IMG/VR virus record: IMGVR_UViG_3300047510_003123
Span: 1-49,241 of that record
Length of the DNA: 49,241 bases
From: a virus
Strand: one strand, 5' to 3'
Position numbers and translations under genes: made by a program. The notes beneath the pieces are model-generated. The model searched no databases, was not told where the DNA came from, and saw only the letters and a program-made list of their open reading frames with translations. Numbering within the stretch: the first letter of the stretch is position 1; each line of letters begins with the position of its first letter. Positions 1-49,241 of the stretch are shown here, piece by piece.

Positions 1-1102
1 TACCAGAAGAACCATCTGTACCTGATGAACCACTTGTACCAGAACTTCCGCTTGTACCAGAGGAACCACTTGTTCCAGAAGAACCATCAGTTCCTGATGA
101 ACCAGATGTTCCTGAACTTCCACTCGTGCCCGAAGAACCATCAGTTCCTGATGAACCGGATGTACCCGAACTACCACTTGTTCCAGAAGAACCATCAATT
201 CCTGATGAGCCAGATGTACCTGAAGAGCCATTTATACCTGAACTTCCGCTTGTACCAGATGAACCATCAGTTCCTGATGAGCCACTCGTACCAGAAGAAC
301 CATCAGTACCTGATGAACCACTTGTACCAGAACTTCCGCTTGTACCAGAACTTCCTGATGAGCCGCTTGTGCCAGAACTTCCTGATGAGCCACTTGTACC
401 AGAACTACCACTAGTTCCAGAAGAACCATCAGTTCCTGATGAACCAGATGTTCCTGAACTTCCGCTAGTACCAGAGGAACCACTTGTTCCAGAAGAACCA
501 GATGTTCCTGAACTTCCGCTTGTACCAGAGGAACCACTTGTTCCAGAAGAACCGCTTGTTCCTGATGAACCAGATGTTCCTGAACTACCACTCGTACCAG
601 AAGAACCATCAGTTCCTGATGAACCACTTGTTCCTGAACTACCACTTGTGCCTGAACTACCACTTGTACCTGAAGAACCAGATGTTCCTGAACTACCACT
701 TGTTCCTGAAGAACCACTTGTTCCTGAAGAACCATCAGTTCCCGATGAACCAGACGTACCTGAGCTACCGCTCGTACCACTTGAACCAGATGTTCCTGAG
801 CTACCGCTCGTACCACTTGAACCAGATGTTCCTGAGCTTCCTGATGTTCCAGAAGAACCTGATGTTCCTGAAGAACCACTTGTACCAGAACTTCCACTTA
901 TTCCTGATGAGCCAGAACTACCTGATGAACCACTTGTTCCTGAAGAACCATTAGTACCAGAACTTCCACTCGTACCTGAAGAACCACTTGTTCCAGAAGA
1001 ACCATTAGTACCAGAACTTCCACTCGTACCTGAAGAACCACTTGTTCCAGAGCTTCCACTAATTCCTGAGGAGCCGGAGCTCCCTGATGAACCAGAACTT
1101 CC
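1..1102 (-). repeat. Gly-X-Y coding repeat, second block
   Basis: Degenerate 9- and 36-base units encoding GSS/GTS/GTD triplets in the minus-strand frame. Two exact 36-base copies sit side by side at 759-794 and 795-830, which suggests recent slippage or unequal recombination. The block continues past the left edge. Confidence 0.9.
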
Positions 1103-2953
1103 AAATATTGTTGCAAAAATACATATATCACTACCAACGAGAGGATTTGTATTCGGACCGCTACTTGAAATATACAATACTGATAGATTGTATATTGTAC
1201 CATTAATTGATTTATTTGTTATTCGGTAAGTATATTGATTTGTTCCTCCTAAGAGTGTTATATACGAACCTATAGTAAGGCTATTCAAATATGATGATAC
1301 GTTGACTCCGTATTTATCAATCTCATTAATATAAACTGTATTTACTGCTGGTCCTAATGCTCCACTATTTGTACTTAATCTTCCGTTTGAAGGATTTGAT
1401 GTAAATGCCGCCCACAAATAACAAGTTTGTGCTGGTGTAATTCCTGATGTTCCCGAAGAACCTGAGTTTCCTGAACTTCCACTTGTACCAGAAGAACCAT
1501 CAGTTCCTGATGAACCAGATGTTCCTGAACTTCCACTTGTTCCAGAAGAACCACTAGTACCGGAAGAACCACTAGTACCGGAAGAACCACTAGTACCGGA
1601 AGAACCACTAGTTCCAGAAGAACCATCAGTTCCTGATGAACCACTCGTACCAGAAGAACCATCAGTTCCTGATGAACCAGATGTTCCAGAAGAACCACTA
1701 GTACCGGAAGAACCATCTGTTCCTGAACTTCCACTTGTGCCCGAAGAACCATCAGTTCCTGAGCTTCCACTTGTGCCCGAAGAACCATCAGTTCCTGATG
1801 AACCAGATGTTCCTGAACTTCCACTTGTTCCAGAAGAACCAGATGTACCAGAAGAACCATCAGTTCCTGATGAACCACTTGTACCAGAAGAACCATCTGT
1901 TCCCGATGAACCACTAGAACCCGATGTACCAGAACTTCCACTTGTTCCAGAAGAACCATCAGTTCCTGAAGAACCACTAGTACCAGAAGAACCACTTGTA
2001 CCAGAAGAGCCATCAGTTCCTGATGAACCACTTGTACCAGAAGAACCATCAGTTCCTGATGAACCACTTGTACCAGAAGAACCATCTGTTCCCGATGAAC
2101 CACTAGTTCCAGAAGAACCATCAGTTCCCGATGAACCACTAGTTCCAGAAGAACCATCAGTTCCTGATGAGCCTGACGTACCTGATGAACCATCTGTTCC
2201 TGAAGAACCACTAGTTCCAGAAGAACCATCAGTTCCTGATGAACCAGATGTGCCTGAACTTCCACTTGTACCTGAAGAACCATCAATTCCTGAACTTCCG
2301 CTTGTTCCTGATGAGCCAGACGTACCTGAAGAACCATCAATTCCTGAGCTTCCACTTGTACCTGAAGAACCATCAGTTCCTGATGAACCAGAACTTCCTG
2401 AGGAACCACTTATACCCGTTCCACCTGCCAAAGAAATTAAATTCCAACCTGTTTCTAAAGTTGTTCCTGTATTAATTGAATCTGAAGAAAAATCCGCAAT
2501 AATTGTTGGGTCAGTAACATCCCATCCAATAACGACAGGTATAAAACCGACACTATTGGGGGATTGAAACCCGTCTTTTGAAGTTATGAATCCATTGCTC
2601 TCCGCGGCGTTCCATTTAGAAGCATAATCTGTAATATGAAAAACATAAAATTCATTTGTCTCTATGACTCTTACTAACATTCCCACTTTTCTTCTTCCTG
2701 AAGTTAGTTGGTCTGATTGTGTTATGAGAATTTCTCCTGAGAATTCGAGAGGAATGTTTGTTAAATTCAAGTCAGTTATACTATAGACAGACATATAACC
2801 ACCAGCAATATATACATCATATGTTAGAGGCTCAACTGAATTTATTTGTATTCCTGTTGCAGGAGACACAGGTGCCTGAAAACTTGGTGAGTCTCCTTGG
2901 TTGTACCAAGCAAATTCACCGTCAACTAAAGGTAATGTATAATTAAATGGCAT
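1..2953 (-). CDS. Collagen-like tail fibre/adhesin protein, 3' end outside window
   Basis: An ATG at 2953 opens a minus-strand frame with no stop seen up to base 1, so the C-terminus is missing and at least 984 residues are encoded. The first ~180 residues (2953-2417) are ordinary sequence beginning MPFNYTLPLVDGEFAWYNQG. Then comes a Gly-X-Y block (2416-1442) of GSS, GTD, GTS and GID triplets, a ~113-residue non-repetitive insert (about 1441-1103, containing YLWAAFTSNPSNGRLS), and a second Gly-X-Y block (1102-1). I checked that insert and both blocks share one frame. Collagen-like stalks are common in phage fibres and form trimeric rods; here X/Y are Ser, Thr and Asp rather than Pro, so the triple helix is inferred. 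It follows the Thr/Pro fibre gene with a 21-base gap and probably belongs to the same host-contact cassette. Fibre versus other decoration protein is unresolved. Confidence 0.85.
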   Translation of the reverse strand, partial: MPFNYTLPLVDGEFAWYNQGDSPSFQAPVSPATGIQINSVEPLTYDVYIAGGYMSVYSITDLNLTNIPLEFSGEILITQSDQLTSGRRKVGMLVRVIETNEFYVFHITDYASKWNAAESNGFITSKDGFQSPNSVGFIPVVIGWDVTDPTIIADFSSDSINTGTTLETGWNLISLAGGTGISGSSGSSGSSGTDGSSGTSGSSGIDGSSGTSGSSGTSGSSGIDGSSGTSGSSGTSGSSGTDGSSGTSGSSGTDGSSGTSGSSGTDGSSGTSGSSGTDGSSGTSGSSGTDGSSGTSGSSGTDGSSGTSGSSGTDGSSGTSGSSGTSGSSGTDGSSGTSGSSGTSGSSGSSGTDGSSGTSGSSGTDGSSGTSGSSGTSGSSGTSGSSGTDGSSGTSGSSGTDGSSGTSGSSGTDGSSGTSGSSGTSGSSGTDGSSGTSGSSGTDGSSGTSGSSGTSGSSGTSGSSGTSGSSGTSGSSGTSGSSGTDGSSGTSGSSGNSGSSGTSGITPAQTCYLWAAFTSNPSNGRLSTNSGALGPAVNTVYINEIDKYGVNVSSYLNSLTIGSYITLLGGTNQYTYRITNKSINGTIYNLSVLYISSSGPNTNPLVGSDICIFATIFGSSGSSGSSGSSGISGSSGTSGSSGTSGSSGTNGSSGTSGSSGTSGSSGTNGSSGTSGSSGSSGSSGISGSSGTSGSSGTSGSSGTSGSSGTSGSSGTSGSSGTSGSSGTSGSSGTSGSSGTDGSSGTSGSSGTSGSSGTSGSSGTSGSSGTSGSSGTSGSSGTDGSSGTSGSSGTSGSSGTSGSSGTSGSSGTSGSSGTSGSSGTSGSSGTSGSSGTSGSSGTDGSSGTSGSSGTSGSSGSSGTSGSSGSSGTSGSSGTSGSSGTDGSSGTSGSSGTDGSSGTSGSSGINGSSGTSGSSGIDGSSGTSGSSGTSGSSGTDGSSGTSGSSGTSGSSGTDGSSGTSGSSGTSGSSGTSGSSGTDGSSG
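1442..2416 (-). repeat. Gly-X-Y coding repeat, first block
   Basis: Same repeat type as the left block, in the same frame (both blocks and the insert have codon boundaries in register with the ATG at 2953). An 18-base unit is present three times exactly in tandem at 1551-1604. The commonest larger unit is 36 bases, encoding twelve residues that alternate GSS with GTD or GTS. Confidence 0.9.
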
Positions 2954-2974
2954 ATCCTATAATTATAATAATCA

Positions 2975-4321
2975 TCAAATTAATGTACCTCCGCGGAAGA
3001 AAATATTATTATTATTTTGTGTAATTCTTGACCCTGTATTTGTGAAACTAGAATAAACTCTATATACACCATTCGGTATATTTGTTCCTCCAGTATAATT
3101 GAATATTATTGATGACATGTTTGCCCTTTGCGTGACTGTAGTGTTAAGGTTAGGATTATTAATATTTGTCACTAAAGTCGCATATCTTCTCGTCTCTGTT
3201 GCAGCAGTAGGAATAATCCATGTATACCAACCTGCAACCCCATTTGGAGTCGTTGTTCCAGAAAGAATTCTTGTTGTTGTCATGGTATTTGCGGTGATAG
3301 GTATGTTGTATGCATCAACACCTCTTGTTATGTTATATGTTGCCCCTGTCTTAATAGATGGTTCTGTAACACCCCACCCTGAATACCTCACATATGAGTT
3401 CATTTCTATATTAAAAGTATCCGAATTATTTAAGTTTGGAGAATTGATGTTAAAACCTCTAAATACACTTCCTTGAGATGTCATATAGTTGTCTAATTCT
3501 GTTCTTACTTCCAGCTGGTTAGAATCTATAAATAAGAAAGAAACAAATTCAACCGCAGGTGTTAGACTTGGGGTTACTGTATTTGTAGGAGTTACTGTTG
3601 GAGTTGGAGTTGTAGTTTCTGTGACTGATGGTGTTGGGGTTGGCGAAGGAGTCTCTGTCGGGGTCGTAGTCTGTGTAGGAGTAGTTGTTTCAGTAACAGA
3701 CGGAGTTGGTGTTCCAGTTTCAGTAGGGGTCGTAGTTTCTGTTGGAGTGACCGTGGGTGTTTCAGTATTAGTTGGCGTATTGGTTGGGGTTGTTGTTGGT
3801 GTTTCTGTATTTGTAGGTGTGTTCGTAGGAGTTACTGTTGGTGTTTCAGTAACAGATGGAGTTGGTGTAGAACTAGCTCCAAATGAAATAGTGACAGTTG
3901 GTGTTGGTGTCATAGTTGGTGTTTGGGATGGTGATTCGCAAGGTGGTAGTGGGGTTTGTGCCGGAGTTCTTGAGGGTGTAGGCACAGGAGGTGTTTTTGT
4001 AGGGGTAGGGGTTATTGTAGATGTTGGTGTTTCACTTGTTGTTGGTGTATTTGTAGGTGTATCTGATGGGGTTAAGAAAGGGGTGTTTGTTGTTGTAGGT
4101 GTTGGTGACGGTAAAATATAAACGTATTCTTCAATCGTACAATTTTTTGAATCAGTAATTTTAACAATAAAGTTGTTATTGTCATATGGAGAAGGAACGT
4201 CAAATGAATATGGAAATATGGTCACACTTGCAACAAATACACAATTAGCACTCATAGAGTCACAATAATAAACTTGTGCTGGTGTATTACCCGTAAAACT
4301 TATTATTTCTACTCTTGTCAT
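2975..4321 (-). CDS. Fibre-like virion protein with Thr/Pro-rich stalk
   Basis: 448 residues. A short N-terminal region (about 1-70, ending IEEYVYILPSPTP) is followed by ~190 residues of TPT, TET and TPS repeats resembling a mucin-like or extended stalk, then a ~180-residue Ser/Thr/Asn-rich C-terminal domain. The start of the N-terminus (SANCVFVASVTIF, SYDF-type strands, KITDSKNCTIEEYV) looks like one degenerate SprB-type module, as in the upstream gene. The ATG overlaps the upstream stop as ATGA, which favours this start and coupled translation. The architecture (attachment head, stiff linker, terminal domain) fits a tail fibre or adhesin; the ligand cannot be named. No catalytic motif was seen. 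Confidence 0.8.
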   Translation of the reverse strand: MTRVEIISFTGNTPAQVYYCDSMSANCVFVASVTIFPYSFDVPSPYDNNNFIVKITDSKNCTIEEYVYILPSPTPTTTNTPFLTPSDTPTNTPTTSETPTSTITPTPTKTPPVPTPSRTPAQTPLPPCESPSQTPTMTPTPTVTISFGASSTPTPSVTETPTVTPTNTPTNTETPTTTPTNTPTNTETPTVTPTETTTPTETGTPTPSVTETTTPTQTTTPTETPSPTPTPSVTETTTPTPTVTPTNTVTPSLTPAVEFVSFLFIDSNQLEVRTELDNYMTSQGSVFRGFNINSPNLNNSDTFNIEMNSYVRYSGWGVTEPSIKTGATYNITRGVDAYNIPITANTMTTTRILSGTTTPNGVAGWYTWIIPTAATETRRYATLVTNINNPNLNTTVTQRANMSSIIFNYTGGTNIPNGVYRVYSSFTNTGSRITQNNNNIFFRGGTLI

Positions 4322-6450
4322 TGTTCACAAATTATATCGTAACTAATCAACAAATCGACTGTGAGCTGTTGACTGTTTAATGGACCATCAGGTGCCGCTT
4401 GTATAGTGATTTGATTCGAAAATTCGTTTACTGTAACTGTCTGAATACCAGGAATTGTTAATATCAAACCCCTTACTGTATTAATCCAAAGATTATCTGA
4501 GGGAGGTGACAGAAGAGAATTAGTTGTATAAAATTCGCTTTCATAAGTATCACCTGCCGGTTCAACCATTACTCTCGCAGTAAAAGTTGCGGAACTCAAA
4601 ATACATCCACTGTTAGTTTCCGTTAAATCATAAAAACCTTGATTCAACATTTGCAAAAGTCCACATTTTGTCCCATCAGTAATTTGGAATTCCTCACTAC
4701 CCATGGAATAAATCTGATAAGAAACATAACTCGAACCACACGTTATTTGAGTAGTTCTTTGTAAAGTACATCCACTACTATCTATTATAGAAACTGAATA
4801 TGTTCCAGCCGTAAGTCCTGTGACCGTAATTGTTTGAGGATTATTTGGTACATTTGCCGACCAACTAAACGTAAAAGGTGGCACACCAGATGAAATGAAA
4901 GCAGTTATTGTTCCTTCACTACCACTACCACAACTCGAAGAATAAAGACTATATGAAATTGGCTCTGAATAATCAACATAAAATTGTTCCGAAATTGTAC
5001 ATCCGTCCGCATCAACGACCGATACTGAATGTAGACCAGAAGAAACATTTGTGAATGTGACTGCTGATTGCGTTGTATCGAGTATCTGTATAGTATTGTC
5101 TAAAATATAATCAAAAGGTGATGTACCTCCCGAGGTTTTTGTGACTCTTACAATCGCATTAGAATTACCACAAGTAGTACCAGTAATTTGTGTTGATATA
5201 TTAAATTTGTTCGTCGCTATAATGGTCTCTTCTTCTTGATATGAACAGCCTGAGCTGTCTGAAACCACTACAGTATATGTACCTGCCGTTAAGTTTGTAA
5301 AATCATATGATGTACTTAATGTTGAAACCGAAGTTGTATTTGATGTTGGATAAATTAATGTATAGGTATATGGAGTTGTTCCTCCAACAACATCTATCGA
5401 AATTACTCCGTTATTTTGAGAACAGTTTGAATTTGTACTATTAATTGAAACTGAGCTCATACCATTTGGTGTGAGTAGTTGTGCGGTTTCAGTTATACTA
5501 CAAAATCCTGAATCAGTAACCTTGATAGTTACGGCACCTGCAGTTAGTCCTGTTACTGTGAAAGTTTTAGCATAAGATATTTGAAATGCACCTGTAGATG
5601 CCGAATAAAAATAAGGGACGGTTCCTCCCGTGATTACCATCGTGAGTGACCCATTATTTTGAAAACATGTTGGTTGGGATACTATAAAATTTCCAAATCC
5701 AATAGGGTCTACTTTCGGTACTGTAAAGCTTTTACTTAAAGTACATCCAACATAATCTGTCACTGTAACACTATAAACTCCTTCAGTCAATCCTGTAATT
5801 GTATCCCCTGTCTGACCATTATTCCAAAGATATGTGTAGGGATAATAACCAGTTTGTCCTGTAATGTATATTTTGCCAATTGCAGAACCTCCACAAGAAG
5901 AATTAGGAACTATGTACGCATCATAATCAAATGGTGTTGAATTACCAATTACCATGGTTTGACTTTGTCCCGTGCACCCCCCTAAATCAAGTACAGTAAT
6001 ATAGTACGTTCCAGCACTTAAACTGTCAAAATTTACAAAATTTGTATTTGTAGTTGCAGAGTTTACGAGTGTACCCGCCGAAGTGTAAAGATAAAAATTT
6101 GTAGATGAATAATCTGAACTAGAGCTTGCACTTATAGAACCATTTTGTAAATCACAAGTGGTATTATAAACATTAGTTATATTTGTACATACTCCACTTG
6201 ATACTGGAATACTAGCCAAAAATTGTAGATTGGTAGGTAATGTACTATCACTCAATCTAACCGCATAAGCCTGAGCACTTAATCCTGTTCTTACCGATGG
6301 AAAAGTTGTAATTGTATCATATCCCAAATCAGGTGATTCCCAAGTAACTATGTATGGTGGTGTACCACCGAAAGGTAGAATACTTATACTACCTGATGAA
6401 TTACTTTCACAGTCTCCTGTGATTAATATGGTATAATTAAATTCAGCCAT
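4318..6450 (-). CDS. SprB-repeat fibre/adhesin protein
   Basis: 710 residues from the ATG at 6450; a GTG one codon upstream (6453) is possible but less natural. The protein is built of about seven modules of the SprB-repeat type: each has a G-G-x-x-PY-x-Y strand, then LTAGTYSVTVTD-like sequence and a closing S/D-G-C-T. Clear closing motifs are VGCTLSKSF, SGFCSITET, SGCSYQEEE, DGCTISEQF and SGCTLQRTT. SprB repeats are known from the large surface adhesins of gliding Flavobacteriia, so this domain type in a phage tail locus suggests a Bacteroidota host. The start overlaps the gpI-like gene's stop by 8 bases; its own stop overlaps the next ATG. Probable role is a multi-domain tail fibre for host contact; the C-terminal ~130 residues are not SprB-like. 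Confidence 0.85.
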   Translation of the reverse strand: MAEFNYTILITGDCESNSSGSISILPFGGTPPYIVTWESPDLGYDTITTFPSVRTGLSAQAYAVRLSDSTLPTNLQFLASIPVSSGVCTNITNVYNTTCDLQNGSISASSSSDYSSTNFYLYTSAGTLVNSATTNTNFVNFDSLSAGTYYITVLDLGGCTGQSQTMVIGNSTPFDYDAYIVPNSSCGGSAIGKIYITGQTGYYPYTYLWNNGQTGDTITGLTEGVYSVTVTDYVGCTLSKSFTVPKVDPIGFGNFIVSQPTCFQNNGSLTMVITGGTVPYFYSASTGAFQISYAKTFTVTGLTAGAVTIKVTDSGFCSITETAQLLTPNGMSSVSINSTNSNCSQNNGVISIDVVGGTTPYTYTLIYPTSNTTSVSTLSTSYDFTNLTAGTYTVVVSDSSGCSYQEEETIIATNKFNISTQITGTTCGNSNAIVRVTKTSGGTSPFDYILDNTIQILDTTQSAVTFTNVSSGLHSVSVVDADGCTISEQFYVDYSEPISYSLYSSSCGSGSEGTITAFISSGVPPFTFSWSANVPNNPQTITVTGLTAGTYSVSIIDSSGCTLQRTTQITCGSSYVSYQIYSMGSEEFQITDGTKCGLLQMLNQGFYDLTETNSGCILSSATFTARVMVEPAGDTYESEFYTTNSLLSPPSDNLWINTVRGLILTIPGIQTVTVNEFSNQITIQAAPDGPLNSQQLTVDLLISYDIICEQ

Positions 6451-9421
6451 CACAACTTATTTCTATATTTATACCAACATTTAAAAACAGGTTCTCTCCG
6501 ATGTTAATTGGTGTCATAGTCAAATTATATACAGTCAAATCATTACCATTTAAAAAATATCCCAAATTATATGATGTTAGTTGTGGTAAATTATTTATAA
6601 GAGCAGTTCTCCAAGCAGTATTTGTAGGAACGTCAGTAGAACCGTAGCCCGTATAGAATTGTTCTTGAATTATTATTTGGTCATTCAATCTTAAATCTAC
6701 AAACCATTCTGATTTTAAAGAATCTAATAAACAATCGGTAATTAATAAACCTTGTGATGTTAGAAAATTATTCAATCTGTTGTTCAAAATACTACTGAAG
6801 TTTGAAACAGTAATATCCCCGTTTAACCAAGGATAGATTGAAAAGTCTACAAACTCTTTGCTGCAGGTATAATCAAAAATATTCGAAACAATATAACAAG
6901 ATTGTACCGGTACAGGTACAAATTCACACCCTCTCTGTCTTCTATATACAAATTTTTGTCTGTGGAAAATAGAATTTTCATATTTTATTCCTGATGTCCA
7001 TATTGTTGTTGCTGGAACCATTTGTTCAATCAGTTTCATCCAATAAGGACCAAGTCCCTCAACATAATCAATTAACTTTTGATAGGTATACTTGTTATTT
7101 GGAATACCTACGGTTTGTTGTGATTCTATGTATTTCCAAAATATTGATTGTAGAGTTGGATAGCCTCCTGTTTTTCCATCGGTAATAAATTGTCTATTTC
7201 TCGTGTTGATTGTATTTTGCCAGAAAGTCTGTAAAAATTCAAAAAATGTTTTCTTTTTCGGTTCAGGATTTATGTAGGTTATATCTATACCACCTGGTAC
7301 TACGAATGTCGCACTAAAACCAGATTCAGGTATTGGATAATCAAAATTTACAGATTCGTCCCAAACATCATAAGCCAAACCTTGTCCAGGATTCAAAGCA
7401 ATTTCAACATTCTTCGCATTCAAAACTAACTTCTCATTATCTACGAAATAATAAGCGTTATAGTTTCCCTGTTTAGATATTCTTATTTTATCGTCGTCCG
7501 CCAACCATGATTTATTATTATCAATAACCTTTCTAAGTTTGAATCCCTCGGTCATAAAAGGAAATTGTCTATATAAATCCAAATAGATTTGACCATAGGT
7601 GAAAGGTTGTAATTGTGTTTGTATATCATAATTTTGTCCAGTATAGATTGCGCCGTTCAAAACTACTTCATCAGGACTTCTGTGTTGTGGGGTTACTTGG
7701 TACCAGCCAGCGCCTTTTTGAAAGAACATATTTTCGTTAGGTGTTGGAGCTTTGGGGAAACCCTCATCGTCAACAGGATAATCTGCTCTATCAACATTAA
7801 CTTCTTGATACTCATCAGTCACAGTAAAAGCTGTGTACAGTTGACCCTTTATTTTATATGTGTCTCCAGGTAGTAGTGATGGTAATTCTTGTACGTAAGT
7901 ACCTCCTGATATGGCTGCGTATTGAGAGTCAAAGACCTCCATATTTATTTTTTGGTCAGCCAAGTATATGTGTTCGTTAAATTCTACCAAGGAATCAGGA
8001 GCACCTATTAATCTCAAGAGAAATTCTATAGACCTTCTTGTTCCTTTGGATTTGAAAAGATAAGCAGAATTTAAAATTAAATTTCTGTAGAATTGGTAAT
8101 TGAGTTCTGTTGGTGTCAATGTTCTAGAGAAACCAGGATACTCATTCACCGCTTGATTTCCAAAAACACTTTGTAAAAAGTTCTCATCTGCAATTGGCGA
8201 AAAGTTAGAAGACCATCCTAAAGTTCTTGCTAAGTTATACAATAATTGAGATGGTATGTCATTTGCCGGTACGTAATCGACTGAGGTCATGTACGCCAAA
8301 CCGTCAATAAAAATTTTTATTTCATCAAAACTTCTACCATAAAGTTGAAATACTTTTTCAACCTTTTGTCCCAAAGTATCGAATTCTTTTAATGAACCTG
8401 AAACCAAGAATCTCGACAATAGATTAGTTTTAAACTCGTCCATGTTTACTGCAACGGATTCTAGTCTCTCCAAATAATTGTCAAAACCAACTGACCTTAT
8501 ATCTAAGTTCCATGTACCATCTTTCGGCCAAGTCACCAATACATTCGAAAGATAAAATTGACCAAAATCATCCTGTTGAGGAACTTTAAAATCTGCAGTG
8601 TATTCGGGAGATACTAATCTGTTCAGAAGATATTTTTCTATTACATCAAAATTTTCTTCGAACACTTTATCGACGGTCATGTTATTTGGTCTAATAACAA
8701 AATCTTGATAATAAGTTGTTGCAGTTGTACCAAAAGGTGCTCCTGAAACATAAAATGAAATTGTACCTGTACTTAGTGAGGGTGAAGGTGTAAAGGATTC
8801 TATCTTATATTCTATATCATCGATATGAATTGCATAATCCAAATAAGTTTTGGATAAGTTCCTATACTTAGAAACTTCCATTTCTCTAACACTAAGATTA
8901 GTTGTTGCGTTTGTTGAATAATCTATTTCAAAAGGATTATTAATCCTATTAACATTAACCTCGAAATAAGTCTCATTATTAACTGAGTCGAAAGAAATAT
9001 TTGTTGCGGTTGCTCCCGTTGTAAAATTTAATTGTGAATAGAGTACATCCAATCCAGCAGGAAAGAAATTAATAATCTTTGTGATAGATACACTAAATCT
9101 TTTAGCCAGAGAACCATACATCGAAAAATTACCAACTTGTGAAACATCAAAATTTGGTACTACTCTGAATTGTGTCTGTAAGATTCTATCACCTTCTAAG
9201 GTTGAATTTATTTGTAAGTTTTCTAAACTAATAGGTGAAGAAAATGCCCCAACATTAAAAGTTCTATTAACTTTTTCAGCAACAGACGTTGTAAATTCAA
9301 AATTACCTTGGGTAAGACCTCCTCCATTAACCGTTTGTAATCCTACGATTTCATCCGAGAATGTTCCAGCTCCACTGCCTGGCCTCGGAGGATAAAAATA
9401 TTTTTGCCTTGTTGACGCCAT
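6443..9421 (-). CDS. Baseplate protein with P2 gpI-like region
   Basis: 992 residues. The middle (about 340-480) holds the features of the phage tail protein I family: a helix with SQLLYNLARTLGW, then YRNLILNSAYLFKSKGTRRS followed by IEFLLRLIGAPDSL. In P2-type phages gpI sits at the baseplate edge and connects to tail fibres, and T4 gp7 is a structural analogue. The N-terminal third is beta-rich and unrecognised. The C-terminal third includes FFEFLQTFWQNTINTRNRQF and a KLIEQMVPATTIW stretch typical of fibre-connecting proteins. The start forms TAATG with the upstream stop, supporting coupled translation. Its position directly before the fibre genes fits a baseplate-to-fibre adaptor. Specific assignment beyond the gpI-like region is inference. 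Confidence 0.75.
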   Translation of the reverse strand: MASTRQKYFYPPRPGSGAGTFSDEIVGLQTVNGGGLTQGNFEFTTSVAEKVNRTFNVGAFSSPISLENLQINSTLEGDRILQTQFRVVPNFDVSQVGNFSMYGSLAKRFSVSITKIINFFPAGLDVLYSQLNFTTGATATNISFDSVNNETYFEVNVNRINNPFEIDYSTNATTNLSVREMEVSKYRNLSKTYLDYAIHIDDIEYKIESFTPSPSLSTGTISFYVSGAPFGTTATTYYQDFVIRPNNMTVDKVFEENFDVIEKYLLNRLVSPEYTADFKVPQQDDFGQFYLSNVLVTWPKDGTWNLDIRSVGFDNYLERLESVAVNMDEFKTNLLSRFLVSGSLKEFDTLGQKVEKVFQLYGRSFDEIKIFIDGLAYMTSVDYVPANDIPSQLLYNLARTLGWSSNFSPIADENFLQSVFGNQAVNEYPGFSRTLTPTELNYQFYRNLILNSAYLFKSKGTRRSIEFLLRLIGAPDSLVEFNEHIYLADQKINMEVFDSQYAAISGGTYVQELPSLLPGDTYKIKGQLYTAFTVTDEYQEVNVDRADYPVDDEGFPKAPTPNENMFFQKGAGWYQVTPQHRSPDEVVLNGAIYTGQNYDIQTQLQPFTYGQIYLDLYRQFPFMTEGFKLRKVIDNNKSWLADDDKIRISKQGNYNAYYFVDNEKLVLNAKNVEIALNPGQGLAYDVWDESVNFDYPIPESGFSATFVVPGGIDITYINPEPKKKTFFEFLQTFWQNTINTRNRQFITDGKTGGYPTLQSIFWKYIESQQTVGIPNNKYTYQKLIDYVEGLGPYWMKLIEQMVPATTIWTSGIKYENSIFHRQKFVYRRQRGCEFVPVPVQSCYIVSNIFDYTCSKEFVDFSIYPWLNGDITVSNFSSILNNRLNNFLTSQGLLITDCLLDSLKSEWFVDLRLNDQIIIQEQFYTGYGSTDVPTNTAWRTALINNLPQLTSYNLGYFLNGNDLTVYNLTMTPINIGENLFLNVGINIEISCDG

Positions 9422-10329
9422 TAGCTCGTTATTGTGTTAAAGTTCTTACTGAAATCTATATTGTTGCCCCTACTTTCTCTAACCTCGTACAACAACGCGT
9501 TGAATTGGTCTCTAATCTCATATAAGTTGTATTGTCTGTAAATGTTATTTGCAGAATCGTATATTGTGTAAATTCCATCATCAATTGATTTAGTTTGATT
9601 TCCATAAAGAGCTATCGCCAGTGATGAAATATCATACTCTACCATTTCAACTTCTATACTTACAGGATTGAAATATGTGTTGCTTATAATAATATCTTGG
9701 TCTGGTTGTCCTATAAATGGTGTCGCATTTGGTTTGTTTGTTGGTGATGAAGAGGGTGAAACAGTTAAAAAAAGTAAATTTGTCTGCCCATCAACATACC
9801 TATACCTAATCGCTTTTTGAGATGTGTTTACTTGATTTGTTATGATTGGTTCGCAATAGAAACATGAAGTTATAATTCTGAAGAAGTTCGGAATTTTTGA
9901 ACCGTCAGCATTTAAGTATTCAATTCTAAATCCGACTAGACCTTGTGGAACAAATTTATTTAAAAAATTCGAGGGTACATTAGTTAAATCAATAACTAAA
10001 CCTTTAACATTTGGAAGAGCACTTAATATACCGCAATCCGTTATTGTTGTTCTAATCTGAGCAGCTCTCAAATAAAGAGTGTAAATTCCAAGTTGGTTAA
10101 ACTCATCTGCCGGTAATGTTAAATTATATAATCCACCTAAAATTTCTACACCATTATTTCCTCCCGTTTCGGAGTTATTAAAATAAGGTCTCAAAATTGT
10201 TGATGCATCTAATCTTTTCAACACGAAAGAATTTGTAACATCCCTTGATGGTGTATAATTAAGAATTATCTCCACATCATCTGGAGAAACATCACTTGGT
10301 CTCAGTGTTCCATATGTTCCTATTGCCAT
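9421..10329 (-). CDS. Unrecognised baseplate/virion protein
   Basis: 302 residues starting MAIGTYGTLRPSDVSPDDVE. Predicted to be mostly beta-strand, with a compact domain around residues 75-150 (LPADEFNQLGIYTLYLRAAQ) and a Ser/Thr/Pro-rich linker near 205-225 (SPSSSPTNKPN). The C-terminal ~75 residues look helical and charged (IRDQFNALLYEVRESRG). No enzymatic motif is visible. It lies between the PKD-domain protein and the gpI-like protein, and its TAA overlaps the next ATG, so a place in the outer baseplate is likely. A TATTTAT element lies 19 nt before the start. I do not recognise a named family. Confidence 0.7.
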   Translation of the reverse strand: MAIGTYGTLRPSDVSPDDVEIILNYTPSRDVTNSFVLKRLDASTILRPYFNNSETGGNNGVEILGGLYNLTLPADEFNQLGIYTLYLRAAQIRTTITDCGILSALPNVKGLVIDLTNVPSNFLNKFVPQGLVGFRIEYLNADGSKIPNFFRIITSCFYCEPIITNQVNTSQKAIRYRYVDGQTNLLFLTVSPSSSPTNKPNATPFIGQPDQDIIISNTYFNPVSIEVEMVEYDISSLAIALYGNQTKSIDDGIYTIYDSANNIYRQYNLYEIRDQFNALLYEVRESRGNNIDFSKNFNTITS

Positions 10330-10347
10330 TTTATTGTATTATATTTT

Positions 10348-10354
10348 ATAAATA
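10348..10354 (-). promoter_or_regulatory. TATTTAT element before the 302-aa baseplate gene
   Basis: On the coding strand it reads TAAACTATTTAT, a 12-mer also found before the 1575-aa gene at 18664. It ends 19 nt before the ATG. Possible -10-like core of a phage promoter; inferred from recurrence. Confidence 0.45.
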
Positions 10355-10356
10355 GT

Positions 10357-11439
10357 TTATGTCCTTTTTTCAACGTTGAAAAATCCATATCCATAATTTA
10401 ATAAATCCCCTAAATTATCTACCTCTCCCAATCTTTGTACTCTTTCAAACGCACTATTTTTTCCTCTCTCAACAAATATGTCTGTCTGAATCTGTCCTTG
10501 GTCTATAACTTTTATTAAAGATTCGTCTTTTGTAATTGGTTCTGCAGTTATATTATTTTCAGTTAAACCTGAAGATTGTGCAAAACTTAAAGTGAATCCT
10601 TCTTTATAATCATAATAATCAACATTTTGTATAGTATATGCCGTAAATATTGGATTCATATCTGTAATCGCACCGTATATTTCACCATTCTTTATTACAG
10701 GTGCACCAACAACATATGTCTTCAATCCGTATTGTGCTAATTCTGTAACTCTAGATTTTGTTTCAGACGAAACTGTAAATGGGACTGTTGTGTAGTTGGA
10801 ACTTATTTGTGAATTAACTGTGTTGACCGCATCTCCACTAAATATATAATCATAACTTATGGGAGTTGCAGACCAACTTCCAACATTAGATGTAAAGAAA
10901 ACTCTACCCTTTGGGTTATAAATTACTTCATTTTTAAATGGAACTTTTATTTTTTTGTAAACATCAACGACACCCCATGGATTTACTTGTTTCAATCTTA
11001 TTGTGTATGAGTTTACTCCTGTTGGATATGTATGTGAAATGTAATTAGGTGTATAAGTAGTTATTACTTCTATTTGTGAGCCATCACCCCAATCTACTGA
11101 ATAAGTAGAGAGTTCAATAAACTTTTGATAATTTTGCGATGTGTTGTAAAAATAATATGTATATGGTGATGAAGTTGTTGCTGAGAATAAAAAATTTGTT
11201 ACGATGTCTTGTTGTAAGATTTCTCCATCGAAAGGAGTATAATATCCTGCATCATATGTTGTTTGTGTCAATAAAATAGGAACTGTAAGTCCTGTCAGAG
11301 TAGAAGTACCATTTGGTCCTGAACTTATTAATTTTTGCATTGATTCATAATATCCAACACTAACACCATCAACTGTTGTGGTTTTGATGTCGCTAGTTAC
11401 TGTTTCAGGAGATATAATAAATTTATAAGAATTACTCAT
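10357..11439 (-). CDS. Virion protein with PKD-like domain
   Basis: 360 residues if started at the ATG at 11439, which overlaps the upstream stop as ATGA; the longest frame (370 aa) would begin at 11469, inside the upstream gene by 34 bases, and is less likely. Around residues 105-160 there is a PKD-type beta-sandwich signature: VDWGDGS, then SHTYPTG, then YTIRLKQVNPWG. PKD domains mediate protein-protein or carbohydrate contacts in surface and virion proteins. The rest is beta-rich with Ser/Thr-rich loops, and the C-terminus ends in a helical segment (DNLGDLLNYGYGFFNVEKRT). Position in the run of overlapping baseplate genes suggests a structural, peripheral baseplate role. Confidence 0.72.
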   Translation of the reverse strand: MSNSYKFIISPETVTSDIKTTTVDGVSVGYYESMQKLISSGPNGTSTLTGLTVPILLTQTTYDAGYYTPFDGEILQQDIVTNFLFSATTSSPYTYYFYNTSQNYQKFIELSTYSVDWGDGSQIEVITTYTPNYISHTYPTGVNSYTIRLKQVNPWGVVDVYKKIKVPFKNEVIYNPKGRVFFTSNVGSWSATPISYDYIFSGDAVNTVNSQISSNYTTVPFTVSSETKSRVTELAQYGLKTYVVGAPVIKNGEIYGAITDMNPIFTAYTIQNVDYYDYKEGFTLSFAQSSGLTENNITAEPITKDESLIKVIDQGQIQTDIFVERGKNSAFERVQRLGEVDNLGDLLNYGYGFFNVEKRT

Positions 11440-12242
11440 GGTCTTGGAGGATTTACGTACTCGAACCATTTAATAGGAGTTGTGGTCCCTATTCTTGTTC
11501 CTGTTTTTATGTCGAATATTTTGTAATTTAAATCTATATAATCTAAAACTACTCTATAATAAAAATAAATTGTGCTGTCAAAAGCATAAACATTATTACC
11601 AAACGAAGAGGTTGCTAAAGATGATTGAGGCTCGTTCATCATTTTAGTGAATTGCCCTGTACTAGCATTGTAAAATTTTGCAGTCATGTAGAAAGTATTG
11701 ATGGGTAAGAACTTCAAACTTTTTAACCAATAAATAAAAAAACCTTCTTTATCCCCAATATAATCTAATTTATATTTGGGTTTTCTTATTTTGACAGGGG
11801 TTCGTGCCATATTGATGTCCATAAATTCTCCCTGTTGTGTGGGTATAATAATTGTGAAATAATTTTTTTGTCTTTTCTCGTCAACACTATCATAAAAATC
11901 CAATTTGAAAAAAGAATTTGAAAATCTGTTTCGGTAATAAAATATATCTTGCGAGGTAAATCCTTCTCCCAAATAACTATTTTGCCAATTTGTAGATGAA
12001 GTTAAACTACCACCAGAATAAAAATAAAACTCATAATTTATTTCCGTTTTCCCGTTCGTGTCGGCAGCGTGTGGAAATCTGTTGACCTCAAAATCATACC
12101 CAACACCAACAACGTCTTTTACCGATTTTATTTCATATTGGTCAATAGCATCGTCAAGTCCCTCATAATCCCATTTCAACTCAATTGGTATGTTGATGTT
12201 TTTATTAGGTGCAATATTCCTTAAAAAATTGAATTTATTCAC
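11436..12242 (-). CDS. Unrecognised baseplate/virion protein
   Basis: 268 residues, started at a GTG (12242) that overlaps the upstream stop by 8 bases in the arrangement GTGAATAA. No ATG near the N-terminus fits better. The sequence starts (M)NKFNFLRNIAPNKNINIP and is rich in Tyr, Phe and beta-strand patterns, with no catalytic motif. It is the second of three consecutive genes joined by short stop/start overlaps, so it is probably made in fixed proportion to its neighbours as part of the baseplate. T4 gp8-gp10 occupy roughly this place in T4, but I cannot show homology. Confidence 0.65.
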   Translation of the reverse strand: MNKFNFLRNIAPNKNINIPIELKWDYEGLDDAIDQYEIKSVKDVVGVGYDFEVNRFPHAADTNGKTEINYEFYFYSGGSLTSSTNWQNSYLGEGFTSQDIFYYRNRFSNSFFKLDFYDSVDEKRQKNYFTIIIPTQQGEFMDINMARTPVKIRKPKYKLDYIGDKEGFFIYWLKSLKFLPINTFYMTAKFYNASTGQFTKMMNEPQSSLATSSFGNNVYAFDSTIYFYYRVVLDYIDLNYKIFDIKTGTRIGTTTPIKWFEYVNPPRP

Positions 12243-13944
12243 ACTTATCTATTAAAGGTTTATAAGGTACTTCAAGTCCTGTCAATCCGTCGTTGAAGTC
12301 GAAGTCTCTATCGTCAGGTATTAATTTAAATATTGTATTTGAATAAGGATATTGAGCTCCATTGAAAAAAGGATAATCTACCCCTCTTCCTAAATTATCA
12401 ATAAACCCATAGGTGTACAAATCTCTCCATCTAAAACTTTCATCGGACACAGAATAAAATGAATAACTCGGTACTGAGTCTACTTCATTTATTTTTGCAG
12501 TTTCGATATAATCAGAAAAAACTCTTATTGTAATTGAGTGGTGTGGTTGATAATAATAACCTGAAGGATTACTCGATATGGATGTTTGAAACACGTTTTG
12601 ATTGAATTTCAGTTTGTGATAATATTTCGATATTACTCGTTCTATTTGAAAATACTCATTCCATTCACAAAAATCCCCATCAATTATATCTCCTACTTTT
12701 AAGTTTTGATTATAATAAAAAGTTTTGGTTACTCCGTTTGTTTGGGTGTAAGAACTTACACCTATACTCGAGTTTGAATTTATATTTGTAGAAGACCACC
12801 AAGAGTTATTTGTTTTGGTTATATTGAATAACCATCCCTGTTTTAACGCAACACCGTTTGTTGGTGCATTAAAATATCCCGAATAACCTCGATTAATAAT
12901 CGTTAAGAATAGTTCTGATAAAGGTCTTTGTTGATTATCTAATAGATTTGCCAAATTCAAGTCTCTCGCAGGTGTAATTGTGTAGGTGTTTGAACTATTT
13001 TTTTGTGAGATTCTTGTTATTTTGTTTGGAGTTATTGAACTCAACTCAATTTTCTTTTCGTCATTAAATGAGTTTTTTTCAAATCCTGTTTTGGTCACTA
13101 TAACATCGTCGATATTAGAAATTATTTTATGTTGTCTGATATAATATTTCGATTTGGTTTCTTCAATATTATCAAAATTAACAACTCTTTTAAAAGTACC
13201 AACAACTGAATTAGCAAAAGTATTTCCTGTAAATCCTATATCATAGATACTGAATATATAAACTTCACTTCCAAGTAGGCCATTACCTAAATCGAATACT
13301 TCAAATAAAGTTTGTGTTCTATAACTAACAATTTGATTGTTTACTTTGAGTTCAACAGATTCACCTACGGTTAGTCCATGTGGTGATATACATTCAAATG
13401 ATATAATTGGATTTCCATTTACCGTCGATTTTTTTATAACGAAGGGGATTCCATCTTTTGCAACCCAATCGAATGTTGTATTATTCAAAGTTGCAGATAA
13501 ATTTACATCAAAATTATTTTTAAACGGATATGAGTAATAATACGTCCAGTTATATGTAAAAGCACTCTTGGACTTATAATTTATGTGAGTGTTTGTTATG
13601 TCGTCTCTGAAAAAATCAAATTCATAATATTGTGGGTAGCCTTTCCATACTTTTGTGAAGACTGAACTTTGTCCATCAACCAAATATAAATTATACTGAA
13701 ATGGAAGGTATTCGGTTGTTCCTGTAAATAAATTTTCATACAAGTAACTTACTTTAAAAGTGGGTCTGAATATTGTTGATGCTTGTCTTTCTTCATCGAA
13801 TACTTGAGCTAAACTAACATTCGCAGTCCTATCATATTCAACCAACGTTTGACTTTGTTCTTGTAAACTTATTTGCAATTGTTGGTCCTCGGAAGGTGCC
13901 GACTTGTATTGTTGAGAACTTGGTATGATTGTAAATCTATTCAC
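12235..13944 (-). CDS. Unrecognised baseplate wedge-region protein
   Basis: 569 residues with a GTG start at 13944 that overlaps the upstream TAG by 8 bases. Starts (M)NRFTIIPSSQQYKS. Strongly aromatic and beta-rich; segments such as SPHGLTVGESVELKV (about 185-200) resemble strand-turn units seen in phage baseplate proteins. No enzyme motif or membrane segment. By position after gp25, gp6 and a giant wedge-like protein it occupies the slot of T4 gp8, but sequence similarity to gp8 is not evident to me. The GTG starts of this gene and the next may hold their translation below that of the giant gene upstream. Confidence 0.68.
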   Translation of the reverse strand: MNRFTIIPSSQQYKSAPSEDQQLQISLQEQSQTLVEYDRTANVSLAQVFDEERQASTIFRPTFKVSYLYENLFTGTTEYLPFQYNLYLVDGQSSVFTKVWKGYPQYYEFDFFRDDITNTHINYKSKSAFTYNWTYYYSYPFKNNFDVNLSATLNNTTFDWVAKDGIPFVIKKSTVNGNPIISFECISPHGLTVGESVELKVNNQIVSYRTQTLFEVFDLGNGLLGSEVYIFSIYDIGFTGNTFANSVVGTFKRVVNFDNIEETKSKYYIRQHKIISNIDDVIVTKTGFEKNSFNDEKKIELSSITPNKITRISQKNSSNTYTITPARDLNLANLLDNQQRPLSELFLTIINRGYSGYFNAPTNGVALKQGWLFNITKTNNSWWSSTNINSNSSIGVSSYTQTNGVTKTFYYNQNLKVGDIIDGDFCEWNEYFQIERVISKYYHKLKFNQNVFQTSISSNPSGYYYQPHHSITIRVFSDYIETAKINEVDSVPSYSFYSVSDESFRWRDLYTYGFIDNLGRGVDYPFFNGAQYPYSNTIFKLIPDDRDFDFNDGLTGLEVPYKPLIDKCE

Positions 13945-16900
13945 TTAACCCGTATTTTTCTTTGAATTTTTCTAATGCCGTTGCACCAACTATTGTTCCG
14001 AAATAAAAATGGAATGGTGCACCTACTAAAAATTTATTATTTATTGGAGGTCCCTTTGGTTTAAATTCTGTTCCAGAATTCGGGACAGTATCATTTAGAA
14101 CATTGAATATGTACCCTCTCATATTCAAGTCATTAACAATCCCACTGCCTTTAAAATATTGATTAAGCACTCTATCGACAGATTGGTAGCCCTCTTGCAC
14201 AATATCAATTTCATTTGTAGCCCAATTATTTATTTGAGTACCAAAAATGTTTGAATCATTTTGCAAACTCCATCGATAGAATGGTACTATTTGTGTTTTA
14301 ATACCATAATAATACGGTGTGGCATTTGCCGTAGGTGAACTTCTGAAATTTATTCTACCTGGTGTAATAAAATCTTTAAACTGGAGATTTTCACTTGTCG
14401 ATGAGAAAAATATACCTATGGTAGGATTGCTTGGAGTTCCGTAAATTCCAACAGGACTATTGTCGGTGTTTGTATCATAAAACTCAGGACTGAATTTTAT
14501 CAATCCTTCCTCTGAATTTATTGACAACATTTGCACTAAATCACCGTCAACTCTTCTACTCCTACCACTATTTCTACTAAATAAATTTTGAATTGCATCT
14601 CCTTGTAAAAAGGATGAATTCAATATTCTTGAAATTACAAATAAATTTATTATATCAGACGTGTCAGAATAACTTGTTGGGTTTAGACCATCTAATATAA
14701 ATGCATTAGTTGCTGGGTCCAACGTTATTTCGTCGTAAAAACTATCTTTATATCCCAAATCAATTATTGTCGTTGGAAATAAAAGATTTTTTTGGTTTAC
14801 GGCTGATGACTCGGTCGCATTTTTACCAATAAATTTATTTCGAAGGAGACTGTATGGGCTACTTCTATAATAAAAATTAGAAGTATCGTCATCGAAAAAA
14901 ACTAAATCTTTACAAAACCTGACATCTGATGGTTTATTTTGTCTATCATAATAAGTGTCAACTTGTATGGGGAATGCAAAAAGTGTACCGTTTACCCAAT
15001 TGTTTGTAAATGTTTGTGAAAGAACACCCCTACAAATTCCATAGAAAAATTTATATCTAATACCCCATTCATTGAATTTTTGTATATCTTTTGCGAGACC
15101 AAAAAGTGGTCTTGTAAATAAGACATAACATCCGCTTTCAACTTGGTCATTTTTAGCGCACGCGGTACTAATACCAAAATTATTACTGAACCCTGTATAA
15201 CAATCTAAAGAAACCATGTTTTCACAATTGAAACTTTCCAAAACATTAGCTGCATAAATTTGGTCTTCAATATCTGGTTGTATTTGGTCCGCACCTACAG
15301 GATATTGGGAAGATATTGAATTTGTTGTTGGGTCTACAATCTCATAAAATGCAAAATTTATATTTTGTTGTAAGACTGCAACATTTGGTGAACTCCACTT
15401 TAACCCATCCAAAGCGTCTGATGATGGTAAAGCATCAGTCCTCATAATAATTTTATTTTTATCTGAAATAGGTAATGGATTTTGAAGTAAATCAGGATAT
15501 AGATTTGGAGAGTAATAATAGTATTCTACTTCATTATATGCAATGTTGGTACTGTCTAAAATTGCGGTTACAGGATTCAAAAAAGAAAGCCACCCTTTAA
15601 CCCTTGTAACTTCTCCAAATATAACTGCGTTCCCTGAAACGTCTTCTGAATTATCGTACTTTCCAACACTAATGTTATTACTATGAAAATCGTTAGTACT
15701 TTGACTAATTAATCCGACAGCACCAAATAAAGGTACAGGTCCAGCAAAAAGAGATGTAGTTGGTATTCCAGGAAAAACTTCTGGTTCAGGAAAAACCCTA
15801 TTTCCTAACTTACCATAGTACCCGACAGAAGATGATGTAAAAGCAGAAAACTGTGAACCTGGAGTAAAGAAATATGAATTATAAAATAAATTATTTTGAT
15901 TATTAAATTGTTGTACTGTTGAGGTTGGATTAACCTTTTGTATTGGTATATTCAATCTCGAATTAATTGTGAAAGAAAATCTACTATCATCTATATTATA
16001 TCCAAAAATTCTACCTAAATTATATTTGTTTGGTAATAATGGTGAATATGGGTCGACTCCTCTTTGTAATATCAAAACATACTCTTCTCCAAAATTTTCA
16101 TAAAAATCCTTATAAGCAAATGCGTTTGTTGGAACACTTCTTTCTCTGTATTCAACACCATTGTTATGTTCCATCCACCTTAGAGTTGTTTTGGAAGATA
16201 TAACATTTGGAAATGTGTGTAATTCTGAACTGTTAGATAGTGTTAAAAACTCCGAAACTGTTATTGCGGTTACTACTTGAAAATATTCTCTATCCATAGG
16301 AAAACCTTGTCTATTGAAAGTAGTTCCTGTACTTAAATTATATGTAGTGGTTTTTTCTAACGTTTGGTTATTTTCATTACAATATCTTAAGGTAATTTGT
16401 TGTGGTCCTGTCACTGGTGTTCCTGTGATTCCAAAAAATTCACCATTATTAGTTACTTCTACGTATGTTGCATTTACATCTGAAGTAGTACCAGGATTAA
16501 CGGTGGTGAGAAGTTGTCCCGTACTATAACTTCTAGTTGATAAAACTGTGATTGTATTATCAAGATGGTTTGAGCCTACATTATTTGGATTATCGAAGCT
16601 AACCCTAATTCTATTTATTCCTGTAAAATATGAAGTTCTTTGATTGAAAATATTAATTCTTTCTCCCAATGGTAGGTCCATACTCCAAACAAACATCTTA
16701 TCTTCATCCTCAGAAACTTCTCTCTGCACATTTGATTTTGGAACTTTGTAAACAGTAGCATCTCCAGAGTCTATATTACCACCCATACCTTGTGAGTAAA
16801 GGTCTGCTATTATACTTACATCCTCTTCAGGTTGATAATTTCTACCATACAAATACTGAGTAAAATTTTCGTAGTATTTGAAAGGACTCGATACTGGTGT

Positions 16901-18664
16901 TAGAACTCCATTTCCAAATGCATCAATCAGTGATGTTGTTGTATCTGCAGGTTTACAATCACAACTCTGACATTCAGGATAAGTAATCATAGGTAATCTT
17001 ATAGGTATACCACCAGTCTTTGGTTTTATGCCTATTAGACGACCTAAAAAATTTATAATTTGATATATTGTTCCAACAATTACGTGAGCCAAAATCAATA
17101 GATAAGAACCAATATATTGGAAAAGTGTGACTAATAATGAAAACACAAAAAATAGTGTATCAAAATTCCTATATCCCTCATTGACAGGGAATTTATTCAC
17201 AGTTGCTGCACAATCGTTATTACCTATTTCTTTAATCCCTATAAACCTAGCCCTGTTTCCTTTCTTATATTGGTCTATAAGTCCTGAGATGGTGTATACC
17301 TTATTGAATTTAAATTCAAAAAAAGTATCTTCACAATTGATTATACTATCTAATACTTGGTTAGTTGAATCCCCGAATCCATTTGTATAACCGGACCAAT
17401 CCAAACCAAAATAATACGAACTTCTTAGTTGTTTATATTCAGAGGAAGTACTTAATGTAGTTAAGTATGGGTCCGCCGAAGTTCTCCATCCATACTCTCT
17501 TACATTAGGAACAAGAAAATCAGCTCTTCTTGTTTGTTGTGTCAACCCTTTAGCCTGTTGCCATTTTATTTTAAATCTATATCTTGCCTTTGTAGGAATA
17601 CCAACTTCAGGGTCAGGTGATAATATTCTATCACCAAATTCATTAGTCACAATATAATCTAAATTCATGGGTAGTTCAGTGACCCACGTTCCATCTTCGT
17701 CAATTACATTTCCTGATTGTTCCAATTGATATTGTTCCAATATAGGATTACCGTCTTCGTCTTGTTGAATTGTTTGTCTTATTGCTAAAATTTGACCTGG
17801 CCCTGACTGAAGACTACAAAGTTCTCCCGTATTGTCCCTCGGTCTGCAATTTTTTCTTACCCTATATTCATCCGAGTTAGAAAATATAGAGCCTATAAAA
17901 ACAGAAGTTGGTTGTATGTCAATATTTGCATCTTCTCTCAAATCAAAATCGACTCTGTTGATTGCAATTTGGCATATCTCAGGTTCACCCCAAAGAGGTG
18001 CAATTTCAACTGTTTTAGTTATATTAACAATTTGCGGTAATGTACTTAAATCCGAAGATGTTCTGAAACTACCACCTGAAACTTGTGCTTCTGTTGCCCT
18101 CCCTATTCTTATTAAATCTTGTGGTGTTAAAGAAAACTCCCCAATATCTGAAAGGTCAACATCCATTACAATTGTTTGGAAACCCAAAGGAATCCCCATT
18201 ATCATGTAATCACCACTATCGTTTGTTTTTACCGTAAACTTGAAATATTTGTCATATATTTCTGCTGCGGTTGCATTTGTTAATACGTCTAATCTTGTTG
18301 GGAAAGTGCCTGTTGCCGCATGTTTACTATATGACTTTTCATAAGGTAATAGATTATATCTATAACCGTCTTCATTCACATCATCAGTTGATGTGTACGG
18401 ATATATCGAACGTAACTCTTGATTTAGTAAGTCTTGTTCTGATACAGGAATAAAAACAGAAACTTTAGCATTTGGAATTCCCGTTCCGTTATTTGCAGTG
18501 ACTCTTCCGACTACAACACCATAATCCGCACAATATCTTGTGTATACGTCAGCTTGTTGAATTTTTAAAGATAGTATTTCTAAAAATTCAAAGTCTTGGT
18601 CTAATTGTAAATTAATTGTTTTGTCAACACCAACTTCAGTTCTAATTCTATAACTTTGACCCAT
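13937..18664 (-). CDS. Giant baseplate wedge-like protein with hydrophobic segment
   Basis: 1575 residues. The N-terminal part contains a carboxypeptidase-regulatory/CNA-B-like sandwich: GVVVGRVTANNGTGIPNAKV (about 48-67) and later TNDSGDYMIMGIPLGFQT (near 145-162). Residues 505-546 form a continuous hydrophobic stretch (FFVFSLLVTLFQYIGSYLLI onward to GRLIGI) long enough for two membrane passes, followed by a Cys cluster at C565, C568 and C570. The rest (about 600-1575) is large, beta-rich and ends in a helical GATALEKFKEKYGLSE. It follows the gp6 gene and precedes probable wedge proteins, the position of T4 gp7, but homology is not shown. A membrane-type segment is unusual in a wedge protein; it might contact the host envelope during injection. 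Confidence 0.78.
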   Translation of the reverse strand: MGQSYRIRTEVGVDKTINLQLDQDFEFLEILSLKIQQADVYTRYCADYGVVVGRVTANNGTGIPNAKVSVFIPVSEQDLLNQELRSIYPYTSTDDVNEDGYRYNLLPYEKSYSKHAATGTFPTRLDVLTNATAAEIYDKYFKFTVKTNDSGDYMIMGIPLGFQTIVMDVDLSDIGEFSLTPQDLIRIGRATEAQVSGGSFRTSSDLSTLPQIVNITKTVEIAPLWGEPEICQIAINRVDFDLREDANIDIQPTSVFIGSIFSNSDEYRVRKNCRPRDNTGELCSLQSGPGQILAIRQTIQQDEDGNPILEQYQLEQSGNVIDEDGTWVTELPMNLDYIVTNEFGDRILSPDPEVGIPTKARYRFKIKWQQAKGLTQQTRRADFLVPNVREYGWRTSADPYLTTLSTSSEYKQLRSSYYFGLDWSGYTNGFGDSTNQVLDSIINCEDTFFEFKFNKVYTISGLIDQYKKGNRARFIGIKEIGNNDCAATVNKFPVNEGYRNFDTLFFVFSLLVTLFQYIGSYLLILAHVIVGTIYQIINFLGRLIGIKPKTGGIPIRLPMITYPECQSCDCKPADTTTSLIDAFGNGVLTPVSSPFKYYENFTQYLYGRNYQPEEDVSIIADLYSQGMGGNIDSGDATVYKVPKSNVQREVSEDEDKMFVWSMDLPLGERINIFNQRTSYFTGINRIRVSFDNPNNVGSNHLDNTITVLSTRSYSTGQLLTTVNPGTTSDVNATYVEVTNNGEFFGITGTPVTGPQQITLRYCNENNQTLEKTTTYNLSTGTTFNRQGFPMDREYFQVVTAITVSEFLTLSNSSELHTFPNVISSKTTLRWMEHNNGVEYRERSVPTNAFAYKDFYENFGEEYVLILQRGVDPYSPLLPNKYNLGRIFGYNIDDSRFSFTINSRLNIPIQKVNPTSTVQQFNNQNNLFYNSYFFTPGSQFSAFTSSSVGYYGKLGNRVFPEPEVFPGIPTTSLFAGPVPLFGAVGLISQSTNDFHSNNISVGKYDNSEDVSGNAVIFGEVTRVKGWLSFLNPVTAILDSTNIAYNEVEYYYYSPNLYPDLLQNPLPISDKNKIIMRTDALPSSDALDGLKWSSPNVAVLQQNINFAFYEIVDPTTNSISSQYPVGADQIQPDIEDQIYAANVLESFNCENMVSLDCYTGFSNNFGISTACAKNDQVESGCYVLFTRPLFGLAKDIQKFNEWGIRYKFFYGICRGVLSQTFTNNWVNGTLFAFPIQVDTYYDRQNKPSDVRFCKDLVFFDDDTSNFYYRSSPYSLLRNKFIGKNATESSAVNQKNLLFPTTIIDLGYKDSFYDEITLDPATNAFILDGLNPTSYSDTSDIINLFVISRILNSSFLQGDAIQNLFSRNSGRSRRVDGDLVQMLSINSEEGLIKFSPEFYDTNTDNSPVGIYGTPSNPTIGIFFSSTSENLQFKDFITPGRINFRSSPTANATPYYYGIKTQIVPFYRWSLQNDSNIFGTQINNWATNEIDIVQEGYQSVDRVLNQYFKGSGIVNDLNMRGYIFNVLNDTVPNSGTEFKPKGPPINNKFLVGAPFHFYFGTIVGATALEKFKEKYGLSE

Positions 18665-18677
18665 AGAGTCTTTTATG

Positions 18678-18684
18678 ATAAATA
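18678..18684 (-). promoter_or_regulatory. TATTTAT element before the 1575-aa gene
   Basis: Coding strand TAAACTATTTAT, ending 14 nt before the ATG at 18664. A second overlapping-type TATTTAT lies further up at 18742-18748 within an ATTT-repeat. Candidate promoter core only. Confidence 0.45.
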
Positions 18685-18753
18685 GTTTACCCCAAAATTT
18701 TAATGGAAGATGGGTAATTGAAATTTAGAAATAGAACTAAATAAATAAATCTA

Positions 18754-20592
18754 TTAAGAAAGTGTCGTGTTTTGGAAATTTTTGACACTAACTCTTATGT
18801 CTCTTGTTGGGTACCTAATTTGATATACCTGACTAGGTTCTGCAAAAATTGTATCGTCTACAGGTCTTATTTGTCTAGTCTCACTATTTGAATAAGCCAT
18901 AGATGTTTCGAAAGAAGAATACTGTCCTCCTACATTATTGAAGACATCTAACCCTGCAACAGTTATGACACCATTTTGATTTTGAATAATACTTCTTATC
19001 TCGGATAGATAAACGTTTTGTCCCAATTCTCTGAATAGTGGATTGAAATATTCAGAGACTTTATTAACAATATCTGTTATAATTTGTCCTGAATTTTGTG
19101 TTGTAGTTAATACAACGGATACTTCCACACTCAAATCAACTACTTTAGCTGTCTCTACTGAGATGTAGTCATTCATCATTCTATAGTTTGATAAATAATT
19201 TGCAATATTTTGTCTAAGTGTATTAGAAACAATACTTGTAAGTTTCCCTTGTGTATCGTAAGATAATATTTGAATTAAAATTTTATTGTTATTCTCAGTG
19301 ATTGCAACTTTAGCTGGAGCCCCGAATTCGGCCGGCATTGTTCTTATCAATGACTCATAATCGGATACAGTAACTGCTCTTTTTTGTGCGGAAAAGTTGA
19401 ACGAAACATAATTTCTAATTTCCTCTGTTGTAGGTTGATTTGCCCCTCCAATCGCTGCTGTTACGTTCACACATCTCAATGAATTAATTACGGAATTATT
19501 TGTTGCCTCCGAAGGACCATTTACATAAAATGTTACGTTTCCAACTTGGTTAATAACATTTGTACCTAAGTTTGTTCCCAATCCACCACCTACCCTGTAT
19601 TGAACAAATAATGTAGAATTAGGTACTAGCGCAGAACCTAAAGAAAAATTATTAAGATAGTTTTGTATATTGAGTGGACCTCCTAAGTTTGTAAATAAAT
19701 TCAATTGTTCCTGTGATGAAGTTGTTCCACCTCCAAATGTCATTTTTTTAAAACCTTCAGGAGTGAATTCAGAAATAAATCTGTTATTAGTTTGAATGTA
19801 TCTTCCTACTTTGATTCCTGGTTGGTCAGATACTTTTGTTGGGTCTTCTATAAAAATTCTATCTTCCGCCAAAGCATCTACTTCATACCATCTGTTTGCT
19901 AATCCCAAAAACTCCGCCGCTGTAGGTATGTTTGTATAATCTGTTCCATTTTTCAAAAGAACACTTGTTATACCCAAAACATTTTTTTCAGGTAAGAATA
20001 ATTCAAAGAAAGGTCTAACATCGTTAGGAGAAATTACTCTCTTAAAAACTTTCGTTATACCGTTTACAACAAGTTCTCTTTTTGTAATTGTATAATTTAT
20101 AATTACGTTGTTAGAATTAAAGTTTGGAATTTTCAATCTATTTGGGTACCCTTGAGCATTGTAAGGAGATGCGAAGTCAATATCATATACATTTTCAAAT
20201 ACTATTCCCGCTCCTGTAATCTGCGAACCTCTTACTAATTGACCCAAATATCTTTCATCTTCTTTATCACCGAAAGCAGGAACCGTAATAGAAAAGTCAA
20301 CAAGTGATACTGAAGGTCTCTGACCCGGTATTTTAAGACCGTATGTTCTAGCAATATTATATATAGATGACCTCTGTTGCGCATATTGCAAAACAGTTTC
20401 TTGAATACTTCTATCTATATGATAATGTAAATTGTCTGCAACGGCAGCATTCAAATCCAAGAATACAGAGAAAACTGATGCATCGTTAAAATCCTGAATT
20501 AAATCAGGATAATAAGTTTTGACATAATTGAGTAGTTCGGCTCTGATTCCTTGGTAATCTCGGACCGTATAAGAAATTTTATTATTTGCCAT
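18754..20592 (-). CDS. 6: Baseplate wedge protein, T4 gp6/Baseplate J-like
   Basis: 612 residues. The N-terminus reads like gp6: YTVRDYQGIRAELLNYVKTY, then a DFNDASVFSVFLDLNAAVAD segment followed by NLHYHIDRSIQE. The central and C-terminal parts include TTEEIRNYVSFNFSAQKRAV (about 375-400) and VSDYESLIRTMP, the conserved Baseplate_J signature in which a conserved Tyr-Glu pair follows AV-T--D-Y. In T4, gp6 forms the inner ring dimers of the wedge with gp7, gp25 and gp53 and triggers sheath contraction. It begins 6 bases after the gp25 stop, matching the common gp25-gp6 pairing. Length is close to T4 gp6 (660 aa). Confidence 0.92.
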   Translation of the reverse strand: MANNKISYTVRDYQGIRAELLNYVKTYYPDLIQDFNDASVFSVFLDLNAAVADNLHYHIDRSIQETVLQYAQQRSSIYNIARTYGLKIPGQRPSVSLVDFSITVPAFGDKEDERYLGQLVRGSQITGAGIVFENVYDIDFASPYNAQGYPNRLKIPNFNSNNVIINYTITKRELVVNGITKVFKRVISPNDVRPFFELFLPEKNVLGITSVLLKNGTDYTNIPTAAEFLGLANRWYEVDALAEDRIFIEDPTKVSDQPGIKVGRYIQTNNRFISEFTPEGFKKMTFGGGTTSSQEQLNLFTNLGGPLNIQNYLNNFSLGSALVPNSTLFVQYRVGGGLGTNLGTNVINQVGNVTFYVNGPSEATNNSVINSLRCVNVTAAIGGANQPTTEEIRNYVSFNFSAQKRAVTVSDYESLIRTMPAEFGAPAKVAITENNNKILIQILSYDTQGKLTSIVSNTLRQNIANYLSNYRMMNDYISVETAKVVDLSVEVSVVLTTTQNSGQIITDIVNKVSEYFNPLFRELGQNVYLSEIRSIIQNQNGVITVAGLDVFNNVGGQYSSFETSMAYSNSETRQIRPVDDTIFAEPSQVYQIRYPTRDIRVSVKNFQNTTLS

Positions 20593-20598
20593 CTTATA

Positions 20599-21069
20599 TT
20601 AAATATTGATTATAACAAAATCAGATTGTGCGAAAACTGAATTACTCGATGAATAATCTATCCTCACTTTAGCGGTATATTCGCTTGTATTTTTTCCTGG
20701 GACTCTATAAACATCGAAAACTTGATTACCTCCCGCAGTTGTGACGTAGTCTCCATCAACCTCATCTTCGGGAGTAATTGGTTCGATAGAGATATTATTT
20801 ATTGTAAGGTTAGGTAAATACGTAGAAATTGAATCTCGTATGTCAGCCTCAAGAGCCGAGAATGTAAGTCCGTCGAATGGTTCAAATATATATTCATACA
20901 AACGAGTTCCAAAATCAGGTAAAAAGTATCTAGAACCCTTTCTTGTTAAAAGTAGATGAATTAAATCGGACCTTATCTCCTGTGGTTCGTATTCAGTAAG
21001 TGCCAAATAATCCCCTCTACGAGAATCTTGGAATGGAAAAAAGAGTCCATAAGTAATACCATTTGCCAT
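20599..21069 (-). CDS. 25: Baseplate wedge protein gp25-like
   Basis: 156 residues, the size of GPW/gp25 family members. Diagnostic segments are YEPQEIRSDLIHLLLTRKGS, RYFLPDFGTRLYEYIFEP (about 42-70) and ALEADIRDSISTYLPNLTI, the pattern of R/K-G-E/S-R---P-FG--L------ known from gp25 and P2 gpW. gp25 helps hold the inner baseplate ring and nucleates sheath polymerisation. It starts the wedge operon immediately upstream of gp6. A TATTTAT element lies only 6 nt before the ATG. Assignment rests on these motifs and synteny. Confidence 0.93.
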   Translation of the reverse strand: MANGITYGLFFPFQDSRRGDYLALTEYEPQEIRSDLIHLLLTRKGSRYFLPDFGTRLYEYIFEPFDGLTFSALEADIRDSISTYLPNLTINNISIEPITPEDEVDGDYVTTAGGNQVFDVYRVPGKNTSEYTAKVRIDYSSSNSVFAQSDFVIINI

Positions 21070-21074
21070 ACTAC

Positions 21075-21081
21075 ATAAATA
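21075..21081 (-). promoter_or_regulatory. TATTTAT element before gp25
   Basis: Coding strand TATATTTATGTAG directly before the gp25 ATG (6 nt away). If a promoter core, the transcript would be nearly leaderless; it could equally be a translation-initiation context. Confidence 0.35.
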
Positions 21082-21089
21082 TACAAATT

Positions 21090-21287
21090 CTATTTTTCAA
21101 CTAAAGTAGTATTTCCTTTAACTCCTTTTGGTTGGTACGGACAATGCCTACATCCTCCATGTGAACCACAACAATGACCTCTTCTTATGTGGTATTCTTC
21201 AGTAAACACCACTCGATTGTTTTCAACGTAATAATCAGAAGGGAGAATCTGATTTTGATTCTCCCTTTCTTTATTTGTATTTTCCAT
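21090..21287 (-). CDS. DUF5522-like small Cys-rich protein
   Basis: 65 residues from the ATG at 21287. A longer frame starting inside the ribonucleotide reductase gene (21323) adds only 12 unlikely residues and is rejected. The C-terminal half has the family signature: VVFTEEYHIRRGHCCGSHGG followed by CRHCPYQ. This matches the small DUF5522 proteins of Bacteroidota and some Proteobacteria (YH-RG-CC--GCRHCPY), with the usual CCGxGC spacing widened here to CCGSHGGC. Four cysteines and a histidine suggest metal binding; no function is established. It follows the class II reductase by 5 bases, so shared expression is likely. Acquisition from a host is plausible. Confidence 0.8.
   Translation of the reverse strand: MENTNKERENQNQILPSDYYVENNRVVFTEEYHIRRGHCCGSHGGCRHCPYQPKGVKGNTTLVEK
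21241..21265. repeat. Perfect 9-bp inverted repeat inside the DUF5522-like gene
   Basis: GGGAGAATC is followed after 7 bases by GATTCTCCC. It lies 22 nt into the small gene and 28 nt past the reductase stop. On the minus strand no U-tract follows, so it is not a standard terminator for these genes; it may fold in the mRNA and affect stability or translation. Confidence 0.5.
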
Positions 21288-21292
21288 AGGTT

Positions 21293-23149
21293 TTAAACTA
21301 AAACACATGCTCCGCCAGCACAAGCTAACTCTCCACTCAAATCAGTTTCATCATCCAATTCTACAATTTTAGATAAATCAACCTCATGTAATGTTTCCAT
21401 TAACTCTTCGTACTTTTCTTTGGTACAATCCTCGAAAGGAGCTTGAATATATGTACCTCCATCATAAGGAAGTACGGATAATCCGTTATAGTGGTCTCTG
21501 TTTTCCCACATCCACTCACCTACCGCAGGCCATTCGTGTTCACGAATAGAAACTGTTGCAGATACGTTGTGAGAGTTACTACCGCTTCTATGTCCAGGTT
21601 TAATCCAATCTACGTGTACTTTTTTAACTCTTTCTAAGAGTTGAATTGGTGATTCGTTTCTCAAAATTGAACCTTCAGGAGCTTTCTGAGGAATACCAAT
21701 AACCGCAGTATCGTGTGGTCTGAAATATTCATCTTCAACCAACTCAGGGTGATTCTCCTTCAAGTAAGTATAGATTGCTTCGTTCTTACCAACTCTAACT
21801 CTTCTGATATAATAATCATTGTGCCAAGCATGGATTCCAGAAGAAGTTCCTAATGTAAGTGAAGTAGTTCCTGCAGGTTTTACAGTAGTTGTTCTCGCCG
21901 CTGGGTTAATTCCAAGTAGTTCAGCGACTCTTTTATTTTCCTCTTTAACAATTTTAGATGCGGCTTTCATATCTAATTTTAATACTGCGCCTGAACCAAT
22001 CCCTGTCATTGATACTCCGATAAGTGCATCTTTCTCAGTAGTTCTTTGCCATATAGGTCTCAGGTAATGGAAGTTAGTGTAACCAGCTTGTAGCGTACCA
22101 CAAAAAGCCGCAGCTCTAACTCTATCTTCATAGTCTTCTTGAGAAACAACATTAGACACGTTTACCTCTGTTAAATTACAGAATTGGAATGGTCTAAGTG
22201 CAATTTCACAACAAGGATTGGTTCCCCAATCTTTATCATTGGTTAAATAAATTCCGGGTTCACCAGCTCCGCTTGCTTCAATTCTCTTCCAAAGGTCCAT
22301 GAAGTACTCTTTAGTTATTTTGTGTCGGAGCAACACAGCTGAGTTATTTGCTCTACCTCTTTGTGGATTTGTTTCCCACCACGCACCTGACTTACATCCA
22401 ATCATCTCATCATCAGTTGCAGAGAACAATGATATAAGAGCAGCTCTTCTAATACCACCCGCCAATACTGCATCTGCAATATGACAAACCATATCGTGAA
22501 CTTCAATTGGTCTTAACTTCTCTCCGTTTTCTTTTGAATCTAAAATACCTTCGAGTTTAATGAGACACTCTTTTAATGGCTGAGGGCCTGGAGCCTTTCC
22601 ACCGGAAGTAACAAGTCTCGCACCTTTTGGTCTGATGTCACTGAAATCAAATTCAATTTGCGAACCACCAAAGAAGTATGACTTTACTAAAATTTTGACT
22701 GCGTCTGCCCATCCTTCAATAGAGTCAGCAACTAACCATCTTCTTTTTCTTTCCTTATTTGGTTTAAGGATTTCAGGTAAAGCCTCAACATGATGCTTTT
22801 GAACAGAATATCCAACACCTGTACCACCGAGTAACAAGAACATTACTTCAGAAAAAACTCTCCAATCATCAATTGGTGCAAAAGCACAGTTATAAATTCT
22901 GTTTGGAGAAATCTCAATTGGTTTTCCTGCAAATTGCATTGACCTCATTGATGGGAGAACTTGTTTTTTAAAAACATACATGTAGTTCTCTCTAATTTCT
23001 TTTTCTAATTTAGGGAATTGCTTGATATGCATTTCCATGTTTCTTGTGACTAATTCTTGCCACGTTTCTCTTCTGTTCAACTCAGGAATAAACTTAGCGT
23101 ACTTCATGTACACTGTAATATCACTGAGTATTCTGTTCGAAATGTCCAT
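21293..23149 (-). CDS. nrdJ: Class II (adenosylcobalamin-dependent) ribonucleotide reductase
   Basis: 618 residues. Reduces ribonucleotides to deoxyribonucleotides, feeding phage DNA synthesis. The catalytic set of the monomeric class II type is visible: C88 in SPNRIYNCAFAP, the loop N311-P-C313-C-E315 (radical Cys and flanking Asn/Glu), C324 exactly 11 residues after C313 (the spacing known in the Lactobacillus leichmannii enzyme), and a C-terminal redox pair C610/C615 (CAGGAC). LLGGTGVGYSVQKHH (about 106-120) is the typical N-terminal barrel strand. It is shorter than the ~740-aa bacterial enzyme. T4 itself uses class I NrdAB, so this phage depends on host B12 coenzyme. It sits after the helicase and before the DUF5522-like gene. 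No NrdB-type partner is present here. Confidence 0.93.
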   Translation of the reverse strand: MDISNRILSDITVYMKYAKFIPELNRRETWQELVTRNMEMHIKQFPKLEKEIRENYMYVFKKQVLPSMRSMQFAGKPIEISPNRIYNCAFAPIDDWRVFSEVMFLLLGGTGVGYSVQKHHVEALPEILKPNKERKRRWLVADSIEGWADAVKILVKSYFFGGSQIEFDFSDIRPKGARLVTSGGKAPGPQPLKECLIKLEGILDSKENGEKLRPIEVHDMVCHIADAVLAGGIRRAALISLFSATDDEMIGCKSGAWWETNPQRGRANNSAVLLRHKITKEYFMDLWKRIEASGAGEPGIYLTNDKDWGTNPCCEIALRPFQFCNLTEVNVSNVVSQEDYEDRVRAAAFCGTLQAGYTNFHYLRPIWQRTTEKDALIGVSMTGIGSGAVLKLDMKAASKIVKEENKRVAELLGINPAARTTTVKPAGTTSLTLGTSSGIHAWHNDYYIRRVRVGKNEAIYTYLKENHPELVEDEYFRPHDTAVIGIPQKAPEGSILRNESPIQLLERVKKVHVDWIKPGHRSGSNSHNVSATVSIREHEWPAVGEWMWENRDHYNGLSVLPYDGGTYIQAPFEDCTKEKYEELMETLHEVDLSKIVELDDETDLSGELACAGGACVLV

Positions 23150-23201
23150 TTTTTAATTTTTATTGTTGTTATTTTTTATAAAAAAATCGTCGATTTTTCA
23201 A

Positions 23202-23208
23202 ATAAATA
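23202..23208 (-). promoter_or_regulatory. TATTTAT element before nrdJ
   Basis: Coding strand CTATATTTATTTG, 53 nt before the nrdJ ATG in a 129-base gap. TATATTTA also differs by one base from the Bacteroidota -7 consensus TAnnTTTG, but no TTTG lies 19-21 nt upstream. Confidence 0.35.
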
Positions 23209-23278
23209 TAGTGTTGCTCTGAAAGCGGACTACATTTTACAAGAAAAAAAATAAGTTTTTTTGAAAAAAAGTAGATAT

Positions 23279-24661
23279 TTAGTTTGGTGTATTTTTTTGT
23301 TCCTTTTGTTTTCTTTTCTCCAAAAGTTCCCTAACTCTATCTCTATTCTTTTCTTCTTTCTGTTCTTCAAATCCTAAGAAAGTCACAGACGATTCTGTGT
23401 CTATCTCAAGTAATTCATTATTGAACTTGCAGTTTTCGAATATTACTCCGTCTTTTCCAAGTCTAGATTTTGTAATTGCTATTGTTGCCAAGTTCATTTC
23501 TTTTTGTTGTAGTGTTTTTGCTATTGATATAATAACGTGACCAACCTGTGCCTTCTTGATTGAACCTCCCATTTGGTCTGTAGTTACGACTTCTGAAGAT
23601 ATAGATGACCTGTTTCCTTGGGTTGCCGTCCAACCAACAAGATTTAGTTCATGGCACATTGCCTCAAATTGTCTCATAACTGAACCTTCACTCTTCCACT
23701 CATCTTTGTTAGGGTTTTCGGGTAGAACACAATCGATATAGTCAATCAAAATTAAATCGACTCTGATTCCGTCTGCAATCATTTTCCTAACCTGATTCTT
23801 AATTTGTAACATAGTCAATGAGTCCGAAGGGAGCTTCTTCAAGATTAATCTGTTGGACATAGTCTCTTTGATATTCTTGATTTTGTCCATAACAATATCC
23901 TTACTCAAGACTAAATTATCAGGCTCAATACCAGTCCAAAGAGTAAAATGTTTTCTTTGTACTATTTTCGGGTTGTCTTCAAAAAATATTTGAAGAACAT
24001 TATATCCCATATTAAATGCTGTGTTAGAAATCTTTGTTAGGATTGTGGTTTTACCGACACCAGTAGGGGCCAATATAACACCTATCTCTCCTTTTGCCAA
24101 ACCTCCCTTGAGTAGTCTATCAATACCGGCAATACCCATAGGAATTGGGTGACGGAAATCTTCATCAAGAACCGTTTCCAAATCACTGAACACATCTGAC
24201 ATTCCATCTTGAGACTGACCAACTTGTAGTGCATCTCTTATTAATCCCTCCACTTTATCGTAAGACTCAAAATCACCTTCGTTGATAATTTTTTGAGCCT
24301 TTTCCATTGCCTTTTGAAGTTCTTGTTGCTTACAGAATTTCAACCCTTTTTCCTGAACGAAAAAGGAACCTTCGAGTGGGGCAGATTTTATTTGTTTGAT
24401 AGTATCCAATACTATTTTAGAAACTAACTCTTGTTGAATTTCTGACTTGACAATTTGTTCCAGGGTTTCAAATGAGGGTGAGGATTCATACTTTTTATGA
24501 TACTCTTTAATCATCTGAGTTATTATCTTGAAATACTTATTGTCAAAATAAGAACTTTCTAGAACATCTATAATTGTTGTGGAAAAGGTCTTGTCTAAGA
24601 TTAACTGGTTGAGTAATTGTAGTTGGAATGTATTTCCAAGATAATCGAAATTTTTATTCAT
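23279..24661 (-). CDS. 41: Replicative DNA helicase, DnaB/T4 gp41-like
   Basis: 460 residues, close to T4 gp41 (475). Unwinds DNA at the fork as a hexamer. The RecA-type core shows Walker A APTGVGKT at 198-205, catalytic E228 in LQIFFEDN, Walker B LILIDYIDC with D307, and the H4 motif TATQGNRSS near 346-354. KSRLGKDG near the end fits the arginine-finger/C-terminal region of DnaB-like helicases. The N-terminal ~150 residues are helical, as in the DnaB N-domain. It lies in a replication block with UvsX, SSB and RNase H, all read in the same direction. No primase is present in the window. Confidence 0.93.
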   Translation of the reverse strand: MNKNFDYLGNTFQLQLLNQLILDKTFSTTIIDVLESSYFDNKYFKIITQMIKEYHKKYESSPSFETLEQIVKSEIQQELVSKIVLDTIKQIKSAPLEGSFFVQEKGLKFCKQQELQKAMEKAQKIINEGDFESYDKVEGLIRDALQVGQSQDGMSDVFSDLETVLDEDFRHPIPMGIAGIDRLLKGGLAKGEIGVILAPTGVGKTTILTKISNTAFNMGYNVLQIFFEDNPKIVQRKHFTLWTGIEPDNLVLSKDIVMDKIKNIKETMSNRLILKKLPSDSLTMLQIKNQVRKMIADGIRVDLILIDYIDCVLPENPNKDEWKSEGSVMRQFEAMCHELNLVGWTATQGNRSSISSEVVTTDQMGGSIKKAQVGHVIISIAKTLQQKEMNLATIAITKSRLGKDGVIFENCKFNNELLEIDTESSVTFLGFEEQKEEKNRDRVRELLEKRKQKEQKNTPN

Positions 24662-24687
24662 AATTAAAGACCCTCTTTATTAAATAC

Positions 24688-25140
24688 TTACTTAGACAGC
24701 TCGTATTCTAAAAATTCAAAATTTAATACAGTTTCTGAAAAGATGTCAGTCAGACCTTTAAGTATATCTTTCAAATATGGTCTTACATCAACAGTATACC
24801 TAACTTTTGGTGGAAACTTTTTTCCATCAAAAATTCTATGACAAATTGTCTGGTCTCCTAACTTGATATAAATGTTAAAATATTCAGGTCCGTCTGTAAA
24901 AGATGTTTCCATTACTGATGGGTCGTGCATGATACTCTCTTTGTTGTCCAACATATAAACCACAGTTTTCATTTTCAAATCATACTGAAGTGTCTCTGCA
25001 GTATTTTTTAAAAATTCGTAGAGGTCATAAGAGTTTCTTGCCCTTGGATTGAATCCCTTCACATTGAAGAATCTTTGAACTACAATATTGTCGTTCAGTG
25101 TCAAAAGGAATTCCAGTTTCGTGATGTCTTGTTCTTTCAT
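24688..25140 (-). CDS. Unrecognised 150-aa protein with duplicated domain
   Basis: No family recognised. The protein seems to contain the same ~50-residue unit twice: QRFFNVKGFNPRARNSYDLY (about 22-41) and HRIFDGKKFPPKVRYTVDVR (about 101-120) align without gaps at R, F, K, F, P, R and D, and both are followed by a hydrophobic-LK segment; the preceding strands (FLLTLNDNIVV and FNIYIKLGDQTIC) also correspond. It sits between the RNase H and helicase genes with 18- and 26-base gaps, suggesting a DNA replication or repair accessory. T4 places gp40, a helicase-assembly factor, before gp41, but no similarity is evident. Confidence 0.7.
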   Translation of the reverse strand: MKEQDITKLEFLLTLNDNIVVQRFFNVKGFNPRARNSYDLYEFLKNTAETLQYDLKMKTVVYMLDNKESIMHDPSVMETSFTDGPEYFNIYIKLGDQTICHRIFDGKKFPPKVRYTVDVRPYLKDILKGLTDIFSETVLNFEFLEYELSK

Positions 25141-25158
25141 TTTTTATTTTTTTGGTTA

Positions 25159-26151
25159 TTATATTTTTCTTTTTTCTTTTCTAGTTAATTTCATAAATGG
25201 TTTAAGAAAATTCACCCAAGCTTCGTCATTCTTTGGTAGAAATTTAAACATACCATCTTCAATCATCATCTTCATAAGATTTTTGTATCCCCTGTCTGTA
25301 GGGTCAAAAACATCTGAATATATACTCGTCACAAGTTCTTTACCATCATCAGTAATCAGCGGATTTGTCAAATCAACAATTTTTTTGTTTAGTTCAAATA
25401 ACTGTTCACCAAGTATACCATTTTTAGACTTACCAGTCAAAATATTAGTAAGAACTTTTGACTTTTTTTCTTGCATGATATTTCGAGCGTAGTCGAAGAA
25501 TTCTTCGATTGTGCAGGACTTTTCAGTCATTTCAGGAAATATTTTGGTAATTGTTTTTTCACCTAATCCTTCTACACCATCTATGTTGTCTGATTTGTCC
25601 CCCGTCAATATCTTGAAAAGGAGTACATTTTGGTGGGGTATTTCAATGTCCCCCATTTTTATCTTATCACCGTTTTTATAATACTTTTTTTGGATTGGTG
25701 AAAAGATTGTAACTTTTTCTGAAATTAATTGTGTTAAATCTTTATCTGCTGAGAATATTATAATTTTCTCGTCTATAGCGATTTTACAATAATATGCAAT
25801 TAAGTCATCTGCCTCATTATCTTTAATTTCAACCTGTCTGACAAAAACCTCTTCTAAGTATTGTTTCACTCTAACCTTTTGTTGCAGGTAAGCTTCGTAC
25901 TTGTACTCAGCCATGGATTGTCTTCGATTAGCCTTGTATTGGGGGTACAGTGACTTTCTGGTTGATGAATTAGTATCACCATCCCAAAATACAACTACCT
26001 TATCGTGGTTATGCTCTTCTAGAAACTTTTTGAGAGTGTTGATAAAATGAAATACTCCCCCAACGTGTTGATTCTCGTTAAAGTAATCCTTTGCACCGTG
26101 AAATCCAATCTTAAATAAATTATCTCCGTCTACTAATAGTGTTTTTGTCAC
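25159..26151 (-). CDS. rnh: T4 RNase H-like 5'-3' flap exonuclease
   Basis: 330 residues, close to T4 Rnh (305). Removes RNA primers and flaps on the lagging strand. The FEN-1 family metal-binding acidic residues are all visible: D8/D10 in LLVDGDN, D57 in FWDGDT, E113/D115/D116 in EADDLI, D136/D138 in FSADKDLTQL, and D185/D188/D191 in TGDKSDNIDGVEGLGEKT, which also carries the helix-hairpin-helix. The GTG at 26151 is the start; there is no nearer ATG and D8 is then 8 residues in, as usual for the family. It lies 20 bases after uvsX in the replication run. Confidence 0.92.
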   Translation of the reverse strand: MTKTLLVDGDNLFKIGFHGAKDYFNENQHVGGVFHFINTLKKFLEEHNHDKVVVFWDGDTNSSTRKSLYPQYKANRRQSMAEYKYEAYLQQKVRVKQYLEEVFVRQVEIKDNEADDLIAYYCKIAIDEKIIIFSADKDLTQLISEKVTIFSPIQKKYYKNGDKIKMGDIEIPHQNVLLFKILTGDKSDNIDGVEGLGEKTITKIFPEMTEKSCTIEEFFDYARNIMQEKKSKVLTNILTGKSKNGILGEQLFELNKKIVDLTNPLITDDGKELVTSIYSDVFDPTDRGYKNLMKMMIEDGMFKFLPKNDEAWVNFLKPFMKLTRKEKRKI

Positions 26152-26171
26152 ATACCTTTTTTAAAGGGTTC

Positions 26172-27173
26172 TCAATCTTCTTTTTCTTCTGTTAAAGTGA
26201 AATCACCATCAGAACCGATAATGTCTTTCCAATAATCAGCATACTCTTTTTTGTATTCTTCGATAGAGGTTTTTTCTTCTGCAGAATCTTTACCCGCCAA
26301 GAATCCGTGAGGAGTTACAATTATTTTACCATCATCATATCCTAAACCATTGATGTGATTTTTCAAAACAGATATTTTACTTCTTATCGCAAACTTAACT
26401 GAACGTTTGTCTTTGGTTGCTGTAATCTTGGTAGTTCCTGCTCCTTTTTGATTTCCAAATAGGAAAACTAAAGAAGAATTTAACCAAACAGATTCACCAC
26501 CTTTCGCCTTAATTTTGGGTTGACCAAATGGATTATCAGGAAGTTCTACCCATGGTTGATTAATAATAATCAAAGTATTTTCATATTCAGTATCAGCCTT
26601 TCTAGAACCTGATATTCTTTGGTTGATTCCCATACCAATTTTATCTGATAGTACAGATGCGTTATGTTGTTTACCACCCTTACCCTCATAAGTCATCTTA
26701 CACGGAACAGAACCAACTGAATCCCAAATAAAACATAAACTATAGGTTAGTTCTCCTTTTTCTTGAGCGTCAAGTAATTGATTAATGTACTCAGTTATTT
26801 GTTCTATATAACTAAAATTGTTGTTGAAAAGGAAAAATCCATCCCAATCCATCTCACCTGTTTCTTTATCAGGAACTTCCTCACATTCAAAACCCATAAG
26901 TCGGGCATGGTCAAAACTCCATTTTTGTTCTGTAATAATGAACACAGGTAAAATACCCTTTTTCTGCGCATCGACTGCTGATTTAATTGCTGCTGTGGTT
27001 TTACCTGTGTCTGAGTGACCTAAGAACATGTTAATATGCCCAATTGCCGGACCAGGTATTCCAACCGCATCCAAAAAATCTTGACCCAAATCAAAAAATC
27101 TTTGTGGTTTATATTTTGCCGAAGTAGAAAACTTTTTCTTTAAACTACTGAATTCATTTTTCTTTATTGCCAT
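26172..27173 (-). CDS. uvsX: UvsX/RecA-like recombinase
   Basis: 333 residues. Forms filaments on single-stranded DNA and drives strand exchange in recombination-dependent replication. Walker A is GHSDTGKT at 52-59; Walker B is SLCFIWDSVGS with D151; TEQKWSFDHARLMGFE (81-96) carries the glutamate that activates water in this family. A downstream LIIINQPWVELPDNPFG segment corresponds to the DNA-binding L1/L2 region. The C-terminus is acidic (LTEEKED), as in T4 UvsX. It follows a 95-aa unknown gene with 6 bases between, and is followed by rnh. Confidence 0.92.
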   Translation of the reverse strand: MAIKKNEFSSLKKKFSTSAKYKPQRFFDLGQDFLDAVGIPGPAIGHINMFLGHSDTGKTTAAIKSAVDAQKKGILPVFIITEQKWSFDHARLMGFECEEVPDKETGEMDWDGFFLFNNNFSYIEQITEYINQLLDAQEKGELTYSLCFIWDSVGSVPCKMTYEGKGGKQHNASVLSDKIGMGINQRISGSRKADTEYENTLIIINQPWVELPDNPFGQPKIKAKGGESVWLNSSLVFLFGNQKGAGTTKITATKDKRSVKFAIRSKISVLKNHINGLGYDDGKIIVTPHGFLAGKDSAEEKTSIEEYKKEYADYWKDIIGSDGDFTLTEEKED

Positions 27174-27179
27174 TATAAA

Positions 27180-27467
27180 TTATTTTAATTTCTTCAAGAC
27201 TGGTATATCCATACCTATTTTCTCTTTTGTCATTTGCTCATCTTGTACATACACTGTACCAATTTCATCTTCGTGAAACGATATTATAGTAACCGGTAAT
27301 TTACTTACAGGGTCAGATTCCATTATAAAACCAACTAATACTTTATCACCAACCTCTATTTTTCTTCCTGAAGAATATCTTTGATTTGGATTCTTCATGG
27401 CTTCTTCCTCAGTCAGAACTATTTTAGTATTGTTAATCTGAAATTGTAAAAATTCTTCGAGTTTCAT
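27180..27467 (-). CDS. Unrecognised 95-aa protein of the replication block
   Basis: A small, mainly beta-strand protein: after a helical start (KLEEFLQFQINNTKIVLTEE) the segment KIEVGDKVLVGFIMESDPVS (about 36-55) and following strands resemble an SH3/KOW-type barrel. No cysteine cluster or catalytic motif. It begins just after the SSB terminator and ends 6 bases before uvsX, so it probably shares uvsX's transcript. UvsY, the T4 recombination mediator, would be a tempting role, but the sequence is shorter and gives no support for it. Confidence 0.7.
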   Translation of the reverse strand: MKLEEFLQFQINNTKIVLTEEEAMKNPNQRYSSGRKIEVGDKVLVGFIMESDPVSKLPVTIISFHEDEIGTVYVQDEQMTKEKIGMDIPVLKKLK

Positions 27468-27473
27468 GTTTCT

Positions 27474-27511
27474 ATATTAAAAAAAAATTGTGGGTGGCAT
27501 TTACCACCCAC
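27474..27511 (-). terminator. Rho-independent terminator after the SSB gene
   Basis: Stem GTGGGTGG (27490-27497) pairs with CCACCCAC (27504-27511) around a 6-base loop, and on the minus strand is followed by AA and nine T. It lies 10 bases past the SSB stop. Stems of 8 GC-rich pairs in AT-rich DNA make this a strong call. Confidence 0.93.
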
Positions 27512-27521
27512 TTATTAAAAA

Positions 27522-28364
27522 TTAAAACGGTAAGTCTTCGTCTGGTTCAGATTCTGCCTGTGGGTCACTATATTTTTTACTACCACCAATCGATGTTTCT
27601 CCCTCGGTACTATCTCCGTAGATATATTTACCTAATTCTGAATCCCATCTTGGTGTCTCACCTCTAGCAATTGCTTCCAAATAGTCTACAGGTTTTTTAG
27701 AATACACATCGTTCCAAGTCAACTCATCTTTAACCCACTCAGAAGCCTGTTCTTTTTCAGAATGTACTGGAGTTGGGTCATCGTACATAATTGTTGATAC
27801 AGTTGTATATTCTTTACCTTTTGGAGTTTTAGATTTTGTTAATTCGATAATCAAATCTCTACCTTTTTCAGCATCTGTAATATCACCTTTAGCTCTCCAA
27901 ATAGGAATAATCTTATCGAGAATGCCCTCGTTTTTATAATTGTGTTTGAATCTCCAAAACTTAGGTCCGTCTTGTTCGTTGTCTCTATCTATTACCTTAA
28001 CAATATAGAATTTACGAGATTTGTATTGTTTTGCTAACTCTTTGTCAGATTCTTTACCTGTTGACATAAGTTCTTCATAAACTTCATTCAGAGGTGAACG
28101 TTCGTTGTCATTTTTTCCTGGGTCATAGAATTTTTGCCATTTACCTCCAACTTGGATTTCGTGGTACCAAGCTTCTTTAAATGGTGATGAACCATCTGGT
28201 GTAGGGAGAATTCTTATTCTCCTTTGTCCTGAACTTTCTTTATCACCCAAAATGAGAGCAAAATACTTTTTCATTCTTTCGTCTTGAGACATTTTTCCTT
28301 GGGCCCCGCCCCCTGAAATTTTCGATTTTTCGTACTGTGCCAATACGGCGTCTAATGTATTCAT
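27522..28364 (-). CDS. 32: Single-stranded DNA-binding protein, gp32-like
   Basis: 280 residues (T4 gp32: 301). Coats single-stranded DNA at the fork and interacts with the recombinase and helicase. The core has RRIRILPTPDGSSPFKEAWY (about 48-67), SRKFYIVKVIDRDN and KFWRFKHNYKNEG, matching the gp32-type OB fold. The protein ends ...EPDEDLPF, an acidic tip like the DDDIPF end of bacterial SSB. No Zn-binding His/Cys set as in T4 gp32 is visible. It is a single-gene unit: a Bacteroidota-type promoter lies in front and terminators sit on both sides, in keeping with the high amounts of SSB needed. Confidence 0.88.
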   Translation of the reverse strand: MNTLDAVLAQYEKSKISGGGAQGKMSQDERMKKYFALILGDKESSGQRRIRILPTPDGSSPFKEAWYHEIQVGGKWQKFYDPGKNDNERSPLNEVYEELMSTGKESDKELAKQYKSRKFYIVKVIDRDNEQDGPKFWRFKHNYKNEGILDKIIPIWRAKGDITDAEKGRDLIIELTKSKTPKGKEYTTVSTIMYDDPTPVHSEKEQASEWVKDELTWNDVYSKKPVDYLEAIARGETPRWDSELGKYIYGDSTEGETSIGGSKKYSDPQAESEPDEDLPF

Positions 28365-28382
28365 GTTATAAAATTTATATTA

Positions 28383-28414
28383 CAAATATAGTTCAAATAA
28401 ACAACTTTGTCAAA
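28383..28414 (-). promoter_or_regulatory. Bacteroidota-type promoter for the SSB gene
   Basis: On the minus strand TTTG (28414-28411) is followed after exactly 20 nt by TATATTTG (28390-28383). This matches the -33 TTTG and -7 TAnnTTTG boxes with 19-21 nt spacing known for the primary sigma factor of Bacteroidota. The downstream box ends 19 nt before the ATG. Confidence 0.85.
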
Positions 28415-28415
28415 T

Positions 28416-28438
28416 TAAAAAGGTCCCGTAAGGGACCT
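28416..28438 (-). terminator. Rho-independent terminator after the 206-aa gene
   Basis: Stem AGGTCCC (28421-28427), tetraloop, GGGACCT (28432-28438); on the minus strand a run of T follows. It begins 5 bases past the stop of the 206-aa gene and ends just before the SSB promoter, separating the two units. Confidence 0.9.
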
Positions 28439-28442
28439 CTCA

Positions 28443-29063
28443 TTAATATTCTGGGTTGAAGTGTGGTTGGAAACTATCTTTCATTTCCTTATCACTAACA
28501 TCAGTTATTTGGTCAGAAGTCAAAACATAATCATGTTTTCCCGTCTTTTCCATTTCTTCCTTTTTATCTTCGAAGAAGTCTGAAAGTTTTTGATTAAATG
28601 GATACGAATCATAAGTTCTTAATTCCAATTTTTCTTCAGGTGTCTTTTCTCTGTATTTTTCTATTTTACCTTCTAAAGAATTCAGTTTATTTAACACAGC
28701 ATCCATCTGAGAAAGTTTTTGCTCTAAATTAGAAACTTGAGAAAATAATGAGTTAAAATACTCCTCTTGTTTTCTTTCTATGTTCTCTTGAGATTTTACT
28801 AAATCTGTTACTTCCAATTCTTCTTTACCAGTATCTTCTTCTGAAGTTCCTTGGTCATCTATTTTTTCAACATCAGTATCAGTTTCTACATCAATCTTTT
28901 CGGGTTGTGTATCCATTGCAGTTTCCTCGGGTTGAGGAGCATCCTCTGGCGTAGGTGGTGGAGCTGGAGGTAGAGCTTCAGGTGCTCCGGCCTGTTCATT
29001 TATATACTTGTTAATAAAATGATACCTCTCAATTTCACTTAAAATTTTTTTATCTATACCCAT
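28443..29063 (-). CDS. Acidic Pro-rich protein with coiled coil, unknown role
   Basis: 206 residues. The N-terminus ILSEIERYHFINKYINEQ is helical. Residues ~25-85 are a low-complexity acidic, Pro-rich stretch (APPPTPEDAPQPEETA and DVETDTD-like sequence), then a heptad coiled coil (about 90-135, SQVSNLEQKLSQMDAVLNKL) and a charged C-terminus. Such architecture is seen in scaffolding or assembly proteins, but no family is recognised. It lies after the giant hub gene and a 74-aa gene and is closed by its own terminator, so it belongs to the structural unit rather than the replication unit. Confidence 0.72.
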   Translation of the reverse strand: MGIDKKILSEIERYHFINKYINEQAGAPEALPPAPPPTPEDAPQPEETAMDTQPEKIDVETDTDVEKIDDQGTSEEDTGKEELEVTDLVKSQENIERKQEEYFNSLFSQVSNLEQKLSQMDAVLNKLNSLEGKIEKYREKTPEEKLELRTYDSYPFNQKLSDFFEDKKEEMEKTGKHDYVLTSDQITDVSDKEMKDSFQPHFNPEY

Positions 29064-29065
29064 TT

Positions 29066-29290
29066 TTAGCCATTTAATAATTGTTTTATTCCACCTACTG
29101 TTTCTACTTTTACTTTTCTATTTGCAAAAACTTGGTGCCCTGCTCTTTCGATTAATCCATCTCTTTCTCTCACAACGTAACATTCTCCTGTATCCAAATC
29201 ACAAACTTCTTTGGAGCCATCTCCATTATCTGATTCACTAAATCTTACTTTTTTTCCTAAATAGTTGTTCAAGATATTATTAATACTCAT
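29066..29290 (-). CDS. Unrecognised 74-aa protein
   Basis: Starts at the ATG at 29290 (MSINNILNNYLGKKVRFSES). A frame extending to 29440 overlaps the hub gene by 98 bases and encodes an unlikely leader, so it is rejected. The product has a short helical start, then a beta-rich part with DGSKEVCDLDTGECYVVRE and a closing GGIKQLLNG. The two Cys are 8 residues apart. No family is known to me. A TATTTAT element lies 14 nt upstream, and a 2-base gap separates it from the 206-aa gene, so the two are probably co-transcribed. Confidence 0.7.
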   Translation of the reverse strand: MSINNILNNYLGKKVRFSESDNGDGSKEVCDLDTGECYVVRERDGLIERAGHQVFANRKVKVETVGGIKQLLNG

Positions 29291-29303
29291 AAAATCTTTT
29301 CTT

Positions 29304-29310
29304 ATAAATA
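29304..29310 (-). promoter_or_regulatory. TATTTAT element before the 74-aa gene
   Basis: Coding strand CATATATTTATAAG, 14 nt before the ATG. Further up (29332-29338) the opposite orientation ATAAATA occurs on the coding strand (CATAAATA), the form of the T4 late box; which of the two, if any, works is unknown. Confidence 0.4.
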
Positions 29311-29342
29311 TATGCAAAAGAACAAATTGTTTATTTATGTTT

Positions 29343-32300
29343 CTAAGGTAGGAAAGTAAAATCCGTTGTTGACTGAGCTTCTCCACCCGTAGTAACAACT
29401 TTAATTTTCCCTCCAGATTTATATTGAGGAACAAATACAATTTTTGTTTGTGTATTTTCGTTTATTGTTGTACCTGACCCATTTAAATAAACCATAGTTT
29501 TACCGATTAAATTAGTACCTGAAAGTGTAATTGGTACAATTTCTGTTGAGCCTGTTGGATTAAAGTTAATTATCGTTGGTTTTTCACAAGTTTCCTTGGT
29601 GTCGTCTTGAGTATTCAAATTGTTTTGTGGGTTGGTTCCTGTACTTGTGTTTGCGGTTGTTATTGTTCCATCAACAATTTTGTTGATTTCTTCTGTGGTC
29701 ATTTGTGATATATTCAAATTGGTTATTGTTGCCAACTTATTCATATCATTCAAAGCTTCTTTCATTCTATCAGAATCAATTTTGACTGAAGATGTATTAC
29801 TCGAAAGTAATGTATTGTATGTGTTTACAGAAGTTCCTGATGGGTTAAAGAAACAATAAAAATACTTATTCAATCCTTCCTGAACTATTCTTTTTTTATT
29901 TTTTTCCATTCGAGAATTTAAAAAATCAAAATATCTGAAAGTAGAATCAAAGTTTGCAAATGGTACTGTATTATCAGCCACATCAACACAACAATAGGTT
30001 TTATCAAAGAAAGATTTATAATTTGATTTGTAATCGTTTGTCAAATTAATTTTATTACAATAGTTGTTGTTGTACCCAACTATCTGCCCGTTGTCAATTT
30101 GAGATGAAATATAACTATAAACATAGAAAGCTCTTTGTAATATTGGGTCAACTGAGCCCGTCCTTTCTGTCAATACAGAATTGATGACTTTAATCATTTC
30201 TTCCTTGGTAATTTTTGTCACGACAGTCGGAATGTTTACAAATCCGTCTTGTAAATAAAGTTGATTTACAGTCAAGTCACATGCACCCAAAGTAGAAGAA
30301 GTGTTATTGTTATTCGAAGAATTATTTGTTGCGGTTTGATTATTCGTCGTAGATATTGGTGGTGTTTTTTGTACTTTATTTCTAATTACTGTTTCAATTC
30401 TTGTCAATAAATTTTGATTTATACTTTGTAGATACTTGTCTATTTGTGGTAAATCAAATATACCTTGCCTAACTCCTGTAAATTGTGTTTGGAATACACC
30501 AGGACTTATAGTGTGTTCAACATCTGTTATGAGATATGGTCCGTAGAACATAGGGACATTTCTCAAATTGAAATACATTGCAGGTTGTATCATAGCATTA
30601 CCCAGTGACTCAACAGTGCAAGGATAGGTTCTTTGTAGATAGAAATTGTAGAGACTTGTGTTTTGAGTTGCTGTTTGAGTACCTGAGTTAATATTAATTG
30701 TGTTTAACGTTTGTTGTACAGATTCTGATGTTGCCTTACCATTATCTTGTCCAACTTGGAATGAATAAAAGACGTTTTGATTTTTAATTCCGATGTCTAC
30801 ATTGAATCCGACACATCTGTTAGATTTTGCATAATCAGCTTCTGACTTATTCGACAAATTTTCTCTAAGTGGAACTTGTGGAGGTATTCCAAAATCAAAA
30901 CCATCGTTTCTATATCTAAAATATTTGTTTTTTGGTAATGCCGGATAATTTGATGGTTTACCAACAAAGAACCCTACTAGTTTTGGAGAACTTTCTCTGT
31001 AATCAACATTTAAAAATGTTCCCCAAAGATTATTCGCAAAATCTAGACTTCCTTCTGGTTTCCTAGTGGTGACTCCATCAACATCTTGGACATTGTAAAA
31101 ATTAACATAGGCGGGAAGATTCATCACGTTGAACTTATTTTTCAACATCAGTGATGTTATTAAATCTTGTACAGTCTTATTATCATTTTCTTTTGCTGAT
31201 GTAAGCATTGTTTTTAAATCGAAAATATCAACAAGTAGTATATCTCCTATGTTTCTCGAAGCTCTATCTAAAAATAGAATATCTTCAAAAAGAGTTTTAG
31301 TTTCAAAATCGTACCCGGCAACCCATTTATCGTTCAAACTTTTGAACATTTCATAAAAATTAATTTTAGATTGTTGTCCATCGATTATACTTGGTTTTAC
31401 CGTTTCACTTACTTGGCTTTGATTTGGTAATTTTTTTCTTATTAAATTTAAAACCCCATCAATAAATAAATCTTGTATACCTTTACATGCCGCAAAATAT
31501 TCTTCTAATTGTCTTTTAACCCCTAAAACTGTACTAGACTTTTGAAGTTTTTGTGTTGCGTAAATTTTAATAAGTGGAGAAAGAAGCTGAATATTTTCAA
31601 CTGTGAATTTTATATTATTGTCAATAAAGAAATCAGTAATGAATGAACCATTATCTTTGTATACCAATTGAGGTATTGTAGAAAATCCTACTTCTAATTC
31701 CAATTCGAGCCACTCTTTCGGGTAATTTGTTTTAGATTGTTGTAAAGTCGTTGTTCCTCCTTGAGAGGGTAAACTACCTTCTACATATGGTTCAAATTTT
31801 ATCGGGTCAATAAATGTCTGACCTAATCCTTGAGGGTATAAGTAAGAATCAAAAATTCTTTTGTTATAGTTCGTTGGATTACCATATCTAAAAATAACAT
31901 CATACTCTAAAAATGATGCTAATTTGCTCTGAATGTTTTCATACTGAGTATTGATTGTATTAAGAAAATATGTTTGATTTGGAACGTTGGAAGTGTTAAA
32001 AGGTACTTTCATCATGTTACTGAAGAACGCTTGAAAGTTTCTATATATTGAATTATTGTCAACCCCATTTGAGTCTAAACCATAAAGTTGAAATCCTGTA
32101 GTAAGGTCAGTTGCGGGTTTCGAAAAATTCAAGAACTCTGTTTCGAAAGTATCCAAAATCTTTTTTTCGAACACAGAAAATATATCATCAATTTTCATGT
32201 AGTTTTCTACCTCAGAAAATCTGAAAGGCGATAATTCTCCAGGTTCCATTTTGAACACATTAATGTATTCATCATACTTTGGTTTTTTTATTTTTTCGAA

Positions 32301-35300
32301 ATCAAAATATCCGAAATTAGGTGCCGCCCAAAATAGTCTGACTGAACCGTTAAACACGCTAGGATTTCCAGCAAATGCGTATCCTTGAGTTAGTGTATTT
32401 CCATTGACAAGAGCTTGTTCTGACTCATTAACGTATGTACCGAATGACGGCATCACATACATTTCTTGTATTGATTTGGTTTCTGTTTTACAATCTAATG
32501 TGGTCGATGAAAACTCGATATTTGCCGGAATTAAAACTGACCAAGTTTTCACATTGAATGAATTACTACCGTTTTGCACATTAGATATATTAGAGGTGGG
32601 GAAGTTATAAACGTTCATACCTCTATTCACAGCACTTTGGATTTCATCATCAGTATAGTCCTTGAATAAATCATACCCGTTATAGAATACATTAAAGTCA
32701 TTTATTGTTTTGGGATAAAATCCCACTTCTATATTATTAATTTGACTATATCCTGATTGTAATTGAATTTTTTGTTCTTGACCATTTTTTACATAACTAT
32801 AAGTTTTGGCAACATTTCTAGTTATTGGGTCATATTGGTCAACAAAGTTGAAACTACTCCAAACATCAGATAAGATGTCTCCACCTGTTTGTTTGAATGT
32901 TTTATATCGGTGCCAAATTGAACCCATTTTTAAAATCCATGCATAAGGAAGTTTGTGTATTGCACCATATTTTTTTAGTGATGCAAACATGTAATTCAAA
33001 TCGTCAATTGGATTTTGTAAACCTATTTCTATATCAGCGGTGGTTGTCACCGTTGATGTTGATTTAAGTTTCTCTCTAAGACTTATTAGTGGTAATGAAT
33101 TCAAGAAAAGGTAAGCCGCCGCTTTAAATGGGTTTTGTGATGACCTTCTCAAATTATCAACCCCTTTGGATATTGAATTTATAAAGAAGGGGGTATTCAA
33201 CATTGATGTTGTTGTCACAATGGGTAATTGTCTTTGTCCTGCAGCAGTTCTTGCTGGCGAGTCTGTAAAAGTATATCCTACTGTTGGAGGAAAGTCTGAA
33301 GGGAAAGTTGAGTTATAAAACTCATTTATCAACAAAGAATTTGTTACTATTTTGTTCGGATTATTAGAATACAAATAACAAAAATTTGTGACAGGTCTTT
33401 TTACATTATAATTGTCCAAATCGTTAAAATTCGAAATGACATTTCTTTGTTCAAAAACTTCTAATACAGCATTAGTATTATATCTTTTATTTGCTTTGTT
33501 TTGGTCATACCCCACCAAATTTGTTTCACACCATGTATCGTTGATAAACGGATAAGTGTCCATGATATTTGGTTCCGTATCTATTTCGATTACTGAACGT
33601 AATTGTTCGTTTGTATTTGGTAGGTTTTTTTGTGGCTCAGGTCCTAACTCACTCACTTCGAGTATTGAGAAAGATTTGTCAGTAAGTGTCCTAAGATAAG
33701 GAGTGACAAAAAAATCTCTTATAAAATCTTGCCAAGACCTACCTGTACCTTGGTTAGAAAACCCTTTCAAAAGATTCAAATAATTATTGGCAGTAATGTC
33801 ATAATTCTTCAATTTATAATTTAAGTATGGAGTACTTACCCCCAAACTTAATTCTATGTTTTGACTTTCTAAGTCTTGTAAAAGAGTTGTCAGATATGTT
33901 TTTCTGTTCTCGGGTGTTCTACCTAATCCAGTATAATAAGCCGTAACAAATTGTCTCTCCCAAATTTCATAGAAAAATTTGAGTTCATCTTTATTTCTAT
34001 ATGCAATATCTAACTGAGGATATTCTATTGCGTTAATATTAATTAAATTTGTTTGTTCTGATGTGTCTAATGGTGGTTGAGAAACCGGTATATCAAACTT
34101 TTGAGTAAGTCCCTTACAATATTCCTCAACAAACTCAACCTCAGGCCATTTGTCATACTCATCCGCCTTTGTCAACCCAACAACTGATGGGTCAGCTAAA
34201 TAGGTTAATTGAAATCTACCTTCAACATCTTTGTTTGTTTCAACAAAAAATTGTGGCCACGGATAAACAAGTTCTTTAGCATCATCCAATGGTGTACTAT
34301 CAATAGTACTTATCTGAACTTCATCACCTTTTAAATCTGAACTTTTTACTGAAAATTGATTAGTGTAAACACTTTTCCTTATCGGGTCGTTTCTCAAAGA
34401 CCATGCTTTAGTATGAACATCGTCAAGTAATCTCAAAAATCCCTCGGTAGTTGCCATTATAATTCCAACAATATTTCTTATTGAAGGTCTAAAACCAATA
34501 CCTTGTTTAGGGTCTTCTATTTTTTTGGAAAGTTCTGTAGTTATTAGAGATTCATAATCCGCCTGTTTTCTATTGGCACTAGTTTCCATTACTTGTAGTT
34601 TTTGTAAAAAACCATCAAAATCGAAAACTGGTCCGAATATTATAGATTCTTTACCACTAGAGTCGACTTGTTTGTATCCTGTAAATAGATTTTTTCTTTG
34701 TTGTTTATAATTCTCTACTTCAGGTGAGTCTACTGACTGCGCAAATATCCCTTTCTCTTGAGCACTTTTTAGTAAGTCTACCGTTGCAGTATCAAAATTA
34801 CTAATCACGATAGTATCAAATTTTATCGGATTAATAATTGGGAACTTTCCTCTTTTACCTAATGTACCAGCATTTGCCAAAGTTTCTGTATATTCACCTA
34901 TAATTCTTTTTAATTCCTCAAGAGCGGTATTTTTTTCAGTGACATTGAAACTATTTTCTTTGAATGTGTATACCCTACCTCCGTTTTTCAAAATAATTGG
35001 GACAGGGTCGACCCATTGGATAAACCAAGAATCGTTTGCCAACAAAACTTGGTCGGCATATTTTTTCAAATTTCCTTTATAATCTCTACAATCTGTTAAA
35101 GGTTGGACATCAGCCTCTGTAAAAGATTCTAATATTCTAGTTTCAAAAGTTTGTATAATGTCAATTAATTGGTAGAACGTTATTTCAGGAAAATCTTTTG
35201 GTAATAATTTTTTTGCTTTGTATTCACTGTAAACCTCAACAATTTTCTCATAACCTTTTTCTGTCACTAATGAACTAACGACTTGATTATTGTTTGTATT

Positions 35301-36185
35301 GAGTGGTTGTGGTGCGTTATTACCTGTGGCGATAGCCGCATTTTGTACGTTTTCTGTCGGGTTCGAACTTCTTGTAATGTTATATATAGTTGAGTACATG
35401 TGAGGTGCCGCAAGCAAATGTTGCATTTGTACCTCATTCAATATTCCAAATTTAAATCCTTGGAATTCCAAATTGACTTGATAGTTCCCACTGAATGTGT
35501 TGAACCTTGCATTGAAACTTTTAAGATTTAGTTGGTACCTAATTGCCTTACCAAAATATCCTTTTAATGTTAAGTAGAAAGGAGGGTATGGCATATTGAA
35601 AAATGCCGCATAAGGCGATTGGTCTCCCAAAGAAAATAATGCCTTTCCTTGTACATCTTCCATTGTTATTGAAACAGTGGGTATGAACGAGCTCGTTATT
35701 TTTACCAAGATACTTGTTATACCTAACAGTCCATTATCAACACTACCATCTATTCCGTTGGATTTGATTCCCGATTTATTGTACGACTCTTTTCGATTTG
35801 GTGATTGAATTAGGGTTTCTGTCTTTTGATTAGCACCCATTCCGTATTTACCATTAGGGTCTTTCGAGGTAGTATCTTTACCTGTCAATTCATCATAATA
35901 TGTTGTGGCAAAGTAGTCTTTTTTGTTTGGCCCTAAAAAATTAATTTTTGCAATGGAAATTGTTCTACTTGTATCTTGTGGACTTCCTCCGACAGCAAGT
36001 TTTGTTCTTGGTAAGACCTCTGCTTCCAAGTTTGCATACATAACCAAATTCTCATGGTCGACTAATCTTTCTTTAATATTACCTTGATAATCAATGGTTT
36101 TATTTGGGTCAACGATGATGATATTATCATAATCAAATTCAACCAAAATATTTCCAGAATTATCAGGTTGTAAATTACCTACCAT
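29343..36185 (-). CDS. Giant baseplate hub protein with C-terminal IPT/TIG domain
   Basis: 2280 residues. The N-terminal ~250 residues contain LYFGK-type strands with PPFYLTLKGYFGKAIRYQL and SFNARFNTFSGNYQVNLEFQ, typical of hub/spike base proteins of contractile tails. Near residues 1850-1950, NVPMFYGPYLITDVEHTISP and FQTQFTGVRQGIFDLP resemble the last domain of gp27/VgrG-type hub proteins. Residues ~1968-2095 are a separate, mostly helical domain that could be a degenerate muralytic (glucosaminidase-like) unit, low certainty. The last ~80 residues form an IPT/TIG sandwich (CEKPTIINFNPTGSTEI to TDFTFLP). It overlaps gp53 by 11 bases. Hub identity is inferred from motif style and synteny. Confidence 0.75.
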   Translation of the reverse strand: MVGNLQPDNSGNILVEFDYDNIIIVDPNKTIDYQGNIKERLVDHENLVMYANLEAEVLPRTKLAVGGSPQDTSRTISIAKINFLGPNKKDYFATTYYDELTGKDTTSKDPNGKYGMGANQKTETLIQSPNRKESYNKSGIKSNGIDGSVDNGLLGITSILVKITSSFIPTVSITMEDVQGKALFSLGDQSPYAAFFNMPYPPFYLTLKGYFGKAIRYQLNLKSFNARFNTFSGNYQVNLEFQGFKFGILNEVQMQHLLAAPHMYSTIYNITRSSNPTENVQNAAIATGNNAPQPLNTNNNQVVSSLVTEKGYEKIVEVYSEYKAKKLLPKDFPEITFYQLIDIIQTFETRILESFTEADVQPLTDCRDYKGNLKKYADQVLLANDSWFIQWVDPVPIILKNGGRVYTFKENSFNVTEKNTALEELKRIIGEYTETLANAGTLGKRGKFPIINPIKFDTIVISNFDTATVDLLKSAQEKGIFAQSVDSPEVENYKQQRKNLFTGYKQVDSSGKESIIFGPVFDFDGFLQKLQVMETSANRKQADYESLITTELSKKIEDPKQGIGFRPSIRNIVGIIMATTEGFLRLLDDVHTKAWSLRNDPIRKSVYTNQFSVKSSDLKGDEVQISTIDSTPLDDAKELVYPWPQFFVETNKDVEGRFQLTYLADPSVVGLTKADEYDKWPEVEFVEEYCKGLTQKFDIPVSQPPLDTSEQTNLININAIEYPQLDIAYRNKDELKFFYEIWERQFVTAYYTGLGRTPENRKTYLTTLLQDLESQNIELSLGVSTPYLNYKLKNYDITANNYLNLLKGFSNQGTGRSWQDFIRDFFVTPYLRTLTDKSFSILEVSELGPEPQKNLPNTNEQLRSVIEIDTEPNIMDTYPFINDTWCETNLVGYDQNKANKRYNTNAVLEVFEQRNVISNFNDLDNYNVKRPVTNFCYLYSNNPNKIVTNSLLINEFYNSTFPSDFPPTVGYTFTDSPARTAAGQRQLPIVTTTSMLNTPFFINSISKGVDNLRRSSQNPFKAAAYLFLNSLPLISLREKLKSTSTVTTTADIEIGLQNPIDDLNYMFASLKKYGAIHKLPYAWILKMGSIWHRYKTFKQTGGDILSDVWSSFNFVDQYDPITRNVAKTYSYVKNGQEQKIQLQSGYSQINNIEVGFYPKTINDFNVFYNGYDLFKDYTDDEIQSAVNRGMNVYNFPTSNISNVQNGSNSFNVKTWSVLIPANIEFSSTTLDCKTETKSIQEMYVMPSFGTYVNESEQALVNGNTLTQGYAFAGNPSVFNGSVRLFWAAPNFGYFDFEKIKKPKYDEYINVFKMEPGELSPFRFSEVENYMKIDDIFSVFEKKILDTFETEFLNFSKPATDLTTGFQLYGLDSNGVDNNSIYRNFQAFFSNMMKVPFNTSNVPNQTYFLNTINTQYENIQSKLASFLEYDVIFRYGNPTNYNKRIFDSYLYPQGLGQTFIDPIKFEPYVEGSLPSQGGTTTLQQSKTNYPKEWLELELEVGFSTIPQLVYKDNGSFITDFFIDNNIKFTVENIQLLSPLIKIYATQKLQKSSTVLGVKRQLEEYFAACKGIQDLFIDGVLNLIRKKLPNQSQVSETVKPSIIDGQQSKINFYEMFKSLNDKWVAGYDFETKTLFEDILFLDRASRNIGDILLVDIFDLKTMLTSAKENDNKTVQDLITSLMLKNKFNVMNLPAYVNFYNVQDVDGVTTRKPEGSLDFANNLWGTFLNVDYRESSPKLVGFFVGKPSNYPALPKNKYFRYRNDGFDFGIPPQVPLRENLSNKSEADYAKSNRCVGFNVDIGIKNQNVFYSFQVGQDNGKATSESVQQTLNTININSGTQTATQNTSLYNFYLQRTYPCTVESLGNAMIQPAMYFNLRNVPMFYGPYLITDVEHTISPGVFQTQFTGVRQGIFDLPQIDKYLQSINQNLLTRIETVIRNKVQKTPPISTTNNQTATNNSSNNNNTSSTLGACDLTVNQLYLQDGFVNIPTVVTKITKEEMIKVINSVLTERTGSVDPILQRAFYVYSYISSQIDNGQIVGYNNNYCNKINLTNDYKSNYKSFFDKTYCCVDVADNTVPFANFDSTFRYFDFLNSRMEKNKKRIVQEGLNKYFYCFFNPSGTSVNTYNTLLSSNTSSVKIDSDRMKEALNDMNKLATITNLNISQMTTEEINKIVDGTITTANTSTGTNPQNNLNTQDDTKETCEKPTIINFNPTGSTEIVPITLSGTNLIGKTMVYLNGSGTTINENTQTKIVFVPQYKSGGKIKVVTTGGEAQSTTDFTFLP

Positions 36186-36498
36186 AATAATAAAAATAAT
36201 TTTCTAACGCACCTTTATATTCTTGTAAGGATGCTACTAAAGGATATGGAATTGTCAATATAGCCCCGTCATATATATTTGTTTCCAATCCACCAAACTC
36301 AGGATTTGCTTGTAATATTAACCAACCAAAATACGGTGTCCCGTAAAATTCCTGTGAAACTTTATCAAGCCTACTTCTAGCAACTTTATATATATAACTT
36401 TTGTCCGAAGTCTTTCTAGGAAGAAAAACAAAAGGTACTACGGTTTGTTGTCCGTTTATCAAAAATTCATCATATCTATTGTAATATCCGAATGCCAT
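36175..36498 (-). CDS. 53: Baseplate wedge protein gp53-like with LysM-type fold
   Basis: 107 residues. YKVARSRLDKVSQEFYGTPY, FGWLILQANPEFGG, then a DGAILTIPYPLVASL segment give the LysM-like pattern of gp53 (T4: 196 aa, longer): R-D-ls--fYG-P-yWW-il-aN----p--i--G--l-iP. In T4, gp53 clamps the inner baseplate ring. The ATG forms TAATG with the stop of the 1657-aa gene, and the stop overlaps the hub gene start, so the three are translated as a coupled set. Clear motif agreement. Confidence 0.88.
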   Translation of the reverse strand: MAFGYYNRYDEFLINGQQTVVPFVFLPRKTSDKSYIYKVARSRLDKVSQEFYGTPYFGWLILQANPEFGGLETNIYDGAILTIPYPLVASLQEYKGALENYFYYYGR

Positions 36499-39400
36499 TA
36501 GTTAAGTTTTGATTTACTTATATATATTGAGCCCGAAGGTCCTGATGCAGCATCATTAAAGGTTTCTGTGTTTGTGTTGTTATTTGTGCTTCCTCCGAGT
36601 GATACTATGTAATCATTACGGGCTTCTTTATATGTGTCCTCTGTTGCATCAGGTAAATTTGAATATTTCAATTTTCTTTCCGTTGTTTTGTTTATTGCCG
36701 TATAGTTAAGATAATCTCTTAACTGTCCTCTTTCAATACTATCCAAGAATGATTGGGCATCTTTATTTTCGGTTACAAATATAGGCTTACAATATCCAAT
36801 CCAATAATCGTCAACTATTTTAGAAAGCTCAGGATTACTGTTTTCCATTAAAGATGGGTTAGACAATACATCTGCAATCAAAGAATCTTTGAAAGACTGA
36901 TATTTTTTATCATCAACTATATCTTGATTCAGAATCATATACTGAAATTTCACCGAGAGTTCATCAGGAAAATTGCTTTGAGAAACGGGTGTGAAAGGTG
37001 TTGTAACTGAAAATTTGTTATTCGCTGGTTGAACCAATATATTTTTTGATTCTTTTCCTGAAGAAGTTGTGAAATTTAATTCTTTAGTAGTTTCTATATA
37101 ATACTTTTTTAAATTTTCTTCAGTTTTATTTTTGTCTTCAATCAACGTGTTTAGGCTATTTCCTGTTGTATAATAAACAAATGTTTCTCCTTTTTTGTTT
37201 TGCAATCCATCTGTTCCAGAATTATTTCCAAAAGTTATAATCAAAAGTCGTTGTAAATCTTTGTAATATTTTTGTTGAACAAGAACCACATCTTGGACAA
37301 TTTTGGATAGAGAGTTTTCAAATCCATTTTGTTTTTGAGTTATTAAGTTAAGATAATTTTGTTTGATTTGTCTTATAGCCTTAACCGAGATGTTTTTGTT
37401 ATTCATTATAAAATTCAAAAACTTGTCTATGTCATTTACTATTTGATAGTTATATTCTGAGAATATCTCTTTTATATTCTGTTGATATTGTAGAGGTTTA
37501 CCAATAAAATATTCAGTGTCCGTTCCATTTGGAGGAATACTACCTTTAGTGTATCCTCTTCCATATGTCCAAAGTTGTCTAATACCTTCATTGTATTGAG
37601 AAAGTACTTCTTTGTTTTTATTAAACACACTATTAAAATAAGTTTGAGTTTCATCAACAAATGAAGATATAAATGTATTATATGAAACTTCTCCTGTTGT
37701 TCCGCTTTCTGCATTTACAGATGTCAATACCTCACCAATAAATGAATTATTGTTTTGACCATTATTATTTTGTGTTTTATTATCTGCAGGAGTTTCAGTG
37801 ATTGGATTTAGTTCTTGAAAATCTTTATCATATTTATTCAGACTGAAATCTGTTACATCTGCTCTATCATCATATACTTCGGTATTTGCATAGTAATTGA
37901 AAGACAGAGCGTTCTGAATTCTATCAATCGCTTCTTTAATACCACTTCCTCCAACAAATTTGAATGAAAGAGTAACATTCGCAATCATTGGTTGTATACC
38001 TACACCTTCAGGATTCAAATCCAAATTTTCATACTGAATCTGTAAACTATCGGGAATTATCTTTGTGTTGAAAAAGTCACCAACTCTAAGAACAAGTACT
38101 GGTGGTGCACCAAATGATGTGTTCACTGCGTTGTTGTATTCTAATGTTTCGGTTCCGTTGACTGACCTTACGGTGGGTATTGTTTCACCAGGTCTCATAC
38201 ATTGTTGTAAAAAAGTAAGTCTTGAGTTCAAACCTTCAGGTGTTGTTGAGTGAAAGGCCGGATTAAAAAATTTAAGTTTGTCTCTAAGGTTGTCATACAC
38301 CATTGGTGTATCTTCCTTTATAGACTCGAAGTAATCACACTCTGTCATCATAAGTCTCAAAACTCTTTTGGTTATATTGTTTCTAAATCGTGTTCTGTCG
38401 ACAAATGCAGTTACTGGAATTTGTGTTTGCTGAAATTGTTGGACAAAAACGGGTTCTTCAGATGCTGTTGAGTTTGCAGATAAATTTGCTTTCAAGTCGA
38501 TAGATTTGATTCTAACACTTCTACAAGCCATAGCATTCACGGTGTTCACTTCATTCGAAGGAGCTTCTGAGTCTTTCTGCCCACATGTATATGTATCTCC
38601 AAATTTTGTTCCTTCTTTGACTTGGGCGGTACTTTCACCTTCTGCTTGTTCTTTGAAATTTACTGTGAAATTTGGAATTTTACTCAATTTAGGCTTTGCA
38701 GTTATATTTGGTATATAATTATTGATATATTCTTTGACAGATTCTACTCTATTTTGAGATAAAGCCTGATTAGTATTTTGACCGCCGAGAGCCGAAGTTG
38801 TTCCAACTAAATTAAAATTTACTGATGAAATAGTACCATTAACCGCTAATTCATATATCTTATTTAGTTGTTGATTAATAAAAGAAAAATTTTGTTCAAT
38901 TACATTATTAAAAAATACCGCAACTTGGTCCCTACTACTGCTTGGGTTGGTTGTTGTTGGTGCATTATTAATGACATCGTTCTTCTCGTTTATGTACTGA
39001 TTGTAGTAAATACTGTATGGTGAGATAGATGAGCCTTGAGGTGAATTATTGTTAAAGTAAAACCCTAATCCCGCAATATCATTTTTTATTGCATCCAAAC
39101 TTAAATTAGGTGATTCTGCCACATTTTTATCTGCATTTGTTGTTGAGTCGTTTCCAGATGCTAATTCTTTTTGTGTCCATACAACTTGTTCCACATTTAG
39201 TTGCCCAAGTTCAATTTCTTTTTGAATTATATATAAATCATTTGGGTTAGCTAATGGATATTTTTTTACCAACTCGTACAAGTCATATTTCAAACATCCA
39301 GCAAAAAATGAATCGATTGTGGAGTTTATTTTTTCTCTACTTTCTCCGTCGTTAATAACTTTATTAACAATTAAATTCAAAACCGATGGATGGTCGACAA

Positions 39401-41471
39401 CTATTTTCCAAGAAAGTGAACCTGTTCTACTTGTATTACTATACGTATAAATTGGTTCAGGTCTTCCAATAAAATTTGAGTCTTTCCATGATGCGCTTGT
39501 ATTTTCACTAAATGTTAGTCCATAGGGAGGAAACCACATAACTCTACCTTTGTTCGGTCCTCTTTCGCATATTGGTAAATCAGCCCAAGTGAATCCAGGT
39601 TTGCTAGATGTCCTCCATGCCAAATTTTCCAATGAAAACATGTATTTTTTAGCATATCCGTCTGTGTCAGGATTGCCAACTAAATTTGTAGAATCAGCTG
39701 TACTATTCTTTTTGTTTGGATATATGTTTAAGTTGTATGTGCTATCCAAAACTGAAGAAGATATTCTTCTATTTTGGGTGGTCATACCTTGTGATTTTTG
39801 TAAATCATTGTATTGCAAATAGGGTAAATCTTTAGAAAATACTCTGCAATATTCCACACCACCCTCAACAGTTTTGTTTTCAGTGTTATATGTGTAACTT
39901 AATACTCTTGAACCTTTGGTTAGTTCTTTATATCCATCATTAAAAACTTTGGATACTTGGTCAATCGCATTTCCAACATGTTGTAATCTCCTACCTCCAG
40001 ATTTAGGTGCACTATCTATTAACCTTTGTGTGTTGTCAAGTATCGAGTTGTTTTTGAATTGTATTTTTGTAGAGGTTGTTGTTCCAAACGATGATGGTGA
40101 TTGTACTGGTTCAGAAGATGAAGTTTGTCCTCCTATACCGACTTTTTTCCCTGCATTCGATTCTGTACCAGGAGAAATCCATGTAAGTCCTCCCTCAATA
40201 CCTCCTCCGTTGGTATATGCAAGACCGTTTGCACCTAATCTTACCTCTCTACTTGGTCCTTCATAAAGTTGTGCCAACTCACTTGGTCCATAAACCGCAC
40301 TTTGTTGTTCTTGTCCGAAGCTATTGTTTGGTAGGTCTCCCGAAGGTGAGAATACTCTTGATGGTTCTGAAGTTGTGGAACCTATATAGAAATTACTATT
40401 GTTTTCATTTGTACCGACAATAGCTCCTAATAATCTATCAAACACACCACGAGAATATCCTGGTTTGTATCTGTTGTAGTCCAAATTACCAAATAATCTA
40501 GACTTTTGTCCTCCTCCTGTATTATCTAAAAATAGTTGTGAACCCGACCTATTCGTGCCCAAAAGAGAATTAACAAACTTACCAACCGCACTTTTTCTAA
40601 AAGCGTTATTTAGTTGTTGAATAGTTACAGGTTGTCCTGAGTTGATTGATGGGTCAAAATAAGAACCTGGTATGGTTGATACAGGTATTATTGTGCCGGC
40701 CAGTCTTAATGCAAAATCTGTCGCAGCAAGAATTGGATTGGCCGGGGAAGTAATTCTGTAATTTGGTTCTATGAGAGGTACTCTGCCTGTTGCTAAACTC
40801 AATATATCAGTACCCCCTCTAACATTGAAAGCGTTAATTCTTCCTATCGTATTGATTCTGATTTCCGCGGCTATTCTTTCTTCGAACCCTTTTCTTAAAA
40901 GGTCTGCGCCCAATCTAGCAATATATGAATCTTGACTAAGTAATCCATCACTACCTACAGGGTCTCTCGACAAAAGAATACTTACGTTTCTATAGTAGGA
41001 TGGTACAAATTGTAGTGGGTAATATGGTTGTCCATTAGGTAATCTATTACCGTCTCTTATTACAGTTTCAAGAGAAGAAACCGCTTCTGCGCCATCAAAT
41101 ATATTAACTCCATCTGCATAAGGGTTGAGTGGTCTGTATTTCCTAGCTTCTTGTTTTCCTTCCTCAACAATATTGGCATCTTGGTAGCCATATTCGCCTT
41201 CATTAGATTTAGTATTTAGTAAAGCACCAGGGTCGGGGACTTGTTTGTATCCTCCTTCCGCACCGTACTGATTAACCTTGTATAAATCTTTTGAAAATAA
41301 GGGTTCGTCTATAAGAGTGTCGGGCGAATCAACTACAGAATAGTTTGATATAGGTGCATCATAATCTATGGGTGCACTAACTTTGCTAGGTGATTTGGGA
41401 TAAGGAACCAAATTCCTAACAATAAGTTTTTTCCTAAAACTTTCTGATGATACTAGTAGTGGGCTAGCCAT
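36498..41471 (-). CDS. Giant baseplate protein with OmpA-like region
   Basis: 1657 residues. The N-terminal ~450 residues are a structural region rich in Pro/Gly/Asn. Around residues 600-700 lies a conserved block (LAWRTSSKPGFTWADLPICE, RVMWFPPYGLTFSE) and later LSWKIVVDHPSVLNLIVNKV. Residues ~850-920 resemble an OmpA/MotB peptidoglycan-binding domain: VAVFFNNVIEQN, SSVNFNLVGTTSALGG, then NQALSQNRVESVKEYI in place of N--LS--RA--V--YL. Near 1190-1240 is IIPDSLQIQYENLDLNPEG, then NVTLSFKFVGGSGIKEAIDR, a strand-helix unit seen in phage baseplate proteins. The C-terminal quarter is helical. It follows the tape measure and precedes gp53, so it is a baseplate or hub component. A TATTTAT element is 14 nt upstream. 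Confidence 0.75.
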   Translation of the reverse strand: MASPLLVSSESFRKKLIVRNLVPYPKSPSKVSAPIDYDAPISNYSVVDSPDTLIDEPLFSKDLYKVNQYGAEGGYKQVPDPGALLNTKSNEGEYGYQDANIVEEGKQEARKYRPLNPYADGVNIFDGAEAVSSLETVIRDGNRLPNGQPYYPLQFVPSYYRNVSILLSRDPVGSDGLLSQDSYIARLGADLLRKGFEERIAAEIRINTIGRINAFNVRGGTDILSLATGRVPLIEPNYRITSPANPILAATDFALRLAGTIIPVSTIPGSYFDPSINSGQPVTIQQLNNAFRKSAVGKFVNSLLGTNRSGSQLFLDNTGGGQKSRLFGNLDYNRYKPGYSRGVFDRLLGAIVGTNENNSNFYIGSTTSEPSRVFSPSGDLPNNSFGQEQQSAVYGPSELAQLYEGPSREVRLGANGLAYTNGGGIEGGLTWISPGTESNAGKKVGIGGQTSSSEPVQSPSSFGTTTSTKIQFKNNSILDNTQRLIDSAPKSGGRRLQHVGNAIDQVSKVFNDGYKELTKGSRVLSYTYNTENKTVEGGVEYCRVFSKDLPYLQYNDLQKSQGMTTQNRRISSSVLDSTYNLNIYPNKKNSTADSTNLVGNPDTDGYAKKYMFSLENLAWRTSSKPGFTWADLPICERGPNKGRVMWFPPYGLTFSENTSASWKDSNFIGRPEPIYTYSNTSRTGSLSWKIVVDHPSVLNLIVNKVINDGESREKINSTIDSFFAGCLKYDLYELVKKYPLANPNDLYIIQKEIELGQLNVEQVVWTQKELASGNDSTTNADKNVAESPNLSLDAIKNDIAGLGFYFNNNSPQGSSISPYSIYYNQYINEKNDVINNAPTTTNPSSSRDQVAVFFNNVIEQNFSFINQQLNKIYELAVNGTISSVNFNLVGTTSALGGQNTNQALSQNRVESVKEYINNYIPNITAKPKLSKIPNFTVNFKEQAEGESTAQVKEGTKFGDTYTCGQKDSEAPSNEVNTVNAMACRSVRIKSIDLKANLSANSTASEEPVFVQQFQQTQIPVTAFVDRTRFRNNITKRVLRLMMTECDYFESIKEDTPMVYDNLRDKLKFFNPAFHSTTPEGLNSRLTFLQQCMRPGETIPTVRSVNGTETLEYNNAVNTSFGAPPVLVLRVGDFFNTKIIPDSLQIQYENLDLNPEGVGIQPMIANVTLSFKFVGGSGIKEAIDRIQNALSFNYYANTEVYDDRADVTDFSLNKYDKDFQELNPITETPADNKTQNNNGQNNNSFIGEVLTSVNAESGTTGEVSYNTFISSFVDETQTYFNSVFNKNKEVLSQYNEGIRQLWTYGRGYTKGSIPPNGTDTEYFIGKPLQYQQNIKEIFSEYNYQIVNDIDKFLNFIMNNKNISVKAIRQIKQNYLNLITQKQNGFENSLSKIVQDVVLVQQKYYKDLQRLLIITFGNNSGTDGLQNKKGETFVYYTTGNSLNTLIEDKNKTEENLKKYYIETTKELNFTTSSGKESKNILVQPANNKFSVTTPFTPVSQSNFPDELSVKFQYMILNQDIVDDKKYQSFKDSLIADVLSNPSLMENSNPELSKIVDDYWIGYCKPIFVTENKDAQSFLDSIERGQLRDYLNYTAINKTTERKLKYSNLPDATEDTYKEARNDYIVSLGGSTNNNTNTETFNDAASGPSGSIYISKSKLN

Positions 41472-41484
41472 TTATACTTTTTTA

Positions 41485-41491
41485 ATAAATA
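41485..41491 (-). promoter_or_regulatory. TATTTAT element before the 1657-aa baseplate gene
   Basis: Coding strand GGCTATTTATTAA, 14 nt before the ATG at 41471, the same distance as at the 18664 gene. Candidate promoter core. Confidence 0.45.
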
Positions 41492-41507
41492 GCCTATTGT
41501 AATTTTT

Positions 41508-43427
41508 TTATCTTTTCGGCATATAATCACCGTCTACCTTATTTACCCCTTGTTTGATAATTTTGAACAATTCCTCATCAAATTGAGCAACAAATTTTTT
41601 CCTGTCCATTTCTGGCATGGTTGACAACATTTTTACAAGTTCAGGACTTCCTGTGAGTTCTATCTTTGTTATTTGTCCTCCAGTTACATTTACATCTATT
41701 TTGTTTGGCATCAATCCCTGTTGTGTAAACTGTCTTCCTTGAATTCCAGTTGAATAATATTGAGTTAATGACTGATTATTTATTATCTGACTTATCCTTT
41801 GTTCCGCTTGTTTAAGTTCTCGTTGAGCTCTTCTTTGTTCTTGGTTTCTTTTTTTCATCTCATCGGTCATTTCCGCACCCGAAATCATTGGTTGATTTTT
41901 CATTAACTCATTAATTTTTGCCGCCTCATCTTTTATCATATTTAACATTTTGGGAAAATCAGTAGCGCTAGTTGGGATTCCTCCTGCTCTTTCTTTGGCT
42001 TCTTTTGCAACCTGTTCACCCAAAGTTTCGAGTGATTTTTCCAAGTCTTTTATAGCATTATCGTCACCTTTAATTAAACTTTCAACGCTTTCTTTAACCC
42101 CACGAAACAACGCATTTGACTTTTCTCTAGAACCCTCTGTTGTGATTCCTGTTTGGTCAGCGGCAGTTTTGGTTACTGCATATCCTAATCTTCTTAATGT
42201 TTCCTGAAGTTCTATTACAGTTTTTCCTGAGGCAAGACCAAGTGTTAATCTATCCTTTATTGATGCAATATTTGTATTCATCAATGTTTGTGTATCTAAT
42301 TGACTTCTCTGAATTTCCTCCAAAGTTTTGGGTGCTCCTTTCTGTAATTCAATAAGTGTTTCAATTTGGTCGTTAGACAGTTTTTGTAATTCAACCGATT
42401 TTCTACTTCCGTCGTCTTGAAGCATATCAATTACATACTTTCCTTCTTTATCCATCCTCGCTAAGTTGGCAAGTAACATTTTGTCTTCCTCGGATTCGAA
42501 TTGGAAATCAGGTTTTATCATCTCTAATTTCCTTTGAACGTCTGCAGCATTAAGTGATAATTTCATAAGTTCTTCACTACTCATACCTGCTTGGTCCGCA
42601 ATTTCTCTCAACATTAACTTACCGTAAGGTGTAATTTCAAATCTTTTTGTTTGCTCATTGAATTCACTATATTGTGCGGTCATTTCAACCAAAGCATCTT
42701 GTAGTCCTTCAGGGTCCATAAGTGATTTATACATTAACTCAAATGGGTCTGTTAAAGTTCCAACTGACACACCTAATCTTTGGAACGCGCTCGAAAGTTC
42801 TATTGCCTTCTCAGGTTTAAGTGCGTTTTCCGCTAATTGGAAGACTTGGTTCATGTCGAATTTGAGGACTGTGGCTTTAGTAGCCATCCTTGTCAATCCT
42901 TCAACACCATCTTGAAAATTAAATTGATTCATTTTGCTCATGTATTGAAACGTGGTGTCCATAACTTGTACAAGGTTTGCACCTACGTTTCTAACATAAC
43001 CTATGGCATTTTCTAATTCGGGTCCTATTCTTGAGAATTGTACTCCTATTGATTGAAAATCTTCTACCATACTATCCACTGTCCTACCCATAACTTGGCT
43101 TGCGGATAATAAACTTTTAATATCATCTGTGCTTGCTATTACATTTCTTCTTGTGGCAACGGAAATTGCTTCAAAAGCCTGTGCAGCATCTTCGAATTTT
43201 AAACCTAAGAGAGCCGCTTCGGGTGTTGCATCTGCAAGAGCAACTTTGAGCTCTGCAACTCTTTCTCTGGTCATTCCAAACAGGTAATTAACACTTCTAG
43301 CCCTACCCTCTAATTCCTTCATTACATGTTTGACACCATCTAGTCCAAGACCTTGGCCTTCTTTATTTTCATTATCTACTGTACCTTTAGTTGTGAAGGC
43401 TTTTATAAAACTTTCTAAAACATCCAT
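41508..43427 (-). CDS. 29: Tail tape measure-like protein
   Basis: 639 residues, almost entirely helical, similar in size to T4 gp29 (590 aa). After a short start, residues ~25-330 have the alternating Ala/Leu/Asp helical pattern of tape measure proteins (AALLGLKFEDAAQAFEAISV, GLTRMATKATVLKFDMNQVF, ALKPEKAIELSSAFQRLGVS). A second helical part (about 400-560) has charged repeats (AKEARAGGI-like, QEQRRAQRELKQAEQRI). Tape measure proteins set tail length and pass into the host during injection. Position right after the tail-assembly chaperone is the usual one. gp29 homology is inferred from size and place; the role is well supported. Confidence 0.82.
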   Translation of the reverse strand: MDVLESFIKAFTTKGTVDNENKEGQGLGLDGVKHVMKELEGRARSVNYLFGMTRERVAELKVALADATPEAALLGLKFEDAAQAFEAISVATRRNVIASTDDIKSLLSASQVMGRTVDSMVEDFQSIGVQFSRIGPELENAIGYVRNVGANLVQVMDTTFQYMSKMNQFNFQDGVEGLTRMATKATVLKFDMNQVFQLAENALKPEKAIELSSAFQRLGVSVGTLTDPFELMYKSLMDPEGLQDALVEMTAQYSEFNEQTKRFEITPYGKLMLREIADQAGMSSEELMKLSLNAADVQRKLEMIKPDFQFESEEDKMLLANLARMDKEGKYVIDMLQDDGSRKSVELQKLSNDQIETLIELQKGAPKTLEEIQRSQLDTQTLMNTNIASIKDRLTLGLASGKTVIELQETLRRLGYAVTKTAADQTGITTEGSREKSNALFRGVKESVESLIKGDDNAIKDLEKSLETLGEQVAKEAKERAGGIPTSATDFPKMLNMIKDEAAKINELMKNQPMISGAEMTDEMKKRNQEQRRAQRELKQAEQRISQIINNQSLTQYYSTGIQGRQFTQQGLMPNKIDVNVTGGQITKIELTGSPELVKMLSTMPEMDRKKFVAQFDEELFKIIKQGVNKVDGDYMPKR

Positions 43428-43431
43428 AAAA

Positions 43432-43438
43432 ATAAATA
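43432..43438 (-). promoter_or_regulatory. TATTTAT element before the tape measure gene
   Basis: Coding strand CCCTATTTATTTTT, only 5 nt before the tape measure ATG and 11 nt after the stop of the frameshifted chaperone extension. If it is a promoter the transcript would be leaderless. Confidence 0.35.
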
Positions 43439-43445
43439 GGGTGAA

Positions 43446-43586
43446 TTATACTTTCTTATTGAGTTCTATCCACTTGTCGAGCAAATATTTCCTAACGAAA
43501 ATTGGCATTTTCATAAAGTCTTCCCATGAGACTTTTAATAGAGTAGATAAATAATAAAATTCGTCTAGTTGTCCAACCCTATAATC
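43446..43586 (-). CDS. Frameshifted C-terminal extension of the tail-assembly chaperone
   Basis: Directly behind the chaperone's UGA stop (43587-43585), dropping the single U gives an open frame of 46 codons, DYRVGQLDEFYYLSTLLKV onward, ending KWIELNKKV with a TAA at 43446-43448. No ATG, GTG or TTG precedes its conserved-looking part, though TTG codons occur in the overlap upstream. The sequence (L-EFYYL---LKVSWEDFMKMP---R-YLLDKW) is like the C-terminal helical domain found fused in frame in related T4-type tail/baseplate chaperones (from memory). So the expected full product is about 293 residues made by a +1 shift at UUC-UGA. Alternatives are an independent start, a real disabling mutation, or an indel error in the A6/T6 run at 43600-43605. 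Confidence 0.6.
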   Translation of the reverse strand, partial: DYRVGQLDEFYYLSTLLKVSWEDFMKMPIFVRKYLLDKWIELNKKV

Positions 43587-44328
43587 AGAAGAAAGGACGA
43601 AAAAATTCAACCCCAAACCCAACGTTGATTGTGAGTTTTTCTCCTGATGGGGTTGTGATTGTTTTTCTTAAATCTAACCTTGGAGTATTTTCATCCAAGA
43701 ATTTTTTAATTAATTTAGAATCCGAAATCGGAAGTTGTTCTATGAATTTTGCAATATATCCTTTGTCTGTATTTCCCCCAACATCTACTATTTGTTTTTG
43801 AAGTTTGGTTGTTACTGAAGGTGAAATTCTACCTTGCGGATAGCTGTCTAATATTTTACTTATTTCACTAGAGTCACCTAAAGTGAGTGGTTTAAGTTTC
43901 ACACTTACTTTACTTTTAGGCAGTTCTAAAGAGAAAGTACCATCAGCATTAGGTTCTTGCCCTTTAACAATTGGTAATTCATCTAACCTAACAGTTGTAC
44001 TGAATTGTTTACTTGTTTTTGGGTCAGTGGCATTTATGTTAATATCCGGTCCAAAAGATGAGTTCCTTAGGAATATGAGTATTGCCTCTACATCACCCTC
44101 TAAAAGTTCTTCCACTTTTAAATCTGGCTCATACAATTTATTTCTTATTAAATTAAGTGTTAAATTATCAGAACCTCCCATTATAATGTTCTCATCCGCG
44201 GCAGTTAAATATCCAACTTTAACCGACCTTTTTTTATTCTTGTAAAAGAATCCCTCTGAAGGTAGAGGTACTACATCATGTGGTAATGTTAAATTTTCTT
44301 GTCCGTATTGTCTTGATTGGTCATCCAT
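43585..44328 (-). CDS. Tail-assembly chaperone/baseplate protein, T4 gp26/gp51-type
   Basis: 247 residues in frame. The N-terminus has the T4_baseplate-type signature: VVPLPSEGFFYKNKKRSVKV, then GYLTAADENIIMGGSD (about 20-55). A beta-rich middle (residues ~90-150, DPKTSKQFSTTVRLDELPIV) is followed by helical sequence and the end INVGFGVEFFRPFF. It lies between tail tube and tape measure, the classical location of frameshifted tail-assembly chaperones (lambda G/GT and many myoviral pairs), and its C-terminal partner domain lies in the +1 frame after the UGA. The main in-frame product probably binds tape measure protein. Transcription resumes after the tube terminator; no TATTTAT element is seen in the 72-base gap. 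Confidence 0.82.
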   Translation of the reverse strand: MDDQSRQYGQENLTLPHDVVPLPSEGFFYKNKKRSVKVGYLTAADENIIMGGSDNLTLNLIRNKLYEPDLKVEELLEGDVEAILIFLRNSSFGPDININATDPKTSKQFSTTVRLDELPIVKGQEPNADGTFSLELPKSKVSVKLKPLTLGDSSEISKILDSYPQGRISPSVTTKLQKQIVDVGGNTDKGYIAKFIEQLPISDSKLIKKFLDENTPRLDLRKTITTPSGEKLTINVGFGVEFFRPFF

Positions 44329-44330
44329 AT

Positions 44331-44368
44331 AAAAAAATTAACCCTAAAGTTTATGCCTTTAGGGTTAA
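44331..44368 (-). terminator. Rho-independent terminator after the tail tube gene
   Basis: A 12-bp stem, 44338-44349 with 44357-44368, encloses a 7-base loop (core AACCCTAAAG / CTTTAGGGTT); on the minus strand seven T follow. It lies 33 bases past the tube stop and 2 bases before the chaperone ATG, so the tube gene can be expressed alone. Confidence 0.92.
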
Positions 44369-44400
44369 ATATAATACCAATTAATTTTAAATAAATAATA

Positions 44401-44889
44401 TTAATAAACTAATACACAACGGTCCATTCTCATAGTAGCAGTTATAGTTGCTAAACCATCTTGGTTATAAGCCAAAGAATTAAAGTTTACGTCAGTCAAG
44501 AATGTTCCGTAAAGAATCCACTTTTCTACAACTACACCTGTTGGGTCCAACATTTCCAAGTCTACGTCTTTTTTGTAACCTGCAGCATAACCCATACGAC
44601 CTGTTACAGATTCTGCATGTAAACGTACCCACTCCATCAAAGCTTGTGAAGCTGAAGGACCGATTGGGTCTCTAAATGTTACGTTAAGTGTTTGCCAGTT
44701 AAATCTTCCTGCAACCCATACAGATGTATTAAGGAAAGGAATCTCAGTTGCAGCGATTTGTATATGAGGTCTAGCAGTACTTTCTACAAACCATTCATTG
44801 ATACCCAAACTCGACGGAAACCTCAAAATGAAACGATTCTGACGTTTCGGTTCATAGGGTATTGGCATTTTCATTAGTAAGTCAGCCAT
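44401..44889 (-). CDS. 19: Tail tube protein gp19-like
   Basis: 162 residues (T4 gp19: 163). Hexamers of this protein stack to form the inner tail tube. Matching features: MPIPYEPKRQNRFILRFP (8-25), GINEWFVESTARPH, then WQTLNVTFRDPIGPSASQAL (about 65-84), MEWVRLHAES and the terminal TITATMRMDRCVLVY. It stands alone: a terminator lies just downstream, and the 91-base leader has both an exact T4-type late box (TATAAATA, 44989-44982) and a TATTTAT element. This fits the very high copy number of the tube. Confidence 0.95.
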   Translation of the reverse strand: MADLLMKMPIPYEPKRQNRFILRFPSSLGINEWFVESTARPHIQIAATEIPFLNTSVWVAGRFNWQTLNVTFRDPIGPSASQALMEWVRLHAESVTGRMGYAAGYKKDVDLEMLDPTGVVVEKWILYGTFLTDVNFNSLAYNQDGLATITATMRMDRCVLVY

Positions 44890-44922
44890 GTTAAAATTTT
44901 TTTACTTTTTCGTTTATATGAT

Positions 44923-44929
44923 ATAAATA
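44923..44929 (-). promoter_or_regulatory. TATTTAT element before the tail tube gene
   Basis: Part of ATATTTATATCATAT (44930-44916 on the minus strand), a 15-mer that occurs identically before the HAD-like gene (45824-45810). 34 nt before the tube ATG. Confidence 0.5.
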
Positions 44930-44980
44930 TATGATGTTTAAAAATTTTTCTATTTACTTTGTAATTTAAAAAAAATACAT

Positions 44981-45811
44981 TTATTTATATTCTTCTTTAC
45001 TTCCAGTTCCAGTATAAAAAGTTTTAACTGGTTTTTCTGGTTTATCTTTATAATGTTTTCTCATTGATTCTATATTCTTAGGGTCATCATCTGAAAAACC
45101 TATCATAAAATCACTAGGCATAAATTTATTACCTAAATCTTTTTTTAAATAAGCTCTTTTGTTTAATAGAGCTGCCATTCCCTTAATGTAATCTATAAAA
45201 TCGTCCATCGCCATAATTTTAAGTTCCTCGGGTGATGCAGGACTTGACTCTGAACCAAATGATACGGGGAAGTATTTGTTTAATGAAAGATAAGATTTGA
45301 TAAGTTCTTGGTCGGACATTTCTTCCTCCCCCACAAAAGACCTGTACTTTCTTAAATTTTTTAAAAGTTCATTTTTATCTATCCCCCCAAAACCGGAGAC
45401 AATATAATTGTACACCGCTTGCTTTAAAGTTTCAGGATTGTGTCCTCGAGCAGTTATGATTGAAAATATCGAACCATTATTTATGGCCTCTCTGAAATCA
45501 TCGAAAGCAGGGCCTTCTTTAGCCCTAAGTGAATCAATTATAAATTGTTTATCACCTTCAGTTCTAAAATAACGGAAAGGTTGGTCAGCATATCCTACTA
45601 TTTCTTCACCATTATAATTGAAAGTCTCTTTCCCAATTTGACCTCTGTATTTGGCAAAATCCTCAGTACTCATCCCCACTTCTTTCCCGTCAGAATTTTT
45701 CACCATTATTTTGGTGGGCATATGAACAATGTTATCATCCCAATCGAATGCATAGTATTTCATATTGGGTGTTGTCTCGTCTTTAAAAGATTCTTTAACT
45801 ATTTTCAACAT
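44981..45811 (-). CDS. HAD-superfamily phosphatase-like protein
   Basis: 276 residues; a later ATG at 45763 (MKYYAFDWDD) is also a good start. HAD motifs are readable: motif I YAFDWDDNIV with D23 and D25, motif II SIITARGHNP with T120, and a motif IV-like MIGFSDDDPKNIE with D241-D243. Motif III lysine is uncertain; several Lys lie between 210 and 230. Members are usually phosphatases or nucleotidases; substrate unknown. The insertion of an enzyme between sheath and tube is unusual for T4-type phages. It starts after the sheath terminator and so may have its own promoter; a TATTTAT element lies 6 nt (or 54 nt from the later start) upstream. Confidence 0.8.
   Translation of the reverse strand: MLKIVKESFKDETTPNMKYYAFDWDDNIVHMPTKIMVKNSDGKEVGMSTEDFAKYRGQIGKETFNYNGEEIVGYADQPFRYFRTEGDKQFIIDSLRAKEGPAFDDFREAINNGSIFSIITARGHNPETLKQAVYNYIVSGFGGIDKNELLKNLRKYRSFVGEEEMSDQELIKSYLSLNKYFPVSFGSESSPASPEELKIMAMDDFIDYIKGMAALLNKRAYLKKDLGNKFMPSDFMIGFSDDDPKNIESMRKHYKDKPEKPVKTFYTGTGSKEEYK
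44982..44989 (-). promoter_or_regulatory. T4-type late promoter box TATAAATA upstream of tail tube
   Basis: An exact TATAAATA on the minus strand, overlapping the TAA stop of the HAD-like gene and 93 nt before the tube start. In T4 this box is read by gp55-type late sigma. It is the only exact copy I found in an intergenic stretch of the coding strand, so it may be coincidence. Confidence 0.4.
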
Positions 45812-45816
45812 ATGAT

Positions 45817-45823
45817 ATAAATA
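45817..45823 (-). promoter_or_regulatory. TATTTAT element before the HAD-like gene
   Basis: Within the 15-mer shared with the tail tube leader. It is 6 nt from the ATG at 45811 but 54 nt from the alternative ATG at 45763, which would fit a normal leader and argues mildly for the later start. Confidence 0.45.
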
Positions 45824-45849
45824 TCAAAACTACGAATAATTTACCTAAC

Positions 45850-45877
45850 AAAAAAACCCTTCATTTCTGAAGGGTTT
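45850..45877 (-). terminator. Rho-independent terminator after the sheath gene
   Basis: A 10-bp stem (AAACCCTTCA, 45854-45863, with TGAAGGGTTT, 45868-45877) and TTTC loop, followed on the minus strand by a T run (seven T in all, partly in the stem). It lies 20 bases past the sheath stop. Confidence 0.92.
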
Positions 45878-45896
45878 AGATTTTGTTTGATTGAAC

Positions 45897-48800
45897 TTAT
45901 ATGTTTTCAAACGAAGCTCCTGTTGGAGTGATAAAGAACTCTATTTCTATAAATTCGAGTGCCTTTGTTGGTTTGAGATAAATTCTACCTGTAAGAGTAT
46001 TTCTATCCAAATCTTCAGGTGAAGAAGATACGGTCACACGGAAGTCATATAAACCTCTGTCTCTTCTGATAGAATCCAAAATTGGATTTACACTATCTAA
46101 GAACTGTTGTCTAACGATTTGGTCGTTTTGTTCGAACAACAATCTAACTGCAACTGCCGAAATCAACTTACGTGCTTGTAGTAATAACCTTCTCACATTC
46201 AATCTATCTAGTGCTGAACTTGCTACTTGGAGGGTTTTATTACCCCAAATTACAGTTCCGACATCAGAGAAAGTTGCAATTGGATTAATTCTACCTTGAT
46301 AAAGAGTGTCTCTATCTTCTTGAGTTAGTTTCAATCTCGCTTTTACTGAATTAACAAGACCTCTTGTGTAACCCGCTGATGCGAACCAAGGGAATGCGAT
46401 GTTGTCAGTCAAAGCTAAGTTTCTACAAACCTCACCTGTAGGAGGTATATAAATTTGTGTATTATTAACAGTGTCTCTAACAAGAATCCAAGGATAATAC
46501 GTTGCCGTATAGTTGGAATCAATTGCTGAATTATCTAAATTATCTACAGCTTCCTGTGGATAAATAATTAAATCACCATTATTAGAATCTGTTGTGTACA
46601 TAGGATAGTCAGGAGTAGTACAGATGTATACTGAGTCTGCTCTAGAGAATTGAACCATGTTTATTGCCGCTTCGACAAGTTTTGGATTATTAACATAATC
46701 GATACTTGATGTTGCGAATACATTTATGTTTGTAGATTCAGGATTTTGGAAAGACAATATACCAAGTAGGTATGCGTAATAGTCAGAGTTTGCAAAATCT
46801 TGAGTATTTTTCTCTACAATAATTCTCTTGAACATTCCTTCACCTGTTGCTGATGGGTACCTCGAAGAAGGTGCCGCACCTGCCAAGTAACCAGAAGCTC
46901 CTAATCTATATCTGTCCTCATTTGTACGGTATTCTCTATAGATGTCCCATCCATCGAAACCACCTGCGAAACACACTGTGAACTTCCTTGAGTAAATAAA
47001 ATAATAAGGGTTTTCTTGTGTGTCAGGTTCTGCTCTAAAATCTGCGTCTCCACAAGCAAACGCTGTTTCACCACTTGTTACGTATTCTGCTCCGATAGTA
47101 ACCACAGTTGCCCCTGAGTCCATATGGAAACCTTGGGTAAGGTAGTTCCAAGGAGTTGAGTCAGTTGCAATACCCCAAGTTGCTGCTGATGGATTTCTTT
47201 TACCTTTATATTGTAAGAAAGAAACGTCAGTACCAATTTTTGTTGAAAAACCTAAATATGTTCTTCTAACATTATCACCAGTAGATTCATCAATCGATGC
47301 ACCAAAAGCTGAAATTCCAAAAGGAGGATTGTAAATTACTTCACCTGGAAAATCATATTTTGTTTTATAAATAGGAATTGGAGATTTGTTAGTTGTTGAA
47401 TCGTAAATTCTTTGGTCATATCCATAGAATCCACAAGGTAAAGCGTCTATAGGAGCTTCCTCAGACATTTCAACCATTATGTATTTAGAAACCAAAGGAT
47501 ATTCACCATCATAAGAACCAATTTTTTTACCAATAAAACTATTTGAAGCCGGGTCCATTGTACAGTTAGTGAATTTCTCAATAACAACTGGATTTTGGTC
47601 AGTATCAAAGAAGTTTCTAACTAATACATCAAACGACAAATTAGAAAACGAAATATTCGAAATTGACACCTTGATTTCAGTGTTAGCATCCGTTCCATCA
47701 GAGATGGACATAAATCTAAATAATTTATAAACCTTATTACCTCTTAACTCAGATACTAAGAAAGGAGTAATAGGACTTTGATATTTTTCTAAATTCCAAG
47801 CAATTGAATCTGAGTTGAACGATACTGCCGCTGGTAGAGAAATCAAATTACAACTTAATCCTTTAATATACCCTTTGTCATATAACTCATTTAGTTCCAC
47901 AGGATAAATTTCTTCCACAAAAAGAGGAACTTCAAATCTTGATTTATCAAAATTGGAAACTCCGAATACTTTTGTTAAGTACTTGCTACTAACTGATGAG
48001 AAAGAAGTTTCAAATGAAAAAGTATCAGAATCAACAGTTATACCTGATATTAAGAATGTACCGAATGGGTCAGAACTTACACCTGAGTACGAACCAGTAC
48101 AAACCATATTTACATCAGAAGTTCCAGTAACTTGATATTGAGGACCATGGTTAGATGAATCGTACAAAGAAATACCTCTTGAACGAAGAGTTGCTAAAAC
48201 CATATTATTATAATCTTCGTATGCAGTACCTGAATAAGAATATACATTACCTGAGATAGTACCTGTGAAGTTTGAATCTCCGTCGTCAGTTAAAGAACTA
48301 ACTACATAATCAAATGAAAATCCTGAGTAATTATCACCTGAGTAATTATCGAAGTTAGAATATAACCAAGGATAATTGTCAGAATTTGATAAATCATTCA
48401 GTGTAAAGTTCAAAGAGTTTACTCCAAAGGTATTTGTTAATGTTGTATAATTTGCAGATAAATCTGTATAATCACTTTCCAAGATAGAACCATAAACAAT
48501 TGCAGTTGTTGCAGTAGTTGCTGGAGTATCTAAAAACTGGCCTAAATAAACAGAAAAATCATTGTTGAACGTTGAAACAGAACCGTCGCTCAATCTATAC
48601 TGAACATTTAAAAGAGATTGTACCTGAGCCGGTAAAGAACCTGTTAATTCAATTGTGTTGCCTGTTGCACTTCCACTAAATGTACAAGTCCAAGGAGTAC
48701 CACCAACGACTGAAAAATCAATTGAAGTTGGGTCAACATTAGCCGTTGCAGTTATAGTCCAAGAAGGACCTGCGTCATATCCTGACAAACCTAAAATTCT

Positions 48801-49091
48801 TGTAACAAAAAGTTGGTTTGATTGTTGAAGATATGATTTTGCAATGTAAGCTGCTTCATATTTTGGGATTTGTGTCCCCTGAAATTTAGTTGGTTCGGTT
48901 CCCCCGAAAAACGCTTGGAATTCATCGTAGTTTGTTATAAAGATTGGTTCGAAGGCAGGACCTTTTATTGTCTCACCTACTAAACCCAAAGTTGTAACAC
49001 CCACACTCTGTGCCACAAAAGACAAGTCGGTTTCTGAAGTATAAACACCTGGAGAAACAAACACTTTCTGATTTACTTGAGCTGTTGCCAT
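45897..49091 (-). CDS. 18: Tail sheath protein gp18-like, enlarged
   Basis: 1064 residues, far longer than T4 gp18 (659). The contractile sheath forms around the tail tube. N-terminus: QKVFVSPGVYTSETDLSFVA, then GLVGETIKGPAFEPIFIT and DEFQAFFGG (about 8-75), standard for sheath. C-terminus: GRINPIATFSDVGTVIWGNK, then RLNVRRLLLQARKLI, FEQNDQIVRQQFLDSVNPIL, the RGLYDFRVTVSS segment and a LEFIEIEFFITP end, the conserved polymerisation domain. Residues ~120-560 are an extra beta-rich, Ser/Tyr/Gly-rich region with no match I know, probably displayed on the sheath surface. Followed by its own terminator. Confidence 0.93.
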   Translation of the reverse strand: MATAQVNQKVFVSPGVYTSETDLSFVAQSVGVTTLGLVGETIKGPAFEPIFITNYDEFQAFFGGTEPTKFQGTQIPKYEAAYIAKSYLQQSNQLFVTRILGLSGYDAGPSWTITATANVDPTSIDFSVVGGTPWTCTFSGSATGNTIELTGSLPAQVQSLLNVQYRLSDGSVSTFNNDFSVYLGQFLDTPATTATTAIVYGSILESDYTDLSANYTTLTNTFGVNSLNFTLNDLSNSDNYPWLYSNFDNYSGDNYSGFSFDYVVSSLTDDGDSNFTGTISGNVYSYSGTAYEDYNNMVLATLRSRGISLYDSSNHGPQYQVTGTSDVNMVCTGSYSGVSSDPFGTFLISGITVDSDTFSFETSFSSVSSKYLTKVFGVSNFDKSRFEVPLFVEEIYPVELNELYDKGYIKGLSCNLISLPAAVSFNSDSIAWNLEKYQSPITPFLVSELRGNKVYKLFRFMSISDGTDANTEIKVSISNISFSNLSFDVLVRNFFDTDQNPVVIEKFTNCTMDPASNSFIGKKIGSYDGEYPLVSKYIMVEMSEEAPIDALPCGFYGYDQRIYDSTTNKSPIPIYKTKYDFPGEVIYNPPFGISAFGASIDESTGDNVRRTYLGFSTKIGTDVSFLQYKGKRNPSAATWGIATDSTPWNYLTQGFHMDSGATVVTIGAEYVTSGETAFACGDADFRAEPDTQENPYYFIYSRKFTVCFAGGFDGWDIYREYRTNEDRYRLGASGYLAGAAPSSRYPSATGEGMFKRIIVEKNTQDFANSDYYAYLLGILSFQNPESTNINVFATSSIDYVNNPKLVEAAINMVQFSRADSVYICTTPDYPMYTTDSNNGDLIIYPQEAVDNLDNSAIDSNYTATYYPWILVRDTVNNTQIYIPPTGEVCRNLALTDNIAFPWFASAGYTRGLVNSVKARLKLTQEDRDTLYQGRINPIATFSDVGTVIWGNKTLQVASSALDRLNVRRLLLQARKLISAVAVRLLFEQNDQIVRQQFLDSVNPILDSIRRDRGLYDFRVTVSSSPEDLDRNTLTGRIYLKPTKALEFIEIEFFITPTGASFENI

Positions 49092-49126
49092 TATTATTGG
49101 TTTCTATTAAAGATTTATTTTTATTC

Positions 49127-49133
49127 ATAAATA
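49127..49133 (-). promoter_or_regulatory. TATTTAT element before the sheath gene
   Basis: Coding strand TAATATTTATGAA, 36 nt before the sheath ATG in an otherwise gene-free stretch. Candidate promoter core for this abundant protein. Confidence 0.45.
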
Positions 49134-49179
49134 TTAGTATTCACACCAAAAAACTTGACTTTTCCCAATCTATTTGTAT

Positions 49180-49241
49180 TTAGTAAGAAAGTTTTCTGCC
49201 TTTTTTATCTTTTATGGACAGCATATATTCAATCCCAATAA
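49180..49241 (-). CDS. Possible 3' end of an upstream gene
   Basis: One minus-strand frame is open from the right edge to a TAA at 49182-49180 and would encode the last residues IGIEYMLSIKDKKGRKLSY. The other two frames have stops close to the edge. The charged end and the distance to the sheath gene fit a gene C-terminus, but 19 codons cannot establish it or its identity. In T4 the large terminase precedes the sheath; nothing here confirms that. Confidence 0.35.
   Translation of the reverse strand, partial: IGIEYMLSIKDKKGRKLSY

Follow-up and report, generated by a model that had tools for sequence, protein, structure and literature searches.

Does the tail assembly chaperone gene of this virus encode one protein or two, and if two, where does the ribosome leave the first reading frame? 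In the window, i.e., the whole stretch of 49,241 nucleotides that was analysed, a 247-codon frame ends with GAA TTT TTT CGT CCT TTC TTC TGA (...GVEFFRPFF-TGA). From the base after the T of this TGA, the +1 frame reads DYRVGQLDEFYYLSTLLKV... for 46 codons (43586-43449) up to a TAA at 43448-43446. A first-pass annotation of the sequence had proposed that the ribosome shifts by +1 at the UUC-UGA, thereby adding the 46 residues and giving a fusion of about 293 aa. The coordinates of this extension were right, as was the placement of an A6 run at 43600-43605, and the fusion also has 293 aa with the slip site that we propose below. The +1 frame is open for 27 codons upstream, up to an in-frame stop at 43668-43670, and not for the approximately 31 initially given.

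We propose that the tail assembly chaperone is very probably made in two lengths, by a +1 slip at the UUU_C of UUU_CGU, with an upstream hairpin possibly helping. The features that bear on this reading are given in Table 1.

Table 1. Features of the chaperone region, in the order of transcription. Offsets in brackets are relative to the first U of the slip codon.
Feature	Positions	Strand	Evidence or conservation
Tail sheath	45897-49091	minus	
276-aa ORF between the sheath and tube genes	44981-45811	minus	
Tail tube gene, upstream neighbour	44401..44889	minus	PHROG_4542 8e-23
Frame-0 ORF, short form of the tail assembly chaperone, 247 aa	43585..44328	minus	ORF, PF12322, PHROG_150
CCCC, core of the 5' arm of the hairpin	43649..43652 (-50 to -47)	minus	invariant, 110/110
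GGA codon (Gly229) in the hairpin loop	43642..43644	minus	0 wobble changes
GGGG, core of the 3' arm, ending 8 nt before the slip codon	43611..43614 (-12 to -9)	minus	invariant, 110/110
UUU_C, putative tetranucleotide for the +1 slip (P-site UUU plus the C of CGU)	43599..43602	minus	invariant, 110/110
CGU, A-site codon at the proposed slip	43597..43599	minus	CGN 108/110, CTC 2/110
Dual-coded stretch (RPFF-stop in frame 0, V-L-S-S in +1)	43587..43598	minus	offsets +8 to +14 invariant, 110 sequences
Frame-0 stop UGA	43585..43587	minus	TAA in 12/110 distinct sequences; GGA and a stop two codons later in 4/110
Extension in the +1 frame, 50 codons past the slip codon, closed by TAA (43446-43448)	43446..43598	minus	ORF, pN/pS
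Downstream gene, 639 aa, in the tape-measure position	41508..43427	minus	position only

The chaperone gene, its family and its surroundings

The protein encoded in frame 0 belongs to the T4 gp26/gp51 family, which bears out its initial identification as a tail chaperone. It matches PF12322 (9e-11, 42.3 bits for a cut-off of 24.5) and PHROG_150 (2e-14). Its match spans positions 12-233 of the PHROG_150 profile, close to the 14-235 of T4 gp26; the fusion spans positions 13-265 and T4 gp51 spans 13-280. The score increases from 54.5 bits for frame 0 to 58.6 for the fusion, a small gain. In terms of reach, the predicted short product thus resembles gp26 and the predicted fusion extends towards the end of gp51. 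The pairing of a short and a long form after the G/GT logic, suggested at the outset, is supported. The link between the extension and the C-terminal part of gp51 rests on the PHROG_150 profile. The extension alone had no PHROG or Pfam match, and hhalign gave no match between the extension and either the last 50 residues of T4 gp51 or the extension of cyanophage Bellamy. The same program found nothing when the frame-0 alignment was compared with the single sequences of T4 gp26 and gp51, although Pfam and PHROGs join them.

The predicted fold of the frame-0 protein (pLDDT 77.6) weakly matches tail assembly chaperones. The top match in the PDB was the HK97 tail assembly chaperone 2ob9, itself a weak one (Foldseek probability 0.91, E 0.21). 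VIA-align ranked 3klu (YqbN), which we take to be a prophage chaperone, with Z 5.4 and 2ob9 with Z 5.2, the next row being at 2.7; values near 5 are common by the scale of this tool. At E ≤0.001 the model was matched by 54 viral models, including a hub subunit of SP-15 and Gp26 of Aeromonas phage 25. Absence from such fold matches does not exclude a structural family.

The gene upstream was identified as tail tube by its PHROG match. The 639-aa gene downstream had neither a PHROG match nor a Pfam match above the cut-off; in Listeria phage LIS04 the gene in this position is annotated as tape measure. The 276-aa ORF between the tube and sheath genes had no PHROG match up to E 0.1 and no Pfam match up to E 1, and its YAFDWDDNI stretch presumably resembles a HAD-type phosphatase motif. 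The octamer CTATTTAT is present in six copies in the window, which is not above chance (4.3 expected). On the minus strand, copies at 10348-10355, 18678-18685, 41485-41492 and 43432-43439 lie 4-18 nt 5' of four gene starts (10329, 18664, 41471 and 43427), and many relatives also have the octamer 5' of the gene following the chaperone.

The record of the window (49 kb) is probably a fragment, and we counted the chaperone genes in larger contigs. Five contigs of 203-321 kb, possibly incomplete, had one PHROG_150 copy each, and a protein search gave one match in each of six contigs. As a control, the same PHROG_150 search found both gp26 and gp51 in T4. In Bellamy it likewise recovered the two pieces, in GXN1 and Mel-JY01 a single copy, and in SP-15 one copy with a weak second match (E 0.03). 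The T4-type arrangement of two separate genes was not found in the five large contigs, with their one copy each. One gene with a frameshift may here replace the two genes of T4.

Conservation and position of the frame switch

Relatives were collected with two protein searches. The first had the full protein as query, and the best 80 of 109 relatives were used; the second had an alignment of the first 237 residues as query, and the best 80 of at least 597 relatives were used, some of them on contigs of the first search. Since only the first 237 residues entered the second search, the slip site itself could not bias this sample. Together with the window this made 161 loci, of which one (L063) was left out because its contig ends before the slip site. 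The remaining 160 loci correspond to 110 distinct sequences, which represent the nearest relatives only (at least 57% identity). Among the loci are three contigs with three different metagenome numbers (L002-L004) that encode a 100% identical 247-aa frame with the same site and extension.

The switch into the +1 frame is present in all 110 distinct sequences: frame 0 is closed by a stop 4 or 6 codons past the slip codon, and the +1 frame stays open. An extension that overlaps the first frame near its 3' end, as in lambda-type chaperone genes, is conserved throughout the sample. The extension has 49-52 codons after the slip codon in 109 sequences and runs off the contig in the remaining one. 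The site reads TTT CGN (CCT or GTT) TTC TTC T(GA or AA) in 104 sequences. In four others GGA NTA TAG replaces the stop, so that frame 0 ends two codons later while the +1 extension is kept, and in two CTC stands instead of CGN. A scan with a DNA pattern gave at least 120 stretches, of which we examined 80 loci, some on contigs of the protein searches. The +1 extension was closed by a stop in 77 of these (42-58 codons from the GAT position) and ran off the contig in three. All examined loci together contain 162 distinct 320-nt site sequences. By eye, no clear extension was seen in five matches from bacterial genomes (L172-L176, 25-33% identity).

The extension is under purifying selection. On the tree of the 110 sequences, the parsimony changes per site upstream of the slip were 4.06, 3.56 and 11.67 at frame-0 codon positions 1, 2 and 3. 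In the extension they were 7.84, 4.19 and 18.13 at the three positions of the +1 codons. The median pN/pS of the extension was 0.304 in the +1 frame (5931 pairs with pS above 0.15); read in the other two frames, this DNA gave 1.245 (4572 pairs) and 0.976 (5539 pairs). The pairs are non-independent and these medians describe the data rather than test it. The initial suggestion of a conserved shift into the +1 frame is supported.

The same sequences locate the point where the frame changes. Second positions of +1 codons are variable before the slip, except in GGGG and GGA, and are still variable at +5. They are fixed at +8, +11, +14, +17 and +20 in the 110 sequences, and the frame switch therefore maps just before +8. 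The two UUC codons that precede the stop show no wobble change in any of the 110 sequences; a change of their third bases would alter a Ser codon in the +1 frame. These wobble bases thus look fixed by the Ser-Ser coding of the +1 frame, which places the shift before both UUC codons.

The slip site and the upstream hairpin

The best slip site is most likely the UUU_C of UUU_CGU, four codons before the stop. By parsimony, the slip UUU had 0 wobble changes, compared with a mean of 14 (lowest 2) at 31 other conserved twofold codons. The next codon (244) is CGC, CGT, CGG, CGA or CTC, and never AGA or AGG, in the 110 sequences. With CTC as the sole alternative to CGN, the first C is kept even when the Arg is lost. 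In the 26 ORFs of the window with at least 150 aa, CGN makes up 58 of 539 Arg codons and AGA 74%, and AGA is also the commonest codon at three other conserved Arg columns. In the E site, 103 sequences have TTT, which gives a U6 run, and the other seven have TTC, so that they read TTC TTT.

Sites of the form UUU_Ynn are called especially prone to +1 shifting in bacteria in a passage of PMC5009743. In influenza PA-X, a +1 shift at UUU_CGU was proven by mass spectrometry, and the move of tRNA-Phe from UUU to UUC is presented as its best explanation (statements of PMC3498833). In our sequences the re-pairing to UUC works in 110 of 110. Given the four sequences that lack the stop, the UUC wobble pattern, the invariant UUU_C and the distant +1 cases described below, the predicted junction peptide of the window would be EFF-VLSSDYR rather than PFF-DYR.

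The first-pass annotation had placed the slip at UUC_UGA and likened it to RF2 and antizyme; the ribosome would then pause at the stop codon. TTC TTC T(G/A)A is indeed kept in 106 of the 110 sequences, and stop-codon pausing is cited as a known +1 stimulus (PMC3498833, in part). Yet the extension is still present in the four sequences that have no stop there, and the Ser-Ser coding of the +1 frame explains the invariant UUC wobble bases. Four of the five distant +1 cases lack a UUC directly before the stop; the fifth, LIS04, has one but shares +1 residues with SP-15 further upstream. The re-pairing of UUC to UCU would also involve a mismatch. This site, which we consider improbable, was rejected on the four sequences without that stop and the dual-coding pattern. 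The likeness to RF2 and antizyme falls with it: there the stop is directly after the slip codon, whereas here UUU_CGN lies four codons before it.

The same +1 frame would be reached by a -2 slip on the U6 run, with one extra Phe in the product (EFFFVLSS). The re-pairing on UUU would be perfect in the 103 sequences with U6, but would have a mismatch in the seven with TTC TTT and in GXN1, and a -2 slip is unlikely to about the same degree as a shift at the stop codon.

The extension could instead be a separate small protein, with a start codon of its own or translated by ribosomes that re-initiate past the stop. Upstream of the slip, the +1 frame has an ATG in 88 of 110 sequences, and only a TTG or GTG in 16 more; most relatives have a GGAG in the loop of the hairpin described below, and the matching C-terminal ORF of Bellamy is annotated as a gene of its own. 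Against this, six sequences have no upstream ATG, GTG or TTG in the +1 frame and the window has a TTG only. In the window, an SD-like motif precedes one of 21 ATG starts (minus-strand ORFs of at least 110 aa, GTG and TTG starts left out). Second positions of the +1 frame are variable upstream, except in GGGG and GGA, and constrained only after the slip. An internal start was therefore rejected, the +1 frame being mostly unconstrained upstream and six sequences lacking a start codon, and we regard a separate protein as very improbable.

RNA polymerase slippage on the T6 run, leaving part of the mRNA without one U, has even less in its favour: the run is present in 103 sequences, but is missing in seven and in GXN1, where TTCTTT (longest T run of 3) goes with the same frame switch, and transcriptional slippage was rejected for this reason. 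A sequencing or assembly error in the homopolymer has a negligible probability and was rejected, since the break, which does sit at the A6/T6 run, is common to all 110 distinct sequences, seven of them without the run, and selection switches frame there.

The +1 slip at UUU_C is preceded by a conserved hairpin. In a longer stretch, RNAalifold found one six-pair helix upstream of the site, and no fold in the stretch at the slip site or downstream of it. The cores of the two arms, CCCC and GGGG, are conserved also where the code leaves the base free. The free wobble position at -49 is always C, compared with wobble C in 1-55 of 110 sequences at 11 other Ala, Thr or Ser columns. The free wobble G at -10 is invariant, compared with eight other conserved Gly columns, of which seven have GGG in 4-17 of 110 sequences and one has it in none. 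In the loop, the GGA of Gly229 contrasts with 10 wobble changes at the next lowest of 25 fourfold columns.

We analysed covariation in 81 distinct 86-nt stretches against 500 shuffles. A helix of seven pairs joins -52 to -46 with -13 to -7. Of its cells, 90.8% are paired (87.7% in shuffled data) and 41 show changes on both sides (shuffled mean 12.2); its covariation score is 0.245 (0.184). None of the 500 shuffles reached its pairing, double-change count or covariation score, and all slid registers scored lower. In its number of further pair types the helix did not stand out from the shuffled data (254 of 500). Its four core pairs are invariant; the covariation lies in the pairs that flank them, and the outermost of these is unpaired in 37 of the 81 stretches. 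The shuffles do not keep relatedness, which can inflate the covariation of the hairpin; we regard it as supportive, not as proof. The sequence of the window allows 8 base pairs between CAACCCCA and TGGGGTTG.

A second complementarity, of 10 bases, links UCAGGAGAAA (-45 to -36, 43638-43647) with UUUCUUCUGA (+8 to +17, 43585-43594) and is full in 63 of the 110 sequences. It showed no covariation, shuffles reaching every measure, and we do not claim a pseudoknot around the slip site from this pairing. The five distant +1 phages each have some hairpin upstream in single-sequence folds, made without shuffles or alignment, from which we claim nothing.

In RF2 an SD-like stimulator lies close upstream of the slip; here, the GGGG 8 nt upstream is paired with the invariant CCCC. 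The GGGG could still act in this SD-like way, but its pairing to the anti-SD is doubtful, because of the hairpin and because so few gene starts of the window have an SD-like motif. The gene leaders of the window are A/T-rich. SD-poor, A-rich leaders are typical of Bacteroidota, and three of the five weak bacterial-genome matches were labelled Bacteroidaceae or Prevotellaceae.

With a +1 slip at UUU_C, most ribosomes would translate 247 codons and stop, giving the short, gp26-like form. Some would skip one base forward at UUU_C, the tRNA-Phe re-pairing from UUU to UUC, and would then read GUC-CUU-UCU-UCU-GAU... for 50 codons to give a long, gp51-like form of 293 aa. The hairpin may help, e.g., by refolding behind the ribosome and thus favouring forward movement; during the slip its GGGG arm would sit at or inside the exit side of the ribosome. 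If the two products work as lambda G and GT do, the N-terminal domain common to both would cover the tape measure protein, and the C-terminal domain present only in the long form would bring in tail tube subunits. The sequences show the frame switch with its selection pattern, the invariant UUU_C, the covarying hairpin and the membership of the family; a shift made by the ribosome, +1 slippage in the P site as its mechanism, the part of the hairpin, and the ratio and functions of the two products are inferred.

Shift direction in distant relatives and known systems

Distant members of the family were retrieved with tblastn from public phage records. We read nine gene ends, the other matches being mostly Vibrio phages, and took each slip site from the position of the frame change, in one phage each. 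Five have a +1 extension, with the frame change at a U-run that matches the one of the window: Streptococcus phage GXN1 (TTC TTT CGT), Bacillus SP-15 (TTT TTT CAC), Listeria LIS04 (TTT TTT AGT), Microcystis Mel-JY01 (TTT TTT TGG) and the uncultured LR756508 (TTT CTA). The other four have a -1 extension, with the frame change in this U-rich place too: cyanophage Bellamy (AGT TTT TTC GCG), Agrobacterium Atu_ph07 (CAT TTT TTC GCA), Xanthomonas XacN1 (GCT TTT TTT ATT) and LR756511 (GGT TTT TTC). Homology of the extension to the family of the window is supported for Mel-JY01 alone among the nine; in this isolate it matches the extension profile of the family (hhalign E 2e-6, probability 89%). The -1 extension ORF of Bellamy matches the C-terminal end of PHROG_150, and the U6CG string of Bellamy is that of the window read in another register.

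The gene resembles the lambda gpG/gpGT system, as portrayed in part of PMC5009743, in that a short chaperone gene precedes the place of the tape measure and a frameshift close to its 3' end gives a long form with a C-terminal extension. The difference is the direction, -1 in lambda, whereas all 110 sequences have the extension in the +1 frame, at UUU_C. Other poly-U sites at the end of chaperone genes are also -1, i.e., the putative UUUUUUC of SPP1 gp17.5 (an entry of PMC6316719) and the GTTTTT of Pseudomonas phage Adele (a passage of PMC12846349). Chaperone shifts of +1 are not unheard of. That of the archaeal myovirus HSTV-2 is called very likely +1 in a section of PMC5009743, and the SEA-PHAGES training set of PRFect, mostly tail chaperones, includes 350 forward candidate sites according to a statement in PMC10274946.

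The site itself resembles that of PA-X, as far as an excerpt of PMC3498833 describes it: a UUU_CGU core, a +1 direction, a tRNA-Phe that moves from UUU to UUC and a seldom-used Arg codon in the A site. The UUU_C core is found in 110 of 110 sequences and the A-site CGN in 108, with CTC in two. PA-X differs in its E-site codon, UCC, where the family of the window has UUU or UUC. Here, moreover, it is a bacterial virus, an unrelated gene and a conserved hairpin upstream. Among the best matches listed in searches of open-licence papers, none dealt with a phage tail chaperone that shifts by +1 at UUU_CGN.

T4 gp26 and gp51 are of the same protein family, but come from two genes, where the window has one gene and a frame switch. 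A 2016 review, in the passage concerned, names T4 as the exception among long-tailed phages for the chaperone frameshift (PMC5009743). Some T4-like phages carry one short and one long chaperone gene, as mentioned in PMC10274946. Chaperone frameshifts as such are known, including +1 examples and, from a part of PMC12846349, -1 poly-T signals in T4-like phages. What is new in the present case is the slip site, the hairpin and the occurrence of +1, -1 and two-gene arrangements within a single family. This family is that of the T4 chaperones, one branch of which apparently relies on a +1 frameshift at a PA-X-like UUU_CGN site with an upstream hairpin; the products for which T4 has two genes seem to come from one.

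A tentative reading, for which we would give somewhat less than even odds, is that the direction of the shift flipped within this one family. The lineage of the window would slip +1 on UUU_UUU_C, Bellamy and Atu_ph07 -1 on U_UUU_UUC, with the roles of the frames swapped, and T4 would have kept the two products as two genes. In the lineage of the window, forward movement would then be driven by the upstream hairpin, perhaps with a pseudoknot around the slip site between UCAGGAGAAA and UUUCUUCUGA, and the host may be one in which translation begins without Shine-Dalgarno pairing.

In the records of four isolates, Mel-JY01, SP-15, LIS04 and GXN1, a +1 extension lies at the corresponding place and is not annotated as a fusion. 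The names given there are 'baseplate hub', 'baseplate protein' or 'hypothetical', with no mention of a long form. Mel-JY01 (L169 1851-2931) has separate entries for the chaperone and the +1 extension, both as hypothetical proteins, and Bellamy (L171 3699-3869) lists its -1 extension ORF as a gene of its own, a 'baseplate hub assembly catalyst'. With the extension present in isolated phages, the frameshift is directly testable.
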